Positions 1 to 54,394 of a stretch of 54,394 nt of DNA are shown here, one piece after another. Source of the stretch: an uncultured SAR116 cluster alpha proteobacterium (GTDB taxonomy: Bacteria; Pseudomonadota; Alphaproteobacteria; Puniceispirillales; Marisalimonadaceae); contig CACBDG010000016.1 in NCBI GenBank assembly GCA_902537945.1, positions 1-54,394 on the forward strand. Direction: 5' to 3'. The notes beneath the pieces are model-generated. The model saw nothing but the letters and a program-made list of their open reading frames with translations. It was not told where the DNA came from and did not search any database. The translations under genes and the position numbers were made by a program. How positions within the stretch are numbered: position 1 is the stretch's first letter; each line of letters opens with the position of its first letter.

Positions 1-1
1 T

Positions 2-517
2 TTAGATAATTTACTTTCTGCAAATGAAAAACATAAGTTATCAATTTTAAATTTTGCCCCAAAATCAACAAATAATTCTGAACTTTTAAATTTTGGAAAA
101 TTATTAAACTTAAATGTTATCTCTGTTTCATCATTAGCTGAATTAACAAGATATATTGAGGAAAATAAGAACAAAGCAAAATTGATAATTGATGTATCGC
201 AAGAATGCAAAGATTTGTCTGGATATTTAGAATATCTTGAAGAGATTACTCTTAATAAAAAAACTGTAAATCTATTAGCTTTACCAGCTAGTACTAATAA
301 AAATATGATTGTTTCAACTATGAATTTTTATAAAAATTCATTTCCTACAATTGCTCTTACAAAGTTAGATGAATCACATATAAGTGCAGAGGAGTTATCA
401 ATTTTTGCAGAATTGAACTGTAAAATAGGTGTTTTATCTGGTTCAAGATCAATAATTGGTTCAATAGCTTTTGCTAAAAGCGCAGTTTTGGCACAATATA
501 TGAAAGACATTAATTGA
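2..517 (+). CDS. flhF: FlhF-like SRP-family GTPase, 3' part (5' end outside window)
   Basis: The frame is open from base 2, giving the C-terminal 171 residues. FlhF is an SRP-type GTPase that sets flagellar number and polar position. The identification rests on a TKLDES motif (SRP-GTPase G4, about residues 120-125 of the fragment) and on flhG starting 22 nt downstream, the usual flhF-flhG order. The G3 position, normally DTAG, reads IIDVSQE (about 62-68), so part of the nucleotide site looks degenerate. The N-terminal P-loop lies outside the window and cannot be judged. An internal TTG at 182 is not a credible start, because homologous sequence continues upstream of it. Confidence 0.72.
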   Translation, partial: LDNLLSANEKHKLSILNFAPKSTNNSELLNFGKLLNLNVISVSSLAELTRYIEENKNKAKLIIDVSQECKDLSGYLEYLEEITLNKKTVNLLALPASTNKNMIVSTMNFYKNSFPTIALTKLDESHISAEELSIFAELNCKIGVLSGSRSIIGSIAFAKSAVLAQYMKDIN

Positions 518-539
518 TAAATAAAATTAAGGATTAATA

Positions 540-1313
540 ATGACTACCACCATAGCTATAACTTCTGGTAAAGGAGGCGTAGGTAAAACTACAATAGCCG
601 TTAATCTTGCTTTAAGTTTTGCTTTACAAAATAAAGAAACACTTTTATTAGATGCTGATTTGGGAATGGCAAATGCGCATATTTTACTTGGAATTAATCC
701 TAATTATTCCTTAGAAGACTTTGTGAATGGCAATTTATCACTCGACAAAGTTATAACAACAACAAAATCTAACTTAAAATTTGTGTCAGGTGGTAATGCT
801 ATAAATAATCTATTAAATTTAAGTGACTTAGAACGTCACAAAATTATTAAAAGCTTCAATGACCTAAATAAAAAGCCTCAATTCATGTTAATTGATGTTG
901 GCGCTGGTGCAGAAGCATCCTCAATGACATTCATGGCTTCAGCAAATAAAGTTATAGTTGTCATAACTGGTGAGCCCACAAGTTTTATTGATGCATACAC
1001 TCTTATAAAAACTTCTTTTTTAGATTATAAAATGAATAATTTTGGGATTATTGTAAATATGTCGTCGTCACCAATGCAAGCTAAATTGAACTTTGATAAG
1101 TTTCAATCTATTACTCAAAAATTTTTAGATGTTAACTTAAAATACGTTGGACATATACCAAATTCGCAAAAAGTTAAAAATTCTATTATTACCAGAACAG
1201 CCGTAGTTTCCTCAAATAATAATTTAGAAACAAAAGCTTTTAAAGAAATTTCTTCTAAACTTTCATTAGTTGAAACTAATAATACTGGCACTATTAAATT
1301 TTTTGATAATTGA
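540..1313 (+). CDS. flhG: FlhG (FleN/YlxH) MinD-like ATPase controlling flagellar number
   Basis: A 257-residue P-loop ATPase of the MinD/ParA class. The deviant Walker A motif GKGGVGKTT is at 10-18, the A' motif DADLGMAN at 38-45, and LIDVGAG (about 117-123) is the Walker B region. FlhG antagonises FlhF and limits flagellar number. DADLG followed by an N-x-H-L-LG stretch is typical of FlhG rather than of chromosomal ParA. It lies 22 nt after flhF and is followed 22 nt later by a FliA-like sigma factor, the classic flhF-flhG-fliA order. The start ATG is preceded by AAGGAT. Length and motifs are normal. Confidence 0.9.
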   Translation: MTTTIAITSGKGGVGKTTIAVNLALSFALQNKETLLLDADLGMANAHILLGINPNYSLEDFVNGNLSLDKVITTTKSNLKFVSGGNAINNLLNLSDLERHKIIKSFNDLNKKPQFMLIDVGAGAEASSMTFMASANKVIVVITGEPTSFIDAYTLIKTSFLDYKMNNFGIIVNMSSSPMQAKLNFDKFQSITQKFLDVNLKYVGHIPNSQKVKNSIITRTAVVSSNNNLETKAFKEISSKLSLVETNNTGTIKFFDN

Positions 1314-1335
1314 AATATCATATGAAAGCGTCTGA

Positions 1336-2040
1336 ATGAACAGTTACTCAAAAATCATTAAACCAAATATCAATCAATTAATTGATGATCATACAAATTT
1401 GGTAAAAAAAATTTCTTGGCATTTGCATGGAAGAGTAAATTCTATAATTGATATCGAAGATATCATCCAAATTGGAATGTTAGGGCTAATTTCTGCTGCA
1501 CAGAATTATATTCCTCAAAAAAATGCTTCTTTTGCAGCATATGCAAGTATAAGAATTAAAGGTGAGATTTTAGATTATTTGAGAAAAAGTTCAAATTTAG
1601 ATAGAACAACAATATTAATAAAAAAAAATTCTGAGCAGGCAATAAATCACTTAAGAAATAAATTTGGCAGAGAACCTTATCAAAATGAAATCGCTGAAGA
1701 ACTAGGAATGTCTTCTGAAAAATATTTAGAATGGTCTCATGCTTTTGAAGCAAGTGTAATCAAAAGTATAGAAGATTCATATGATGATTATTCTAGTTGG
1801 TTCGTTGCAAATGATTTAAATCCTGAAGAACAAATTAATGAAATAGAACTTAGAAATAATTTGAAGGAAGCTTTAAAAATATTAGAAGGTAAAGAAGCAC
1901 TCATTATACAATTATATTTTGTTGAAGAGCTCAACATATACGAAATTGCTGAAGTAATGGAAGTTACTACTGGAAGAGTATCCCAAATTAAAACATCTGC
2001 TATTAAACGAATTAGAGAACAATTAAAAAAAGTTAATTAG
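1336..2040 (+). CDS. fliA: RNA polymerase sigma factor for flagellar genes (sigma-28, FliA/WhiG family)
   Basis: 234 residues, normal for FliA (about 230-260). Region 2 is recognisable at DIEDIIQIGMLGLISAA (about 40-56) and YASIRIKGEILDYLR (about 72-86). Region 3 contains FGREPYQNEIAEELGM, and region 4 is a helix-turn-helix with IYEIAEVMEVTTGRVSQIK near 200-218. The protein should direct polymerase to late flagellar and chemotaxis promoters. It follows flhG by 22 nt and so belongs to that operon. A 5-codon reading frame (ATG at 1322) sits between the genes and I regard it as chance. No anti-sigma factor FlgM was recognised in the window. Confidence 0.88.
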   Translation: MNSYSKIIKPNINQLIDDHTNLVKKISWHLHGRVNSIIDIEDIIQIGMLGLISAAQNYIPQKNASFAAYASIRIKGEILDYLRKSSNLDRTTILIKKNSEQAINHLRNKFGREPYQNEIAEELGMSSEKYLEWSHAFEASVIKSIEDSYDDYSSWFVANDLNPEEQINEIELRNNLKEALKILEGKEALIIQLYFVEELNIYEIAEVMEVTTGRVSQIKTSAIKRIREQLKKVN

Positions 2041-2047
2041 TGTTGAT

Positions 2048-2428
2048 ATGGAAAAATTAGAGATGCTCATAAAGACTGTAGACGCGCATTATGACAGTGA
2101 GCATCATATACAATGTATTTATTTATCTTGTAGTCTCTTAAATATTGCTAGAGGTACCTGTAATTTAATGGTAGTAAAAGAAAAAAATAATTTTCAAAAT
2201 AAAATAACTATACAGTATGAAAGAGCAATTATATCTGGCTCTTTAGGTGTTAAAGATGATTATTTCAACTCATTGCAAAGTCAATTAGCATTGAAAAATG
2301 AACGTCCACCAAGATTAGAATTAATTATTAATAAAAAATTAAATATAAATAAAAACGGTATACTATTTCTAGAAAGTGAATTAACCACAGAAATAGTAGA
2401 TTATAAATTTTATATTCCTTTATTATGA
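2048..2428 (+). CDS. Conserved-looking hypothetical protein in the flagellar regulator operon
   Basis: I do not recognise this 126-residue protein. It starts 7 nt after fliA and is probably co-transcribed. It has no signal peptide or membrane segment. A helical start (about 1-35, containing two Cys and a His-rich DSEHH stretch) is followed by alternating strand-like segments. The position at the end of flhF-flhG-fliA suggests a role in flagellar assembly or control, but that is association only. No clear SD precedes the ATG, consistent with translational coupling to fliA. Confidence 0.6.
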   Translation: MEKLEMLIKTVDAHYDSEHHIQCIYLSCSLLNIARGTCNLMVVKEKNNFQNKITIQYERAIISGSLGVKDDYFNSLQSQLALKNERPPRLELIINKKLNINKNGILFLESELTTEIVDYKFYIPLL

Positions 2429-2443
2429 CAATTTAAAATTTAA

Positions 2444-3247
2444 TTAACCGTCAATTAACCTTTTTGTAACATCTACCTCAGTCTGGAGAAGTCTAGAAAC
2501 ACCAGAAAATGCTTGTTGAGCTTTTAACATTGTAATCATTTCTGAAGTAACATCTACGTTTGATCTTTCTAAATTACCAGCTTCTATTTTACCTAAAGAA
2601 CCATTCATTGGGATACCAAAATTTGGCAAACCTGATTTTGAATTAATTTGATAGCGATTGTTACCTACCTGTTTTAACCCAGTCTCATTAGGAAACGAAG
2701 CAAGAATCAAATTTCCAATAACTACTTCATCGTCAAATCCATAAGTTGCTACAATTTTACCGTTTGATTTGACATTTATATTAGAAAGCATAGATGTACT
2801 TTGGTCTTCATTAATTTTTCTAGGAGGTATAACTAGATTTCTTAAATTTTGATTCTCCTCACCAAGATAACCGATTACTTTTAATCCGTCATTAGTAACA
2901 ACTTCGCCTGTTGCTGTAATGTTAAATGAACCATCTCTGGTGAAAAAAGGAGTTTCCAAAGTATTTTTATGAACTACGGGAAAAAAACCTAGTCCTGTTA
3001 TAGCTAAATCCAAAGCGCCATTAGTTGTTTTGAGTGAACCTTGACTCATTTGTAAAAGTGGCTCATTTACACCGACACCTTGGCCAGAAAATTTGCTTGG
3101 AGATGATGATCTGTCTTTTGAATAAATATGTTCAAAATTTGTTCTACTTTTTTTGAAAGCTGTGCTGTTCACATTTGCAATGTTATTTGAGACTATCCCC
3201 ATTTCTTTTGTATTGGCATTAAAAGCGCTTTTTAAAATTGATAACAT
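2444..3247 (-). CDS. Flagellar hook/basal-body rod family protein (FlgE/FlgF/FlgG family, short form)
   Basis: 267 residues. The N-terminal rod motif SNNIANVNSTAFKKSR is at about 20-35, the central block QGSLKTTNGALDLAITGLGF at about 69-88, and the C-terminal helix ends with RSNVDVTSEMITMLKAQQAF. These are the terminal and D1 signatures of axial proteins. The segment SNGKIVATYGF...GNLILASF resembles FlgE, while the length (about 260) resembles FlgG because the hook D2 insertion is absent. I therefore leave the symbol open. The gene is convergent with the preceding operon (15 nt apart). AGGAGAT precedes its ATG. It is the only axial flagellar gene in the window. Confidence 0.85.
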   Translation of the reverse strand: MLSILKSAFNANTKEMGIVSNNIANVNSTAFKKSRTNFEHIYSKDRSSSPSKFSGQGVGVNEPLLQMSQGSLKTTNGALDLAITGLGFFPVVHKNTLETPFFTRDGSFNITATGEVVTNDGLKVIGYLGEENQNLRNLVIPPRKINEDQSTSMLSNINVKSNGKIVATYGFDDEVVIGNLILASFPNETGLKQVGNNRYQINSKSGLPNFGIPMNGSLGKIEAGNLERSNVDVTSEMITMLKAQQAFSGVSRLLQTEVDVTKRLIDG

Positions 3248-3315
3248 ATTATATCTCCTAATATATTAAATTGAGCAAAATTTATGCCATTGACTTAATG
3301 CAGAATAAAATTTTA

Positions 3316-3350
3316 TAAACATATTGTCTTTATGAACGTAAATATGTTTA
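3316..3350. promoter_or_regulatory. 10-bp perfect inverted repeat in a divergent intergenic region
   Basis: TAAACATATT (3316-3325) and AATATGTTTA (3341-3350) are perfect complements around a 15-nt loop, midway between the divergent hook-family gene (start 3247) and the gene at 3389. It could be an operator dyad or an RNA hairpin in the 5' UTR of the plus-strand gene. There is no T-tract, so a terminator is unlikely. Confidence 0.4.
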
Positions 3351-3388
3351 ATGTAATTAAATAAATTTAATCTGGGGTTTTAGTAAAA

Positions 3389-3787
3389 ATGAATATTTCA
3401 TCTAAAAGTACAGATTTGGTTAAATTTAATCAAAAAAAGAATAAACTTCCAATAAAGTTTAAGCCAAATGACATTAATCAGGCACTAGAGTTAGTTGACA
3501 AAGACTTAATTTTAAAAAACAGAGAGGAAGTAAAAAAATATCTACCCGACATTCTTGGTAGGGTCTTAGCTAGAATTTGGATAGACAAAACATTTAAAGA
3601 AAATTTTAAAAACGATCCTAGACAAGTGCTAAATGATAATGGTGTGTTTCTGCCTAATGACATGATTTTAGAATTTCAAAAGCCAAATTCTGATAGACCA
3701 AAAATCATAGTTTATGAAAAAAAGAACAACTCTAATTTTAAAATTAGAGTTGTTCAATTACAATTAGTAATGTTAGCAGGTAGATAA
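3389..3787 (+). CDS. NHLP-type (nitrile-hydratase-alpha-like) leader peptide family protein, orphan
   Basis: 132 residues. The middle, LGRVLARIWIDKTFKENF followed by KNDPRQVLNDNGVFLP (about 55-89), matches the pattern of the nitrile hydratase alpha N-terminal domain and of NHLP natural-product precursors: R-x-x-A-R-x-W-x-D-x-x-F, then DP, an A/V-L helix, and G-x-x-x-P. In those families this segment is a leader recognised by modifying enzymes. There is no catalytic nitrile hydratase domain (no Cys cluster), and the tail after about 105 (ending LVMLAGR) has no Cys and no GG cleavage motif. No LanM, YcaO, radical-SAM or peptidase-ABC gene is nearby. It may be an orphan precursor or a repurposed leader-like domain. 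The family call is from memory of the motif. Confidence 0.5.
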   Translation: MNISSKSTDLVKFNQKKNKLPIKFKPNDINQALELVDKDLILKNREEVKKYLPDILGRVLARIWIDKTFKENFKNDPRQVLNDNGVFLPNDMILEFQKPNSDRPKIIVYEKKNNSNFKIRVVQLQLVMLAGR

Positions 3788-3820
3788 TAGTTTTTCTTTT
3801 TTGAGAGAAATTTAAAATTT

Positions 3821-4420
3821 ATGAAAAATTTAGTAAAAATCATAATTATATGTTTCTTTATTGTATCATCTTTTACTTTAGCTGATGATACAAATAAAAA
3901 TTTAACGAATGTCTATAAACTTTTACAAGAAAAAAAATTTGAAGAAGGGATTAAAAATTTACATATCTTATGTGAAAAAAATGATATAGATGCTCAATTA
4001 CTTTATTCCAAAATTTTATTTTCCGGCGATTTAACCCCACAAGATTTTCAAAATTCGTATTTTTGGGCATTTTCAGCACTTCTTGGAGGACAAAAGAAGT
4101 CATCTAATATTCTGAAGAAATTAAGTGAATATTTGACGGAAAAACAAATTGAAGAAATTACAATAAATGTTAGAACGTTTTTAGAAAAAAGAGCTTTTGC
4201 AAAAGATAGAAGAGCTGTAATTCAAATAGCCAAATTATATGAAAAATTTACTGAACCTCCAGATATGGTTAATGCATACACCTGGTACAATATTGCTGTT
4301 GCTAAGGGTATAAAGACAGCAAAGTCTAAAAGAGATGAAATATTAGATAAACTTAATGAAAAAGAATTGCTTGATGCACAAACTATATCGATTAAGCTAT
4401 TTAAAAAAATTAATGATTAA
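3821..4420 (+). CDS. Exported Sel1/TPR-like repeat protein
   Basis: 199 residues. The N-terminus has basic residues and a hydrophobic core (IIIICFFIVSSFTLA, about 8-22), a good Sec signal peptide probably cleaved after LA. The rest is helical, with Sel1-like pieces: QLLYSKILFSGDLTPQDFQN, SYFWAFSALLGG, AVIQIAKLYEKF, and NAYTWYNIAVAKG, whose A-x-x-W-x-x-x-A-x-x-x-G pattern is typical of Sel1 units. Such proteins are usually periplasmic scaffolds. The stop codon overlaps the next reading frame. Partner and function are unknown. Confidence 0.62.
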   Translation: MKNLVKIIIICFFIVSSFTLADDTNKNLTNVYKLLQEKKFEEGIKNLHILCEKNDIDAQLLYSKILFSGDLTPQDFQNSYFWAFSALLGGQKKSSNILKKLSEYLTEKQIEEITINVRTFLEKRAFAKDRRAVIQIAKLYEKFTEPPDMVNAYTWYNIAVAKGIKTAKSKRDEILDKLNEKELLDAQTISIKLFKKIND

Positions 4421-4431
4421 TGGAGATTCTA

Positions 4432-4623
4432 ATGAAATATAAAGTTCATTGGTTGATTGATGGTCTTGTAGAAGTAGAAGCGAAAGATTTAGATACAGCT
4501 GAAAATTTGATTAAAAATAAAATGGAGAGTTTTATAAAAGAAAATGAAGAATTTTTTAAAGGTGTAGGTGCAAAAGCTGTACAAGGCCAAGCTTATTTGC
4601 CTGGAGCAGACGAAAAAAAATAG
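4432..4623 (+). CDS. Small hypothetical protein (63 aa)
   Basis: The start is taken at ATG 4432, because GGAGA at 4422-4426 is spaced correctly for it. The in-frame ATG at 4420 would overlap the stop of the preceding gene and lacks its own SD. The protein begins MKYKVHWLIDGLVEVEAKD and continues into an amphipathic helix, a beta-beta-alpha pattern common in small globular domains. It ends in a charged tail. No signal peptide and no recognised family. It lies 11 nt after the Sel1-like gene and 13 nt before the next exported protein, so all three are probably one operon. Confidence 0.6.
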   Translation: MKYKVHWLIDGLVEVEAKDLDTAENLIKNKMESFIKENEEFFKGVGAKAVQGQAYLPGADEKK

Positions 4624-4636
4624 TGGAGAAGTAAAT

Positions 4637-4930
4637 ATGCTTACTAATAAAAATCTTTTGCTATTAAATACGCTAATAATTACTTTTTATTTGAATACAT
4701 ATCCTTCTTTTTCAAAAGGAAAAATTTATGGACAATCAAAAACTCTATCTAAAGAATATATAAAATATGAAAATTGTAGACTGAGAAAAACAGAGATAAA
4801 TATAAAAGACGGAGTAAAAGACGGATATAAATGCATTTTTAAAAGACAAGGAAAAGGTAAGGATGTTACAGTATTTCAGCCATCCCCAGTATGTCAAAAA
4901 TCATTTAAATGCAAAACTGAAAATCAATAA
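4637..4930 (+). CDS. Small exported cysteine-containing protein (97 aa)
   Basis: The start is ATG 4637, preceded by GGAGAAG. A longer in-frame frame from 4568 would overlap the upstream gene without an SD. Residues 1-27 form a signal peptide (hydrophobic LLLLNTLIITFYL, then YPSFSKG). The mature part of about 70 residues is basic and has four cysteines (contexts ENCRLR, YKCIFK, PVCQK, FKCKT), so two disulfides in the periplasm are possible. Family not recognised. It ends the 3821-4930 run and is followed by 127 nt without a gene. Confidence 0.6.
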   Translation: MLTNKNLLLLNTLIITFYLNTYPSFSKGKIYGQSKTLSKEYIKYENCRLRKTEINIKDGVKDGYKCIFKRQGKGKDVTVFQPSPVCQKSFKCKTENQ

Positions 4931-5031
4931 ATCTTTCTAAACACAACATATAATTACTAAAAATAATTATACATACTACATATTGTATTATAATAATTTT
5001 TTCTAATGAATTCAATTATTTATAGCCAAAA

Positions 5032-5054
5032 ATTACATTTTGTTTTAATGTAAT
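5032..5054 (+). promoter_or_regulatory. 8-bp perfect hairpin directly upstream of a start codon, replacing the usual SD
   Basis: ATTACATT (5032-5039) and AATGTAAT (5047-5054) pair perfectly around a 7-nt loop and end three bases before the ATG at 5058. No purine-rich Shine-Dalgarno is visible there. The element is either an operator dyad or an RNA hairpin at the ribosome entry site. Confidence 0.4.
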
Positions 5055-5057
5055 ACC

Positions 5058-5405
5058 ATGGATAATTATGAAATAAATATTTTAAGAAGAAGTGGAAACT
5101 GGAAAAAAGTTAAACCAGATGATTTAGTGATTGATGAAAATAATAGTGATACAAAAGAAATAAATGAATTTGAAAAACACCCAAATAATAATTTTTTTTC
5201 TTATATTTCAAAAGTTAATTCAATTATTGAAAAATTAGAAAATTTAGAAAGTGAAAAAAACAAATTAAGAATAGAATTAAAACTATATGAAGATCAATTT
5301 TTGAATATTAAAAAGATTACTGAAAAAAAAATTGAGGAAATTACCCTAGAAAAAGAAATGATTGATAAAACTATTAACGTAATTAAAAATTTAAAAAACT
5401 TTTAG
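5058..5405 (+). CDS. Hypothetical coiled-coil protein upstream of ParA-like ATPase
   Basis: 115 residues. The acidic, Asn-rich N-terminus (about 1-50, starting MDNYEINILRRSGNWKKV) is followed by a long charged helix (about 50-112, containing IEKLENLESEKNKLRIEL) with heptad-like hydrophobic spacing, so a coiled coil is likely. No signal peptide. It ends 13 nt before the ParA-like ATPase start, so the two are probably co-transcribed and may interact. ParA-class ATPases often have a small coiled-coil or N-terminal-peptide partner. A perfect hairpin stands where the SD should be. Confidence 0.6.
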   Translation: MDNYEINILRRSGNWKKVKPDDLVIDENNSDTKEINEFEKHPNNNFFSYISKVNSIIEKLENLESEKNKLRIELKLYEDQFLNIKKITEKKIEEITLEKEMIDKTINVIKNLKNF

Positions 5406-5418
5406 TTTGGAGGCAAAA

Positions 5419-6180
5419 ATGACGAATACTAAAGGTAAATCTTTAAATGGTGCAAAATCTATATTTGTTGCAAATGTAAAAGGCGGAGTTGGAAAGAGTA
5501 CTCTTTCAATAATGCTTGCTAGGGCATTAGCAGAGAAAATTCCTCCTCAAAACATAACGGTAATTGATACAGATCTTCAAAGAACAGCAACTGAATTTTT
5601 GTCAAAAAGCAATCCTGAAATTAACGTTGAATTTTTACCAATTACTCCTGCTTTCGAAAATACCAATATATCATTAGTTCAACAATTTATTAAACAAAAT
5701 GAATTTAGACCTGGTCATGTTGCCATTGTAGATACTCCTGCAGGTACTTCTCAAAGGCTTTGGAACTTAGTTGCTGAGGGTTATTGTGTATTAATTCCAA
5801 CTACACTCAGTAACGCTGACCTGTTTCCCACTGAAAATTTTATAAGAAGTATGGATAAAGTCAAAGCTAGATACGGGAAATCATATCCTCATTTAATTGT
5901 ATGTCCAAATAAAATACCTTTTGGTCAAAAAGATTTTTCAGTCATGGCAGAAAGATTGAAAAATCATGATGTTGTTATCGGACCTGCTTTAAGAGATTTG
6001 GCAAGCGTTAGACATTTTTATAATGGAAAAATAGAAAATTGGGAAAATAAAACTAATTCAAATGCACAGACTGATTTTAAACAATTTGGATCTTTTATTG
6101 AAAAATTTGTATTAGACGGTGAATTGGACAAGATTTATTCTGAGAATGAATCTCCTAAAAATGTTATACCAATTAGATAA
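5419..6180 (+). CDS. ParA/MinD-like P-loop ATPase
   Basis: 253 residues from ATG 5419, which GGAGG at 5409-5413 supports; an in-frame TTG at 5407 is rejected. The deviant Walker A motif VKGGVGKST is at 20-28, the A' motif IDTDLQ at 49-54, and the Walker B region VDTPAG at 104-109. It lacks an N-terminal helix-turn-helix, so it resembles orphan ParA proteins that position cargo such as chemoreceptor arrays or flagellar components rather than plasmid ParA. No ParB and no parS-like repeats are seen. The partner is probably the coiled-coil protein encoded just upstream. Setting beside flagellar genes suggests polar placement, by inference. Confidence 0.8.
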   Translation: MTNTKGKSLNGAKSIFVANVKGGVGKSTLSIMLARALAEKIPPQNITVIDTDLQRTATEFLSKSNPEINVEFLPITPAFENTNISLVQQFIKQNEFRPGHVAIVDTPAGTSQRLWNLVAEGYCVLIPTTLSNADLFPTENFIRSMDKVKARYGKSYPHLIVCPNKIPFGQKDFSVMAERLKNHDVVIGPALRDLASVRHFYNGKIENWENKTNSNAQTDFKQFGSFIEKFVLDGELDKIYSENESPKNVIPIR

Positions 6181-6188
6181 AACAATTA

Positions 6189-6356
6189 TTATGTTTGTAG
6201 TCTATTTCCAAGTTGGTTAATCCATTTTTGTGTAGCTATAAAAGGTATTAAAGTTTCTATTTTTTTATCTTTGTTAACTATAATATTTTTAACAAATAGA
6301 TTTTCTTCTATTTTATTTTTATTCAGTTTATTTGTTTGATCTAATATTTCATCCAT
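6189..6356 (-). CDS. Possible small protein (55 aa), convergent with the ParA-like gene
   Basis: An uninterrupted minus-strand frame from ATG (6354-6356) to TAA (6189-6191), ending 8 nt from the ParA-like stop. It begins MDEILDQTNKLNKN, is rich in Lys and Asn, and ends with an amphipathic segment (ETLIPFIATQKWINQLGN). It fills most of an otherwise empty 259-nt gap, which is the main argument for it. No good SD is visible, so this is uncertain. Family not recognised. Confidence 0.35.
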   Translation of the reverse strand: MDEILDQTNKLNKNKIEENLFVKNIIVNKDKKIETLIPFIATQKWINQLGNRLQT

Positions 6357-6439
6357 ATTTTATTTTACGTCACAAATAAAATTTTGTTTAACTTTACCGT
6401 AAATACAAATAATAGAACTTAGCAAAAAAGAGATAAACT

Positions 6440-6652
6440 ATGAAGGTTGAAAAAAAAATTGAAAATGAATTAATTACTAAAATAAGTGAAATATTAAATG
6501 ATTTTGAAGATTTTGAACAACCTTTTGTAAATAATAATTGTGAAATCATTATTAGAAAAAAATTTACAAAAACAAAAAAAAATAATTCATTAATTTTATC
6601 AAATATTTTCAAACAAATAATTAAAAATGATGTAAAAAAAAACAGGGTTTAA
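6440..6652 (+). CDS. Small hypothetical basic protein (70 aa)
   Basis: 70 residues, rich in Lys, Asn and Ile, predicted mostly helical and cytosolic, starting MKVEKKIENELITKISEIL. A weak AAGAGA SD lies upstream. The last five codons run into the stem of the hairpin at 6641-6662, so the 3' end of this gene and the terminator of the opposite strand share sequence. Family not recognised. It could be an antisense partner of the minus-strand unit that ends here. Confidence 0.45.
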   Translation: MKVEKKIENELITKISEILNDFEDFEQPFVNNNCEIIIRKKFTKTKKNNSLILSNIFKQIIKNDVKKNRV

Positions 6653-6662
6653 AAACCCTGTT
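6641..6662 (-). terminator. Intrinsic terminator of the minus-strand mini-gene
   Basis: AACAGGGTTT (6641-6650) and AAACCCTGTT (6653-6662) form a 10-bp stem with a 2-nt loop. On the minus strand the stem runs into a T-tract made by the A-run at 6634-6642, a textbook terminator. On the plus strand it is followed by TCGTATTT, a poor tract. It therefore mainly serves the transcript reading leftward from about 6814. Confidence 0.8.
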
Positions 6663-6689
6663 TCGTATTTGATATAAATAAATGGAATA

Positions 6690-6770
6690 TCAAGATACAA
6701 ATTTTACCAGAGATTGCTCTGACAAATTAAAAACCTTGAAACTACCATTACCATAAAAAATACTAGACAT
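6690..6770 (-). CDS. 26-residue peptide gene with its own promoter, perfect SD and terminator
   Basis: ATG at 6768-6770, TGA at 6690-6692. The peptide starts MSSIFYGNGSFKVF and ends LVKFVS: five serines, three phenylalanines besides other hydrophobics, no Cys. AGGAGGT (plus-strand 6777-6783) is a full-length Shine-Dalgarno at 6-nt spacing, much stronger than most in this window. A promoter-like TTGAAG-17-TATACC lies upstream, and a strong intrinsic terminator follows 27 nt after the stop. The unit is complete on its own. It may be a free peptide, a dual-function sRNA or a leader. No match to a known peptide family was recognised. Confidence 0.6.
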   Translation of the reverse strand: MSSIFYGNGSFKVFNLSEQSLVKFVS

Positions 6771-6821
6771 CAGACCACCTCCTTTTCTTTTGATTGAAAA
6801 AATTATATTATTAATTTATTA

Positions 6822-6850
6822 GGTATAACTTAAAGATTTACAAGCTTCAA
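6822..6850 (-). promoter_or_regulatory. Promoter-like sequence for the 26-residue peptide gene
   Basis: Read on the minus strand: TTGAAG (6850-6845), 17-nt spacer, TATACC (6827-6822). Each hexamer matches consensus at four positions (TTGAcA, TATAaT). It would start RNA near 6814, giving a 5' UTR of about 44 nt and a transcript of roughly 180 nt to the terminator. Confidence 0.4.
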
Positions 6851-6889
6851 TAAATAAAAATAATTTATACTTTAATTAGGCAAATACTT

Positions 6890-7279
6890 ATGAAAATAAT
6901 CAATCAAGAACCTAAACCATTTAAAGCAGGAGAAATCATATACTCACATAATGATCCTGCTGAATTTATATTTTTAATTCATAGTGGAAAAGTAAGAATA
7001 GAATCTAAACACGGGTTAGAATTAGGGGTACTTGAAACAGGAGAAATTTTTGGAGAAGTTGGACACATAATTGAATCACCGAGAACAGTAACTGCTGTAG
7101 CTATTACTAATACTCTAATAAGAGTAATTGATGAAAAAACTGTTAAAGAAAAAATGAATAAAGCTGACCCTGTATTGGCAGCAATAGTAAGGGGATTGTC
7201 TCTTAGAATAGGTGATGCAAATGCTTTAGCTGAAAAACATTGGTTGGAATTGAATGTTTATAAATCACTTAAGAAATAA
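6890..7279 (+). CDS. Stand-alone cyclic-nucleotide-binding domain protein
   Basis: 129 residues, essentially one CNB/CAP effector domain: FKAGEIIYSHNDPAEFIFLI (about 12-31), GKVRIES, LGVLETGEIFGEVG (about 46-59, the phosphate-binding-cassette region with FGE), then an SPRTVTAVAI strand with the conserved Arg. It lacks a DNA-binding helix-turn-helix, kinase or channel part, so it is a single-domain sensor. Similar small proteins sit near bacterial motility genes, and here a FliL-like gene follows 26 nt later. The ligand (cAMP, cGMP or none) cannot be told from sequence. Confidence 0.8.
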   Translation: MKIINQEPKPFKAGEIIYSHNDPAEFIFLIHSGKVRIESKHGLELGVLETGEIFGEVGHIIESPRTVTAVAITNTLIRVIDEKTVKEKMNKADPVLAAIVRGLSLRIGDANALAEKHWLELNVYKSLKK

Positions 7280-7305
7280 ATTGCTGAAATTTAAAAGTTT
7301 TTATT

Positions 7306-7920
7306 ATGGCTGATCAAAAAATTTCATTAAAGAATAGAATTATGAACATTAAGCATCTGTATGCTTATTTAATTGCATTTTTTTCATCTGTTTTAACTTT
7401 CATTTTTTTTTATTTTAGTAATGAAATAATTAAAGAAGAAAAAATAGCTGAAAAAGAAATAAATATCTATGAAGTAGCAAAAGAAGAAGCAATCAAAATG
7501 GGTAGAATGGAACCTGATGAAAAACCTATAGTACAAGAAGTTGGTCCAGACGGAAAAGTTATTGTTCCCTCTTTAAGTTATTGGGATATAGGTGGTATGG
7601 GTGATAATGCAAATAAGAGTTTTTGGACAAACTTACCTAACTCAAATTCATTTATTAGTTTTGATTTAGTATTTTCCTCATATAAAGGCGAGATGCTAAT
7701 GGATTTTTTAACGGATTACGACGTTGATTTTAGAAAAATTGTTTATGATGAAATAAGCAAAACAAATTTTGAAAAACTTGAGGGTAGTGAGGGTAAAAAT
7801 AAATTACTTGAGAATATAAAAAATGAATTTAATGCATACTTAGACTCAAAAAATTTAGATCCAATTATATTTGGAGTCCATTATAAGAAATTCGCCATTA
7901 CAACTAGGGGGAAGCAATAA
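7306..7920 (+). CDS. FliL-like flagellar basal-body-associated membrane protein
   Basis: 204 residues. A single N-terminal membrane segment (about 18-41) follows a short basic cytosolic tail; the rest is predicted periplasmic. The C-terminal part has the FliL pattern: an FDLVFSSYKGEML strand, a DVDFRKIVYDEIS helix, a helix ending IKNEFNAYLDS, and a final strand IIFGVHYKKFAITT resembling the FliL V-x-F-x-x-F-x-x-Q end. FliL binds stator units near the motor. Divergence is high, so this is a fold-level call. Its last 17 nt overlap the convergent threonine synthase gene. Confidence 0.5.
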   Translation: MADQKISLKNRIMNIKHLYAYLIAFFSSVLTFIFFYFSNEIIKEEKIAEKEINIYEVAKEEAIKMGRMEPDEKPIVQEVGPDGKVIVPSLSYWDIGGMGDNANKSFWTNLPNSNSFISFDLVFSSYKGEMLMDFLTDYDVDFRKIVYDEISKTNFEKLEGSEGKNKLLENIKNEFNAYLDSKNLDPIIFGVHYKKFAITTRGKQ

Positions 7921-9139
7921 AAATTTCATAGTTTATCTTATTATTTTTATCTATTTTGTTTGAAACTTCTGGGAGAGGATATTTTAATCCAGTAGCACAA
8001 TTAAAAAGCACGACTTTATCGTCTTTTGATATTAATTTTGAAGATAATGCTTTTTCGTAAGATGTCATTGTTGCAGCTCCTTCAGGACATAAAAAACAAC
8101 CATCAAATGATGCAACTCTGTCTCTAGCTTCAAATATTTCTTCGTCTGATACAGACATTGCAAATCCCCCACTTTCACGAATTGCTCTCAAAATAAGAAA
8201 ATCTCCTACAGCTATTGGCACCCTAATTCCTGCGGCTTTAGTATAAGCATTTTCCCATAGTGCAGCATGCTCATCCCCATTTTCCCAAGCTTGAACAATA
8301 GGAGCACATCCAGTAGCTTGGACAGCAACCATTTTAGGTAATTTTCCTTTTACCCATTCAAGTTCTTTTAATTCTAAAAAGGCCTTCCACATTCCAATTA
8401 AACCGGTACCTCCACCCGTAGGATAAAAAATTACATCTGGAAACTCCCAATTCAATTGTTCTGCCAATTCAAGACCCATAGTTTTCTTTCCTTCAATCCT
8501 ATATGGTTCTTTAAGAGTTGATACGTCAAACCACCCTACTTTTTCTTTGCCTTCACCAACTATCTTTCCACAATCATTTATCAAACCATTAACTAAATAA
8601 GTTTCTGCTCCGAGTGATTGAATTTCTCTTATGTTTATTTCCGGAGTATCATCAGGACAAAACACTGTTGATTTTATACCTGCGTTTGTTGCATAGGCAG
8701 CCATAGCTGCACCTGCGTTTCCATTTGTGGGAATTGCTAAATGTTTTAATTTGAATTGTTTTGCCATTGAGACGGCCAAACATAATCCTCTAGCTTTAAA
8801 GGATCCTGTGGGCAGCCTTCCTTCATCTTTAACTAAAACAAACCCCTTATCATTTGAAGAATAATTAACGGTTCTATTTAACTTAATCAATGGAGTGATA
8901 GTTTCACCAAGTGTAATCCTATCTTTTGGATCTAGTACTGGTAAAAGTGGTGAATATCTCCAAAGACCATCTACTTTGGAATTTGTAATAATATCTCTTG
9001 AAACTTCTTTTTTTAAAGTTTGCAAATCATACCTTACCAACAATGGTCTTCCTGCATCAGATAAACCATGTATTTTGTTGGCTTTATATTTCTTACCAGT
9101 GATTGAGCACTCAAGATGACTTACATAATTTTTTTCCAT
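7904..9139 (-). CDS. thrC: Threonine synthase (PLP-dependent, fold type II)
   Basis: 411 residues. It converts O-phosphohomoserine to threonine. The PLP lysine is in TGSFKARG (111-118, Lys115), followed by TNGNAGAA (138-145) and the phosphate-binding loop PTGGGTG (about 240). The N-terminal CSITGKKYKA...GRPLLVRYDL is the degenerate zinc-ribbon-like lead of the archaeal/plant-type threonine synthase. Related type II enzymes (diaminopropionate ammonia-lyase, cysteate synthase) are alternatives. It is 22 nt downstream of a tartrate-type dehydrogenase on the same strand, which could mean a catabolic PLP lyase instead, but the ThrC motifs are good. Confidence 0.75.
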   Translation of the reverse strand: MEKNYVSHLECSITGKKYKANKIHGLSDAGRPLLVRYDLQTLKKEVSRDIITNSKVDGLWRYSPLLPVLDPKDRITLGETITPLIKLNRTVNYSSNDKGFVLVKDEGRLPTGSFKARGLCLAVSMAKQFKLKHLAIPTNGNAGAAMAAYATNAGIKSTVFCPDDTPEINIREIQSLGAETYLVNGLINDCGKIVGEGKEKVGWFDVSTLKEPYRIEGKKTMGLELAEQLNWEFPDVIFYPTGGGTGLIGMWKAFLELKELEWVKGKLPKMVAVQATGCAPIVQAWENGDEHAALWENAYTKAAGIRVPIAVGDFLILRAIRESGGFAMSVSDEEIFEARDRVASFDGCFLCPEGAATMTSYEKALSSKLISKDDKVVLFNCATGLKYPLPEVSNKIDKNNKINYEIFIASP

Positions 9140-9161
9140 ATATTATCCTAAATTTAATTTA

Positions 9162-10232
9162 TTAACTATTTTTACCTGAAATAATATCTATCATTGCTTT
9201 GGTAATTTTTTTTGTAGTACTTTTTCCACTAAGATCTCTTGGTAAATATTTTTTGTCTGATGTAAGCTTTTCAATTGCAGACATCAACTTTTGAGCTGCT
9301 TTAAGTTCACCTAAATTTTCTAACATCATCACTGCAGACCAATAAGATCCAATAGGATTTGCAATTCCTTTTCCCATTATATCAAAAGCAGATCCATGAA
9401 TTGGTTCAAACATAGATGGATGACGTTTTTCTGGATCTAAATTTCCTGTAGGAGCTATTCCCATTGACCCTGATAATGAAGCTGCTAAATCTGTTAAAAT
9501 ATCAGCGTGTAAGTTTGAAGCAACAACGGTATCAATACTTTTTGGATCTAGAACCATTCTAGTGGTCATGGCATCAACAAGCATTTTATCTGTATTTACT
9601 TCCCTATAATCTTGCGATATTTCATTGAATATTTCATCCCACATGACCATACCATGTCTTTGAGCATTAGATTTAGTCACTAAAGTTAATAATTTTCTTG
9701 GTCTGGATCTAGCTATTTCAAAAGCAAACCTCTGTATTCTCTCTACACCCTGCTTCGTAAATAAAGTAATATCCATTGCTGTATCATGACTGTAACCTCT
9801 ATGACTTCTACCCCCAATTCCTGAGTATTCTCCTTCAGAATTCTCTCTAATAAAACTCCAATCAATATCTTTTTCATCAACATTTTTTAGAGGAGATGTT
9901 ATTCCAGGTAAGAGACGTACTGGTCTCAGATTTGCGTATTGGTCTAATCCTTGGCATATTTTTAACCTTAATCCCCAAAGTGTTATATGATCTGGAATTT
10001 CAGGGACACCAGCAGATCCAAAATAAATTGCATTAAAGCTCTTAAGTTCTTCAACGCCTTCGTCAGGCATCATTACACCATGTTTTTTGAAGTACTCTGC
10101 TCCCCAATCAAATTGATGAAATTCTATTGGTAAATTTAGGACTGACTTTGAAAGAGCTTTTAAAACCTCAACTCCACTATCTATTACTTCTGTGCCAATC
10201 CCATCACCAGGAATAACTGCAATTTTGTACAT
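9162..10232 (-). CDS. Tartrate/D-malate dehydrogenase-type beta-hydroxyacid oxidative decarboxylase (first copy)
   Basis: 356 residues of the isocitrate/isopropylmalate dehydrogenase family. GDGIGTEV (9-16), the TtuC-like DHITLWGLRLKI and NLRPVRL segments, RENSEGEYSGIGG, TKSNAQRHGM, and C-terminal SNLHADILTDL (metal-binding Asp residues) and EPIHGSAFDI are all present. DHITLWG with QYANLRP separates tartrate dehydrogenase/decarboxylase and D-malate dehydrogenase from LeuB. It uses NAD and a divalent metal to oxidise and decarboxylate. A second copy lies at 51530. It probably forms an operon with the downstream PLP enzyme (22 nt). Confidence 0.8.
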   Translation of the reverse strand: MYKIAVIPGDGIGTEVIDSGVEVLKALSKSVLNLPIEFHQFDWGAEYFKKHGVMMPDEGVEELKSFNAIYFGSAGVPEIPDHITLWGLRLKICQGLDQYANLRPVRLLPGITSPLKNVDEKDIDWSFIRENSEGEYSGIGGRSHRGYSHDTAMDITLFTKQGVERIQRFAFEIARSRPRKLLTLVTKSNAQRHGMVMWDEIFNEISQDYREVNTDKMLVDAMTTRMVLDPKSIDTVVASNLHADILTDLAASLSGSMGIAPTGNLDPEKRHPSMFEPIHGSAFDIMGKGIANPIGSYWSAVMMLENLGELKAAQKLMSAIEKLTSDKKYLPRDLSGKSTTKKITKAMIDIISGKNS

Positions 10233-10324
10233 CTTTTGCCTTCTTAAATAAATAAATATAAATAATAATAAAAATAGTTTATCTATTAATAACTTAATTA
10301 TTTCAATATTTAAAAAATTGTTAA

Positions 10325-11971
10325 ATGGTAGCTATCTCTAAACTATTAAATCAAATATTAAATTCGCATTTAAAAATCATAAGTATAATTATAATTTTTT
10401 TACTTCTCTCTCCAGTTATTTCTATAATTATATCAAGTTTTCAAAACACATATGATTTATGGCTACATCTTATAAATTCACGTTTAAAGTATTATTTATA
10501 CAACACTTTTATGTTAATGTTAGGTGTTTGTTTAACTACCTTTGTGATTGGAGTTTCTCTTGCCTGGTTAGTATGCCGATATAATTTTTATATGAAAAAT
10601 ATAATTGAGTGGGCACTTCTTTTGCCTCTAGCATTACCATCATATATAGTTGCTTATTGTTATACTGATTTTTTTGAATATAGTGGTGTTGTTCAGACAA
10701 TATTAAGAGATTTATTTAATTTTTCTTCACCAAGTGATTATTATTTTCCAGAAATAAGATCTCTTGGAGGAGCAGTGTTTGTAATATCTTTTGTCTTATA
10801 CCCTTATGTTTATCTAATTACGAAAGTTGCTTTTAAATCTACTCCTTCATCTTTAATTGAGTTTGCTGAGATCTCTGGAAAAAATATTTTCTATTTTGTT
10901 TCTTTACCTCTGGCTAAACCTGCAATAGTTGCTGGATTGTCATTAGTGTTGATGGAAACAGTTTCTGATTTTGGTACAGTAGATTTTTTTGCAGTTGAAA
11001 CAATTACTCTGGGTATTTTTAATCTATGGCTTGGAATGAACAATCTAGCCTCAGCATCACAGCTAGCTTTGGTAGGATTTACATTTGTAATTGTTTTGCT
11101 TGCACTAGAGCTTTATGCAAGAAAAAGACAAAAATTTAATGATCCTAAATTCAACACTCACAATTTTTTTAATATTCAAGTATCTAAATCTAAAAATATT
11201 ATAATTTTTTCAATATGCATTATGCCAATATTATTTGGATTTTTGATTCCAGTGCTTATTTTAATTGAGAATTCTCTAAATTATTTTCACCTTGAAAATT
11301 TTAATTACTTAGTTACAGTTGCCCAAAACTCTTTTTTTATTAGTTTCACTACTGCAACAATCATAATATTATTATCTATAATTTTAACCGTAAGTATTAA
11401 ATATCAAAATTTTAAAGGCTTTAATTTTTTATCTACAATAGCAGGTATTGGATATGCTTTTCCAGGCATAATTATAGCTCTTGGAACATTATTTTTTATT
11501 TCTTTTATTGAAAAATTTGTAAATTTATCATTAGAAATCTTTTCTATTGATCTAAATTTAATCTTAATTGGTTCTTACTTTTTATTAATTTTTGCCTATA
11601 TATCAAGATTTAATGCTGTTTCATTTGGGGCAATTAATAGCGGAATAAATAGATTACCCCCTAATTTGCTTGAAGCTAGTAGATCACTTGGTAATCCGTT
11701 TTGGTATAGCTTTAGGAAGGTTATATTACCGTTATTAAGACCATCTATTTTAACTGCATTTATTCTGGCTTTTGTTGATATTATTAAAGAACTTCCCATA
11801 ACATTGTTATTAAGACCTTTCAATTTTGAAACTTTAGCCACATACGTATATCAATATGCAAATGATGAAATGCTTGAAAGAGCATCAAGCGCAGCTCTTC
11901 TTATAGTAATTATAGGACTTTTACCTATTTTGTTTATCAATAAAATAATAAATATAAATAAAAAAAATTAA
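10325..11971 (+). CDS. Ferric iron ABC transporter permease (FbpB/AfuB type, fused two-domain)
   Basis: 548 residues with about 12 hydrophobic segments, forming two tandem binding-protein-dependent permease domains. EAA loops are visible at EFAEISGKNIFYFVSLPLA (about 179-197) and EASRSLGNPFWYSFRKVILP (about 452-471), each followed by a P-x-x-x-A/T helix. This duplicated form is characteristic of FbpB, HitB and ThiP. Iron is the likely substrate because a FbpA-like binding protein (13393) and Fur lie close. The ATPase FbpC is not in the window, so it must be elsewhere or shared. The gene is divergent from the tartrate-type dehydrogenase. Confidence 0.82.
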   Translation: MVAISKLLNQILNSHLKIISIIIIFLLLSPVISIIISSFQNTYDLWLHLINSRLKYYLYNTFMLMLGVCLTTFVIGVSLAWLVCRYNFYMKNIIEWALLLPLALPSYIVAYCYTDFFEYSGVVQTILRDLFNFSSPSDYYFPEIRSLGGAVFVISFVLYPYVYLITKVAFKSTPSSLIEFAEISGKNIFYFVSLPLAKPAIVAGLSLVLMETVSDFGTVDFFAVETITLGIFNLWLGMNNLASASQLALVGFTFVIVLLALELYARKRQKFNDPKFNTHNFFNIQVSKSKNIIIFSICIMPILFGFLIPVLILIENSLNYFHLENFNYLVTVAQNSFFISFTTATIIILLSIILTVSIKYQNFKGFNFLSTIAGIGYAFPGIIIALGTLFFISFIEKFVNLSLEIFSIDLNLILIGSYFLLIFAYISRFNAVSFGAINSGINRLPPNLLEASRSLGNPFWYSFRKVILPLLRPSILTAFILAFVDIIKELPITLLLRPFNFETLATYVYQYANDEMLERASSAALLIVIIGLLPILFINKIININKKN

Positions 11972-11998
11972 TTTAATTTTTTGTAAACTTGTATTAGT

Positions 11999-12013
11999 TT
12001 AGAATGATTATAA
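11999..12013. promoter_or_regulatory. Fur-box-like site upstream of fur
   Basis: TTAGAATGATTATAA matches the 7-1-7 Fur pattern TGATAATnATTATCA at 12 of 15 positions and lies 20 nt before the fur start. Placement suggests autoregulation. Confidence 0.5.
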
Positions 12014-12032
12014 ATATTTCTAGGAAAAAAGA

Positions 12033-12437
12033 ATGGCCCAACTTTATGAGAAATGTATAAAAAACGGTCTGAGAATGACATTGCCTAGAAAAATTATACT
12101 AGAAGTAATAGAGGATTCAGCTGATCACCCTGATGTGGATGAAATGTATAGAAGAGCTGTTGAAAAAGATCGTTCAATCTCAATCGCAACTGTTTACAGA
12201 ACAATCAAATTATTTGAAGAGGCTGGAATAATTGAAAGATTAGATATTGGTGACGGCAGATCTCGATATGAAGAAGCTGGCGAACATCATGAACATTTAA
12301 TTGATGTAGAGAGTGGTGAAATCATTGAATTTCAGAACGAAGAACTAGAAGAAATGAAAAGGCAAGTAGCTCTTAATATGGGATATGAACTAGTAGATCA
12401 TAGATTAGAGTTATTTGGAAAAAAAATAAAAAAATAA
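12033..12437 (+). CDS. fur: Fur/Mur-family metal-responsive repressor
   Basis: 134 residues. The N-terminal winged helix has LRMTLPRKIILEVIE and SIATVYRTIKLFEEAGII (the recognition helix region, about 50-67). The metal-binding hinge is GEHHEHLIDVESGEIIEF (about 88-105), with a conserved His near the end (LVDHRLELFG). The enterobacterial structural-zinc CxxC motifs are absent, as in alphaproteobacterial Fur/Mur. It represses iron- or manganese-responsive genes when metal-loaded. Fur-box-like sites before itself, the SDR, the binding protein and the MbfA region make it the likely local regulator. Irr, a relative, is less likely because the HHEHLID pattern follows Fur/Mur. Confidence 0.85.
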   Translation: MAQLYEKCIKNGLRMTLPRKIILEVIEDSADHPDVDEMYRRAVEKDRSISIATVYRTIKLFEEAGIIERLDIGDGRSRYEEAGEHHEHLIDVESGEIIEFQNEELEEMKRQVALNMGYELVDHRLELFGKKIKK

Positions 12438-12487
12438 CATTCATGCTTATTTAATTTCTTTGATTTCAAAGTTACATAATGTATTAT

Positions 12488-12502
12488 TAAGAATGATTAT
12501 CA
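12488..12502. promoter_or_regulatory. Fur-box-like site upstream of the SDR gene
   Basis: TAAGAATGATTATCA matches TGATAATnATTATCA with a perfect right half and 5 of 7 in the left half. It lies 20 nt before the ATG at 12522, the same geometry as the fur box. Confidence 0.5.
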
Positions 12503-12521
12503 ATTTCTCGAAAATTTAAAA

Positions 12522-13262
12522 ATGGAAGAAAAAGATAAAATTATAATTCTTACAGGAGGTAGCAGAGGCATAGGTCACGCTACTTCAAAAAAATTTTGGG
12601 ATGATGGATGGACAGTAATTACATTTTCACGATCTGAAGTTGCACCAAAATGTCCTTGGTCTAACAATAAACAATTTCACTTTCAAGTTGATCTTGAAGA
12701 TGAAATTTCTTTAAACAATAAACTTAAAGAGTTATCTGAATTTTTAAATGGGAGGCCAGTAAAAGCACTCATTAATAATGCTGCAATATCTCCAAAAGAC
12801 AAAAAAAATGAGAGACTAAGTTTTAATGACACATCATTAGAATTATGGCGTAAAGTATTTAATGTTAATTTTTTTGCTCCAATCATTATTTCAAAAGCTA
12901 TTGTTAATAATCTAAAATCAGCCAATGGTATGATAATTAACGTAACATCTATTGCTAGTGATAATGTTCACCAATTTGCAGGACCTGCTTATGCAACATC
13001 TAAAGCTGCTCTAAAATCACTAACAAGAGAAATGGCATCAGATCTTGCCAAAGATAATATAAGAGTAAATGCTATAGCTCCTGGAGAAATTGAAACATCT
13101 ATGGTTACTCCAAGTAGTAAAAAATTACTCACAGAGAAGATACCTATGAAAAGATTTGGAACACCCGATGAAGTTGCAGGTGTAATTCTTTCAATGTGCT
13201 CAGAAACTTTCTCATATGTTAATGGAACAGAGATCCAGATTAATGGCGGTCAAACTGTCTAA
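12522..13262 (+). CDS. Short-chain dehydrogenase/reductase, probably Fur-controlled
   Basis: 246 residues, classical SDR. The Rossmann motif TGGSRGIGH is at 11-19, NNAA at about 86-89, the catalytic Ser in NVTSIAS, YATSK (about 159-163) for Tyr/Lys, and a C-terminal VNGTEIQINGG as in FabG-type enzymes. It uses NAD(P)H, with substrate unknown. It lies between fur and the iron-binding-protein gene with its own Fur-like box, so it may take part in siderophore or iron-stress metabolism, by inference. A bidirectional terminator follows the stop. Confidence 0.85.
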   Translation: MEEKDKIIILTGGSRGIGHATSKKFWDDGWTVITFSRSEVAPKCPWSNNKQFHFQVDLEDEISLNNKLKELSEFLNGRPVKALINNAAISPKDKKNERLSFNDTSLELWRKVFNVNFFAPIIISKAIVNNLKSANGMIINVTSIASDNVHQFAGPAYATSKAALKSLTREMASDLAKDNIRVNAIAPGEIETSMVTPSSKKLLTEKIPMKRFGTPDEVAGVILSMCSETFSYVNGTEIQINGGQTV

Positions 13263-13300
13263 ATATCTAGATTATATAAAAATTTCAAAGATAAATATAA

Positions 13301-13332
13301 AAAAAACAGGAATTGTTTTGTTCCTGTTTTTT
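13301..13332. terminator. Bidirectional intrinsic terminator
   Basis: AAAAAACAGGAA (13301-13312) and TTCCTGTTTTTT (13321-13332) pair over 12 bp around an 8-nt loop. There is a T-tract after the stem on the plus strand and an A-run before it for the minus strand. It separates the convergent SDR and iron-binding-protein genes. Confidence 0.85.
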
Positions 13333-13392
13333 TTATTTAAAGGTATAGCTTGGCTATTAGTTGGTTATTTTGGTATTAGTTATTTCTTTTAA

Positions 13393-14430
13393 TTACCAAC
13401 CCACCTGATCGATTATCATTTGTGCTTTTTTTGCATTTTTTGCAATCTCACTTATTGGTAAGCTATCTGACTTAAATGTACCCCATTCCATTATTTTGCC
13501 ATCAAGTTTAACTTTAGGATTTACTGGATATTCAAAATTAACATTTGCATAAATTTTCTGTGCTTTTGGCATAGTCAGCCATTCAATAAATCTTAGAGCT
13601 TCTTCACTATTTTTTGAATATTTTGCAATAGCCGCACCTGAAATGTTAACATGTTGTCCTCTATTACCTTGGTTATAGAATATTACTTCAGTAGCTCGTG
13701 CCCAATTTTTTTGTTCAGGTTTCTTTTCATTAAATTTCATTAATGCAAAATAATACGTATTCATTAAAACTATATCACACTCACCTGAGTAAATTCCTTT
13801 TGCTTGTGCTCTATCATTACCTTTTGGTTTTCTTGCAAAATTTGAAACTAAACCTTCTGCCCATGATTTTGCTTTTGCCTCACCTTTATGTGCAATTATT
13901 GAAGCCAATAATGCTCTATTATATGGGTGACTTCCAATTCTTGTACAGATTTTACCCCTGAACTTGGATTTTGCTAAATCTTCAATATCATTAATTTCAT
14001 TTTTATTAACTCTTTCTTTGGAAATACCTATTATTCGCGCTCTAGTGGATAAACTAACCCATTTTTTATTTATATCTCTTAAATGATTTGGAACATTTCT
14101 ATTTATTATGTCTGAGTTAATTTTTTTAACTAAATCCATATCCGCAAGCTCAGATAATCTTGAAATATCAACGGTAAGAATCACATCCGCAGGAGAATTT
14201 TTTCCTTCGGATTTGAGCCTTTGCGCGAGGCCTTTCTTAGCGTGTAAAACGTTAAATTTTACGGAAAATTCTTTTTCATACTCTTTAGTAAATGGTTCCA
14301 AAAGAGCAGGGCTTCGATAAGAGTAAATATTTATCTCATTTGCACTAGCGCGTTGAATGCCAAAAATTAAGATAGATAAACAAAAAATTAAGTTGAAAAT
14401 ACAAAATAATAAAGATTTAAGACTTTTCAT
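13393..14430 (-). CDS. Ferric iron ABC transporter substrate-binding protein (FbpA/FutA family)
   Basis: 345 residues from ATG at 14428-14430. A longer frame to 14496 exists, but its extra N-terminal residues are translated from a Fur box and are rejected. A signal peptide (about 1-30, ending RASANE) leads into INIYSYR, a typical start for Fe(III)-binding proteins of transferrin type. NTYYFALM carries the paired tyrosines that ligate iron in FbpA. The protein captures periplasmic ferric iron for the permease (10325). A Fur-box-like site lies 21 nt upstream of the start. It is 77 nt downstream of the MbfA-like gene. Confidence 0.87.
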   Translation of the reverse strand: MKSLKSLLFCIFNLIFCLSILIFGIQRASANEINIYSYRSPALLEPFTKEYEKEFSVKFNVLHAKKGLAQRLKSEGKNSPADVILTVDISRLSELADMDLVKKINSDIINRNVPNHLRDINKKWVSLSTRARIIGISKERVNKNEINDIEDLAKSKFRGKICTRIGSHPYNRALLASIIAHKGEAKAKSWAEGLVSNFARKPKGNDRAQAKGIYSGECDIVLMNTYYFALMKFNEKKPEQKNWARATEVIFYNQGNRGQHVNISGAAIAKYSKNSEEALRFIEWLTMPKAQKIYANVNFEYPVNPKVKLDGKIMEWGTFKSDSLPISEIAKNAKKAQMIIDQVGW

Positions 14431-14450
14431 ATAAAACACCATTATGTAAT

Positions 14451-14465
14451 TAAGAATCATTATCA
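14451..14465 (-). promoter_or_regulatory. Fur-box-like site upstream of the ferric-iron binding protein gene
   Basis: Read on the minus strand, TGATAATGATTCTTA has a perfect TGATAAT left half and 5 of 7 in the right half. It sits 20-35 nt before the ATG, where a repressor would block the promoter. Confidence 0.6.
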
Positions 14466-14507
14466 TTATTATTACTATAACTATTATCAATGTCAAATTA
14501 ATTTTTT

Positions 14508-15482
14508 TTAACCTCCACCTATCAATATACCAGCAGCTAGAACTAGTGATCCACCAAAAACCACTTGAAACACGGCTTTTGTAAATTTAATTTCCATATA
14601 TTTAGCTTGTATCCAAGCAATAGCCCAAAGCTCAACTAGTACAAAAAACATTGCAATCACTGTTGCAACATAAAAGTCAGAAATCAAATATGGGAGTGCA
14701 TGACCTAACCCCCCTATTGTGGTCATAATGCCTGAGGCAAACCCTCGCTTTATTGGTGAACCTCTCCCTGATATTACTCCATCATCATGTACAGCTTCTG
14801 TAAAACCCATTGAAATTCCAGCTCCTATAGATGCTGCTAAACCAACTAATAATGTTGTATGACTGTCTTTTGTTGCGAAAGCAGTAGCAAAAATTGGAGC
14901 TAAAGTTGAAACTGATCCATCCATAAGACCGGCAAGACCTGGCTGAACCCATGTTAGAATAAACTGTCTTTTATCTTTAGTAACTTCCTCTTTGGCACTT
15001 TGTGATTTTTTAGCATTCAATAATATCAATTTAGCATTATCTTTCTGCTCTCTACTCATTAATGCTAAGTCAATAAGTAAATTTCTAATTTCAATATTTT
15101 GGGATTTTTTAGCAAAGGAATTATAAAATTTAGCAGACAAAGTTTCCATTTCAATAATTTCATTTCTAACTTTTTCAATAGAATTCTTTATTACCAACCA
15201 TTCAGGTTTTCTTTTGAAATAATTAGCAATTTCTTTTTGGTTAGTAATGCTTAAAGTCTCACCAAATTTTTTTTTATGTAATTCAACTAATTTTTTTCTA
15301 TTTTTATTTTTTAAAATAGACATTTGTTTAAACATTTTTGATGTTACTGGGTAATTTATAAGAAAATGGGAAGAATACTCATCATATAATTTTATATCTT
15401 CTTCTAAACTATCAATTGCTAGAGATAATATTTCATTATCATTTAAGTCTTGAAATTTCTTTTTTATCAAAGATTTGTACAT
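14508..15482 (-). CDS. mbfA: MbfA-like membrane iron exporter: ferritin-like domain fused to VIT1/CCC1 domain
   Basis: 324 residues, the length of alphaproteobacterial MbfA. Residues 1-165 are a ferritin-like four-helix domain and about 170-324 a VIT1/CCC1 transporter (PGLAGLMDGSVSTLAPIF, MGFTEAVHDDG, GRGSPIKRG, several TM helices). MbfA exports iron and protects from iron and peroxide stress. In typical members the ferritin part has two EExxH motifs. Here the first position reads LKNKNRKKL (57-65) and the second SREQKDNA (143-150), so the His ligands are missing, while Glu27, Glu28 and Glu111/113 remain. The diiron site is probably defective. The start is ATG 15482; the upstream region holds two Fur-like boxes. 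Confidence 0.82.
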   Translation of the reverse strand: MYKSLIKKKFQDLNDNEILSLAIDSLEEDIKLYDEYSSHFLINYPVTSKMFKQMSILKNKNRKKLVELHKKKFGETLSITNQKEIANYFKRKPEWLVIKNSIEKVRNEIIEMETLSAKFYNSFAKKSQNIEIRNLLIDLALMSREQKDNAKLILLNAKKSQSAKEEVTKDKRQFILTWVQPGLAGLMDGSVSTLAPIFATAFATKDSHTTLLVGLAASIGAGISMGFTEAVHDDGVISGRGSPIKRGFASGIMTTIGGLGHALPYLISDFYVATVIAMFFVLVELWAIAWIQAKYMEIKFTKAVFQVVFGGSLVLAAGILIGGG

Positions 15483-15557
15483 AATGCATTCCCAAAGAGT
15501 TTTTTAATATATTAGTTTAATTAATAAGTCATTGAATTTATTATTTATTTTTGCAAA

Positions 15558-15572
15558 TGATAATAATTATTA
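15558..15572. promoter_or_regulatory. Fur-box-like site between mbfA and the small-RNA candidate
   Basis: TGATAATAATTATTA is a 7-1-7 dyad with one mismatch to TGATAATnATTATCA. It lies 76 nt from the mbfA start and 25 nt left of the next box, so it could serve either direction. Confidence 0.5.
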
Positions 15573-15590
15573 AAATAATTAAATATATTA

Positions 15591-15619
15591 TTGACAATGA
15601 TAATGATTATCATTATTGT
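15591..15619 (+). promoter_or_regulatory. Promoter-like TTGACA-17-TATTGT overlapped by a perfect Fur-type palindrome
   Basis: TTGACA (15591-15596) is a perfect -35 and TATTGT (15614-15619) a 4/6 -10 at 17-nt spacing. The spacer is filled by AATGATAATGATTATCATT (15596-15614), a perfect 9-1-9 inverted repeat containing TGATAATGATTATCA, the exact Fur consensus. Fur-metal binding would cover the promoter completely. It reads away from mbfA. Confidence 0.7.
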
Positions 15620-15625
15620 TAATAT

Positions 15626-15712
15626 ATGGATGAACTCAATATATATCTCCCAAGATTAATTAAGTTCATCCACATTTCATTTAAAAATGTATAACTATAA
15701 AAGATTTTTTTT
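15626..15712 (+). ncRNA. Candidate Fur-repressed small RNA (or long 5' leader of the downstream operon)
   Basis: Immediately after the Fur-boxed promoter, TGGATGAACT (15627-15636) and AGTTCATCCA (15663-15672) form a perfect 10-bp stem. Its 26-nt loop contains CTCCC (15647-15651), able to pair with Shine-Dalgarno sequences. A second small stem (ACATTT/AAATGT, 15672-15690) and a T-run (15705-15712) follow. No reading frame with an SD is present. The layout (iron-controlled promoter, short structured RNA, C-rich exposed seed) parallels RyhB-type regulators. The 3' end is uncertain, because the T-run is not tightly joined to a stem. The alternative is a leader of the dehydrogenase at 15794. This covers most of the 311-nt gene-free stretch 15483-15793. 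Confidence 0.42.
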
Positions 15713-15793
15713 ATAAATTACAAATATCTATTAAATCATTGTAAATGTTAATCGACCAAAGTAATATTTTATTAAAAAAATTTGGTATCACAC

Positions 15794-16921
15794 ATGAATA
15801 ATAATGAATTTCAGATAGCTACCGTACCTGGCGATGGGATAGGTAAAGACATAGTAAATTCAGCTATTTCAATTGTTGACTTGTCTTCAAAAATAACAAG
15901 TGGATTTAAATGTGAGTGGCATATGATCAAAGCAGGAGCTGAATATTATTCTTTGACTGGAAAAGATGTTGAGCCAGGAGGAGAAAAAAAAGTTGATGAA
16001 CTCGATAGCATTTTTTTAGGTGCAATTGGGTTACCTACTGTTCGTCATAAAGATGGAACTGAAATATGCCCTCACCTAAGATTTAGAGAAATGTTTGGTT
16101 TGTATGCAGGTGTAAGACCAGTAAAAGCATACAAAAACATACCAAATAGATTAAGTAATAAATTATCAAGTAATATAGATTTAATTATTTTAAGAGAATC
16201 TACTGAAGGATTATTTTACACTGCTGCTGTTCACAATAGATGTCCTGTTGAAAATGATCAAGAAGTGCAAGATGTAATGAAAATAACTAGAGCAACTACT
16301 GAAAAATTACATGATTTTGCATTTAAATTAGCAAGGCAAAGAAAGAAAAAAGGTAAGCTTGGAAAAGTTACTTGTGTAGATAAAGCTAATGTTTTCAGAT
16401 CACAGGCATTTTTCAGGAAAATATTTGATGAAAGAAAAATTAAATTCAAAGATATAGATGCTGACCATTGTTATGTTGATGCAATGGCACTCAACTTGAT
16501 CAGAAATCCTTGGGAATATGATGTAATGGTGATGGAAAACATGTTTGGTGACATATTATCTGATTTAGGAGGAGGCCTGATAGGAGGGATGGGTATGGCC
16601 TCATGTGCTGAAATAGGTGATAATCACGGGTTATTTCAACCTGCCCATGGAAGTGCGCCTGATATACTCGGACAGGATAAGGCTAATCCGATAGCTACTA
16701 TTTTAAGTGCATCTCTGATGCTCGAATATCTATCTGATAAAACAAGTTGTAAAAGTACTTTATTAGGTTCTAGATTAATTGAGACTGCAATTGAAATTGG
16801 TTTTGAAAGAAATGAATTAAGACCAATAGAATTTGGAGGTGATATGGGAACAACAGCGATAACCGAAACTTTAAGTGATTTATTAAAAGATAATGAAATT
16901 CAAAAACAAATATTAACTTAA
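15794..16921 (+). CDS. Isocitrate/isopropylmalate-dehydrogenase family enzyme of an acid-sugar operon
   Basis: 375 residues from ATG 15794; an in-frame TTG at 15782 is unsupported, and the SD is weak in either case. Family motifs: TVPGDGIGKDI (about 10-20), LRFREMFGLYAGVRP, LRESTEGLFY, VDKANVFR, ENMFGDILSDLGGG with the metal-binding Asp pair, and QPAHGSAPDI for NAD. It lacks the DHITLWG signature of the tartrate-type copies at 9162 and 51530 and so is a separate subfamily with unknown substrate. Co-location with a DUF1537 kinase suggests it oxidises a C4 hydroxy acid or phospho-acid, the role PdxA2 or LtnD plays in known pathways. The gap to the next gene is 18 nt. Confidence 0.82.
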   Translation: MNNNEFQIATVPGDGIGKDIVNSAISIVDLSSKITSGFKCEWHMIKAGAEYYSLTGKDVEPGGEKKVDELDSIFLGAIGLPTVRHKDGTEICPHLRFREMFGLYAGVRPVKAYKNIPNRLSNKLSSNIDLIILRESTEGLFYTAAVHNRCPVENDQEVQDVMKITRATTEKLHDFAFKLARQRKKKGKLGKVTCVDKANVFRSQAFFRKIFDERKIKFKDIDADHCYVDAMALNLIRNPWEYDVMVMENMFGDILSDLGGGLIGGMGMASCAEIGDNHGLFQPAHGSAPDILGQDKANPIATILSASLMLEYLSDKTSCKSTLLGSRLIETAIEIGFERNELRPIEFGGDMGTTAITETLSDLLKDNEIQKQILT

Positions 16922-16939
16922 AAGGAGATTAGTAAATTA

Positions 16940-17230
16940 ATGTTTGTAATTACAGTAAAATTCGTAATCCACGAAAAAGATATTGATAAATTTAAAACTA
17001 GAATTTTACAACAAGCAAGAGACTCTCTTGAGCTTGAAAAAGATTGTCATGAGTTTGATGTATGTCATGATCTAAATGACCAAAATGTAGTTTTTTTATA
17101 TGAGACATATACTGATAAAGATGCTTTTGATATCCACCTTCAAAGCGATCATTATTTAGCTTTTAATAAAGAGGTTACACCTTGGGTTAAAGAAAAAATT
17201 GTTACACAGCTAGAAAAACAGAAACTATAA
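16940..17230 (+). CDS. Antibiotic-biosynthesis-monooxygenase (ABM) fold protein, YgiN/LsrG-like
   Basis: 96 residues, a single dimeric alpha/beta barrel domain: an initial MFVITVKFVIHEKDIDKF strand-helix, a central EKDCHEFDVCHD, then FLYETYTDKDAFDIHLQSDH with the conserved ETY and H. ABM proteins include quinol oxygenases and LsrG-type isomerases, often accessory in sugar-acid operons. AAGGAGATT forms a good SD. It is flanked by 18 nt and 12 nt in a three-gene operon. The substrate cannot be inferred. Confidence 0.8.
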   Translation: MFVITVKFVIHEKDIDKFKTRILQQARDSLELEKDCHEFDVCHDLNDQNVVFLYETYTDKDAFDIHLQSDHYLAFNKEVTPWVKEKIVTQLEKQKL

Positions 17231-17242
17231 AGTTGACTAAAC

Positions 17243-18520
17243 ATGATACTTGGAATTATAGGAGATGACTTTACAGGGTCATCAGACATAGCAAATAATT
17301 TAAAAAAATCTGGAATGCAAGTTTCTATGTTTGCGGGAGTTCCCTCCTTTAAAAACAAAGCCTCACTAACCAATGCTGATGCTGCTGTAATTGCTCTAAA
17401 AACAAGGACAATTCCAATAAATGAAGCTGTATCAGAGAGTCTAAAAGCTTTGGAATGGCTAAAAAATGCTGGTTGCAGTCAATTCATATTTAAATATTGT
17501 TCTACATTTGATTCAACAAAAGAAGGAAACATAGGTCCAGTTACTGATGCTATAATGGAGGAATTAAATGTTGATTTCACCATAGCCTGTCCTTCTTTTC
17601 CAGATGCAGGAAGAACAGTGTTTTACGGACATATGTTTGTAAATGGAAAACCACTTAATGAATCAGGGATGGAAAAACACCCTTTAACACCCATGATTGA
17701 CCATAATTTAGTTAGATGGCTGGACCATCAGACTAAACATAGTGTTGGATTAATTGATTATAAAACAATAAATAATGGTTCACAAAGTGTTAAAGATAAA
17801 ATTAACAAATTGAAAATTGAAGGTTGCAAATACGCAATAGTCGATACAACCAATAATGAAGATTTTGAAATTATTTGTAACGGAGTAAAAGATTTACAAT
17901 TTTTAACTGGTGGATCGGGAATTGCCTTAGGTTTACCAAAAATTTATAAAAAAAATGGTTTACTCTTGGATAAAAATTTTCAAATTCCTGAAAATTCAAC
18001 AAATGCAGTAATTCTATCAGGCTCTTGTTCATCTGCTACTTTGAGTCAAATAGAGGTTTATAAAAAAGATAATCCATCATATTTTATTTCTGCTGACGAA
18101 GTAATGAATAACGAAAACTTAATTGAAGATGTTATAAAATGGATTAGAAACAATGAAACTCTATCACCTTTAATTTATTCATCTGCAGATCCAAAAATTG
18201 TTAAAGAAAAACAAATTCAATATGGACAAGAAGTATTAGCGAATAAGATTGAAAGTATTTTTGAGAAACTATCGAATAAACTTTTAAATCATACTTTTGG
18301 TATTTTTATAACTGCTGGTGGAGAGACATCAGGTGCCATAGTTAATGGATTAGGGCTACAAGAATTAAAAATTGGGAAAGAAATAGCTCACGGAGTTCCT
18401 GCTCTTTGGTCACCAAATTCAAATTGTAACAAACCTGTTTCAGTTACTCTAAAATCAGGAAATTTTGGTCAAGCTGATTTTTTTAAAAGAGCTTTGCAAA
18501 TTCTTAGAGGAAAAACTTAA
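17243..18520 (+). CDS. otnK: DUF1537 four-carbon acid-sugar kinase (OtnK/DtnK family)
   Basis: 425 residues, normal for the family. The N-terminal domain opens with GIIGDDFTGSSDIANNL (about 4-20), the substrate-binding signature. The C-terminal domain has SGSCSSATLSQI, GIFITAGGETSGAIV and ALKSGNFGQADF-like glycine-rich ATP-binding pieces (here TLKSGNFGQADFF near the end). Known members phosphorylate 3-oxo-tetronate (OtnK), D-threonate/D-erythronate (DtnK/DenK) and related acids. Of these I favour OtnK-like, because an RraA-like aldolase lies adjacent. The last 4 nt overlap the convergent RraA-like gene. Confidence 0.85.
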   Translation: MILGIIGDDFTGSSDIANNLKKSGMQVSMFAGVPSFKNKASLTNADAAVIALKTRTIPINEAVSESLKALEWLKNAGCSQFIFKYCSTFDSTKEGNIGPVTDAIMEELNVDFTIACPSFPDAGRTVFYGHMFVNGKPLNESGMEKHPLTPMIDHNLVRWLDHQTKHSVGLIDYKTINNGSQSVKDKINKLKIEGCKYAIVDTTNNEDFEIICNGVKDLQFLTGGSGIALGLPKIYKKNGLLLDKNFQIPENSTNAVILSGSCSSATLSQIEVYKKDNPSYFISADEVMNNENLIEDVIKWIRNNETLSPLIYSSADPKIVKEKQIQYGQEVLANKIESIFEKLSNKLLNHTFGIFITAGGETSGAIVNGLGLQELKIGKEIAHGVPALWSPNSNCNKPVSVTLKSGNFGQADFFKRALQILRGKT

Positions 18521-19167
18521 ATTTTTGAAAATTTCTTGAGTGCTTCTCTAAAAGTCAGACCATTTTTCATCTCTTGCATAGCCTTTTTATCGTCAGCAGT
18601 AAACTTTTCAGCTTCCTCTGTTATTTTTTCAACATGTTCAATTGGCAAACACAAAACTCCCGTTCCATCTCCAACAATAATATCTCCATGTCTAACCCTT
18701 ACTCCTGCACAAATGATTGGCTCATTGATTGAAAGGACTTTTATTCGAGTTTTACCAGGTGTTGGAACCATGTGTTTTGAAAAAGTTGGAAAAGAAAATT
18801 CTACAATTTCTTCTCGATCCCTAACTCCACCATCAACTACCAGCCCAGCTATACCCTTTAATTTTGCAGAGTAAGAAGCCATTCCACCCCAGGTAGATAC
18901 TTGTGCTCCATTATTTGCAACTACTATAACATCACCTGGACTAGCAGCGTCAATCATATGCCCAACTTTGAATTCTTCTGTAGAAAAACTTCCATATGGC
19001 CCCGTAACCTCCTGTACAGTTACTGCCCTACCAACTATTTTCATACCCAGACCTGCAGGATATAGATTATTCATAACTCCGTTGAAACCAATATCATCAA
19101 GTGCATTCGCTAATGTGGGTGTTGCTATATTCCTTAATCTTTGCAAGATATTTTCATCAATCGACAT
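18517..19167 (-). CDS. RraA-family aldolase (HMG/CHA aldolase-like)
   Basis: 216 residues from ATG at 19165-19167, which AAGGAGGT upstream clearly selects; the longer frame to 19218 is rejected. The fold is recognisable from TPTLANALDDIGF (about 13-25), VGRAVTVQE, GDVIVVANNGAQ...WGGMASYSAK, GLVVDGGVRDREE (metal and pyruvate-binding Arg-Asp) and RHGDIIVGDGTGVLCLP. Such proteins cleave 4-hydroxy-4-methyl-2-oxoglutarate or 4-carboxy-4-hydroxy-2-oxoadipate, or decarboxylate oxaloacetate. Next to a C4 acid kinase it may act on the oxidised, phosphorylated intermediate. It is convergent with that kinase. Confidence 0.82.
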   Translation of the reverse strand: MSIDENILQRLRNIATPTLANALDDIGFNGVMNNLYPAGLGMKIVGRAVTVQEVTGPYGSFSTEEFKVGHMIDAASPGDVIVVANNGAQVSTWGGMASYSAKLKGIAGLVVDGGVRDREEIVEFSFPTFSKHMVPTPGKTRIKVLSINEPIICAGVRVRHGDIIVGDGTGVLCLPIEHVEKITEEAEKFTADDKKAMQEMKNGLTFREALKKFSKI

Positions 19168-19309
19168 TTCTACCTCCTTAATCGTAAAAAGATTAAATAA
19201 TGAAATTCTTAATATCAATAATTAAACTTATTTATATTCTATTAATTCTATTGACGTTTAGCTTTAATTATTTAGTTTAATTGTAATAACCAACTGTAAA
19301 GAAGTATTA

Positions 19310-20464
19310 ATGTCAAAATTCAATTTTCCATTTATAAAAGAAACAAACGAACTCTCAAATCTTAGAAAAGAAGTAAGAGAATTTATAACAAACTGTATAA
19401 ATAATAATGAATTTACACCATCTCCAGATGCCTGGGTTTTTTCAGCTGATCCAAGCTTTAGTAAAAAAATTGGATCTAAAGGCTGGCTTGGGATGTCATT
19501 TCCTAGAGAATATGGCGGACATCAAAGAACAGCTTTAGAAAGATACGTAGTAACAGAAGAACTCTTGTCTTCAGGGGCTCCTGTAGCGGCTCATTGGATA
19601 GCTGATAGACAGAGTGGAAGTCAAATCTTGAGATATGGAAATGAAAAACAGAAATCTTCTATTATTCCTCGAATAACAGCTGGCGAGTGTTTTTTTGCTA
19701 TTGGAATGAGTGAACCTGACTCTGGTTCGGATTTAGCCTCAGTAAAAACGAAAGCCACTAAAACCAAGAATGGCTGGAAACTTGAGGGAAGAAAAATATG
19801 GTCTACCGGCGCTCATTTAGCACATTATATGATTGTTTTAGCTAGAACTAGTCCAGCATCTGAGAAAAACAGGCATGAAGGTCTTTCTCAATTTCTGGTT
19901 GATTTGTCTCTTCCAAACGTAAAGATTACTGGGATTCCCGACATGACTGGTCAAAGACATTTTAATGAAACTTTATTTGACAATGTTGAATTGTCAGATG
20001 ATTCCCTTTTAGGAGAAGAAGGCAAAGGCTGGAAACAAGTTGTTGGTGAACTTGCCCTAGAAAGGTCTGGTCCAGAAAGATTTCTCTCTCATTTCACATT
20101 ATTAGATAGTTTTATAAATGAATTCAGAAACTCACTCATTCATTCAGGCACAAAGATAGTTGGTAAATTAATATCTGAAATACAAACATTAAGAAGAATG
20201 AGTTTTTCGGTTGCTTCAATGCTTCAAAATGGTGAATCTCCCGAGACACAAGCAGCATTTGTAAAAGAATTAGGTAATAAATTTGAAAAGATGATGATAG
20301 AAACATTAAGAGAATTTTCAAATATCGTTCCGCTTCATGAATGGCCAAATCAATTACAAAATCTATTTGAAGATGCAACATTAAGAATTCCATCAAACTC
20401 TCTAAGAGGAGGGACAACTGAAATCATGAAAGGTATAATTGCTAGACAGTTAGGCCTAAGATGA
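19310..20464 (+). CDS. Acyl-CoA dehydrogenase, alpha-type partner of a pair
   Basis: 384 residues. FFAIGMSEPDSGSDLASVKT (128-147) is the flavin/substrate-binding middle domain, W-F-R-type SFPREYGG lies at about 63-70, and the C-terminus carries LRGGTTEIMKGIIARQLG. It is an FAD enzyme that forms a 2,3-double bond in an acyl-CoA. Its stop overlaps the start of a second acyl-CoA dehydrogenase by 4 nt, the organisation of heteromeric (alpha2beta2) enzymes acting on bulky substrates such as steroid side chains. The substrate is unknown. Confidence 0.88.
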   Translation: MSKFNFPFIKETNELSNLRKEVREFITNCINNNEFTPSPDAWVFSADPSFSKKIGSKGWLGMSFPREYGGHQRTALERYVVTEELLSSGAPVAAHWIADRQSGSQILRYGNEKQKSSIIPRITAGECFFAIGMSEPDSGSDLASVKTKATKTKNGWKLEGRKIWSTGAHLAHYMIVLARTSPASEKNRHEGLSQFLVDLSLPNVKITGIPDMTGQRHFNETLFDNVELSDDSLLGEEGKGWKQVVGELALERSGPERFLSHFTLLDSFINEFRNSLIHSGTKIVGKLISEIQTLRRMSFSVASMLQNGESPETQAAFVKELGNKFEKMMIETLREFSNIVPLHEWPNQLQNLFEDATLRIPSNSLRGGTTEIMKGIIARQLGLR

Positions 20465-21489
20465 TTGAAGAATTAGAAATAATTTTAGAAACAACTTCTA
20501 AAATTTTACAAAAACACGTAAATCATAGTTTAAGACAAAACATAGTTTCTGAAAATACTGATATATTAAATTTGTGGAATGATATTGAAAAAAATGGACT
20601 TCCAAAAATATCAGTTAAAGAAAAGTTTGGTGGTTATGAAATACCATTTTTTTCAATTTTACCTTTGATTAAAATTGTAAATAATCATGGAACTCCTTTA
20701 CCCTTATCTGAAACAATTTTATCAAATTATATATTATCTGAGTCAGATATAAATCCACCTAACGGTATAGTAACTTTTGCTAGTGACACAAAAAATTTAC
20801 AAATTAAAAACAATATGATTTCTGGAGAGATTTTATCAGTACCATACCTTAACCTCACTAAAAATTTATTGATTGTTCATGAATTAAACAATGTCAAAAA
20901 AGCAATTTTAATCAATGAAATTAATGGAGAAATTATACATAAAAAAAACTTTTTAGCTGAACCAAGGTACAATATCAAGGTAGAGAATTTAAATATTGCT
21001 GAAATGAAACCCATTAAAAATAATATTGATTTTAATTTTTTAGGTGCAATTCTTAGATCTGCTCAAATGATCGGTGCAATGGAAAAGGTTGTTGATTTGT
21101 CAATAAACTATTGTTCAGAAAGAAAACAGTTTGGTAGAACTTTATCAAAGTTTCAAGCTATACAGCACCAAATTTCAGAAATGGCAGTTGAATTGTCAGC
21201 CTCCTCTGCAGCCCTATCGACAATTACCGAACTAGGTTTAGGTGAAAAAAATTCTAACGATACAGCGATATTAAAAATTAGAGCAGGTTTTGCAGCTGGA
21301 AAAATTATAGCTATTTCTCATCAGGTTCATGGAGCAATTGGATTTACTAAAGAGTATGAATTATCTTATTTTACAAAAAATTTAAATAGTTGGAGGAATG
21401 ACTTTGGAAATGAATCTTTTTGGGAGGAATTTTTAGGCAAAAGATTTCTTGAAAAAAATAATAAAAACTTATGGGAATATTTAACTTAA
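20461..21489 (+). CDS. Acyl-CoA dehydrogenase, second (shorter) partner
   Basis: 342 residues, short and divergent in the N-terminal half (poorly conserved through about 200). The C-terminal helical domain is clear: FLGAILRSAQMIGAMEKVVD, CSERKQFGRTLSKFQAIQH (about 219-237) and HQVHGAIGFTKEYEL (about 285-299). The N-terminal flavin motif seen in the partner is not obvious here, which fits an unequal heteromer where FAD lies at the interface. The ATG overlaps the previous stop (ATGA), so the pair is translationally coupled. Confidence 0.85.
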   Translation: MIEELEIILETTSKILQKHVNHSLRQNIVSENTDILNLWNDIEKNGLPKISVKEKFGGYEIPFFSILPLIKIVNNHGTPLPLSETILSNYILSESDINPPNGIVTFASDTKNLQIKNNMISGEILSVPYLNLTKNLLIVHELNNVKKAILINEINGEIIHKKNFLAEPRYNIKVENLNIAEMKPIKNNIDFNFLGAILRSAQMIGAMEKVVDLSINYCSERKQFGRTLSKFQAIQHQISEMAVELSASSAALSTITELGLGEKNSNDTAILKIRAGFAAGKIIAISHQVHGAIGFTKEYELSYFTKNLNSWRNDFGNESFWEEFLGKRFLEKNNKNLWEYLT

Positions 21490-21514
21490 TTTCAAAGAAA
21501 ACTTGAGGTGAAAT

Positions 21515-22312
21515 ATGTCAAAATCTGTTTTATATGAACAAGATGATAGAATTGTCAAAATTACACTTAACAGACCTGATACAAGAAACGCACTTTCAGG
21601 GGACATTATAGAAGGCTTAGTAGAATATATACAAAAAGCTGATAAAGACAAAAATGTTGGGTGTGTAATTTTAACTGGAGCTGGAAAAAGTTTTTCTTCT
21701 GGTGGCAATCTTCAAGAAATAAAAGACATGACTACAAAAGATCAAATGACTCAAGCACAAATTGAAGATTGGTACAGATTTGGTATTCAAAAAATTCCTT
21801 TAACTATGAATTCTATAGATGTCCCAGTTATAGCCGCAGTTAATGGTCATGCTATAGGTGCAGGCAATGATCTATGTACAATGTGTGATATTAGAATAGC
21901 TGGTGAGGATGCAAAATTTTCAGAGAGTTTTCTCAGGATAGGCATTATACCAGGAGATGGAGGATCTTGGTTCCTGCCAAAAATAATTGGTTTGGCAAGA
22001 GCTAATGAAATGATCCTGACTTGTGATGTTCTAGATGCTAACAAAGCTCTAGATTGGGGTCTTGTTTCAAAAGTAGTACCCAACAAAAATTTGATAGTAG
22101 AAGCTCAAGAAATAGCTAAAAAAATTGCCGCCCAACCTCCAGAAGCATCAAGACGAGCCAAACGTTTACTAAGAATGTCACAAAATGTTCCTTTGCAAGA
22201 TGCATTAGAAATGGCCGCTAGCCAACAAAGCATGTTACAACAACTTGACGATCACAGAGAAGCAATAGACGCGCTACTAGAAAAGAGAAAACCTAATTAT
22301 AAAAACTCATGA
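21515..22312 (+). CDS. Enoyl-CoA hydratase/isomerase (crotonase) family protein
   Basis: 265 residues. The oxyanion-hole segments are GAGKSFSSGGNLQEI (about 50-64) and AAVNGHAIGAGNDLCTMCDI (about 108-127), followed by FSESFLRIGIIPGDGGSWFL. Rat hydratase has a catalytic Glu in the second segment (GGGCELAMMCDI); here the position is Asn, so plain hydration is doubtful and isomerase or hydrolase activity is possible. It lies 25 nt after the acyl-CoA dehydrogenase pair with an SD of TGAGGTG, completing a beta-oxidation-like operon. Confidence 0.85.
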   Translation: MSKSVLYEQDDRIVKITLNRPDTRNALSGDIIEGLVEYIQKADKDKNVGCVILTGAGKSFSSGGNLQEIKDMTTKDQMTQAQIEDWYRFGIQKIPLTMNSIDVPVIAAVNGHAIGAGNDLCTMCDIRIAGEDAKFSESFLRIGIIPGDGGSWFLPKIIGLARANEMILTCDVLDANKALDWGLVSKVVPNKNLIVEAQEIAKKIAAQPPEASRRAKRLLRMSQNVPLQDALEMAASQQSMLQQLDDHREAIDALLEKRKPNYKNS

Positions 22313-22354
22313 TGTAATTAAAAAATTAATATTTAGAATCATCAAAAATATTTT

Positions 22355-23521
22355 CTAGCGTAATCTTTCTAAAATTGACACATAATTTGCAACAGAAGCA
22401 CCACCCATATTAAATATACCCGCTAAATTTGCTTTATTGATTTGCATATCTCCAGCTTCTCCAGTCAATTGCATTGCAGACATAACATGTTGAGACACTC
22501 CAGTTGCTCCAATGGGATGACCTTTTGACTTCAGTCCCCCAGAGGGGTTTACGGGTAATTTACCAGTCTTCTGAACCCAACCCTCTTCAATAGCTTTATA
22601 GCCCTCACCTATTTTAGTTAAGCCCATTGCTTCATACTCAATAAGTTCAGCAATTGTGAAACAGTCGTGGGTTTCAACAAATGATAAATCATCCAAGGTT
22701 ATCTTGGCATCTTGAAGAGCATGCTGCCATGCTTGACGTGCACCTTCAAATTCAGTTTTTTCTCTTTTACTAAGAGGAAGTATGTCATTGACATGCCTTC
22801 TTGATCTAAATGCAATCGCTCTTTTTGCTGAAAGTGAAAGATCAATATCTTGAATGATCAGAGCAGCAGCTCCATCAGATACCATAGAACAATCAGTTCT
22901 TCTTAAAGGTTCAGCTACATATGGGTTTTTTTCTGATACAGAATTACAAAACTCAAAGTTTAGTTTTTTTTGCATATGTGCAAATGGATTTACACATCCA
23001 TTTTCATGATTTTTTGCAGCAATTTTTGCTAAAATATCAGATTTATCACCGTACTTTTGAAAGTAGGACTTTGCAATTGTAGCAAACACGCCAGTAAATC
23101 CACCTTTTGTATCACCCTCTTCTGGTCTATAACTAGCACCTAGCAATATATCACCAACAATTTCAGAGGAGACATCTGTCATTTTCTCAACACCTACAAC
23201 CAATGTCGTTTTAGCTTTTTTTGCCTCTATTGCATTCATTGCAGTATGAATGGCTGCAGAACCAGTAGCACATGCATTCTCCACTCTCATTGCGGGTACA
23301 TATCTCAAATCAGATTGTGAAACTGCAGGTAGTGCACCGTGAAAATCTTGTTTTTGAAAGCCATTATTGAATGTTCCAACAAAAATAGCGTCTATTTCCT
23401 TAGCAGAAATTTCTGCATGCTTAATAGCTTTTTCAACAACATCTGCAATCATATTTTCAGATGTTAGTTCTGAATTCACTCCAAATTTACTATGAGCCCA
23501 CCCAGTTATACAAGCTGACAT
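22355..23521 (-). CDS. Thiolase-family acetyl-CoA acetyltransferase (SCP2-type)
   Basis: 388 residues from ATG at 23519-23521, selected by GGAGGT upstream; a longer frame to 23533 is rejected. The acylated cysteine is in VENACATGSAA (Cys84). ETHDCFTIAELIEYEAMGL and NPSGGLKSKGHPIGATG supply the His and the second active-site region, in the arrangement of the SCP2/sterol-carrier thiolase branch (H-D-C-F, with KGHPIGATG instead of the final C-x-G). It cleaves or forms 3-ketoacyl-CoA. It is convergent with the acyl-CoA dehydrogenase operon and downstream of an alpha/beta hydrolase. Confidence 0.86.
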   Translation of the reverse strand: MSACITGWAHSKFGVNSELTSENMIADVVEKAIKHAEISAKEIDAIFVGTFNNGFQKQDFHGALPAVSQSDLRYVPAMRVENACATGSAAIHTAMNAIEAKKAKTTLVVGVEKMTDVSSEIVGDILLGASYRPEEGDTKGGFTGVFATIAKSYFQKYGDKSDILAKIAAKNHENGCVNPFAHMQKKLNFEFCNSVSEKNPYVAEPLRRTDCSMVSDGAAALIIQDIDLSLSAKRAIAFRSRRHVNDILPLSKREKTEFEGARQAWQHALQDAKITLDDLSFVETHDCFTIAELIEYEAMGLTKIGEGYKAIEEGWVQKTGKLPVNPSGGLKSKGHPIGATGVSQHVMSAMQLTGEAGDMQINKANLAGIFNMGGASVANYVSILERLR

Positions 23522-23543
23522 TTTAACCTCCAAAATTTATATT

Positions 23544-24266
23544 TTAGTTACAAATTTTCATAAGTAAATTTAAAGTTTCTTTTGGATGAGTTAGCATGGC
23601 ATCATGCCCAGCATTTAGCTCAAAAATTGGCCATTTCATTTTACGCACAACCTCTCTTGAACTCTCAAGACTTTTGTAAACGGGTTTCTTACAAAAAATG
23701 TAGGAAAGAGGGATCCCATTACCAACCTCATTTTTAAGAATAAGTTTTGATTGAAATGCACTTAGAGGATGTGGTGTAAGTTTTTCTTCTAGTAACAATG
23801 ATTTTTTAATATCGAAAACACCGAATGCATCTGCGCTAGGAGCTGGGATTGATATGTTATTTCCATATTTTTTTGCTAATTCAATTCTTTGTTCAACTGT
23901 TTCTTTTGGAGTAATATCAAAAGGTTTTTGACCATCTATTAAAATCATAGCATCAAAATAAATTAATTTTTGTATTCTATCTTTTAATCTATCTGCAACT
24001 CCACTTATTACACTTCCGGCGAAGCTATGACCAACTAGTATTATATTGTTAAGATTTTCAAAAATAATATGATTAACAACATCTTCAATAAATGTTTCAA
24101 TTGTAATTTTTGATGATAATAAATGTTTTTTTTCACCTAAACCCGTAAGTGTTGGATTTGACACACTATACCGCTGATATCTCAAGATTTCAGATATTTC
24201 ATTCCAAACCCATCCTCCATGCCAAGCTCCATGAATTAGTAAGAAATGAGGTTTATTATTTTTCAT
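23544..24266 (-). CDS. Alpha/beta hydrolase (AB hydrolase-6, methylesterase-like)
   Basis: 240 residues. LIHGAWHGGWVW (about 10-21) is the oxyanion region typical of plant-type methylesterase/hydroxynitrile-lyase relatives. The nucleophile elbow is GHSFAGS (79-85, Ser81), and the catalytic His is in NAGHDAML near the C-terminus. No signal peptide. It is transcribed 22 nt upstream of the thiolase, so it is probably an esterase or thioesterase in the same route. The substrate is unknown. Confidence 0.8.
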   Translation of the reverse strand: MKNNKPHFLLIHGAWHGGWVWNEISEILRYQRYSVSNPTLTGLGEKKHLLSSKITIETFIEDVVNHIIFENLNNIILVGHSFAGSVISGVADRLKDRIQKLIYFDAMILIDGQKPFDITPKETVEQRIELAKKYGNNISIPAPSADAFGVFDIKKSLLLEEKLTPHPLSAFQSKLILKNEVGNGIPLSYIFCKKPVYKSLESSREVVRKMKWPIFELNAGHDAMLTHPKETLNLLMKICN

Positions 24267-24302
24267 ATCTATCTCTTTGTATTTAATTATAAGATGATTA
24301 TA

Positions 24303-24328
24303 TTTATCGGATAAACTATAACGATAAA
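24303..24328. promoter_or_regulatory. 7-bp dyad TTTATCG...CGATAAA between divergent genes
   Basis: TTTATCG (24303-24309) and CGATAAA (24322-24328) are perfect complements 12 nt apart, centred between the divergent hydrolase (start 24266) and SDR (start 24360) genes. It is a reasonable operator for a TetR- or LacI-type repressor, but no regulator gene is adjacent. Confidence 0.35.
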
Positions 24329-24359
24329 AAATTCAATTATAAGAACAAAAGTTTATATA

Positions 24360-25058
24360 ATGACAAATCTGAATGTAGCTATTTTTGGATGCTCTGGTGC
24401 AATTGGAAAGGCACTATGCATTGAATACACAAAAAAACAAAATATTGATAATATCATTGCGTACTCAAGATCAGGTGAAAATTTTGAAAATGATCTTATA
24501 AAATCAATAAAGGTTGATTATTGCAATGAAGAAAGCCTATCAAATGCAGCTTCATCTCTACAATTTAAATTAGACATAATAATAGTTGCAATTGGTGCGT
24601 TAGAAAATCCAGAGAAATCAATTAAGGATTTATCTGCTCAAAAATTTTTAGATATGTTTAACGCTAACACAATACCAACTGCATTAATTGCAAAATATTT
24701 TTTACCTTGCCTACATAGAGATAAAACAACAAAATTTGCATCAATTTCTGCGCGAGTAGGAAGCATTGAAGACAATGAACTTGGTGGTTGGTATTCCTAT
24801 AGAGCTTCGAAATCTGCATTAAATATGATTTTAAAAGGACTATCGATCGAACAAAAAAGATCTAATAAAAATAGTATTATTTTTGGTCTTCACCCAGGCA
24901 CAGTTAATTCAAAATTATCTAGACCTTTCCAGAAAAAAGACAAGGAATATTTCTCTCCTGAATTTTCAGCTAACAAATTGATTCACGTTATTGATACTAA
25001 AACGACTGATGATAACGGCAAAATATTTGCTTGGGATAACAAATCAATTCCATATTAA
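24360..25058 (+). CDS. Short-chain dehydrogenase/reductase (CsgA-like)
   Basis: 232 residues. FGCSGAIGKAL (about 8-18) is a variant of the TGxxxGxG motif with Cys-Ser-Gly. The active site follows as ISARVGSIEDN (Ser), then WYSYRASKSALNM (Tyr-x-x-x-Lys) and GLHPGTVNSKLSRPF. This matches the CsgA/C-factor type of SDR, common in marine bacteria. The cofactor is NAD(P), with substrate unknown. Its stop overlaps the stop of the convergent membrane-protein gene by 4 nt. Confidence 0.82.
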   Translation: MTNLNVAIFGCSGAIGKALCIEYTKKQNIDNIIAYSRSGENFENDLIKSIKVDYCNEESLSNAASSLQFKLDIIIVAIGALENPEKSIKDLSAQKFLDMFNANTIPTALIAKYFLPCLHRDKTTKFASISARVGSIEDNELGGWYSYRASKSALNMILKGLSIEQKRSNKNSIIFGLHPGTVNSKLSRPFQKKDKEYFSPEFSANKLIHVIDTKTTDDNGKIFAWDNKSIPY

Positions 25059-26026
25059 GAATTTGGTTTATATTCAGGTATATTGTAATTAGTAAGATGT
25101 TTTTGCCAAAATTCCTGGGTGAAATTAGCACCTAATCTCATAAAAATATAAACAATACAGAGTGTTAATATAGCCCGAAGAAATAATGTTATTATTATAT
25201 TTGCTCCAATAAGTGATACAACTGCGGTATCTTCTATAATACTATGAAGCATTCCCACTAATACTAATACACCAAACACGTCTTTATAGTGAAGTTTTCC
25301 AGTTTTAACTTCTTTAATTAAAAGCCCAGCTCCAAATCCAATTCCTAATGTAACTCCTACAACTGCTATTGTAGATGCCTTCTCACCAACACCTAAAAAA
25401 TTTAAAAATGGTTTTAAAGCTTTTTCAATAAGTTTTTCAACACCAATATATTTCAAAAAATCCAAAATAATGACTAATGCAACAATTATGATGAAAATCA
25501 TTCCAAGCCCTTTTAATTGAGAAATCCCCCAACTTAAAAGATCAGGTGCACTCTCAAGGCTTGGCAATAAAATAGTAGCGGGATAATTCATATATCCTGT
25601 AAATTCGAAAAACAAATTCAAAAAATAACATGACAATATTCCTAAACCTAATCTAATAAATATCATCGCACGAGCTCTAACGCCAGCTTTTCGGCAAATA
25701 ATCACTTCTATTGGTAAAGAATGTGTAAATAAGATAAGAAGCCCTAAAACACTTGCTTGAGCAGCAGTAAATGGCATATCGGCAGGAAGCCCTGAGAAAA
25801 CTATAAGACCAGCATAAGGACTAGTTAACATTGATGTAGTAAAAACTAATGAAATAGCTTCTGGTAATCCTAATAAAAACATTAAAGGAGCAAACATCTT
25901 GTTTAAAATTTCAACAAAACCTATTTCATCAAGTATTTTTACAACTATTAAAGTAGGTATCATTATGATAAATAATTCATAAGTGATTTCAAAACTTGAT
26001 TTTGTAAGTTCTTTTATTTTATTCAT
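25055..26026 (-). CDS. Nucleoside-recognition (Gate) domain membrane protein
   Basis: 323 residues with about eight hydrophobic helices in two similar halves. Gate-type features include TSMLTSPYAGLIVFSGLP and LGIGFGAGLLIKEV, with SIIEDTAVV late in the protein. Gate-domain proteins are found in nucleoside transporters and in spore-maturation and YjiH-like membrane proteins of unclear role. It is the last gene of a three-gene minus-strand operon with a CoA-transferase and an OxlT-like MFS carrier (14-nt gap), so it may transport or sense the same organic acid. Function not established. Confidence 0.65.
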   Translation of the reverse strand: MNKIKELTKSSFEITYELFIIMIPTLIVVKILDEIGFVEILNKMFAPLMFLLGLPEAISLVFTTSMLTSPYAGLIVFSGLPADMPFTAAQASVLGLLILFTHSLPIEVIICRKAGVRARAMIFIRLGLGILSCYFLNLFFEFTGYMNYPATILLPSLESAPDLLSWGISQLKGLGMIFIIIVALVIILDFLKYIGVEKLIEKALKPFLNFLGVGEKASTIAVVGVTLGIGFGAGLLIKEVKTGKLHYKDVFGVLVLVGMLHSIIEDTAVVSLIGANIIITLFLRAILTLCIVYIFMRLGANFTQEFWQKHLTNYNIPEYKPNS

Positions 26027-26040
26027 CTAAAACTCTCAAG

Positions 26041-27282
26041 CTAACTATAAATAAATCTATCTTTTTGAAAATAAACTTTCCACATAATAAAGGTGACAAT
26101 AAGTAGATTTGTAAAATTCCAAAAAATTCCATTAACAAATGCAAGTTTATAAGATTGAGTAAGATCAAATATTTCTCCAGACATCCAACCACCTAACCCC
26201 ATACCTACGATAGTTCCCATTATAACTAAGCCTACTCTTTCTCCAACTTCTTCAATTGGGAGATATTTTCTAACTATCATTGCATATGCTGGAACAATCC
26301 CACCTTGAGATAAACCAAACATCAAAGAAACAATGAATAGTGACAACTGACTATCGAATGGCAAGAAAAAAACTAAAGAAAACATTTGTAATAATGATCC
26401 AATGAAAATGGTATATATTGGCCCAATTTTATCAGATAAAAATCCAAAACCAATCCTACTTATCATTCCAGACAATAGCATTGCAGATAAGATTTGAGCT
26501 CCAACAGTTAAACCAAAGCCTCTCTCAACACATAAAGCAACAATATGAACTTGAGGCATTGCCATCGCAAGACAACAACCAATACCAGCTAATACTAACA
26601 AAGTTTGTAATGTTTTAGGTGATAAATTCTTAATAGTATTATTTTCATTATTAAAATTAATTTCTTGGTTATTTGAAGTAACAATATTATTTTTCAAAAT
26701 TAATGAAATTGGAAAGATGATTACCAAACAGATTATTGCAATATAAAAATAGACTTCTTTCCAGTTACTAAACTCTAGCAGATGACTAATAAAGAGTGGC
26801 CACAAACCACCTGCTACGTAATTGGCGCTAGCAACTATAGCTACTGCTAGCCCTCTATGTTTTTCAAAAAAATTTCCAATATCCACCATAGAGGGACCAA
26901 AAAAAGTTGATGCAGCTGTACCCATAAAAACTTGTAAAACCAATAAATGCCAAAATTCATTGGAAATCATTGCTACTAAATAGGATAACGAAAGGAGAAT
27001 AACTGCAACAATAATTGGAAATTTAAGCCCAAATTTATCTACTACTTTTCCAATTAAAAAATTACCTAATCCAAAACCAACCATAGTAGTAGCATAAAGC
27101 AAACTTGCCTTACCTCTATCAATAGCAAATTCAGTTTCTAATGCTGGCATTACAACTACAACGGACCACATACCTACAATACCTACAACACCAACAATAA
27201 ATAAAAGAATTAATCTAATCCAAGACCTTAGACTGTCATACTCAATATCAAGAATGAGATTTTTATTTTGTGCCTGAACCAT
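26041..27282 (-). CDS. MFS transporter, oxalate/formate-antiporter (OxlT)-like
   Basis: 413 residues with 12 predicted TM segments, a central cytosolic loop rich in Asn (about 200-222), and MFS loop motifs GKVVDKFGLKFP (about 78-89) and FGFLSDKIGP (about 275-284). The general pattern (WSVVVVMPALETEFAIDRG at the start of TM1) is that of the OxlT/monocarboxylate branch. It lies 21 nt downstream of a class III CoA-transferase, so the likely cargo is a carboxylate that is activated to its CoA ester after uptake. Direction and substrate cannot be fixed. Confidence 0.8.
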   Translation of the reverse strand: MVQAQNKNLILDIEYDSLRSWIRLILLFIVGVVGIVGMWSVVVVMPALETEFAIDRGKASLLYATTMVGFGLGNFLIGKVVDKFGLKFPIIVAVILLSLSYLVAMISNEFWHLLVLQVFMGTAASTFFGPSMVDIGNFFEKHRGLAVAIVASANYVAGGLWPLFISHLLEFSNWKEVYFYIAIICLVIIFPISLILKNNIVTSNNQEINFNNENNTIKNLSPKTLQTLLVLAGIGCCLAMAMPQVHIVALCVERGFGLTVGAQILSAMLLSGMISRIGFGFLSDKIGPIYTIFIGSLLQMFSLVFFLPFDSQLSLFIVSLMFGLSQGGIVPAYAMIVRKYLPIEEVGERVGLVIMGTIVGMGLGGWMSGEIFDLTQSYKLAFVNGIFWNFTNLLIVTFIMWKVYFQKDRFIYS

Positions 27283-27303
27283 AAATTCTTTCAGAATAAT
27301 TTA

Positions 27304-28521
27304 TTAAATTATCTCATTATCTTTTAGATTTTTTATCTCAGTTTCACTGAGACCAATTTCTACAGATAAAATTTCATCTGTATGTTCTCCAAGTAAAGGG
27401 GGTGGCATTCTATAACTTGGTGGCGTTTCGTGCATTTTAATTGGGTTTGCTATTAATTTTAGAGGAGATTTGCCTGTTTTTTTATGATCCATATTCACTA
27501 TCATTTCTCTAGCCTTAACATGCGGGTCTGTGAAAACTTGACTTAATGTATTAATTGGACCACATCCAATTTTTTCTTTCTCTAGCTCTTTAAGCCACCA
27601 CTCAGAAGTGTGTTTCTTGGTAATTTCGTTTAAAACATTAGTAACAAATTCTCTGTTTGACACTCTGTCCGCGTTGGTTTTGAATTTTGGATCATTAATT
27701 AACTTTTCTTCGCCAGCTAATTTACAAAATCTCTCAAAAGTTGGATCATTTCCAACTGAAAGTACGATATATCCATCAGATGTAGGCATGACTTGATAAG
27801 GAACAATATTAGGATGCTGATTGCCTAGTCTTTCAGGGTTTTTGTCTGTAGACAAATAATTCATTCCTTGATTGGCAAGCCATGCAACATGTGTATCTAA
27901 CATACCAATATCAATAAATTGACCTTCTCCAGTTTGAATTTGATGTCTCACAGCTGCAAGAATTCCTACTGATGCAAACATTCCTGCCATCAAATCACCA
28001 ATAGGAACTCCAACTTTCATAGGCTCCCCATTAGGTTCTCCAGTAAGAGCCATAACACCGCCCATTGCTTGAATTAAACCATCATAGCCTGGTCTAGACG
28101 CATAAGGACCAGTCTGACCAAAACCAGTGATAGAACAATATATTAATCTAGGAAACTCGATCTTTAAATCGTTATAACCAAGACCATACTTCTCTAATGT
28201 GCCTGTTTTAAAATTTTCTACTAATATGTCACAATCTTTGAGTAGTTTCTTTATTAAATCCTGCCCTTCTTTTTTACTAAGATTGACAGTTATTGATTTT
28301 TTATTCCTGTTTGCTCCACAATAATACGCACTTAAATCCGTCTCTTCTCCATTTTCATCTTTTACAAATGGTGGAGCAAATCCTCTGGTATCATCCCCTC
28401 CTCCTGGTCTTTCAACTTTTATTATCTCTGCACCAAGATCACCAAGCATTTGGGTGCAATAAGGTCCTGCTAAAACTCTTGTTAGATCTAATACCTTTAT
28501 TCCGTCTAATGAATTTTTCAT
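27304..28521 (-). CDS. Class III CoA-transferase (CaiB/BaiF/Frc family)
   Basis: 405 residues. LDLTRVLAGPYCTQMLGDLG (11-30) and GAEIIKVERPGGGDDTRG form the Rossmann start; the acyl-accepting aspartate is Asp176 in VPIGDLMAGMFA. YDGLIQAMGGVMALTGEP and ENFKTGTLEKYGLGY are also typical. It transfers CoA between carboxylates (formyl-CoA:oxalate, succinyl-CoA:malate or mesaconate types). No oxalyl-CoA decarboxylase is present, so oxalate is not supported. It heads an operon with an OxlT-like carrier and a Gate protein. The divergent intergenic region contains an operator-like repeat. Confidence 0.9.
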   Translation of the reverse strand: MKNSLDGIKVLDLTRVLAGPYCTQMLGDLGAEIIKVERPGGGDDTRGFAPPFVKDENGEETDLSAYYCGANRNKKSITVNLSKKEGQDLIKKLLKDCDILVENFKTGTLEKYGLGYNDLKIEFPRLIYCSITGFGQTGPYASRPGYDGLIQAMGGVMALTGEPNGEPMKVGVPIGDLMAGMFASVGILAAVRHQIQTGEGQFIDIGMLDTHVAWLANQGMNYLSTDKNPERLGNQHPNIVPYQVMPTSDGYIVLSVGNDPTFERFCKLAGEEKLINDPKFKTNADRVSNREFVTNVLNEITKKHTSEWWLKELEKEKIGCGPINTLSQVFTDPHVKAREMIVNMDHKKTGKSPLKLIANPIKMHETPPSYRMPPPLLGEHTDEILSVEIGLSETEIKNLKDNEII

Positions 28522-28603
28522 AATGTATCTCTTAATGTTTAATCTATGTGATAGTATAAAAATATACGCTAAAACCCTTATATTTTCATTTTTAAAATTT
28601 TAT

Positions 28604-28632
28604 TTTAGATTTGCTAGATCTAATTTAGATTT
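28604..28632. promoter_or_regulatory. Operator-like array: 9-bp direct repeats 20 bp apart around an 8-bp palindrome
   Basis: TTTAGATTT occurs at 28604-28612 and 28624-28632, exactly 20 bp (two helical turns) apart, with the palindrome TAGATCTA at 28615-28622 between them. It lies in the 170-nt divergent gap between the CoA-transferase operon and the metallo-beta-lactamase gene and could control both. Confidence 0.35.
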
Positions 28633-28691
28633 AATGTATATTCTTAACATCCTAAATAAAAATTACCACGATAATTCTTGACGAGCAATAA

Positions 28692-29705
28692 ATGACGAAA
28701 CTAGAAATTGATAAACCTAAATTTGGTGAATTAACTCAAATCGCTTCTGATTTATATTGGGTACATTTTGAGCTTCCTTTTAGATTAAACCATGTAAATT
28801 TGTTTTTAATGGACACTCCAAAGGGACTGTTAATTTTAGATGCTGGCCTAAAATCTGAACATTCTGAAGAACATTGGAAAGCGCTTATAAATGGTCCATT
28901 AAAATCTAAAAAATTTGCAGGTTTATTAATTACACATTATCACCCTGATCATATTGGTATGGCAGGCTGGCTTCAAAAAAAATTAGATATTAAATGTTAT
29001 ACAACAGAAAAAGAAATATTCACTGCCAATACTTTTAGATCAATGCCAGATGATGAATATGCAAAAATTTTTCGAAATGTTTTTGTAAGAGCTGGAATGA
29101 GTGAAGAAGATATTCTTGCCAAGGGCCCAGCAACAAGGCTATATAAAAATAGAGTGTATGAACTACCTGAGTTTGAAATCATTAAAGCTGAACATGAAAT
29201 TGAGTCTAATGATGGAATATGGATAGTTAGAACAGACTCTGGTCACTCACCTGAACATATTTCTTTAATGGATCATAAAAGAAAGTTATATCTTTCAGGA
29301 GATTTTTTGTTACCTAGGATTTCACCAAACATTTCTGATAATTTTTTTGACCCGTTAGATGATAGATTAGGTGGTTATTTTAAATATCTTAATGAAATAT
29401 CAACCATGGAACCAGATACAAAAGTATTCCCTTGTCATGATTGGCCATTTACAGACGGTAATCAACGAGCCAAAGATTTAATTAAACATCATAATCATAG
29501 ATTAAGTTTAATATTAGATGCCCTTAATGAAAAAGATATAACTATTATGGATTCTATTGAAATTATTTTTGACAGAAAGATAGGTGATGAACAAATGCAC
29601 TTTGCAATTGGAGAAGCAAGAGCTCATCTAATTCACCTAGATGTAACCAATCAAGCCAAAAGTAAAGTTGATGAGCGTGGAACAGTTCATTATTCTAAAA
29701 TATAA
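28692..29705 (+). CDS. Metallo-beta-lactamase-fold hydrolase
   Basis: 337 residues. The metal motif THYHPDHIGM is at 81-90 (HxHxDH with Tyr and Pro), further ligands are SGHSPEHIS (about 194-202) and the Asp in YLSGDFLL (about 213-220), and a late His is in VFPCHDWPF. The N-terminal DLYWVHFELPFRLNHVNLF and a C-terminal helical extension are as in glyoxalase-II-like thioesterases (LACTB2/HyxR type). It is probably a CoA- or glutathione-thioester hydrolase, given neighbouring acyl-CoA genes. It ends 51 nt before ureD. Confidence 0.83.
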   Translation: MTKLEIDKPKFGELTQIASDLYWVHFELPFRLNHVNLFLMDTPKGLLILDAGLKSEHSEEHWKALINGPLKSKKFAGLLITHYHPDHIGMAGWLQKKLDIKCYTTEKEIFTANTFRSMPDDEYAKIFRNVFVRAGMSEEDILAKGPATRLYKNRVYELPEFEIIKAEHEIESNDGIWIVRTDSGHSPEHISLMDHKRKLYLSGDFLLPRISPNISDNFFDPLDDRLGGYFKYLNEISTMEPDTKVFPCHDWPFTDGNQRAKDLIKHHNHRLSLILDALNEKDITIMDSIEIIFDRKIGDEQMHFAIGEARAHLIHLDVTNQAKSKVDERGTVHYSKI

Positions 29706-29756
29706 TTATTAAGAGCAAAATATAATAAAAAACTAACGAAGGGTATAAACATATAA

Positions 29757-30566
29757 ATGTTAAATAAAAAAACAACCTTTCAAAGAGCTCACGGCAAAAT
29801 TGATGTTAAAATAAATAATGATGAAATAAATCGCTTCTATCAATCAGGTTCTGCAAAAGTGTTTTATCCTAAATCTTCACAAAAATTTAAAGAATTAGTT
29901 TTAGTCAACACTGCTGGTGGAATTACAAGTGGTGATAATTTTTCTTATGATTTTGAAATTGTAAATAAATCAAAAATTTTTTTAACTACTCAAACTGCAG
30001 AAAGAGCTTATAAGGGATTTAATGAAAAGGCTAAAATTAAAATTTCTATAGCAGTAGATGACACAAGTAATCTTTTTTGGATACCACAAGAATTAATTTT
30101 ATTTAACAATTGTAATTTTGATAGAAACATTGATGTGAATTTAAGTCCGAATTCAAATTTTGTATTAGCTGAAACTACAATATTTGGAAGAACAGCTATG
30201 GGTGAATATCTTGAAAAGGGTTATTTCAATGATAGTTGGAGAATAAATGTAAATCAAAATTTGATTCACGCTGAAGCATTAAATTTAAATGGAAATATTG
30301 AAGAAACTCTCTCAAACATTGCTTCAGCTAAGGATGGAGTTGCAATATCTAATATTTTTATTTACGGAAAAAAACTATTATCTTATGAAAATATTTTACT
30401 TGAAATTCTAAAAAACTCAGAAACAGTATTATTGTCTCATTCTGCATGGAATGATAAAATTTTAGTCAGAATGGTTGCCAAAGATGCTTATGATTTGAAA
30501 TCAATACAAAAAAATTTAATATCTATACTTGCTGATGATAACGTTCCAAAATTATGGAACAGTTAG
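29757..30566 (+). CDS. ureD: Urease accessory protein UreD (UreH)
   Basis: 269 residues, normal for UreD. FYQSGSAKVFYPK (about 28-40), NTAGGITSGDNFSYD (about 54-68), TTQTAERAYKG and LFWIPQELILFNN are conserved UreD segments. UreD is the scaffold through which nickel passes from UreG-UreF to apo-urease. It is the first gene of ureDABCEFG, followed 9 nt later by ureA. The start is preceded by GAAGGGTA. The sequence is AT-driven (many Lys, Asn, Ile) but has no missing region. Confidence 0.92.
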   Translation: MLNKKTTFQRAHGKIDVKINNDEINRFYQSGSAKVFYPKSSQKFKELVLVNTAGGITSGDNFSYDFEIVNKSKIFLTTQTAERAYKGFNEKAKIKISIAVDDTSNLFWIPQELILFNNCNFDRNIDVNLSPNSNFVLAETTIFGRTAMGEYLEKGYFNDSWRINVNQNLIHAEALNLNGNIEETLSNIASAKDGVAISNIFIYGKKLLSYENILLEILKNSETVLLSHSAWNDKILVRMVAKDAYDLKSIQKNLISILADDNVPKLWNS

Positions 30567-30575
30567 GGAGAGAAC

Positions 30576-30878
30576 ATGAAATTATCACCTAGAGAAAAAG
30601 ATAAACTCTTAATTAGCTTAGCTGCAATAGTTGCGAGAAATAGGAAAAGTAGGGGGATTAAACTTAACTACCCTGAGGCGATAGCTTTAATTTCAGATTT
30701 TGTTGTTGAAGGCGCTAGAGAAGGACGCACTGTTGCAGACTTAATGGAAGCTGGTGCTCATGTTGTAAAAAAGGAAGAATGTATGGGTGGGATTCCTGAA
30801 ATGATACATGAAGTTCAAGTTGAAGCCACATTTCCCGATGGGACAAAATTAGTCACAGTTCATCATCCTATAAGATAA
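30576..30878 (+). CDS. ureA: Urease gamma subunit
   Basis: 100 residues, exactly the standard length. It starts [20 protein letters not shown] and contains [31 protein letters not shown] and the C-terminal [20 protein letters not shown], all diagnostic of UreA. It is a structural subunit of the cytosolic nickel enzyme that splits urea to ammonia and CO2. GGGAGAG precedes the start. The gap to ureB is 11 nt. Confidence 0.97.
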
Positions 30879-30889
30879 TGGAGATTTAA

Positions 30890-31195
30890 ATGATACCTGG
30901 AGAAATTATTACAAAATCTGATGAAATCGTTTTAAATAAAGATTCTGACGCTTTAAAGATAAAAGTTTCAAATACAGGCGATAGACCAATCCAAGTTGGA
31001 AGCCACTATCACTTTTACGAAACAAACGAATTTTTATCTTTTGACAGGGATAAAACCAAAGGAATGAGACTAGATATTGCAGCTGGAACTGCAGTTCGCT
31101 TTGAACCAGGTCAAACAAGAGAGGTAAATTTAATCAATATCAAAGGTGATAAAAATATTTTTGGGTTTAATCAGAAAATTATGGGAGCCATGTAA
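30890..31195 (+). CDS. ureB: Urease beta subunit
   Basis: 101 residues, standard. [18 protein letters not shown] at the start, [18 protein letters not shown] (about 29-46), [18 protein letters not shown] and the final KIMGAM region are typical of UreB. It is an assembly subunit around UreC. Its TAA shares its last base with the ATG of ureC (TAATG), so translation is coupled. Confidence 0.97.
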
Positions 31196-32904
31196 TGAGT
31201 TCAAAAATAACAAGATCATCATATGCAGAAATGTTTGGCCCTACGACTGGTGACAAAGTTAGATTAGCTGACACAGACTTGTTTATAGAAGTTGAAAATG
31301 ATTTAACTGTATATGGCGAGGAAGTGAAATTTGGTGGTGGAAAAGTAATTAGAGACGGTATGGGCCAATCACAAGTTACAAGACAAGATGGCGCCGTTGA
31401 CACTGTTATTACAAACTCACTGATAGTTGATGTAAATGGAATATTTAAAGCCGATATTGGAATTAAAGATGGTATTATTCAAAAAATTGGAAAATCTGGA
31501 AATCCTGACACTCAACCAAAAATTGATATTATCATTGGACCTGGCACAGAAATAATCGCAGGTGAAGGTAAAATCATTACTGCAGGAGGATTTGATTCTC
31601 ACATCCACTATATATGTCCTCAACAAATTGATGATGCCCTGCATTCAGGTTTAACAACAATGCTAGGCGGTGGTACTGGACCTGCTCATGGAACATTGGC
31701 AACAACATGCACACCTGGATCTTGGCATATAGGTAAAATGATACAATCAGCGGATGCTTTTTCTATGAATCTTGCATTTGCTGGTAAAGGCAATTCTTCC
31801 AAACCAGAAGGATTAATTGAGCAGGTAAATGCTGGAGCTTGCGCACTTAAATTGCACGAAGATTGGGGAACCACTCCTGGTGCTATAGATAACTGTCTAA
31901 ATGTAGCTGACAAAATGGATGTTCAAGTAATGATACATACAGATACATTGAATGAAAGTGGATTTGTAGAAAATACTATAAAAGCTATTAATAATAGAAC
32001 AATTCATGCCTTTCATACTGAAGGTGCTGGTGGAGGACATGCTCCTGACATCATAAAAGTGTGTGGGAATGAAAATGTAATACCATCATCAACTAATCCA
32101 ACAAGACCATATACTATAAATACCTTAGAAGAGCATTTGGATATGCTTATGGTATGTCATCATTTAGATAAATCAATTCCTGAGGACGTTGCCTTTGCCG
32201 AAAGCAGGATAAGAAAAGAGACCATAGCTGCAGAGGATATCCTTCATGATTTAGGTGCCTTTTCAATTATAGCTTCTGACAGCCAAGCAATGGGAAGGGT
32301 TGGAGAAGTTATTATCAGAACTTGGCAAACAGCTCACAAAATGAAAGTTCAAAGAGGTCGTCTTCAAGAAGAAAAGGGTGATAATGACAATGTAAGAGTT
32401 AAAAGATATGTAGCTAAATACACAATTAATCCAGCTATAACTCACGGTGTATCTAAACATATAGGTTCAATAACTGAAGGTAAAAGAGCTGATATTGTGA
32501 TATGGGATCCAGCTTTTTTTGGTGTAAAACCAGAGACTGTCATTCTTGGTGGAAGCATTGCTTGTGCTCAAATGGGTGATCCTAATGCATCAATTCCAAC
32601 TCCACAGCCTGTATATACAAGACCAATGTTTTCTTCTTATGGAAGATCTCTAGAGACATCTTCAATTACTTTTGTAAGTAAAGATGCTATTAAATCTGGA
32701 AGTTTAGACTCATTAAAACTTGCTAAAAATACTGTTGCGGTGGAGAAAACAAGAGATATCTCCAAAAAAGATATGGTTTATAATAATTATTGCCCAGATA
32801 TTTCTGTTGATCCAGAAACATATGAGGTTTCAGCTGATGGGGAAATTCTTACCTGTGAGCCAGCTACAGAATTACCTATGGCTCAGAGATATTTTTTATT
32901 TTAG
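31195..32904 (+). CDS. ureC: Urease alpha (catalytic) subunit
   Basis: 569 residues, standard. All key elements are present: nickel ligands in [12 protein letters not shown] (HxH, about 134-145), carbamylated lysine in ALKLHEDWG (about 217-225), MIHTDTLNE and [12 protein letters not shown], and the mobile flap with MVCHHLD (His/Cys, about 318-324). It starts [20 protein letters not shown] as expected. It hydrolyses urea at a di-nickel site in the cytosol. There is no sign of degeneration. It is followed 8 nt later by ureE. Confidence 0.98.
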
Positions 32905-32912
32905 AGAAAATA

Positions 32913-33353
32913 ATGATTTCAGAGAAAATTTTAGATAATCCAGAAAATAAAAAAATAGATGATACTATAACCTTAACTTATGATCAAAGGTTTATTCGAA
33001 GGAAAAAGCTTGTCTCTGACAATAATTTTGGTTTTTTAGTAAATTTATCAGAGACTGTTTCTTTAAAAAAAAATGACGGATTTTTACTTGATAATGGATC
33101 AATCATTTTAATTAAATCTGCTGAGGAAGAGCTATTAGAAATTAAAAGCAATAACCTTATGAAAATAACTTGGCATATTGGTAATAGACATATTCCTTGC
33201 CAGATTGAAAATGAGAGACTTTTAATACAAGTTGATAAAGTAATTGAGAACTTAATTATAAAGCTGGGTGGATCTGTAAAAAAAGTAAAAGAAGAATTTA
33301 ACCCAGAAGGTGGTGCATACGGTTTAGGTAGAACTCATGGACACAAGCATTAA
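32913..33353 (+). CDS. ureE: Urease nickel metallochaperone UreE
   Basis: 146 residues. The N-terminal peptide-binding domain has LTYDQRFIRRKKLVSDN (about 22-38) and FLVNLSETVSLKKNDGFLL. The C-terminal metal domain has the conserved WHIGNRHIPCQIEN (about 90-103; the second His is a nickel ligand), then [14 protein letters not shown] as a short His-containing tail. The tail is much shorter than in His-rich UreE proteins, so it is a transfer rather than storage form. The last 17 nt overlap ureF. Confidence 0.93.
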   Translation: MISEKILDNPENKKIDDTITLTYDQRFIRRKKLVSDNNFGFLVNLSETVSLKKNDGFLLDNGSIILIKSAEEELLEIKSNNLMKITWHIGNRHIPCQIENERLLIQVDKVIENLIIKLGGSVKKVKEEFNPEGGAYGLGRTHGHKH

Positions 33354-33993
33354 ACCAGAACAATCAACTTTTGATTATCATCAGTTACTACTTTCTTGGT
33401 TTTCACCAAGCTTTCCTATAGGCAGCTTTAACTTTTCACATGGTTTGGAAGCAGCAATAGAATATAAATTTGTATATGATAAAATTACTTTGGAAGAGTG
33501 GATAAAACATCTAATTATAAATGGTGCAGGAAAGACAGACTCTATTTTATTAGCGAATTCTTATGAAGGAAAATATGTTAACGAGCTTGCATTTGCTCTT
33601 TGTGCCTCAAAAGAAAGATGGACTGAGACGCTTAATTTAGGAAAAGCTTTTTGTAAAAACATAAATGATAATTGGAACTATAAAATTGATAAAAACCTTG
33701 CTTACCCCGTTGCTGTAGGTAAAGCTGGGAAATATTTTAAAATACCATTAGAGAAACTGTTGATTGCTTTTTTACAAAGTTATGCCTCTAATCTTATCAA
33801 CGTAGGTATCAAACATATTCCTTTAGGTCAGAATGAGGGACAGAAAATTTTAATAAACTTTTTGCCAATTATTGAAAAACAAGCAAAGATATATAAAATA
33901 GCGCAAGTCAAAGATTTAGGCAGTTCCGCCTTTTTATCTGACTTAAGTAGTATGTATCATGAAACATTAAAAAACAGGATATATCAGACATGA
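33337..33993 (+). CDS. ureF: Urease accessory protein UreF
   Basis: 218 residues, helical. [20 protein letters not shown] (about 17-36), LEAAIE and [18 protein letters not shown] near the C-terminus are UreF landmarks. UreF joins UreD and acts on the UreG GTPase cycle in nickel insertion. It begins inside the end of ureE in another frame (17-nt overlap) and ends with a 4-nt ATGA overlap with ureG, so synthesis of the three chaperones is coupled. Confidence 0.92.
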
Positions 33994-34610
33994 TTAATAA
34001 CTTTGGCCCACTTAAAGTAGGAATTGGAGGCCCTGTGGGCGCTGGAAAAACTAGTTTAACAGAGGCTTTATGCAAGAAGCTCTCTAAAAAAATCTCAATG
34101 GCAGTTATTTCAAATGATATTTATACAATTGAAGATGCAGAATATCTTATGAAAGCACAGGCACTACCTTTAGAAAGAATTAAAGGTGTTGAGACTGGGG
34201 GATGCCCTCATACCGCTATTAGAGAAGATGCCTCAATCAACTTACTGGCAGTCGATGAATTAAAAGAAAAATTTCCTGACCTAGAATTAATCCTTATTGA
34301 ATCTGGTGGTGATAATTTAGCTGCAACGTTTAGTCCGGAATTAGTTGATTTATCTATTTATGTAATTGATGTTGGTATGGGAGGTGATATTCCTAGAAAA
34401 GGTGGCCCGGCCATTACAAAATCTGACTTTTTATTAGTTAATAAAACAGATCTTGCACCACATGTAGGCGTAGATCTTCAACAATTGAAAAATGATGTGG
34501 AGATAGCTAGAAATAAATTACCTTTTGTCTTTGGCCAGATGAAAAACAACGCTGGGATAGATACAATTACCTCTTTTCTAAATGAACAAGGTGGGTTGTC
34601 AATAAATTAA
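33990..34610 (+). CDS. ureG: Urease accessory GTPase UreG
   Basis: 206 residues, standard. The P-loop [11 protein letters not shown] is at 13-23, the metal-binding [13 protein letters not shown] (Cys-Pro-His) at about 70-82, [15 protein letters not shown] at about 106-120, and the NKTDLAP guanine-recognition motif near 150. It carries nickel and uses GTP hydrolysis to deliver it. It is the last gene of the operon; the convergent glycoside hydrolase gene ends 9 nt away. I see no terminator hairpin in the gap, so the 3' ends may overlap. Confidence 0.96.
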
Positions 34611-34619
34611 ATTCTTTGA

Positions 34620-36389
34620 TTATACTTTTAAATTAGTTATCCACAAACTTTGAAATGGCATTAATTTTATGTATTGGTCATCTGTAATTTTTGTTTCTTG
34701 ACATAATAAATCAAACCATTTTTCATCATCGATTAAATTAATCTTGTTAGTATTTAATTCTATGGTTTTTGAGGAGACATTTGTTAATGCAAAAATACTT
34801 TGTTTTCTATCTCTACTTTGTCTCCAAACAGCAAAAATATTTTTATCTAAATTTAATGTAAATTGTGTAGCGTTAGGATGAAATGCTGGTTGGATCTTTC
34901 TTATAGAAATTAATTTTTTAAAAATTTCATAACAATTTCTTTCAATAGTGTTGTTTGTTTTTATTAAATTAACTAAAGTTGAATAGTCCCATTTATATCT
35001 ATTCAAGTTTCTTTTAACTCCTGTACTAGCAAAGGTTTCTTCATCATTTTTGGTTGCAAATAGTGAATTAAAATAAATAGCAGGAACACCTTCAATTGCT
35101 AATATGATACAATGAGCAGCAATAAATCTTTTTAGAGCAAATTTTCCCTTTAGATCACTGTCTGTAAATTGAAGAGCATTAAATAAAGAAATATTTGCTT
35201 CATAAACTTTTTCTTCATTATTAGATAATTTTCTCATCGAAAATTTACTTCCATTTTTTTTAAGTCTTTCAAGCATTTTTTTAATTTCTTTATCAGATAA
35301 AACACCCTCTGCTGGCCTCATACCTATGCCATCATGAGAAGCTATAAAATTTAAATAAGCATTTCCTAATTGAGCTGGTGGCATTTTCATGCTCCATTTA
35401 GTTAGAGCACCAGAATCCTCAAATAAGAAAGTATTTACAATAAGAGGTGGTAAAGAAAAATTATATATCCAATGAGCTTCGTCGTTTTTGCCGAAATAAC
35501 TTAAATTTTCTTGCTTTGGTAAGTTAGTCTCAGTAACAATAATTAAATTTTTATTTAATTGATCAACAATATCTCTCAATAATTTTATGATTTCATGAGT
35601 TTGTGAGAGATTTAAACAAGTTGTTCCAGGTTGCTTCCAAATAAAGGCCACTGCATCTAATCGAAAAATTTTTATTCCATATGATGATAGTTTAAGAATT
35701 AAATTTATAAACTCGAGCAATACATCTGGATTTTTAAAATTCAAATCTATTTGATCATGACTGAAAGTACACCACAAAAAATTTTTTTTGTTTTGGAGTT
35801 CTATTTCTGTAAGTAAATCATGGTCTCTTGGTCTCACAACCTTACTGCAATCATAATTCTTATCAACAACATAAAAGTAATTTTTCCCAGGATCTTTATC
35901 CTCTAAAAAATTTTTATACCAATAACCTTTAGATGATGAATGGTTAAGTACCAAATCAGTCATTATATTTGCTTTTTTTGAGAGTGATTGAATATCTTTC
36001 CAAGTTCCATAAGCTTTATCAACATCATGATGGTTTTTAACAGAAAAACCTCCATCTCCACTTGAAGGAAAAAATGGAAGGAAATGTATACTATTTATAA
36101 ATTTTTTAAGATATTGTTCGTAGAATTTACCAAAATCCTTGAGAGTTTTTCCTGATAAACCTCTACTAATACTATCAGCATATATAATCAATAAGATCGT
36201 ATTTTCAGACCAATAATCATTTGTTAAAATTTTTGGTTCTGTATCCTTATATATATTTATAAGTTTATTTATCTTTTTTGAATACTCTAGAGTTTTGTCT
36301 TCAGAAATAATGGACCTATAAATAAAATTTAACCTTTTTAAAATATCTAAATTAATGTTTTGATTAATTTTATTTTTCAATTTCTGCAT
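34620..36389 (-). CDS. GH13 sucrose-phosphorylase-like enzyme, probable glucosylglycerate phosphorylase
   Basis: 589 residues. The GH13 barrel motifs are DLVLNHSSS (145-153), FRLDAVAFIWK (242-252; nucleophile Asp245), VTETNL (acid/base Glu287) and ASHDGIG (350-356; Asp353). The size and FRLDA/HDGIG form match subfamily GH13_18 (sucrose, sucrose-6-phosphate and glucosylglycerate phosphorylases). The start overlaps the glucosylglycerate synthase gene by 20 nt, so alpha-glucosyl-glycerate is the most likely substrate, giving glucose-1-phosphate and glycerate with phosphate. An amylosucrase-like or other glucoside specificity is possible. The family call is firm; the substrate is inference. Confidence 0.78.
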   Translation of the reverse strand: MQKLKNKINQNINLDILKRLNFIYRSIISEDKTLEYSKKINKLINIYKDTEPKILTNDYWSENTILLIIYADSISRGLSGKTLKDFGKFYEQYLKKFINSIHFLPFFPSSGDGGFSVKNHHDVDKAYGTWKDIQSLSKKANIMTDLVLNHSSSKGYWYKNFLEDKDPGKNYFYVVDKNYDCSKVVRPRDHDLLTEIELQNKKNFLWCTFSHDQIDLNFKNPDVLLEFINLILKLSSYGIKIFRLDAVAFIWKQPGTTCLNLSQTHEIIKLLRDIVDQLNKNLIIVTETNLPKQENLSYFGKNDEAHWIYNFSLPPLIVNTFLFEDSGALTKWSMKMPPAQLGNAYLNFIASHDGIGMRPAEGVLSDKEIKKMLERLKKNGSKFSMRKLSNNEEKVYEANISLFNALQFTDSDLKGKFALKRFIAAHCIILAIEGVPAIYFNSLFATKNDEETFASTGVKRNLNRYKWDYSTLVNLIKTNNTIERNCYEIFKKLISIRKIQPAFHPNATQFTLNLDKNIFAVWRQSRDRKQSIFALTNVSSKTIELNTNKINLIDDEKWFDLLCQETKITDDQYIKLMPFQSLWITNLKV

Positions 36390-37608
36390 TATCTAGTTCA
36401 ACACTTTCTTTAAATCTATCTAAAAAATCTGGTATAGCACTTAAAACCCTGTTCCATGTAGGAATAAAAGGTGTTTCCATTGGGTTCTCAAAAAAAGATT
36501 CACCAGCTTTCATTATATTCAAGGCAAAAAGTTCTACAGTTTTTTCTTCGATGTGTGAATCAAATGTTAACCCATTCATCTGTGCATCGCTTCTATATAT
36601 ATCTATCATATCTAATGCAGCTCTGTAGTATGTTGCTTTAATACTTCTAAACGTTTCAAGAGTAAAAATATTTCCCTGGGTTGCAAGTTTTCTAATTAAG
36701 GCTTTTGTTATATCAATAGACATTCTGGACAAACCAGTATTATCATCATTTTCTGATAGATCTTGGTGTTTATGATCATATTTTTGAGCCAAATCTACTT
36801 GGCAAATCCTATTACTGGCGTGATTGCGTTGCATTTCAGATAGCACACCAATTTCCAACCCCCAGTCAGAAGGTATTCTTAACCTTGGCAAAAGATTTCT
36901 TCGAAATGAAAATTCTCCAGCCAATGGATAACGAAATGATTTCATAAAATCTAAATAATCACTTCTACCTATAGTTTTTTCCATAGCGAGTAGTAAAGGG
37001 AACACCAATAATCTAGATACTCTTCCATTCATTTTTCCATCTGCAACTCGAGGGTAATAGCCTTTACAAAATTGAAAATTAAAAACTGGATTAGCTACTG
37101 GGTAAAATAATTTAGCCAAAAGAGATTTTTCATAAGTTAGTATATCACAATCATGCAAAGCAATCGATTCAGCTTTTCCTCTAGACAATGCCATTCCTAT
37201 ACAAAACCATACATTTCTCCCCTTTCCAAATTCATTAGGAGATAGCCCCTTATCTTTTAATTCTTTATCAAGTGCTATTAATCGGGGTCCATCATTCCAG
37301 AGAATAGAAAAAGGAATTTGTAATTTTTTAAAAAAATTAAATGATTTTATATATTGGTCTTTGTTTGCTCTATCTAGTCCTATAACAATGTGATTTAGAA
37401 ATTTTGTTTTATTAATTTCAGAAATAATATTAGGCAAGGCTTTTCCATTTATTTCAGAAAACAAGCAAGGAAGTATTAATTCCATAGGATTATCTTTTGA
37501 AAAGTTAATAAGATCATTTTCTAACTTATTATAATTATCTTCTGACGATGTTCCATATGAAAAATCATGTAAGTTTGCAACAATACCATTTTGATAAAAA
37601 CTGCCCAT
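36370..37608 (-). CDS. gpgS: Glucosyl-3-phosphoglycerate synthase (GpgS, GT81-like)
   Basis: 412 residues. It has a GT-A fold with IVIGLDRANKDQYIKS (about 71-86), the metal-binding IALHDCDIL (about 148-156), GYYPRVADGKMNGRVSRLL (about 182-200), YPLAGEFSF and IPSDWGLEIGVL, all typical of GpgS/MpgS-type synthases. It transfers glucose from NDP-glucose to 3-phosphoglycerate. The phosphatase lies directly upstream (4-nt gap) and the phosphorylase downstream (20-nt overlap). The product glucosylglycerate is a compatible solute often made under nitrogen limitation, which fits the neighbouring urease, though the link is only positional. Confidence 0.85.
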   Translation of the reverse strand: MGSFYQNGIVANLHDFSYGTSSEDNYNKLENDLINFSKDNPMELILPCLFSEINGKALPNIISEINKTKFLNHIVIGLDRANKDQYIKSFNFFKKLQIPFSILWNDGPRLIALDKELKDKGLSPNEFGKGRNVWFCIGMALSRGKAESIALHDCDILTYEKSLLAKLFYPVANPVFNFQFCKGYYPRVADGKMNGRVSRLLVFPLLLAMEKTIGRSDYLDFMKSFRYPLAGEFSFRRNLLPRLRIPSDWGLEIGVLSEMQRNHASNRICQVDLAQKYDHKHQDLSENDDNTGLSRMSIDITKALIRKLATQGNIFTLETFRSIKATYYRAALDMIDIYRSDAQMNGLTFDSHIEEKTVELFALNIMKAGESFFENPMETPFIPTWNRVLSAIPDFLDRFKESVELDNAEIEK

Positions 37609-37612
37609 TGTA

Positions 37613-38437
37613 TTATCCTTCTAAATTAAAATTAATTTTCTTAAGAGAAGTTCTTACCACTTCTTCCCATCCTTCTGGAGCGATTTTGGTTGCTCTTATA
37701 ATTTTATGATCTTTCAATTCAGTTAAATTTCTATTACCAGGTAAAGGTATTACACATGGTTGATCACAATCATTCAACATTGAAATATCATTAGGGCTAT
37801 CACCAACAACTATAGTATATGTTTTAAGGTTAAAATTATCATTAAGCATTTTAATCAATGTTTTCATTGCTTTGCCTTTTGAACAATTATCACAAATATT
37901 TAGGACCCTACCGCCCTCATGGAGCTTCATTCCAATTTTTTTTAATAAAGTTCTAAACTCAATGACAGTATCTATACAGCCTTCAAATATTAGAGGCATT
38001 GAATACTCTCTATTTAAAGCATGAGGTAAATATTTATCATTAAGGCCAAGGACATCCATTTGATCTTTAGGGCTCATATCTCTAACAAAAATACATTTTT
38101 TTTGAAATTCTATAGGAATATTTTTTTTAAATACCTCTAATATCTCATTTAAAGATCTACTAAAGATTAATGAACTTTCTTCTGATTTAATAACTGGATG
38201 AAGCAAGTTAAGGTTATGAATTGCAGCACCATTCTCACACACAAATGGTAATCGTTGACCTAATTGATCAAAAAATATATTAATCTCTGTATGAGTTTTA
38301 CTAGTATTAGGTATAATTTTTATACCCTTACTAATACAATTAAGAATAAAACCTTTTATCTCTTTAAAATCAAAATTATTGTGATTTAATAATGAACCAT
38401 CAAGATCTGTAAAAATTAAAATATTATTATTACTCAT
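37613..38437 (-). CDS. HAD-family glucosyl/mannosyl-3-phosphoglycerate phosphatase
   Basis: 274 residues, Cof/MPGP-type HAD. The nucleophile motif is FTDLDGSLL (9-17; Asp11, Asp13), IIPNTSKTHTEI gives motif II (Thr/Ser), VCENGAAIH is typical of MPGP enzymes, and VGDSPNDISMLN is motif IV. It removes phosphate from glucosyl-3-phosphoglycerate to give glucosylglycerate. It is the first gene of a three-gene operon with gpgS and the phosphorylase. A mannosyl substrate is the alternative, but the synthase argues for glucosyl. Confidence 0.85.
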   Translation of the reverse strand: MSNNNILIFTDLDGSLLNHNNFDFKEIKGFILNCISKGIKIIPNTSKTHTEINIFFDQLGQRLPFVCENGAAIHNLNLLHPVIKSEESSLIFSRSLNEILEVFKKNIPIEFQKKCIFVRDMSPKDQMDVLGLNDKYLPHALNREYSMPLIFEGCIDTVIEFRTLLKKIGMKLHEGGRVLNICDNCSKGKAMKTLIKMLNDNFNLKTYTIVVGDSPNDISMLNDCDQPCVIPLPGNRNLTELKDHKIIRATKIAPEGWEEVVRTSLKKINFNLEG

Positions 38438-38476
38438 GGCGTGAATTTAGGCAATTTGGAAATTATATAAAGATTT

Positions 38477-39691
38477 TTATTTATCTAAGCTTACATTTGA
38501 TGATTTATTAGGCAAAAGAAACCCTGAAATTAGAATTGCTATTGATATAAATGCTAATGATTTTAAAATGTATGAAAAATCATATCCATTTTTTAACAAA
38601 ATAGATATTGCTGGTAAAACTGCAGCCCCCGCGCATAGATTAACCATAAACTTAATTGAAAGCACTCGACCTCTCCAACTATCTTGAACATATTTTACTA
38701 AAATAATGTCAGTTATAGGAACTTGCCCAAAGACAAATAGCATACCAGCTAACATTATAAATAATAAACTGTAATCAAACGAAGAACTTGCCAGATATAT
38801 AAAAATCAATTGACCAAAACCCATTGCACATAAAACATATTTGGGTGGGATTTTGTCAGCCAACCAACCTGTTCCAATTTGAGCAAATGAAGCAAAAGCA
38901 TAAACTAATCCCGCTAATATTCCTGTTATTGCAATATCATTTGAAATTTCTGATAAATTTATTTCAAATAACCTTGGTATTAAAAATGTCATTGAACCAA
39001 AAATAAACCCTCCAGATAATGTAACAATACTTAAGCAAATAAGTACGGTTTTCCATCCCTCCTTTATGAGTTGATTATTTTCATTTTGAATTTCTGATTT
39101 TGAATTTGATGTAATTTCATCTAACTCTATAAAAGAAAGTAATTGAGTAATGCCAAATATAATACAAAAGATTGCAGGTAGCATAAAAGCTAATCTCCAA
39201 TCAGCATAAGCTATAAGAAAACCTGTTAGAACTGGTGCTAAAGCTACACCCATATTACCCCAGACACCATTTATACCTAGTCTTAAACCTACTCTACCTG
39301 GTCTTTTTGTAATCATTGCAATACCTACAGGATGGTAAATAGCAGCAAAAAAACCTAATATACCTAATGAAACTCCTAACATTTCTACAGAATTTGAAAA
39401 TGCAGTTAGAACTGCTCCTAAAGCTAAACCAAAAGGATAAATTGTAATTAGCATAGCTCTTGAAAATTTATCAGCCAACCAACCTGCTAGGGGGGCAGCA
39501 GCCCCGAATAAAACCACTCCTAAAGTTCCGTAAACAATAATTTCCTCATAGGATAACCCGAATTCTCTACCTGCATCAAATGCTGCTTTCGCAAAAATAA
39601 GCATCATAAAATGGTCAAGCAAATGTCCTATATTCAAATATAAATCTGGTATTGAGTAAGTTTTAGAACTATCAAGATTTAGTAATTTCAT
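38477..39691 (-). CDS. MFS transporter
   Basis: 404 residues with 12 predicted TM helices. GWLADKFSRAM (about 83-93) and GWLADKIPPKYV (about 273-284) are the paired MFS loop-2/3 motifs. A short hydrophilic loop (about 196-210) splits the halves. No binding residues reveal the substrate. It lies 39 nt before the glucosylglycerate operon on the same strand and could be read through into it, but a role in solute uptake is speculation. Confidence 0.82.
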   Translation of the reverse strand: MKLLNLDSSKTYSIPDLYLNIGHLLDHFMMLIFAKAAFDAGREFGLSYEEIIVYGTLGVVLFGAAAPLAGWLADKFSRAMLITIYPFGLALGAVLTAFSNSVEMLGVSLGILGFFAAIYHPVGIAMITKRPGRVGLRLGINGVWGNMGVALAPVLTGFLIAYADWRLAFMLPAIFCIIFGITQLLSFIELDEITSNSKSEIQNENNQLIKEGWKTVLICLSIVTLSGGFIFGSMTFLIPRLFEINLSEISNDIAITGILAGLVYAFASFAQIGTGWLADKIPPKYVLCAMGFGQLIFIYLASSSFDYSLLFIMLAGMLFVFGQVPITDIILVKYVQDSWRGRVLSIKFMVNLCAGAAVLPAISILLKNGYDFSYILKSLAFISIAILISGFLLPNKSSNVSLDK

Positions 39692-39721
39692 AATTACGGA
39701 ACCTATATAAGTTAAATAAAT

Positions 39722-40399
39722 TTAGGACAAAAAAGTAGTGAAGTCAGTATACTTTAATTTTTCTACCCTTAATGTGTTTTCAGGAGCGCTTGTATCCTCA
39801 TAACCTATAGATATTCCGCAGACTAACATTTCATTTTCTTGAAAACCTAATTGATCTGCAATTAATGTATGAAACCTTGTAAAAGCAACCTGACCACAGG
39901 TGTGTAATCCCTCACCTCTAGCACCCACCAAAATACTCTGAATAAACATACCGACATCCATAAATGTCCCTGTAGCAAGCCGTCTATCCATTGTTATAAA
40001 CATTCCAAGAGGAGCACCAAAAAAATGAAAGTTTTCCTGCATCTGTTTTTCTCTAGCTTCAAAATCATCTCGTTTAATATTTAGGAGTCTATAAAGTTCA
40101 AAACCAACCGCTCTTCTTCTCGAAATAAATGGTTCAAACCACTCAGTTGGATAATAATCAAACTCTTGCTTAAAATTTTTAGCAGAACCATTTTTAATCG
40201 ACTCTAAAATAGCGTTTGTTATAGCTTCTTTTTTTTCTCCTTCAACTACATATACATGCCAAGGTTGTATATTATGCCCACTAGGAGCAAAAGCTGAACA
40301 CTCTAGTACATTTTTTATTTTTTCTTTTGGAACTGGATCTTGAAGAAACCTTCTTACTGATCTTCTTGAAATGAAAGCTTCTTTTACATTCATACTCAC
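39722..40399 (-). CDS. Nitroreductase-family FMN oxidoreductase
   Basis: 225 residues. SRRSVRRFLQDPVP (about 11-24) is the FMN phosphate-binding start, then APSGHNIQPWHVYVV (about 37-51), ATGTFMDVGMFIQSILVGAR and a late CGISIGYED. It is a flavoprotein using NAD(P)H on nitro compounds, quinones or enones. The long central part with FEPFISRRRAVGFELYRLL is typical of the marine nitroreductase subgroup. It lies 30 nt upstream of the MFS gene on the same strand. Confidence 0.85.
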   Translation of the reverse strand: MSMNVKEAFISRRSVRRFLQDPVPKEKIKNVLECSAFAPSGHNIQPWHVYVVEGEKKEAITNAILESIKNGSAKNFKQEFDYYPTEWFEPFISRRRAVGFELYRLLNIKRDDFEAREKQMQENFHFFGAPLGMFITMDRRLATGTFMDVGMFIQSILVGARGEGLHTCGQVAFTRFHTLIADQLGFQENEMLVCGISIGYEDTSAPENTLRVEKLKYTDFTTFLS

Positions 40400-40471
40400 A
40401 ACCTCACAATAAAAATTAATTAATTTCAGTTTAACTATTTACGTTATTTAAGTTTTAATCAATTAATTAAT

Positions 40472-41164
40472 TTAATTTTGTGAGAATATATTTCTAAAAA
40501 ATTTAACTTTATCAATTCTCTCAAACAAATAAGGTTGTCTTTCTCTAATCATATTAGAAAGTGAAATTTCTTCTATTTTTGTAATATTTTCATATTTAAT
40601 ATTTTTAGCTTTGATTATTTTCTCATCTTCAACTTTTTTCCAAAAACTTTTAACTTTAATTAAATAAGGTTTATTTTTTTTTGAATCAGAAGAGTGGTAA
40701 TTCTTAATTGCATTATCCCATGAACCATGTTTGTTTTTTAATTGTTGTAAAAATGAAGCAGCATAGGAAATATTAGGAACAACCTCGAACATATCAGATA
40801 TTTTTTTAAAATTATTTTTGTGCCATTTTATATTAATCTGCATACAACCAACATCCATATTAAAATCATTTCTTTTTAAATTTTTAAAAACATAATTTCT
40901 CATTTGTTTTTTAGTGTCAAAAAACATACTTTTGCCAGCATGATTTATTGTCCAAGGCCAGATGATAAATTTATTTTTGATTTTTCTAATTGCTTCAGCT
41001 TTTCCTATACCGCTAAGAAGTCCTTTTGGAATATCAGTTTGCAATTCTATATTTTGGATTGTATTCTCGCATAAATTTAAATTTTCGATTTTATCTGCAT
41101 ATGATTCTTTAATTGATAAAAGATACAATAATGCCAATATTATTGAGGTTTTAAATAATTTCAT
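40472..41164 (-). CDS. Exported lytic transglycosylase-like protein (SLT fold)
   Basis: 230 residues from ATG at 41162-41164 (a TTG frame to 41179 is longer but unneeded). The signal peptide has the core IILALLYLLSI and ends near SYADK. The SLT pattern follows: LLSGIGKAEAIRKI (catalytic Glu expected in this region), WPWTINHAGKSMFF, and MDVGCMQINIKWHKNNF (the GxMQIN motif), then a helical YAASFLQQLKNKHGSWDNAIKNYHS. It cleaves peptidoglycan glycan strands in the periplasm. The WPWT-N-x-x-G plus MQIN form occurs in small transglycosylases of secretion or flagellar systems, but no such genes are adjacent here. Confidence 0.78.
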   Translation of the reverse strand: MKLFKTSIILALLYLLSIKESYADKIENLNLCENTIQNIELQTDIPKGLLSGIGKAEAIRKIKNKFIIWPWTINHAGKSMFFDTKKQMRNYVFKNLKRNDFNMDVGCMQINIKWHKNNFKKISDMFEVVPNISYAASFLQQLKNKHGSWDNAIKNYHSSDSKKNKPYLIKVKSFWKKVEDEKIIKAKNIKYENITKIEEISLSNMIRERQPYLFERIDKVKFFRNIFSQN

Positions 41165-41196
41165 GCTTTTTGTAAGCAATCAATGTGCCAGACAAA

Positions 41197-41985
41197 TCAT
41201 TTTCTTAATTTTTTATAGTTCGGTTCCCTTTTTTCTAAGAAAGCATCAATACCCTCTATGCTCTCTTTATCACCCATAGATTTTACCATCAAATCGGTTT
41301 CCATTTGCAGTTGTTCTGAAAAATTATTTCCATAAGCAGATCTAGATAATTTCTTTATTCTAGAAATTGAGTTTTTTGGAAGGTTATCAAAATTTTTAGA
41401 TAATTCCAAAGCAGTTTCTTTTGCGTTTCCTTTTTGAGATAAAACATTTATAGCCCCTATTTGATACAATCTAGAAGCATCTATTTTTCCTCCTATCATT
41501 GCCATTTCTGAAAGCATTTGACGAGGCATAGTTTCAGACAAGAATTTAGTTGCATTACCATCAGGTGACAATCCAATTTTAACATAAGCTAATGAAAAAA
41601 AGGTATGCTCACTCATGACTACCAAATCACATGCCATGGCTAATGAAACACCCGCACCAGCGGCTCCACCTTCAATAGCAGAAATAATAGGTTTTGAACA
41701 ATCAAAAATAGCTTGTATTGTTCCATTTAACTGACTTAAAGCTTCATATCTTTCATCTTCAGACATTGATCTTCTAGTTTTTAGGCCATTTAAATCACCT
41801 CCTGCACAAAAAAAATCACCAGCACCAGTTATAACTAATGCGTTAACTTCTCTATTATTATCTGCCATTTTGATAGTTGATTGTAATTCATCATGAAAAC
41901 CAAAAATCATTGAATTTCGTTTAGAAGGATTATTAATAGTCACTAATAAAGTATTACCAAATAATTCATTTTCTATAATAGCCAT
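41197..41985 (-). CDS. Enoyl-CoA hydratase/isomerase-family protein (second crotonase)
   Basis: 262 residues. The first oxyanion segment is GAGDFFCAGGDLNGL (about 51-65), the second SAIEGGAAGAGVSLAMACDL (about 99-118), then YVKIGLSPDGNATKFL and a C-terminal FLEKREPNYKK. The position of the first catalytic Glu in hydratases is Ser here (GAGVSLAM), as in PaaG-like isomerases. It may be an enoyl-CoA isomerase rather than a hydratase. It stands between the transglycosylase gene and a divergent glycerate kinase. Confidence 0.86.
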   Translation of the reverse strand: MAIIENELFGNTLLVTINNPSKRNSMIFGFHDELQSTIKMADNNREVNALVITGAGDFFCAGGDLNGLKTRRSMSEDERYEALSQLNGTIQAIFDCSKPIISAIEGGAAGAGVSLAMACDLVVMSEHTFFSLAYVKIGLSPDGNATKFLSETMPRQMLSEMAMIGGKIDASRLYQIGAINVLSQKGNAKETALELSKNFDNLPKNSISRIKKLSRSAYGNNFSEQLQMETDLMVKSMGDKESIEGIDAFLEKREPNYKKLRK

Positions 41986-42073
41986 TGTATTCCTTACTTA
42001 AATTATTTTATAATTGAATTTAAAAACTTATGAAGTCATTCTTTAAGAAAATAACTAAAATTGCAAATTTATT

Positions 42074-43321
42074 ATGAATTTTAAAAAATCACTAACATTG
42101 ATTATGAACTCTGCACTTGAATCTGCCAAACCAAAAGGAAAATTTAAAAGTCTTCCAAAAAAACCAAAAGGTAAACTTATTGTATTAGGTGCGGGCAAAG
42201 CAAGTGCAAGTATGGCACAAGAGTTCGAAAATACTTATGATGGTCCTATCGAAGGTTTTGTCATAACTAGGTATGGTCATTTTGCTAAAACTAAATTTAT
42301 AAAAGTTGCTGAAGCTTCTCATCCTGAACCAGATGAAAATGGTTTATTGGCATCTAATAATATTTTTGAATTAGCCACAAAATCGTCAAAAGATGATCAT
42401 GTTGTTTTTTTAATTTCGGGAGGTGCGTCATCTTTACTTACGTTGCCTACAAAAGGTGTTGATTTTGTTGAAAAACAAAGAATTAATAGAGAACTTTTAC
42501 TTTGTGGCGCTCCAATAGATGAGATGAATATTGTTAGACGATCTTTATCCAAAATTAAAGGAGGTCGTCTTGCTCAAGCAATTTTTCCAGCAGAACTTAC
42601 AACATACATGATATCTGATATCCCTGGAAATTACCCAGCTCATATTGGTTCAGGTCCAACTATACAAGCAACCGGTTTAAATGAAGATTCAATTAAAATA
42701 TTAGAAAAGTATGAAATTTCTATTAATAACAAGTTAAGAGATATTATAAAAAAAAATACATTACCAAAATTGAACAAATCTCCTGAATATATGCTTGCAA
42801 CTCCAATGATGGCTCTAAAAAAAGCAGCTGAAGAAGCGATTAAACAAGATTTCATTCCTATAATTATTTCAGATTCACTTGAGGGAGAATCTAAAATTGA
42901 AGGTAAAAAAATGGCTGAATTAGCAATAAAAATTAAAAAAGAAAGAAAATATAAAGATATCACACTTCATAAACCAATATTACTTTTATCTGGTGGAGAA
43001 ACTACTGTAACGGTTAAGGGTAATGGTAAAGGGGGTAGAAATACCGAGTTTATGTTATCAATGGCAATTCACCTAAAAAATGCAAGTGGTATAAATTCTC
43101 TTGCAATTGATACAGATGGGATTGATGGTATTGAGGATAACGCTGGAGCATATATCTCAGAAGAAACTCTAAAAAAGGCATCCATAAAGAAAATCAATCC
43201 ATTGAGTTATTTAAACGATAATAACTCATATGAGTTTTTCAAAAAAATAGATGATTTGATTTTCACTTTACCTACCTTGACAAATGTAAATGACTTTAGA
43301 GCTGTTTTAATTCAACCCTAG
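42074..43321 (+). CDS. Glycerate 2-kinase (MOFRL family; TtuD/GckA type)
   Basis: 415 residues. The N-terminal GKLIVLGAGKASASMAQ (about 33-49), EASHPEPDENGLLASN, FLISGGASSLLTLP (about 114-127) and VRRSLSKIKGGRLAQ precede a C-terminal MOFRL domain with LLLSGGETTVTVKGNGKGG (about 300-318) and IDTDGIDGIEDNAGA. It makes 2-phosphoglycerate from D-glycerate with ATP, for entry into lower glycolysis. Older annotation calls the family hydroxypyruvate reductase (TtuD). It could use glycerate from tartrate-type enzymes or from glucosylglycerate phosphorolysis elsewhere in the window. It is divergent from the crotonase gene. Confidence 0.88.
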   Translation: MNFKKSLTLIMNSALESAKPKGKFKSLPKKPKGKLIVLGAGKASASMAQEFENTYDGPIEGFVITRYGHFAKTKFIKVAEASHPEPDENGLLASNNIFELATKSSKDDHVVFLISGGASSLLTLPTKGVDFVEKQRINRELLLCGAPIDEMNIVRRSLSKIKGGRLAQAIFPAELTTYMISDIPGNYPAHIGSGPTIQATGLNEDSIKILEKYEISINNKLRDIIKKNTLPKLNKSPEYMLATPMMALKKAAEEAIKQDFIPIIISDSLEGESKIEGKKMAELAIKIKKERKYKDITLHKPILLLSGGETTVTVKGNGKGGRNTEFMLSMAIHLKNASGINSLAIDTDGIDGIEDNAGAYISEETLKKASIKKINPLSYLNDNNSYEFFKKIDDLIFTLPTLTNVNDFRAVLIQP

Positions 43322-43327
43322 ATTTAG

Positions 43328-43933
43328 TTATGATTTAGGAGTTGTCTCAGCAAAACCTAGAAGTTTTAATGACACATTATCAAACCATTGGCTTATTTTT
43401 GGTCTGTTTGATTTCCAGTCTCTAACATTTCTAAATGACATGTAGTCAAGTGCAGTGGCTAAGGCAATGTTTGCCGCATCAAACCCTTTTGGGTTTGACC
43501 AGTTAATAATATCAATTTCTAAAAAATCTAATGTTTTATCTATTTTACCTAATTGTAAATCTAACCATAACTTTGAAGGTGTCTCACCTCCTGCATATCT
43601 TTCTGAATAAACCACAAGAAGTGATGCGTCAGTTAATCCTTCAGCAAGAGCCGATCTACTTAATATAATATCTCTTTCTGAGCCATTTTCGGGTATTAAT
43701 CCACCTCCTAATTTATTTAAATGGTCAACAATTACTCTACTATCAAATAAAAAATCTCCATCAGGTTTTTGTAATACTGGGATTTTTCCAAGAGGGTTTT
43801 TACCTCTTAATAAGTTATCATTTTCACTTCCTGCCTCAACGAGTTCTAATTCATCTTGAATTCCAGCTCTATAAGCTGATAATAAAACCTTGCGTACATA
43901 TGGAGAAGCAGGACTAAACGTTAATTTAAACAT
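43328..43933 (-). CDS. Glutathione S-transferase family protein
   Basis: 201 residues from ATG at 43931-43933, selected by GGAGGTT upstream; a longer frame to 43984 is rejected. The thioredoxin-like N-domain starts KLTFSPASPYVRKVLLSA, with Ser/Tyr near the active site, followed by NPLGKIPVLQKPDGDFLFDS (about 46-65, containing the cis-Pro and glutathione-binding Asp-Ser). The C-terminal helical domain follows. This is the beta/Ure2p-like bacterial GST pattern. The role could be detoxification or reductive dehalogenation. Its stop lies 6 nt from the glycerate kinase stop (convergent). Confidence 0.85.
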   Translation of the reverse strand: MFKLTFSPASPYVRKVLLSAYRAGIQDELELVEAGSENDNLLRGKNPLGKIPVLQKPDGDFLFDSRVIVDHLNKLGGGLIPENGSERDIILSRSALAEGLTDASLLVVYSERYAGGETPSKLWLDLQLGKIDKTLDFLEIDIINWSNPKGFDAANIALATALDYMSFRNVRDWKSNRPKISQWFDNVSLKLLGFAETTPKS

Positions 43934-44024
43934 AATAACCTCCAAAATTAACTTACTGTATAATATGAGATGATATTTAACCATATATTTTGATTTAATT
44001 TTATTTTAATTATAGTAGATATTT

Positions 44025-45104
44025 ATGAAGTATATGATTGTTACACAAACTTTTCCCCCTCGAACTGGAGGCATGCAAAATGTTATGGACTCAATTTGTA
44101 AAAGATTATCAATCAATAATGAGATACATATTTTTCCAGATCATTTTCTATCAAAAAAATATGGCGAATCAAATTTGAACATTAATATTCACAACAATTT
44201 TTCTCCCAAAATATTCAGACCATTTATTAAAAAATTTTTATTAAGAGTAATTTGCAAAAGTAATGATATTATTATTTGCGATAGCTGGAAATCTTTAAAT
44301 GCGATTCCTAAAACTATCAAAAAAGTATATGTCTTTGCTCATGGACAAGAATTTTTAGCAAAAGAAAAAAAGTTTAAAAAAATAAAAAAATCTTTAAACA
44401 GAGCTTCTTGTATAATTTGCAGTTCTCATTACACAGCTAACTTGATTGATAAATTAAAAATTTCAAATACAAAAAAAGTAGTTATTCCTCCTACGTATTC
44501 ACTTGAAAAAACATCAAAAAATAAAACAAAATCTTCAAAGAAGTCAGAAAAAGTCTCTCTTTTAACAATTTGTAGATTGGAAAAAAGAAAAGGTATCCTT
44601 CCCGTATTGAGATGCTTATCAAATTTAAATGCAAATAACTTATTGAAACCTTTTAAGTGGAATATTTGTGGTGAGGGATTACAATTAGAAGAATTAAAAG
44701 AAAATATTAAAAAATTAAATTTATCAGACAACGTATTCTTGGTTGGAAAAATAAACGGTAATTTAAAACAAAAATTTTTAGAAAGTTCTGATGTTTTTGT
44801 AATGCCATCATATAAAGTGAATAATTCTATTGAAGGTTTTGGTATTTCTTACGTAGAAGCAGCTGCTTACAAAATTCCGTCAATTGCAGGTTTAGATGGA
44901 GGAGTAACAGATGCTGTGATTGACTCAAAGACAGGTTGGTGTGTAGATCCTATGAATAAAGTAAATTTGGCTAATATTTTAAAAGAAGCTATCAATAATA
45001 AAGATCTTAGACAAAAATACGGACTTCATGCAGAAAAACAATTTTTAAAGAGTTTTTTAGGAGAAAAAGTTTTCAGGAAATTCATGAATACCATCAGCAT
45101 TTAA
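44025..45104 (+). CDS. Glycosyltransferase family 4
   Basis: 359 residues with a GT-B fold. TQTFPPRTGGMQNVMDSI (about 7-24) is the acceptor-side GGM loop. The middle is basic and Ser-rich (SKNKTKSSKKSEK, about 163-175). LLTICRLEKRKGI and WNICGEGLQLEEL bind the nucleotide sugar, and EGFGISYVEAAAYKIPSIAG is the E-x7-E motif (about 266-285). It transfers a sugar from a nucleotide donor, perhaps to a lipid or surface polysaccharide. It is isolated from other cell-envelope genes. The last 48 nt overlap the convergent DUF952 gene. Confidence 0.85.
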   Translation: MKYMIVTQTFPPRTGGMQNVMDSICKRLSINNEIHIFPDHFLSKKYGESNLNINIHNNFSPKIFRPFIKKFLLRVICKSNDIIICDSWKSLNAIPKTIKKVYVFAHGQEFLAKEKKFKKIKKSLNRASCIICSSHYTANLIDKLKISNTKKVVIPPTYSLEKTSKNKTKSSKKSEKVSLLTICRLEKRKGILPVLRCLSNLNANNLLKPFKWNICGEGLQLEELKENIKKLNLSDNVFLVGKINGNLKQKFLESSDVFVMPSYKVNNSIEGFGISYVEAAAYKIPSIAGLDGGVTDAVIDSKTGWCVDPMNKVNLANILKEAINNKDLRQKYGLHAEKQFLKSFLGEKVFRKFMNTISI

Positions 45105-45404
45105 GTTTAAATTATAAACCTTTTCTGCAAACTTTGTTTCTAAATTCCCATAGTAATGAGGAAAAAGATCACCATTTCTTGAAATCTCCCATTTGAGATT
45201 ATTTTTAATTTTTTCAGAATAAAAGGATATAATTATTAAGTTTTTCTCTCCTCGAAAATGTTTTGTTACAGTTTCATTCAATTGTTTTTTTGTAGATAAA
45301 TGAATAAAACCATCTTTATTGTCAACATCTGAACCAGAATAAAATTGATCAATAATTGCTTGATCCCATTCATCTTTAGAACAGATTTTATAAACTAAAT
45401 TCAT
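45057..45404 (-). CDS. DUF952 family protein
   Basis: 115 residues. VYKICSKDEWDQA at the start, DGFIHLSTKKQLNETVTKHF (about 32-51), NLIIISFYSEKI and a late FPHYYGNL match the DUF952 pattern (IHLS with a T-x-x-x-F helix). Biochemical function is unknown; some structures show an ADP-ribosyl-transferase-like or glutathione-related fold. It starts in the last 4 nt of the dehalogenase-like gene (ATGA), so the two are coupled. Its 3' end lies inside the opposite-strand glycosyltransferase gene by 48 nt. Confidence 0.8.
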   Translation of the reverse strand: MNLVYKICSKDEWDQAIIDQFYSGSDVDNKDGFIHLSTKKQLNETVTKHFRGEKNLIIISFYSEKIKNNLKWEISRNGDLFPHYYGNLETKFAEKVYNLNLNADGIHEFPENFFS

Positions 45405-46324
45405 AATTTATTTTCATTTTCTATCATAAATTCTTTTATTAAGTTTATTAAAAGTTCTGGTTCATCTTCTTGAGAATAATGACCAGCATTTGGCATTTCG
45501 ACAACCTTGGAACCAGGAAAAAGAGCTTTAAAGTCTCTTATAGCATAATCTGGTTCTATTGCTTTATCTTTCATTCCATATGCTAAAATAGCTGGCTTCG
45601 AACATAAAGACTTTAGGTCACCTTGTTTAATACCTTCTACAATATAGGGAACAATCCTATTTAAAAGAGCATCTAATGGAAAATTAATAGCTCCTATACA
45701 ACTTGCTCTATCAGGAAACTGAGATGAATAAGCCTTTATCCATGTATCATTAATAATATTATTATTTGTAAAGTTGGGTATCTTCATAACAGAAAGAAGT
45801 GTAGATCCAAGTTCACCTAATATACCATCTAATGTTTTATTTTGATAATGTTTATTAATCCATTGAAACCAAGGAGATAAATCCTTAGGTCTATCTTCTT
45901 TGCTATATCCAAATAATGTATTAATTAAAACAAAACCTTTAACTTTATTAAGATTTCTAATTGAATATGCAGCTGTTATTGGACCACCCCAATCTTGACC
46001 AACAAAAGTGATATTGGTTAATTCTAAATAGTCTATTAGTCTACTCAAATTTTCTACATGAGTTTTTAAAGTATATTCTTTATCTTGCGGTGTTTCTGAT
46101 TTACCAAAACCCATCATATCTGGAACAACAACCCTATATGATTTTGATAATTCAGGTATGAATTTTCTATATAAATAGCCCCAGGTAGGTTCGCCATGAA
46201 GAAGTATAATCGGATTAGACTGTCTTGGCCCCACATCTACATAGTGCATTAAGAAACCATTTCCATCAAAAAAATTAGGCAGAAATGGCCATGTTCCTTT
46301 AAATGTTTCTGATGCTTTTATCAT
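45401..46324 (-). CDS. Haloalkane-dehalogenase-like alpha/beta hydrolase (DhlA branch)
   Basis: 307 residues. LLHGEPTWGYLYRKFIP (41-57) is almost the DhlA oxyanion segment, the nucleophile elbow is GQDWGG (109-114) with Asp111 and the halide-binding Trp112, and the catalytic His is in NAGHYSQED near the C-terminus. In esterases this elbow would carry Ser, so Asp supports dehalogenase (or epoxide hydrolase) chemistry. The cap includes WFQWINKHYQN. It is the third gene of a minus-strand operon after GAF and 103-residue proteins. The natural substrate in seawater is unknown. Confidence 0.8.
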   Translation of the reverse strand: MIKASETFKGTWPFLPNFFDGNGFLMHYVDVGPRQSNPIILLHGEPTWGYLYRKFIPELSKSYRVVVPDMMGFGKSETPQDKEYTLKTHVENLSRLIDYLELTNITFVGQDWGGPITAAYSIRNLNKVKGFVLINTLFGYSKEDRPKDLSPWFQWINKHYQNKTLDGILGELGSTLLSVMKIPNFTNNNIINDTWIKAYSSQFPDRASCIGAINFPLDALLNRIVPYIVEGIKQGDLKSLCSKPAILAYGMKDKAIEPDYAIRDFKALFPGSKVVEMPNAGHYSQEDEPELLINLIKEFMIENENKL

Positions 46325-46348
46325 TAATAAAACCTTCTTGAAAGCAAT

Positions 46349-46660
46349 CTACATTTCTGTACTTGTGGCTTCTTTTTCATACGTAAAAGTACAAACACCA
46401 ACAAAATTATTTTCTTTAAAAACCAGACTTCCTTTAAGATCTGCAATAATGTTTAGATAATTAGATTCAAAACTTTTCAATGCATTTGGATTTTCAAATT
46501 TAATAGAAACATTTAGATCACCTGATTGACTGATAAAAATATTAAGTCCTACAATATCATATTCACTTATTTTTGAACCAAACTTTTCAGAACAAAATGA
46601 GGCAGCTAATTTTGCTTCGCTTATAGATGTAAATTTAAAATTTAAAATTTTTCCAAACAT
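46349..46660 (-). CDS. Hypothetical protein (103 aa) coupled to a GAF-domain protein
   Basis: I do not recognise the family. The order of segments (strand KILNFKFTS, helix EAKLAASFCSEKFGSKI, strand DIVGLNIFISQSGDLNVSIKF, helix NALKSFESNYLNIIADL, strands LVFKENNFVGVCTFTY) suggests a ferredoxin-like alpha/beta fold. There is no signal peptide. It starts 2 nt after the GAF gene and is 24 nt before the dehalogenase-like gene, so it is co-expressed with both. Confidence 0.6.
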   Translation of the reverse strand: MFGKILNFKFTSISEAKLAASFCSEKFGSKISEYDIVGLNIFISQSGDLNVSIKFENPNALKSFESNYLNIIADLKGSLVFKENNFVGVCTFTYEKEATSTEM

Positions 46661-46662
46661 TT

Positions 46663-47475
46663 TTAACCTTTAATTTGATCTAACATATTCATAAGTTGTT
46701 CATTGTCAGATGATAGATTTTTAATTCGTTTCAATGTTCCTATGTTGAGGTTCAATTCTGATTTTAAATTTTTCCCTAATGAAGATAGTTCAAGAATATC
46801 ATTCTTTTTGTGAGCAATACCAAATTGAATTAACAACTCTTCATCATCTTTAGAAATATGTTCATTTATAATAAATTTTAAAATTGTAATTGCTTCTGTT
46901 ATTTGAAGATTTTTATAATTTCCAATTAATTTGTTTAATATATTAATTACAGATTCAGCGGTACCTTTTCTTTGATTTACTTGTACTTCTAATTGATAAG
47001 CCAACTTAGAGGCTAAACCATTTAATAATTTTATTTTATTTTTTTTTAATCTTCTAACCCTATTATCACTTACACATAATGTTCCGACAGTATAACCATC
47101 TGATGTAGTAACTGGAAATGCTGCGTAGAACTTTACCCCAAAATCAATAACAGCAGGGTGGTCCTTGAAACGATAGTCTATAGTCATATCATTAATGATT
47201 AATGGTTCTGTTTTTTCGATTGCAAATTGACACAGCGTTTGATTTCTTGGCATTTCCATTGGCACTTCGTCTGGAAAACCATCTCTTGCTAAAACGAACT
47301 GTTTTTCACTATCTATAACTCCAGTCCAACTTACCGGACAACCAGTTATTTCTTTAGCTAGAAAACAATAAATATCATATAACTCTGTTTTATTTTCATC
47401 TAACACACCAGTTCTTTGAACTGCTTTAACTCTAAGTGCATCATTGGATGGTATTTTAGCTGGTTTAAAATTCAT
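46663..47475 (-). CDS. GAF-domain sensor protein
   Basis: 270 residues. The N-terminal KAVQRTGVLDENKTELYDIY leads into a GAF domain (about 25-165) with VSWTGVIDSEKQFVLARDGF, MPRNQTLCQFAIEKTEPLII, DYRFKDHPAVIDFGVKFYAAFPV and GYTVGTLCVSDNRVRRL, the form found in free GAF proteins preceding histidine kinases or cyclases. A helical C-terminal part (about 165-270) has no kinase or GGDEF motif. It may bind a small molecule or NO and act through the coupled 103-residue protein. It is first in a four-gene minus-strand operon. Confidence 0.82.
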   Translation of the reverse strand: MNFKPAKIPSNDALRVKAVQRTGVLDENKTELYDIYCFLAKEITGCPVSWTGVIDSEKQFVLARDGFPDEVPMEMPRNQTLCQFAIEKTEPLIINDMTIDYRFKDHPAVIDFGVKFYAAFPVTTSDGYTVGTLCVSDNRVRRLKKNKIKLLNGLASKLAYQLEVQVNQRKGTAESVINILNKLIGNYKNLQITEAITILKFIINEHISKDDEELLIQFGIAHKKNDILELSSLGKNLKSELNLNIGTLKRIKNLSSDNEQLMNMLDQIKG

Positions 47476-47605
47476 TTAGCATACTTTATTTTTAAAAAGA
47501 ATTTTCAAATGTTGATTTATACTAACTTTTCAATTTCCATTCATCAAGTATCACTTTTTATTAATTTAATAAAAATAGTATAATGATTGAAAAATTAACT
47601 AAATT

Positions 47606-48775
47606 TTAAAATTCAAATATAAACAAGTAAACATAACTAACAATTATTGCTGGAAAAGCTGAATAAATTGTAGCTATTAAAGCAGCTTTAGGATGCAATG
47701 CAATTGCAGGAAACAAAGCATCACCATCATTTGATAATGCGTTACCTATTTGTGCAGATAATGGTATTATGCCATTTAAGTATAGAGTGGTAACCAATAT
47801 TTGTGGCCCACAGCCAGGTAAAAAACCTATTAGTATAGCAATTAATGGAACAAATATATAATATGATTTGAAGATGGTTTCTAAATTTAAACCTCCAAAA
47901 TGAGCAGTTAATTCATATGCAAGGAAAGCTAAAATAACCCAACCTGTTATAAAATTGGTATCTGAAACAGTTCTTCTAACTATCTTTTCATCAGATCCCG
48001 ATGGGCTATACTTGTAACCACTAATAATTGGTATAATCCACATAATAAAACACAAAGAACCTGCAAAAAATCCAAAAAATGTTATTGGATTCTCAATAAA
48101 ATTATTTGAAAAATAGGTATCAAGATCAATTTGAAAAGCTGACAAAATTCCAAAAATCATGCCTGGGATCATTAAGGCTATCCAAATTAAATCTAAAGTT
48201 TTTGAAGTTTTATACTTTGATGGTTTACAATTTAATCTAATCAAATCACAACCATTCATCTTCATGAAACTCTTCCCATGAATTGAATTAACTAATAAAC
48301 CGGAAACATATCCTACAAAAAAACCAATTAATAATATTAATAATCCAGTTACAGGTTCTCTTGCAATTAATAGGAAAGCTGCATCACCCATTGTGGCAGT
48401 CAGAGCTGCAACAACAGATCCAAAAGATGCTTTGCCTCTTGAGTATTGAGTTAAAACAATAATTGCTCCACCACAGCCGGGGAGAGCTCCAAGAAAGGAA
48501 CTTATAAAAATTTCTAACTTTGGTCTATTTAAAAGAATATTTTTTAAATCAATTTTTAGATACTTCTCTAGTGTAAAAAAAAGTAATAATGTACCTGCTA
48601 CAAAGCTAGTAACACCTATGTAAGCATCAGAAACTGATGATTTTATAATTTCCCATGACTGATTATCCATATTAAAAAATAAGTAAACTCCTACAAATAA
48701 AAACAAATAACTAAATATTTGCTGATACCTAATAATTAATGGATATATGGTGACCTGTGATGCGTTATAATTCAT
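47606..48775 (-). CDS. Putative 10-TM heavy-metal/manganese exporter (ArsP_2-like)
   Basis: 389 residues, about 10 hydrophobic helices in two repeated halves. Each half has a glycine-cysteine motif: LGALPGCGGAIIVLTQYSRG (about 92-111) and IGFLPGCGPQILVTTLYLNG (about 325-344), with GDAAFLLIA and GDALFPAIAL following. The twin PGCG motif is the hallmark of the putative manganese transporter/10-TM heavy-metal exporter family. The substrate is inferred from the family only. No yybP-ykoY manganese riboswitch was recognised in the 181-nt divergent gap upstream. Confidence 0.75.
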   Translation of the reverse strand: MNYNASQVTIYPLIIRYQQIFSYLFLFVGVYLFFNMDNQSWEIIKSSVSDAYIGVTSFVAGTLLLFFTLEKYLKIDLKNILLNRPKLEIFISSFLGALPGCGGAIIVLTQYSRGKASFGSVVAALTATMGDAAFLLIAREPVTGLLILLIGFFVGYVSGLLVNSIHGKSFMKMNGCDLIRLNCKPSKYKTSKTLDLIWIALMIPGMIFGILSAFQIDLDTYFSNNFIENPITFFGFFAGSLCFIMWIIPIISGYKYSPSGSDEKIVRRTVSDTNFITGWVILAFLAYELTAHFGGLNLETIFKSYYIFVPLIAILIGFLPGCGPQILVTTLYLNGIIPLSAQIGNALSNDGDALFPAIALHPKAALIATIYSAFPAIIVSYVYLFIFEF

Positions 48776-48956
48776 AAATTCTCTGTAAATTATGTTTATT
48801 CACCTTATATTGCACATAGCATTAATAACGTCAACATGCTAATAAAGTTAGTTATAGCTAATTTTATTAGTTTTTCAAATATATTAATATTTTTAAAAAT
48901 TTGATTTAAAGTAACTGTTAATATGGTTATAAATACAATTATAAAAGAGATAGTAC

Positions 48957-49910
48957 ATGCAAATTGATAAAGATACACAAGCCTTAATTAATGAACGTAT
49001 AAATAATAATGCACCTGCTCTAGAAAGCTTTACTCCGCAGGAGCTTAGAGCTCTAAGAGCAAAAATGGCAGAAACACCAGAAGAGTTGAAGGTTGATATA
49101 ACAGATGTAGAAAATCTCTCAGTTAATGGCGCTCTTGGAACTATTCCACTAAGAAAATATTCTAATAAACCTTCTCAAAATATTAATAATGATAAGTTAC
49201 CTTTAATAATATATTTTCATGGAGGTGGTTTTGTAATGGGTGATCTTGAAAGCCATGATTTGGTCTGCAGGCATCTATGCAAACAAACTAATGCAATAGT
49301 AATAGCAGTTGATTATAAACTTGCTCCTGAATACAAATTTCCATCCCAAATTACTGAAACAAAAGATGCAATTACAGAAATTATAAAAAAATCAAGTGAA
49401 CTTAAAATTGACGAAAATAAAATTATTTTGTGTGGAGATAGTGCCGGTGGCGCTTTAGCAACTATTGGTACAATTATGTCAAAAGATAAAATAATCCCAA
49501 AAGTACATGGCCAAATATTAGTTTATCCTTGGGTAGATATGACTATGTGCAGAAGATCCATGGATATAGAACTTGAAGGAATGATCCTTAATAAAAAAAC
49601 TATAAAGTATTTTTTGGATCATTATTTAAATTCTTATGAAGAACAAGTAGATTGGAGGGCATCTCCAATTTTAACACCTAACTTAGAAAACATGCCACCA
49701 ACTTATATTTTTGGAGCTGGTCTAGACCCTTTAGTTGATGAAGGCGAAGCATATAGAAGAAGACTATTATCTTTTGGAAATGAAGTTCATTATCGTCTTT
49801 TCCCAGGTCAAATGCACGCTTTTGTAAGTAATTCTGTTCAATTACCAACCGCTCTAATATGCATAAAGGAAATGAGTGAGGCTGCTAAAACAATATTTTC
49901 AAAGCTTTAA
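48957..49910 (+). CDS. Alpha/beta hydrolase of the hormone-sensitive lipase (HSL) family
   Basis: 317 residues. The HSL oxyanion motif YFHGGGFVMGD is at 86-96, the nucleophile elbow CGDSAGGALA at 159-168 (Ser162), GLDPLVDEG carries the Asp and GQMHAF the His near the C-terminus. It is a cytosolic esterase for short acyl esters, or a lactonase. The ATG at 48957 is preceded by AAGAGAT. It is divergent from the metal exporter and convergent with the hydroxyacid oxidase. The substrate is unknown. Confidence 0.88.
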   Translation: MQIDKDTQALINERINNNAPALESFTPQELRALRAKMAETPEELKVDITDVENLSVNGALGTIPLRKYSNKPSQNINNDKLPLIIYFHGGGFVMGDLESHDLVCRHLCKQTNAIVIAVDYKLAPEYKFPSQITETKDAITEIIKKSSELKIDENKIILCGDSAGGALATIGTIMSKDKIIPKVHGQILVYPWVDMTMCRRSMDIELEGMILNKKTIKYFLDHYLNSYEEQVDWRASPILTPNLENMPPTYIFGAGLDPLVDEGEAYRRRLLSFGNEVHYRLFPGQMHAFVSNSVQLPTALICIKEMSEAAKTIFSKL

Positions 49911-49958
49911 AATAGTTATAATTATTAAAGTTAAGCTTAATTCACAATTTGACTATGG

Positions 49959-51098
49959 TTATTTTGAGGTATATATATTCTCCCTGTTTAAATCATGTAT
50001 ATCTCTTCTACCACATAAAGCCATTGTCATATCTGTTTCTGTTTTAATGATGTTAAGAGCTTTTGTTACACCTTCTTTACCAAGAGCCCCTAAACCATAC
50101 AAAAATGCTCTGCCAATATAAGTACCTTTAGCACCCAAACACATTGCTTTAACTACATCTTGACCAGATCTTATGCCTCCATCTATATGAACTTCAATAA
50201 GTTTTCCAACTTTATCTACTATCTCAGGTAACATATTTATTGTAGATGATGCTCCATCAAGTTGTCTCCCCCCATGATTAGAAACAATTATAGCATCAGC
50301 TCCTGTTTTGGAAGCTAACAGAGCATCCTCAGAATCTAAAATACCTTTAATTATTAATTTTCCACCCCATCTCTTTCTGATCCAATCTACTTCTTTCCAG
50401 TCAAGTTTTTGATCAAACTGAGTACTTATCCAAGAACCAAGAGATCTTACATCTTTTATTCCTTTAACATGACCAACAATATTTCCAAAAAAATGATTTT
50501 TGGTTGTTAGCATTCTTAAACACCACAAAGGCCTAGTTAATACTTGATATATATGTTTAGGAATTAATTTAGGTGGCGTTGATAGTCCATTTCTTAAATC
50601 TTTGTGCCTTTGACCTAAAAGTTGTAAATCAAGTGTTAAGACTAGCGCACTACATTTAGCTTCTTTAGCTCTATCAATAAGACGTTCCATGAATTTTTTA
50701 TCTTTCATGACATAAAGTTGAAACCAAAATGGTTTTGCTGTTTTTTCAGCTACTGCTTCAATAGAGCAAACACTCATTGTAGATAAAGTGTAAGGGATAC
50801 CAAATTCTTCCGCTGCCTGTGCTGCTAATATTTCTCCATCCGCTCTTTGCATCCCTGTTAAACCTGTCGGAGCAATAGCAACTGGCATTGAAACAGATTG
50901 ATTAATCATCTTAGTTTCAAGAGTTCTATCTGACATATCGATTGCAACTCTTTGCCTTAGTTTAATCTTTTGAAAATCTGAAACGTTTTCATTGTAAGTA
51001 GTTTCACTCCATGAACCAGAATTTACATAGTCAAAAAACATTTTAGGAACACGTTTTTTTGCTAATTTTTCTAAATCTTTTATTTCTAGAATTTCCAT
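49959..51098 (-). CDS. FMN-dependent alpha-hydroxyacid dehydrogenase/oxidase (LldD/GOX family)
   Basis: 379 residues. FFDYVNSGSWSETTYNEN (about 21-38) is the typical start (in most members Y-x-x-GA-x-x-E). APTGLTGMQRADGE, SMSVCSIE-type and QLYVMKD strands bind FMN. SNHGGRQLDG (about 274-283) carries the catalytic His and Arg, and HIDGGIRSGQDVVKA is the phosphate loop. It oxidises L-lactate, glycolate, mandelate or similar. No transporter or regulator of lactate genes is adjacent. It is divergent from the NIPSNAP gene by 98 nt. Confidence 0.9.
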   Translation of the reverse strand: MEILEIKDLEKLAKKRVPKMFFDYVNSGSWSETTYNENVSDFQKIKLRQRVAIDMSDRTLETKMINQSVSMPVAIAPTGLTGMQRADGEILAAQAAEEFGIPYTLSTMSVCSIEAVAEKTAKPFWFQLYVMKDKKFMERLIDRAKEAKCSALVLTLDLQLLGQRHKDLRNGLSTPPKLIPKHIYQVLTRPLWCLRMLTTKNHFFGNIVGHVKGIKDVRSLGSWISTQFDQKLDWKEVDWIRKRWGGKLIIKGILDSEDALLASKTGADAIIVSNHGGRQLDGASSTINMLPEIVDKVGKLIEVHIDGGIRSGQDVVKAMCLGAKGTYIGRAFLYGLGALGKEGVTKALNIIKTETDMTMALCGRRDIHDLNRENIYTSK

Positions 51099-51196
51099 TA
51101 AACCTTCCCATTAATTCTAATATGCATTATTAAATAAAATATAACAAAACTCAATAATACAATTGTGATAAGATTTCTTTTTTATTGGAGGAAATA

Positions 51197-51520
51197 TTGA
51201 AAATTTTTGAATTAAGAACTTATACATTACATGTTGGTAAATTATCATCAGCTATAAAAATTTATGAGAAGTTAGGTTGGCCAGCATTAAAAAAATATAA
51301 AGATAATATAATAAGATATTACATTGGTGATGTAGGCGCATTAAATCAAATCATTCACGTTTGGCAGTTCGAAGATGATAATAGTAGAAGAGAATTGTGG
51401 AAAACTATATATAATGATAAAGATTTTATTAAGTTTGCCTCAGAGTTTAGACCGCTTGTTTTAACACAAGAAAACAAACTAATGACAGCTGCTTCTTGGA
51501 CACCTTTTGAAAAAAATTAG
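51197..51520 (+). CDS. NIPSNAP family protein
   Basis: 107 residues from TTG 51197, chosen because GGAGGAAATA lies just upstream; an upstream TTG at 51185 would put the SD inside the gene. It begins KIFELRTYTLHVGK, the NIPSNAP hallmark (ELRTYT), and continues with GDVGALNQIIHVWQFEDDNSRRE, a dimeric alpha/beta-barrel fold. Bacterial members sit in catabolic operons and have no agreed reaction. It is 9 nt before the second tartrate-type dehydrogenase, so it is co-expressed with it. Confidence 0.85.
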   Translation: MKIFELRTYTLHVGKLSSAIKIYEKLGWPALKKYKDNIIRYYIGDVGALNQIIHVWQFEDDNSRRELWKTIYNDKDFIKFASEFRPLVLTQENKLMTAASWTPFEKN

Positions 51521-51529
51521 GAAAATCTA

Positions 51530-52600
51530 ATGCCAAAAAATAAATATAATATTGCTGTAATACCAGGGGATGGTATTGGTACAGAAGTTATGCCAGAAGC
51601 TTTGAAAGTATTAAATATAGTTTCAAACAAATATGGTATTAATTTTCACTTTGATCATTTTGACTTTAGCTCTTATGAATATTATTCAAAACATGGTCAG
51701 ATGATGCCAGATGATTGGAAGAAGCAAATTGGAGAGCATGATGCTTTATTTTTTGGATCAGTTGGTTGGCCTGAAAAAATTCCTGATCATATTTCATTAT
51801 GGGGATCTTTATTAAAGTTTAGAAGAGAGTTTGATCAATACATTAATCTTAGACCAGTTAAATTAATTCCTGGGGTTCCTTCTCCTCTTGCAAATCGAAA
51901 ACCAGGAGATATTGATTTTTTTATTATTAGAGAAAACACTGAAGGCGAGTACTCCTCCATAGGCGGCAAAATGTTTCCAGATACCGAAAGGGAAATTGTA
52001 ATGCAGGAAACTATTATGTCCAGAGTAGGTGTAGATAGAGTTCTTAAATTTGCCTTCGAATTAGCGAACAAAACAGAAAAAAAACATTTAACATCTGCTA
52101 CGAAATCTAATGGTATTTCTATAACCATGCCCTATTGGGATGAAAGGGTAGAAGAAATGGGCAAACAATATTCAGATGTTAAATGGGATAAATATCATAT
52201 TGATATACTTTGTGCACATTTTGTACTAAACCCTGACAAATTTAATGTTGTAGTAGCTTCAAATTTGTTTGGTGATATTTTATCCGATTTAGGACCTGCG
52301 TGTACTGGAACAATAGGCATTGCGCCGTCTGGAAATATTAATCCTGAAAAAAAATTTCCATCATTGTTTGAACCAGTACACGGATCTGCGCCAGATATTG
52401 CTGGAAAAGGAATTGCTAACCCAGTTGGTCAAATATGGGCAGGTGCAATGATGCTTGAATATCTTGGATTTAAAGAAGCATCTAAAAATATTGTTAGAGC
52501 AATAGAAGAAGTTCTAGAAAAAAAAGAATATAGAACTGCCGATTTAGGAGGAAAAGCTAACACCATAAGTTGTGGTACAGCGATAGCAGATGCGATTTAA
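51530..52600 (+). CDS. Tartrate/D-malate dehydrogenase-type enzyme (second copy)
   Basis: 356 residues, the same length as the copy at 9162. IPGDGIGTEVMPEA (about 10-23), DHISLWGSLLKFRREFDQ, NLRPVKLIPGV, RENTEGEYSSIGG, SNLFGDILSDLGPA and EPVHGSAPDIAG are present. It differs from the first copy at the substrate lysine region (TKSNGISITMPYWDERV against TKSNAQRHGMVMWDEIF), so the two probably act on different hydroxy acids. It is NAD- and metal-dependent. The NIPSNAP protein precedes it in the operon. A LeuB function is less likely, because DHISLWG marks the tartrate branch. Confidence 0.82.
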   Translation: MPKNKYNIAVIPGDGIGTEVMPEALKVLNIVSNKYGINFHFDHFDFSSYEYYSKHGQMMPDDWKKQIGEHDALFFGSVGWPEKIPDHISLWGSLLKFRREFDQYINLRPVKLIPGVPSPLANRKPGDIDFFIIRENTEGEYSSIGGKMFPDTEREIVMQETIMSRVGVDRVLKFAFELANKTEKKHLTSATKSNGISITMPYWDERVEEMGKQYSDVKWDKYHIDILCAHFVLNPDKFNVVVASNLFGDILSDLGPACTGTIGIAPSGNINPEKKFPSLFEPVHGSAPDIAGKGIANPVGQIWAGAMMLEYLGFKEASKNIVRAIEEVLEKKEYRTADLGGKANTISCGTAIADAI

Positions 52601-52603
52601 AAT

Positions 52604-53362
52604 TCAAGACTTTAGTTTTTGTCTTAATTTTTGCATCCCACCTATCCATCTAGAATAATTGTTAGCTTTGTTTTGAAAGTAACCTAAAACCTGATCATGA
52701 GGTGAAATTAGAAAAATTTCCTCTTTTATAGCTTTTATGACATCTAAAGCTACCATCTCTGGTTTCATCATTCCATCAAGAGCCGAAACTTCATTTTCTC
52801 TTCCCTTTGTCATATTTGTCTTTACAGCTTGGGGACACAAGATTGAAACACCTATACCTCGCTTACCATAAGTAATTGCAATCCACTCGGCAAACCCAAT
52901 AGCCGCGTGTTTTGTTGTTGAATATGTTACAGAATCAATATGACTAAGCAACCCTGCTGCAGAGGATGTGTTTACAAAATACCCACTACCTCTTTTTAAC
53001 ATTTCAGGTATAAGTTTTTTTGCTGCAAAAACATGAGACATTACATGTAAATTCCAATTTTTGTTCCAATCTTCGGTAGATACCTGTTCATTTCCTAAAC
53101 TCAATATTCCCGCGTTGGAGCAAAAAATATCGATGAGACCAAATTTAAGATTAATCTCATCAATAGTTTTAGCTAATTCCTTTTCATTTGTGACATCACA
53201 AATTTTAGTGATTAATTTATCATTTTTTGACTCAAAATGATCAAAATTTATATCAAGGAGTATAACAACTTTTGCATTTTCATTAATAAAACTAATAGCC
53301 AAGGCTTGTCCAATCCCACCTGATCCGCCAGTTACAACAACAACTTTATTTTTTATATTCAA
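52604..53362 (-). CDS. Short-chain dehydrogenase/reductase
   Basis: 252 residues. VVVTGGSGGIGQALA (about 8-22) is the cofactor loop, CSNAGIL the NAG motif (about 84-90), NTSSAAG the Ser, and VTYSTTKHAAIGFAEW (about 145-160) the Tyr-x-x-x-Lys. LLDINFD at strand 2 has an Asp, favouring NAD. It lies 9 nt after a winged-helix regulator on the same strand and is convergent (3 nt) with the second tartrate-type dehydrogenase. The substrate is unknown. Confidence 0.86.
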   Translation of the reverse strand: MNIKNKVVVVTGGSGGIGQALAISFINENAKVVILLDINFDHFESKNDKLITKICDVTNEKELAKTIDEINLKFGLIDIFCSNAGILSLGNEQVSTEDWNKNWNLHVMSHVFAAKKLIPEMLKRGSGYFVNTSSAAGLLSHIDSVTYSTTKHAAIGFAEWIAITYGKRGIGVSILCPQAVKTNMTKGRENEVSALDGMMKPEMVALDVIKAIKEEIFLISPHDQVLGYFQNKANNYSRWIGGMQKLRQKLKS

Positions 53363-53371
53363 ATTTAAACC

Positions 53372-53845
53372 CTACATTTTTTTTTTTATTATATCTAGAA
53401 AACGACCTAAGTCTCTAACTTCTTTAAGATTAAAAACATCTGCTAGAAACTTATTGTTTTGCTCACTTGGTCTAAACTTAACACCTTGTTTTTTTGAATA
53501 ATGAACCCAATTATTTTCTTCTAGTTTCTTAACTTGTCTTCTTACTGTTTCAATACTTAAGGATGTCAAAGATGATATGAGGCTATAAGTTAAAACTGTG
53601 CGTGTCTTAAACCCCGATTTGGTTAATTTAAACCACAATTCTACCGCTTCATCTCTTACTTGAGATTTAGCTTGATTGATCATTACTAAAATGTGATGCC
53701 AAGCAATGACTTGAAAAACCAGATATCCATTTGCACTACCGAAGGTTTCAACGGCAAATTTTGACCTGTTAATTTCAAAAAAAAGAAAATGATGCCATAT
53801 ACCAATAAAGTTATGTTGCAAAAATGTTTCCATATCGTTTTTCAA
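53372..53845 (-). CDS. MarR/GntR-like winged-helix transcriptional regulator
   Basis: 157 residues from TTG 53845, which has GGAG at 8-nt spacing; an ATG at 53833 lies 20 nt from it. The N-terminal part is aromatic and helical (HNFIGIWHHFLFFEINRSKF). The C-terminal half has a winged helix: VLTYSLISSLTSLSIETVRRQVKKLEEN (about 101-128; SIETVRRQVKKLE is the recognition helix), then NWVHYSKKQGVKF. It probably regulates the downstream SDR (9-nt gap). The inverted repeat at 54007-54028 could be its site, by inference. Confidence 0.72.
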   Translation of the reverse strand: MKNDMETFLQHNFIGIWHHFLFFEINRSKFAVETFGSANGYLVFQVIAWHHILVMINQAKSQVRDEAVELWFKLTKSGFKTRTVLTYSLISSLTSLSIETVRRQVKKLEENNWVHYSKKQGVKFRPSEQNNKFLADVFNLKEVRDLGRFLDIIKKKM

Positions 53846-54006
53846 ATACTTTACTCCAACTAGTTTGTTTAGATTAAATCAAAACTTGAAAAATATCTAT
53901 ATGGAACTTATTTCATAAGAAAAAGTTAACACATTAATGCTAGCTGTATAATTTACTGATTTAATTAGTTTAATTAATTTAAAATTTAGTGATAAATTAA
54001 GAATAT

Positions 54007-54028
54007 ATATTCACGTATCGTGAAATAT
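54007..54028. promoter_or_regulatory. Inverted repeat TATTCACG-TAT-CGTGAAATA
   Basis: TTCACG (54010-54015) and CGTGAA (54019-54024) form a perfect dyad around TAT, extended by AT-rich flanks to about 9 bp with one offset. A third TTCACG lies at 54062-54067. The repeat sits between the winged-helix regulator (start 53845) and the gene at 54137 and is a plausible operator. The remainder of the 291-nt gap left of it (53846-54000) shows nothing else I can identify. Confidence 0.45.
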
Positions 54029-54034
54029 TTGTAA

Positions 54035-54061
54035 TTGACTATTAATCAAAAACAATATAAA
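54035..54061 (+). promoter_or_regulatory. Promoter-like TTGACT-15-TATAAA
   Basis: TTGACT (54035-54040) and TATAAA (54056-54061) match sigma-70 hexamers well, although the 15-nt spacer is short. A TTCACG half-site at 54062-54067 would overlap the expected start point, and the dyad lies just upstream. Confidence 0.4.
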
Positions 54062-54100
54062 TTCACGCATTACTTAGGTGGCCGCTCCCTAGTAAAAAAA

Positions 54101-54136
54101 ATGGTTATATCTTTATTTGGCAAAGGGGTGAAGTAA
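54101..54136 (+). CDS. Possible 11-residue leader peptide
   Basis: ATG (54101) opens a frame MVISLFGKGVK that ends with TAA exactly abutting the next ATG (TAAATG). It contains the SD (GGGG, 54125-54128) of the downstream gene. TCCCT at 54086-54090 could pair with AGGGG (54124-54128) and hide that SD. It has no good SD of its own, so its translation is uncertain. Confidence 0.3.
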   Translation: MVISLFGKGVK

Positions 54137-54394
54137 ATGGCCGATATTGAAATAAACACAAAAATTTTTAGAAAAGATAATTTGGATATAGTTTATTCTA
54201 TAACAGGCAAAAAACATCTAAATGGAATATTGCACTACAAATTAAAATCTGAAAATTCTGAAGAAATTTTTTTAAGTGAGCACGCCGTAAATGATAGATT
54301 TGTTACTGAAGCAAAACATTGTGCAAAACCAAATAACTCTGTTTCTAGGTTATTTACTAAAATAATTAAAAATGGTTACATTATAGGAAAATCA
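54137..54394 (+). CDS. Unidentified gene, truncated by the window end
   Basis: 86 codons are open from ATG 54137 (SD AGGGGTG, 54124-54130) to the end of the window. The product starts MADIEINTKIFRKDNLDIVY and contains a probable strand-rich domain (SITGKKHLNGILHYKL, EEIFLSEHAVNDRFV) followed by a helix with CAKPNNSVSRLFTKII. No signal peptide, and not recognised. Position after the leader described at 54007-54136 suggests tight control. The 3' part is needed to name it. Confidence 0.55.
   Translation, partial: MADIEINTKIFRKDNLDIVYSITGKKHLNGILHYKLKSENSEEIFLSEHAVNDRFVTEAKHCAKPNNSVSRLFTKIIKNGYIIGKS

Follow-up and report, generated by a model that had tools for sequence, protein, structure and literature searches.

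Between a gene for iron storage or export and a gene of the isocitrate/isopropylmalate dehydrogenase family (Iso_dh), genomes of one SAR116 genus carry a compact module, in which a promoter overlain by a predicted Fur operator is followed by a conserved hairpin with an invariant, C-rich loop. The observation was made in a contig of an uncultured SAR116 alphaproteobacterium (54,394 nucleotides, the whole of which is referred to as the window); promoter, operator and hairpin are confirmed there, and the covariance search across relatives proposed in the initial annotation, once run, found the three together in 23 of 40 genomes of the genus. We tentatively read the module, with a confidence slightly short of even, as the source of an iron-starvation riboregulator that would act in trans, either as a free RNA or as a piece processed from a leader. 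The features referred to below are the following.

12033..12437, plus strand: Fur-family regulator (PF01475, 127.4 bits; the best NCBIfam model, ferric iron uptake regulator, scores 96.4 bits, below its cut-off of 146)
14508..15482, minus strand: mbfA-like iron exporter gene (ferritin-like plus VIT1; Pfam Rubrerythrin and VIT1 above cut-off; NCBIfam FeExpMbfA at 447.7 bits, 2.3 below its cut-off of 450)
15556..15575, no strand: second, weaker Fur-like site on the mbfA side (TGATAATAATTATTA at 15558)
15591..15619, plus strand: sigma-70-type promoter, TTGACA-17-TATTGT (motif scan; sole exact copy in the window)
15596..15614, no strand: predicted Fur operator in the promoter spacer (exact 7-1-7 at 15598-15612)
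15626..15673, plus strand: conserved hairpin at the inferred transcript start (23 loci, z -3.0 to -5.7)
15644..15657, plus strand: invariant loop core TATCTCCCAAGATT, including the C-rich apical loop (unchanged throughout the 23 loci)
15674..15793, plus strand: unconserved stretch up to the Iso_dh start (25-53% between-group identity; T8 run at 15705-15712)
15794..16921, plus strand: Iso_dh gene (PF00180, 266.9 bits; no NCBIfam model at its cut-off; domain scans run on 15806-16918)

Promoter, predicted Fur operator and hairpin

The initial annotation had described TTGACA followed at 17 nt by TATTGT, with a perfect 9-1-9 palindrome across the spacer, and both are present. The -35 hexamer occupies 15591-15596 and the -10 hexamer 15614-15619, and the palindrome AATGATAATGATTATCATT (15596-15614) shares the last base of the former and the first base of the latter. 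The further claim of an exact Fur consensus holds for the 7-1-7 form TGATAATGATTATCA, which occurs once in the window against a mean of 0.0 in 100 dinucleotide shuffles, but not for the 19-bp form, since AATGATAATGATTATCATT agrees by eye at 17 of 19 positions with the E. coli consensus. Perfect 9-1-9 palindromes in general are not rare (four in the window vs 0.94 per shuffle), and a window-wide promoter scan returned 13 promoters compared with 12.5 in shuffles, i.e., no excess, so that what carries the case is the Fur motif together with conservation in relatives. There, TTGAC[ACT] is followed at 17 nt, a spacing imposed by the search script, by a TATT-like hexamer, and the spacer reads TGATAA..(A/T)TTATCAT or a near form in 23 of 23 loci. 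Groups B and C have TATTAA or TATCAA in place of TATTGT, of which TATTAA is a weak -10. A promoter overlain by a putative Fur operator is thus kept in the relatives. Additional Fur-like sites (up to two mismatches) are seen at 12488, 14451 and 15558, near the Fur-family gene, the solute-binding protein gene (at 13393) and mbfA, respectively, and the site at 15556..15575 is retained in G006, a genome without the hairpin.

From the usual distance to the -10 hexamer, transcription would start at about 15626, where the hairpin begins. The perfect 10-bp stem with a 26-nt loop reported initially is formed by TGGATGAACT and AGTTCATCCA (15627-15636 and 15663-15672), and the CTCCC noted in the loop lies at 15647-15651; an inner mini-stem, AUCU-CCCA-AGAU, is nested within the hairpin. 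Perfect 10-bp stems with loops of 3-30 nt number 21 in the window against 7.7 per shuffle, and those with at least four G/C number three against 0.51. The RNA 15622-15722 folds at -18.8 kcal/mol (z -3.9), a value equalled by none of 200 shuffles, and in all 23 loci the predicted fold is one long hairpin with a CCCA apical loop (-10.8 to -16.6 kcal/mol). The loop core TATCTCCCAAGATT is identical in the 21 rows of alignment A3 as well as in the 23 loci; the identity is by construction for members found solely by a pattern that demands the core, while 20 were found without that demand, and G061, which was recovered by the covariance model, has the same core.

Compensatory base changes, whose absence in relatives had been named at the outset as a refutation, are nearly absent. 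The covariation score of alignment A5 was reached by 73 of 500 shuffles, i.e., there is no excess, and it rises from 0.038 for the actual structure to 0.137 when the partners are slid by +3. Two-sided changes affect two of the 12 pairs, compared with an average of 1.3 in shuffles; four pairs are invariant, one shows a G-C to U-A exchange in two distinct rows, and a G-U pair occurs in G061. By eye, two bases are lost on both arms in G036 and G013. Because the stem hardly varies, the covariation result says little for or against the structure, which accordingly rests on folding energy and sequence conservation.

Distribution and genomic surroundings

The sample of the order comprised 136 genomes, 40 of the window's genus and 96 others. 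A blastn search with the 260-nt region, in which the loop core was not demanded, identified 20 genomes with a full-length hairpin, and the pattern demanding the core identified 22 of the 40. Trained on 21 of these 22 members, a covariance model gave a strong match (E <= 1.8e-12) in 23 of the 40, with one strong place in each; it also weakly matches the opposite strand, the hairpin being near-palindromic. Of the 17 unmatched genomes, two (G006 and G031) contain the locus but no element, three are affected by contig edges (G004 starts inside the hairpin, G014 just after it, and G009 ends at the Iso_dh start), and the assemblies of the remaining 12 include no close Iso_dh orthologue. With the unmatched genomes so explained, the element is present in 23 of 25 readable loci.

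Beyond the genus, the 96 other genomes of the order gave two weak matches, G070 (E 0.036) and G055 (E 0.072), the former of which coincides by eye with an open frame on the other strand. In a sample of the class (385 genomes), the model matched the window's own genome and, weakly, G253 (E 0.0019). A Fur-type promoter accompanies none of the weak extra matches outside the genus. A scan of a genome contig collection returned 25 stretches, 21 of which are from SAR116 or other alphaproteobacterial single cells; the other four (Algoriphagus, two Cloacimonadota and a Lachnospiraceae) have no Fur-type promoter. Viral contigs gave no match.

Conservation drops once the hairpin is passed: between groups (alignment A1), identity is 83-86% in the hairpin and 81-89% in the promoter block, and falls to 25-53% in the next 118 nt. 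Upstream of the element, 11 of the 23 loci have an mbfA-like gene (G061 and 10 members of group A). Another 11 have a gene that is bfr-like as judged from N-terminal sequence, with the family checked for G022 alone (TIGR00754), and the contig of G034 stops before the upstream gene is reached. In G022, a 174-aa ORF without Pfam or NCBIfam match, which has a Fur-type promoter of its own, is placed between bfr and the element (L137, 943-1467), and behind this ORF a separate promoter for the hairpin is retained. Sequence similar to the extra ORF extends to the contig end in G034. On the other side, a conserved Iso_dh codon motif follows 174-208 nt downstream in 23 of 23 loci. The gene itself was initially given an ATG start at 15794, whereas the ORF list begins it at TTG 15782; an ABM-domain ORF and then a 3-oxo-tetronate kinase are found downstream. 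The gene does not depend on the module, as G006, G031 and two g12 genomes have Iso_dh without it, and these comparisons show the module to be separable from its neighbours. In L017 (G026, contig 73), the Iso_dh frame changes after several dozen codons into a different reading, CaiB-like by eye, which looks like a misassembly or rearrangement.

Separate small RNA or start of the dehydrogenase message

A candidate small RNA, as initially put forward, is favoured by the Fur-type promoter, by the hairpin at the expected start, by the identical loop and by the end of conservation soon after it, but no convincing terminator follows. A standard scan of 14800-16600 found no terminator, and in the 23 loci nothing stronger than a weak fold (0 to -5.9 kcal/mol) precedes the T-runs that lie before Iso_dh. 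This check took 45 nt before each T-run, and the main hairpin was thereby cut in G018 and G063, where a T5 run occurs about 8 nt after the main stem. Terminator-like sites in the whole window number 12, 10 and 9, compared with 7.5, 8.8 and 5.8 in shuffles (31 vs about 22). A strong intrinsic terminator is seen after the solute-binding protein gene (13336-13297, minus strand), with 16 pairs and a T-run. A separate small RNA and the start of the Iso_dh message both fit these data.

That the hairpin forms the 5' end of an Iso_dh operon leader, with Fur controlling the operon and the hairpin stabilising the mRNA or binding a protein in cis, is a serious possibility, if one we would not call probable. 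Hairpin and gene are on the same strand, with neither a gene nor a convincing terminator between them in any of the 23 loci, and the downstream Iso_dh motif is constant where the upstream neighbour switches between mbfA-like and bfr. Clear intrinsic terminators are however few in the window as a whole, so that the absence of one before Iso_dh is weak evidence. The genomes in which Iso_dh lacks the module and the unconserved stretch after the hairpin likewise speak against a leader, and a never-varying unpaired loop core exceeds what mRNA stabilisation needs.

A leaderless short frame, read from the transcript start as [AG]TG GAT GAA CTC ..., such that the peptide or its translation matters, is unlikely. 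An ATG (10 loci) or GTG (13) does lie 6-9 nt after the -10 in all 23 loci, YLPR is read in 19, and several changes fall at third codon positions. A 2-nt deletion nevertheless shifts the frame in four of the 23 (G019, G036, G013 and G021), third positions within the loop core are invariant, and the peptides would vary in length from 11 to about 59 residues. Very unlikely, in our judgement, is a DNA-level inverted repeat through which a bound regulator would act on the flanking iron gene and on Iso_dh. Its position between divergent genes and its near-palindromic form as DNA, with the model matching the other strand, would suit such a site, but the invariant core is itself not a perfect inverted repeat, and no strong second copy is found at another gene in the genus, where the one further match, in G027, is weak (E 3.5e-4). 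That the Fur operator of the neighbouring iron gene merely happens to adjoin an unrelated hairpin is scarcely credible; palindromes are common in AT-rich sequence, as the count of perfect 9-1-9 palindromes illustrates, but the joint conservation in 23 genomes, including groups whose flanks can no longer be aligned, contradicts chance.

The trans-acting riboregulator that we prefer would work as follows. Iron starvation would cause Fur to leave the operator, and the RNA, opening with the conserved hairpin of about 48 nt, would be made from the start that Fur otherwise represses. Its C-rich apical loop may then, and this we hold less firmly, pair with G-rich ribosome-binding regions, mainly in mRNAs of iron-using enzymes, without Hfq. 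The active form would be either a short RNA in its own right or a fragment that the Iso_dh mRNA releases from its 5' end, and its action could resemble that of staphylococcal IsrR, Bacillus FsrA or RyhB, although relatedness to none of these is claimed. The predicted operator, the joint conservation, the invariant core, the separability of the module, two neighbouring iron genes and some loop-complementary sites are consistent with action in trans. Counting against it are the lack of a terminator, covariation no higher than in shuffles and lower than in a slid control, candidate targets that are not conserved, and the weak TATTAA in groups B and C.

Candidate targets and relation to known iron-responsive RNAs

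Target prediction with the loop, also proposed initially, yielded candidates whose sites are not kept from one group to another, and genome-wide there is no enrichment of long complements. In G000, TTGGGAGA occurs at 65 sites compared with 56 for the reversed control. When the three on the window's own contig are left out, eight of the 62 sites examined precede a plausible start. The genes concerned are moaA and an amidase (above NCBIfam cut-off), four that score below cut-off (xdhB-like, galactarate dehydratase-like, carboxylase-like and D-2-hydroxyacid dehydrogenase-like), a Urate_ox_N protein and one ORF without NCBIfam match. MoaA and xanthine dehydrogenase-type enzymes use iron. With partial matches that lack upstream sequence left out, the orthologue tables retained 28 of 32 genomes in the case of xdhB and 26 of 30 in that of moaA; since moaA of G001 has no upstream sequence, 25 genomes are informative for that gene. 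The moaA site TTGGGAGATAT is found in seven of 17 element-bearing genomes and in one of eight other informative genomes, and the xdhB site TTGGGAGAT in eight of 16 and four of 12, respectively. The presence of the moaA site does not clearly track the element, and group B has no complementary site at either gene.

In terms of longer complementarity, the 11-base complement CTTGGGAGATA, the prefix of which excludes the element itself, is rarer than its reversed control (14 vs 29 in the 40 genomes), whereas the 10-base complement TTGGGAGATA is commoner (50 off-locus sites vs 31 in seven genomes), with few sites preceding a start codon. Five of the 14 long-complement sites precede moaA (four) or xdhB (one). 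Upstream of moaA, CTTGGGAGATATATA is seen in G012, G023, G005 and G019, and by eye this site is complementary to the loop for 14 nt in G019 and for 15 nt in both G012 and G023. The loop might also pair with the ribosome-binding site of the mbfA-like gene or bfr, but this was found unconvincing (at most seven pairs by eye, energies of -3.1 to -10.6). The loop-complementary sites are at present a lead, and no evidence of regulation.

With respect to described RNAs, the initial statement that no small RNA with this sequence was known agrees with our searches, in which neither an Rfam family nor a description in the literature searched was found. At gathering score, Rfam has no match at the element and one elsewhere in the window. 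At E <= 10, 18 sub-threshold matches fall in 15580-15810; the best, a plant-type microRNA model on the other strand (E 0.084), is at the level of chance, and the PrrF model reaches 12.7 bits against a cut-off of 90 (E 9.2). The 5_ureB_sRNA model (RF02514) matches 31348-31636 on the minus strand, antisense within an ORF (31195-32904) that is urease alpha by eye, and this probably reflects the gene's own sequence similarity.

RyhB, PrrF and NrrF resemble the element in having a Fur operator over the promoter and in the induction to be expected under iron starvation. NrrF-type Fur-repressed small RNAs act with Hfq. RyhB and PrrF do so as well, according to PMC9410917, and in this dependence all three differ from an element in whose genus Hfq (PF17209) was found in none of 40 genomes, nor in the five that are at least 90% complete, many of the assemblies being incomplete. 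The same search was positive in Caulobacter, E. coli and other controls, and across the order it detected Hfq in 66 of 136 genomes, each of which belongs to one of the families f2-f4; none was found in the 58 genomes listed for the window's own family, f1. Hfq has likely been lost in this AT-rich SAR116 family. The initial description as RyhB-like is therefore not supported in the Hfq-dependent sense, and any action in trans would here have to be Hfq-independent.

A closer parallel in design is IsrR of Staphylococcus, for which PMC9410917 describes Fur operators at the promoter, C-rich loops, stems conserved in sequence with little covariation, a poorly conserved terminator, an AT-rich genome and Hfq independence. 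A conserved, C-rich unpaired loop is likewise present in the element (CCCA in 23 of 23 predicted folds), and a Rho-independent terminator was not found there. IsrR is a mapped small RNA that comprises several stem-loops, ends in a Rho-independent terminator and has tested targets, whereas the SAR116 element has one hairpin, no convincing terminator and a predicted transcript; no sequence relation is claimed. FsrA of Bacillus subtilis is likewise under Fur regulation and uses a C-rich motif to pair with Shine-Dalgarno sequences (as cited in PMC9410917), but it needs the Fbp chaperones. RusT of Caulobacter crescentus is an alphaproteobacterial iron-starvation RNA with a conserved pairing loop, but differs, according to PMC11005374, by NtrYX control, by binding and needing Hfq, and by its length of 118 nt with a U-tailed terminator. 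The Pelagibacter element upstream of sfuA-C is a candidate structured RNA beside iron genes in a marine alphaproteobacterium (PMC2864753); it differs in preceding an iron-uptake operon.

The element is a plausible addition to a known kind, the Fur-controlled regulatory RNAs, and has no counterpart by sequence in Rfam and no description in the literature searched. It may be a small, Hfq-free counterpart of RyhB, a single 5'-terminal hairpin that arose where a gene for iron storage or export adjoins a dehydrogenase operon, a possibility that we regard as serious but less than probable. Iron limits growth over large areas of the ocean. If the preferred reading is true, an abundant marine group would possess an iron-sparing RNA in a lineage where no Hfq is found, and this would show how Fur-controlled RNA regulation works, or arises, without Hfq in Proteobacteria. 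It would also provide a testable, very small riboregulator, the loop of which is kept identical while its flanks change.
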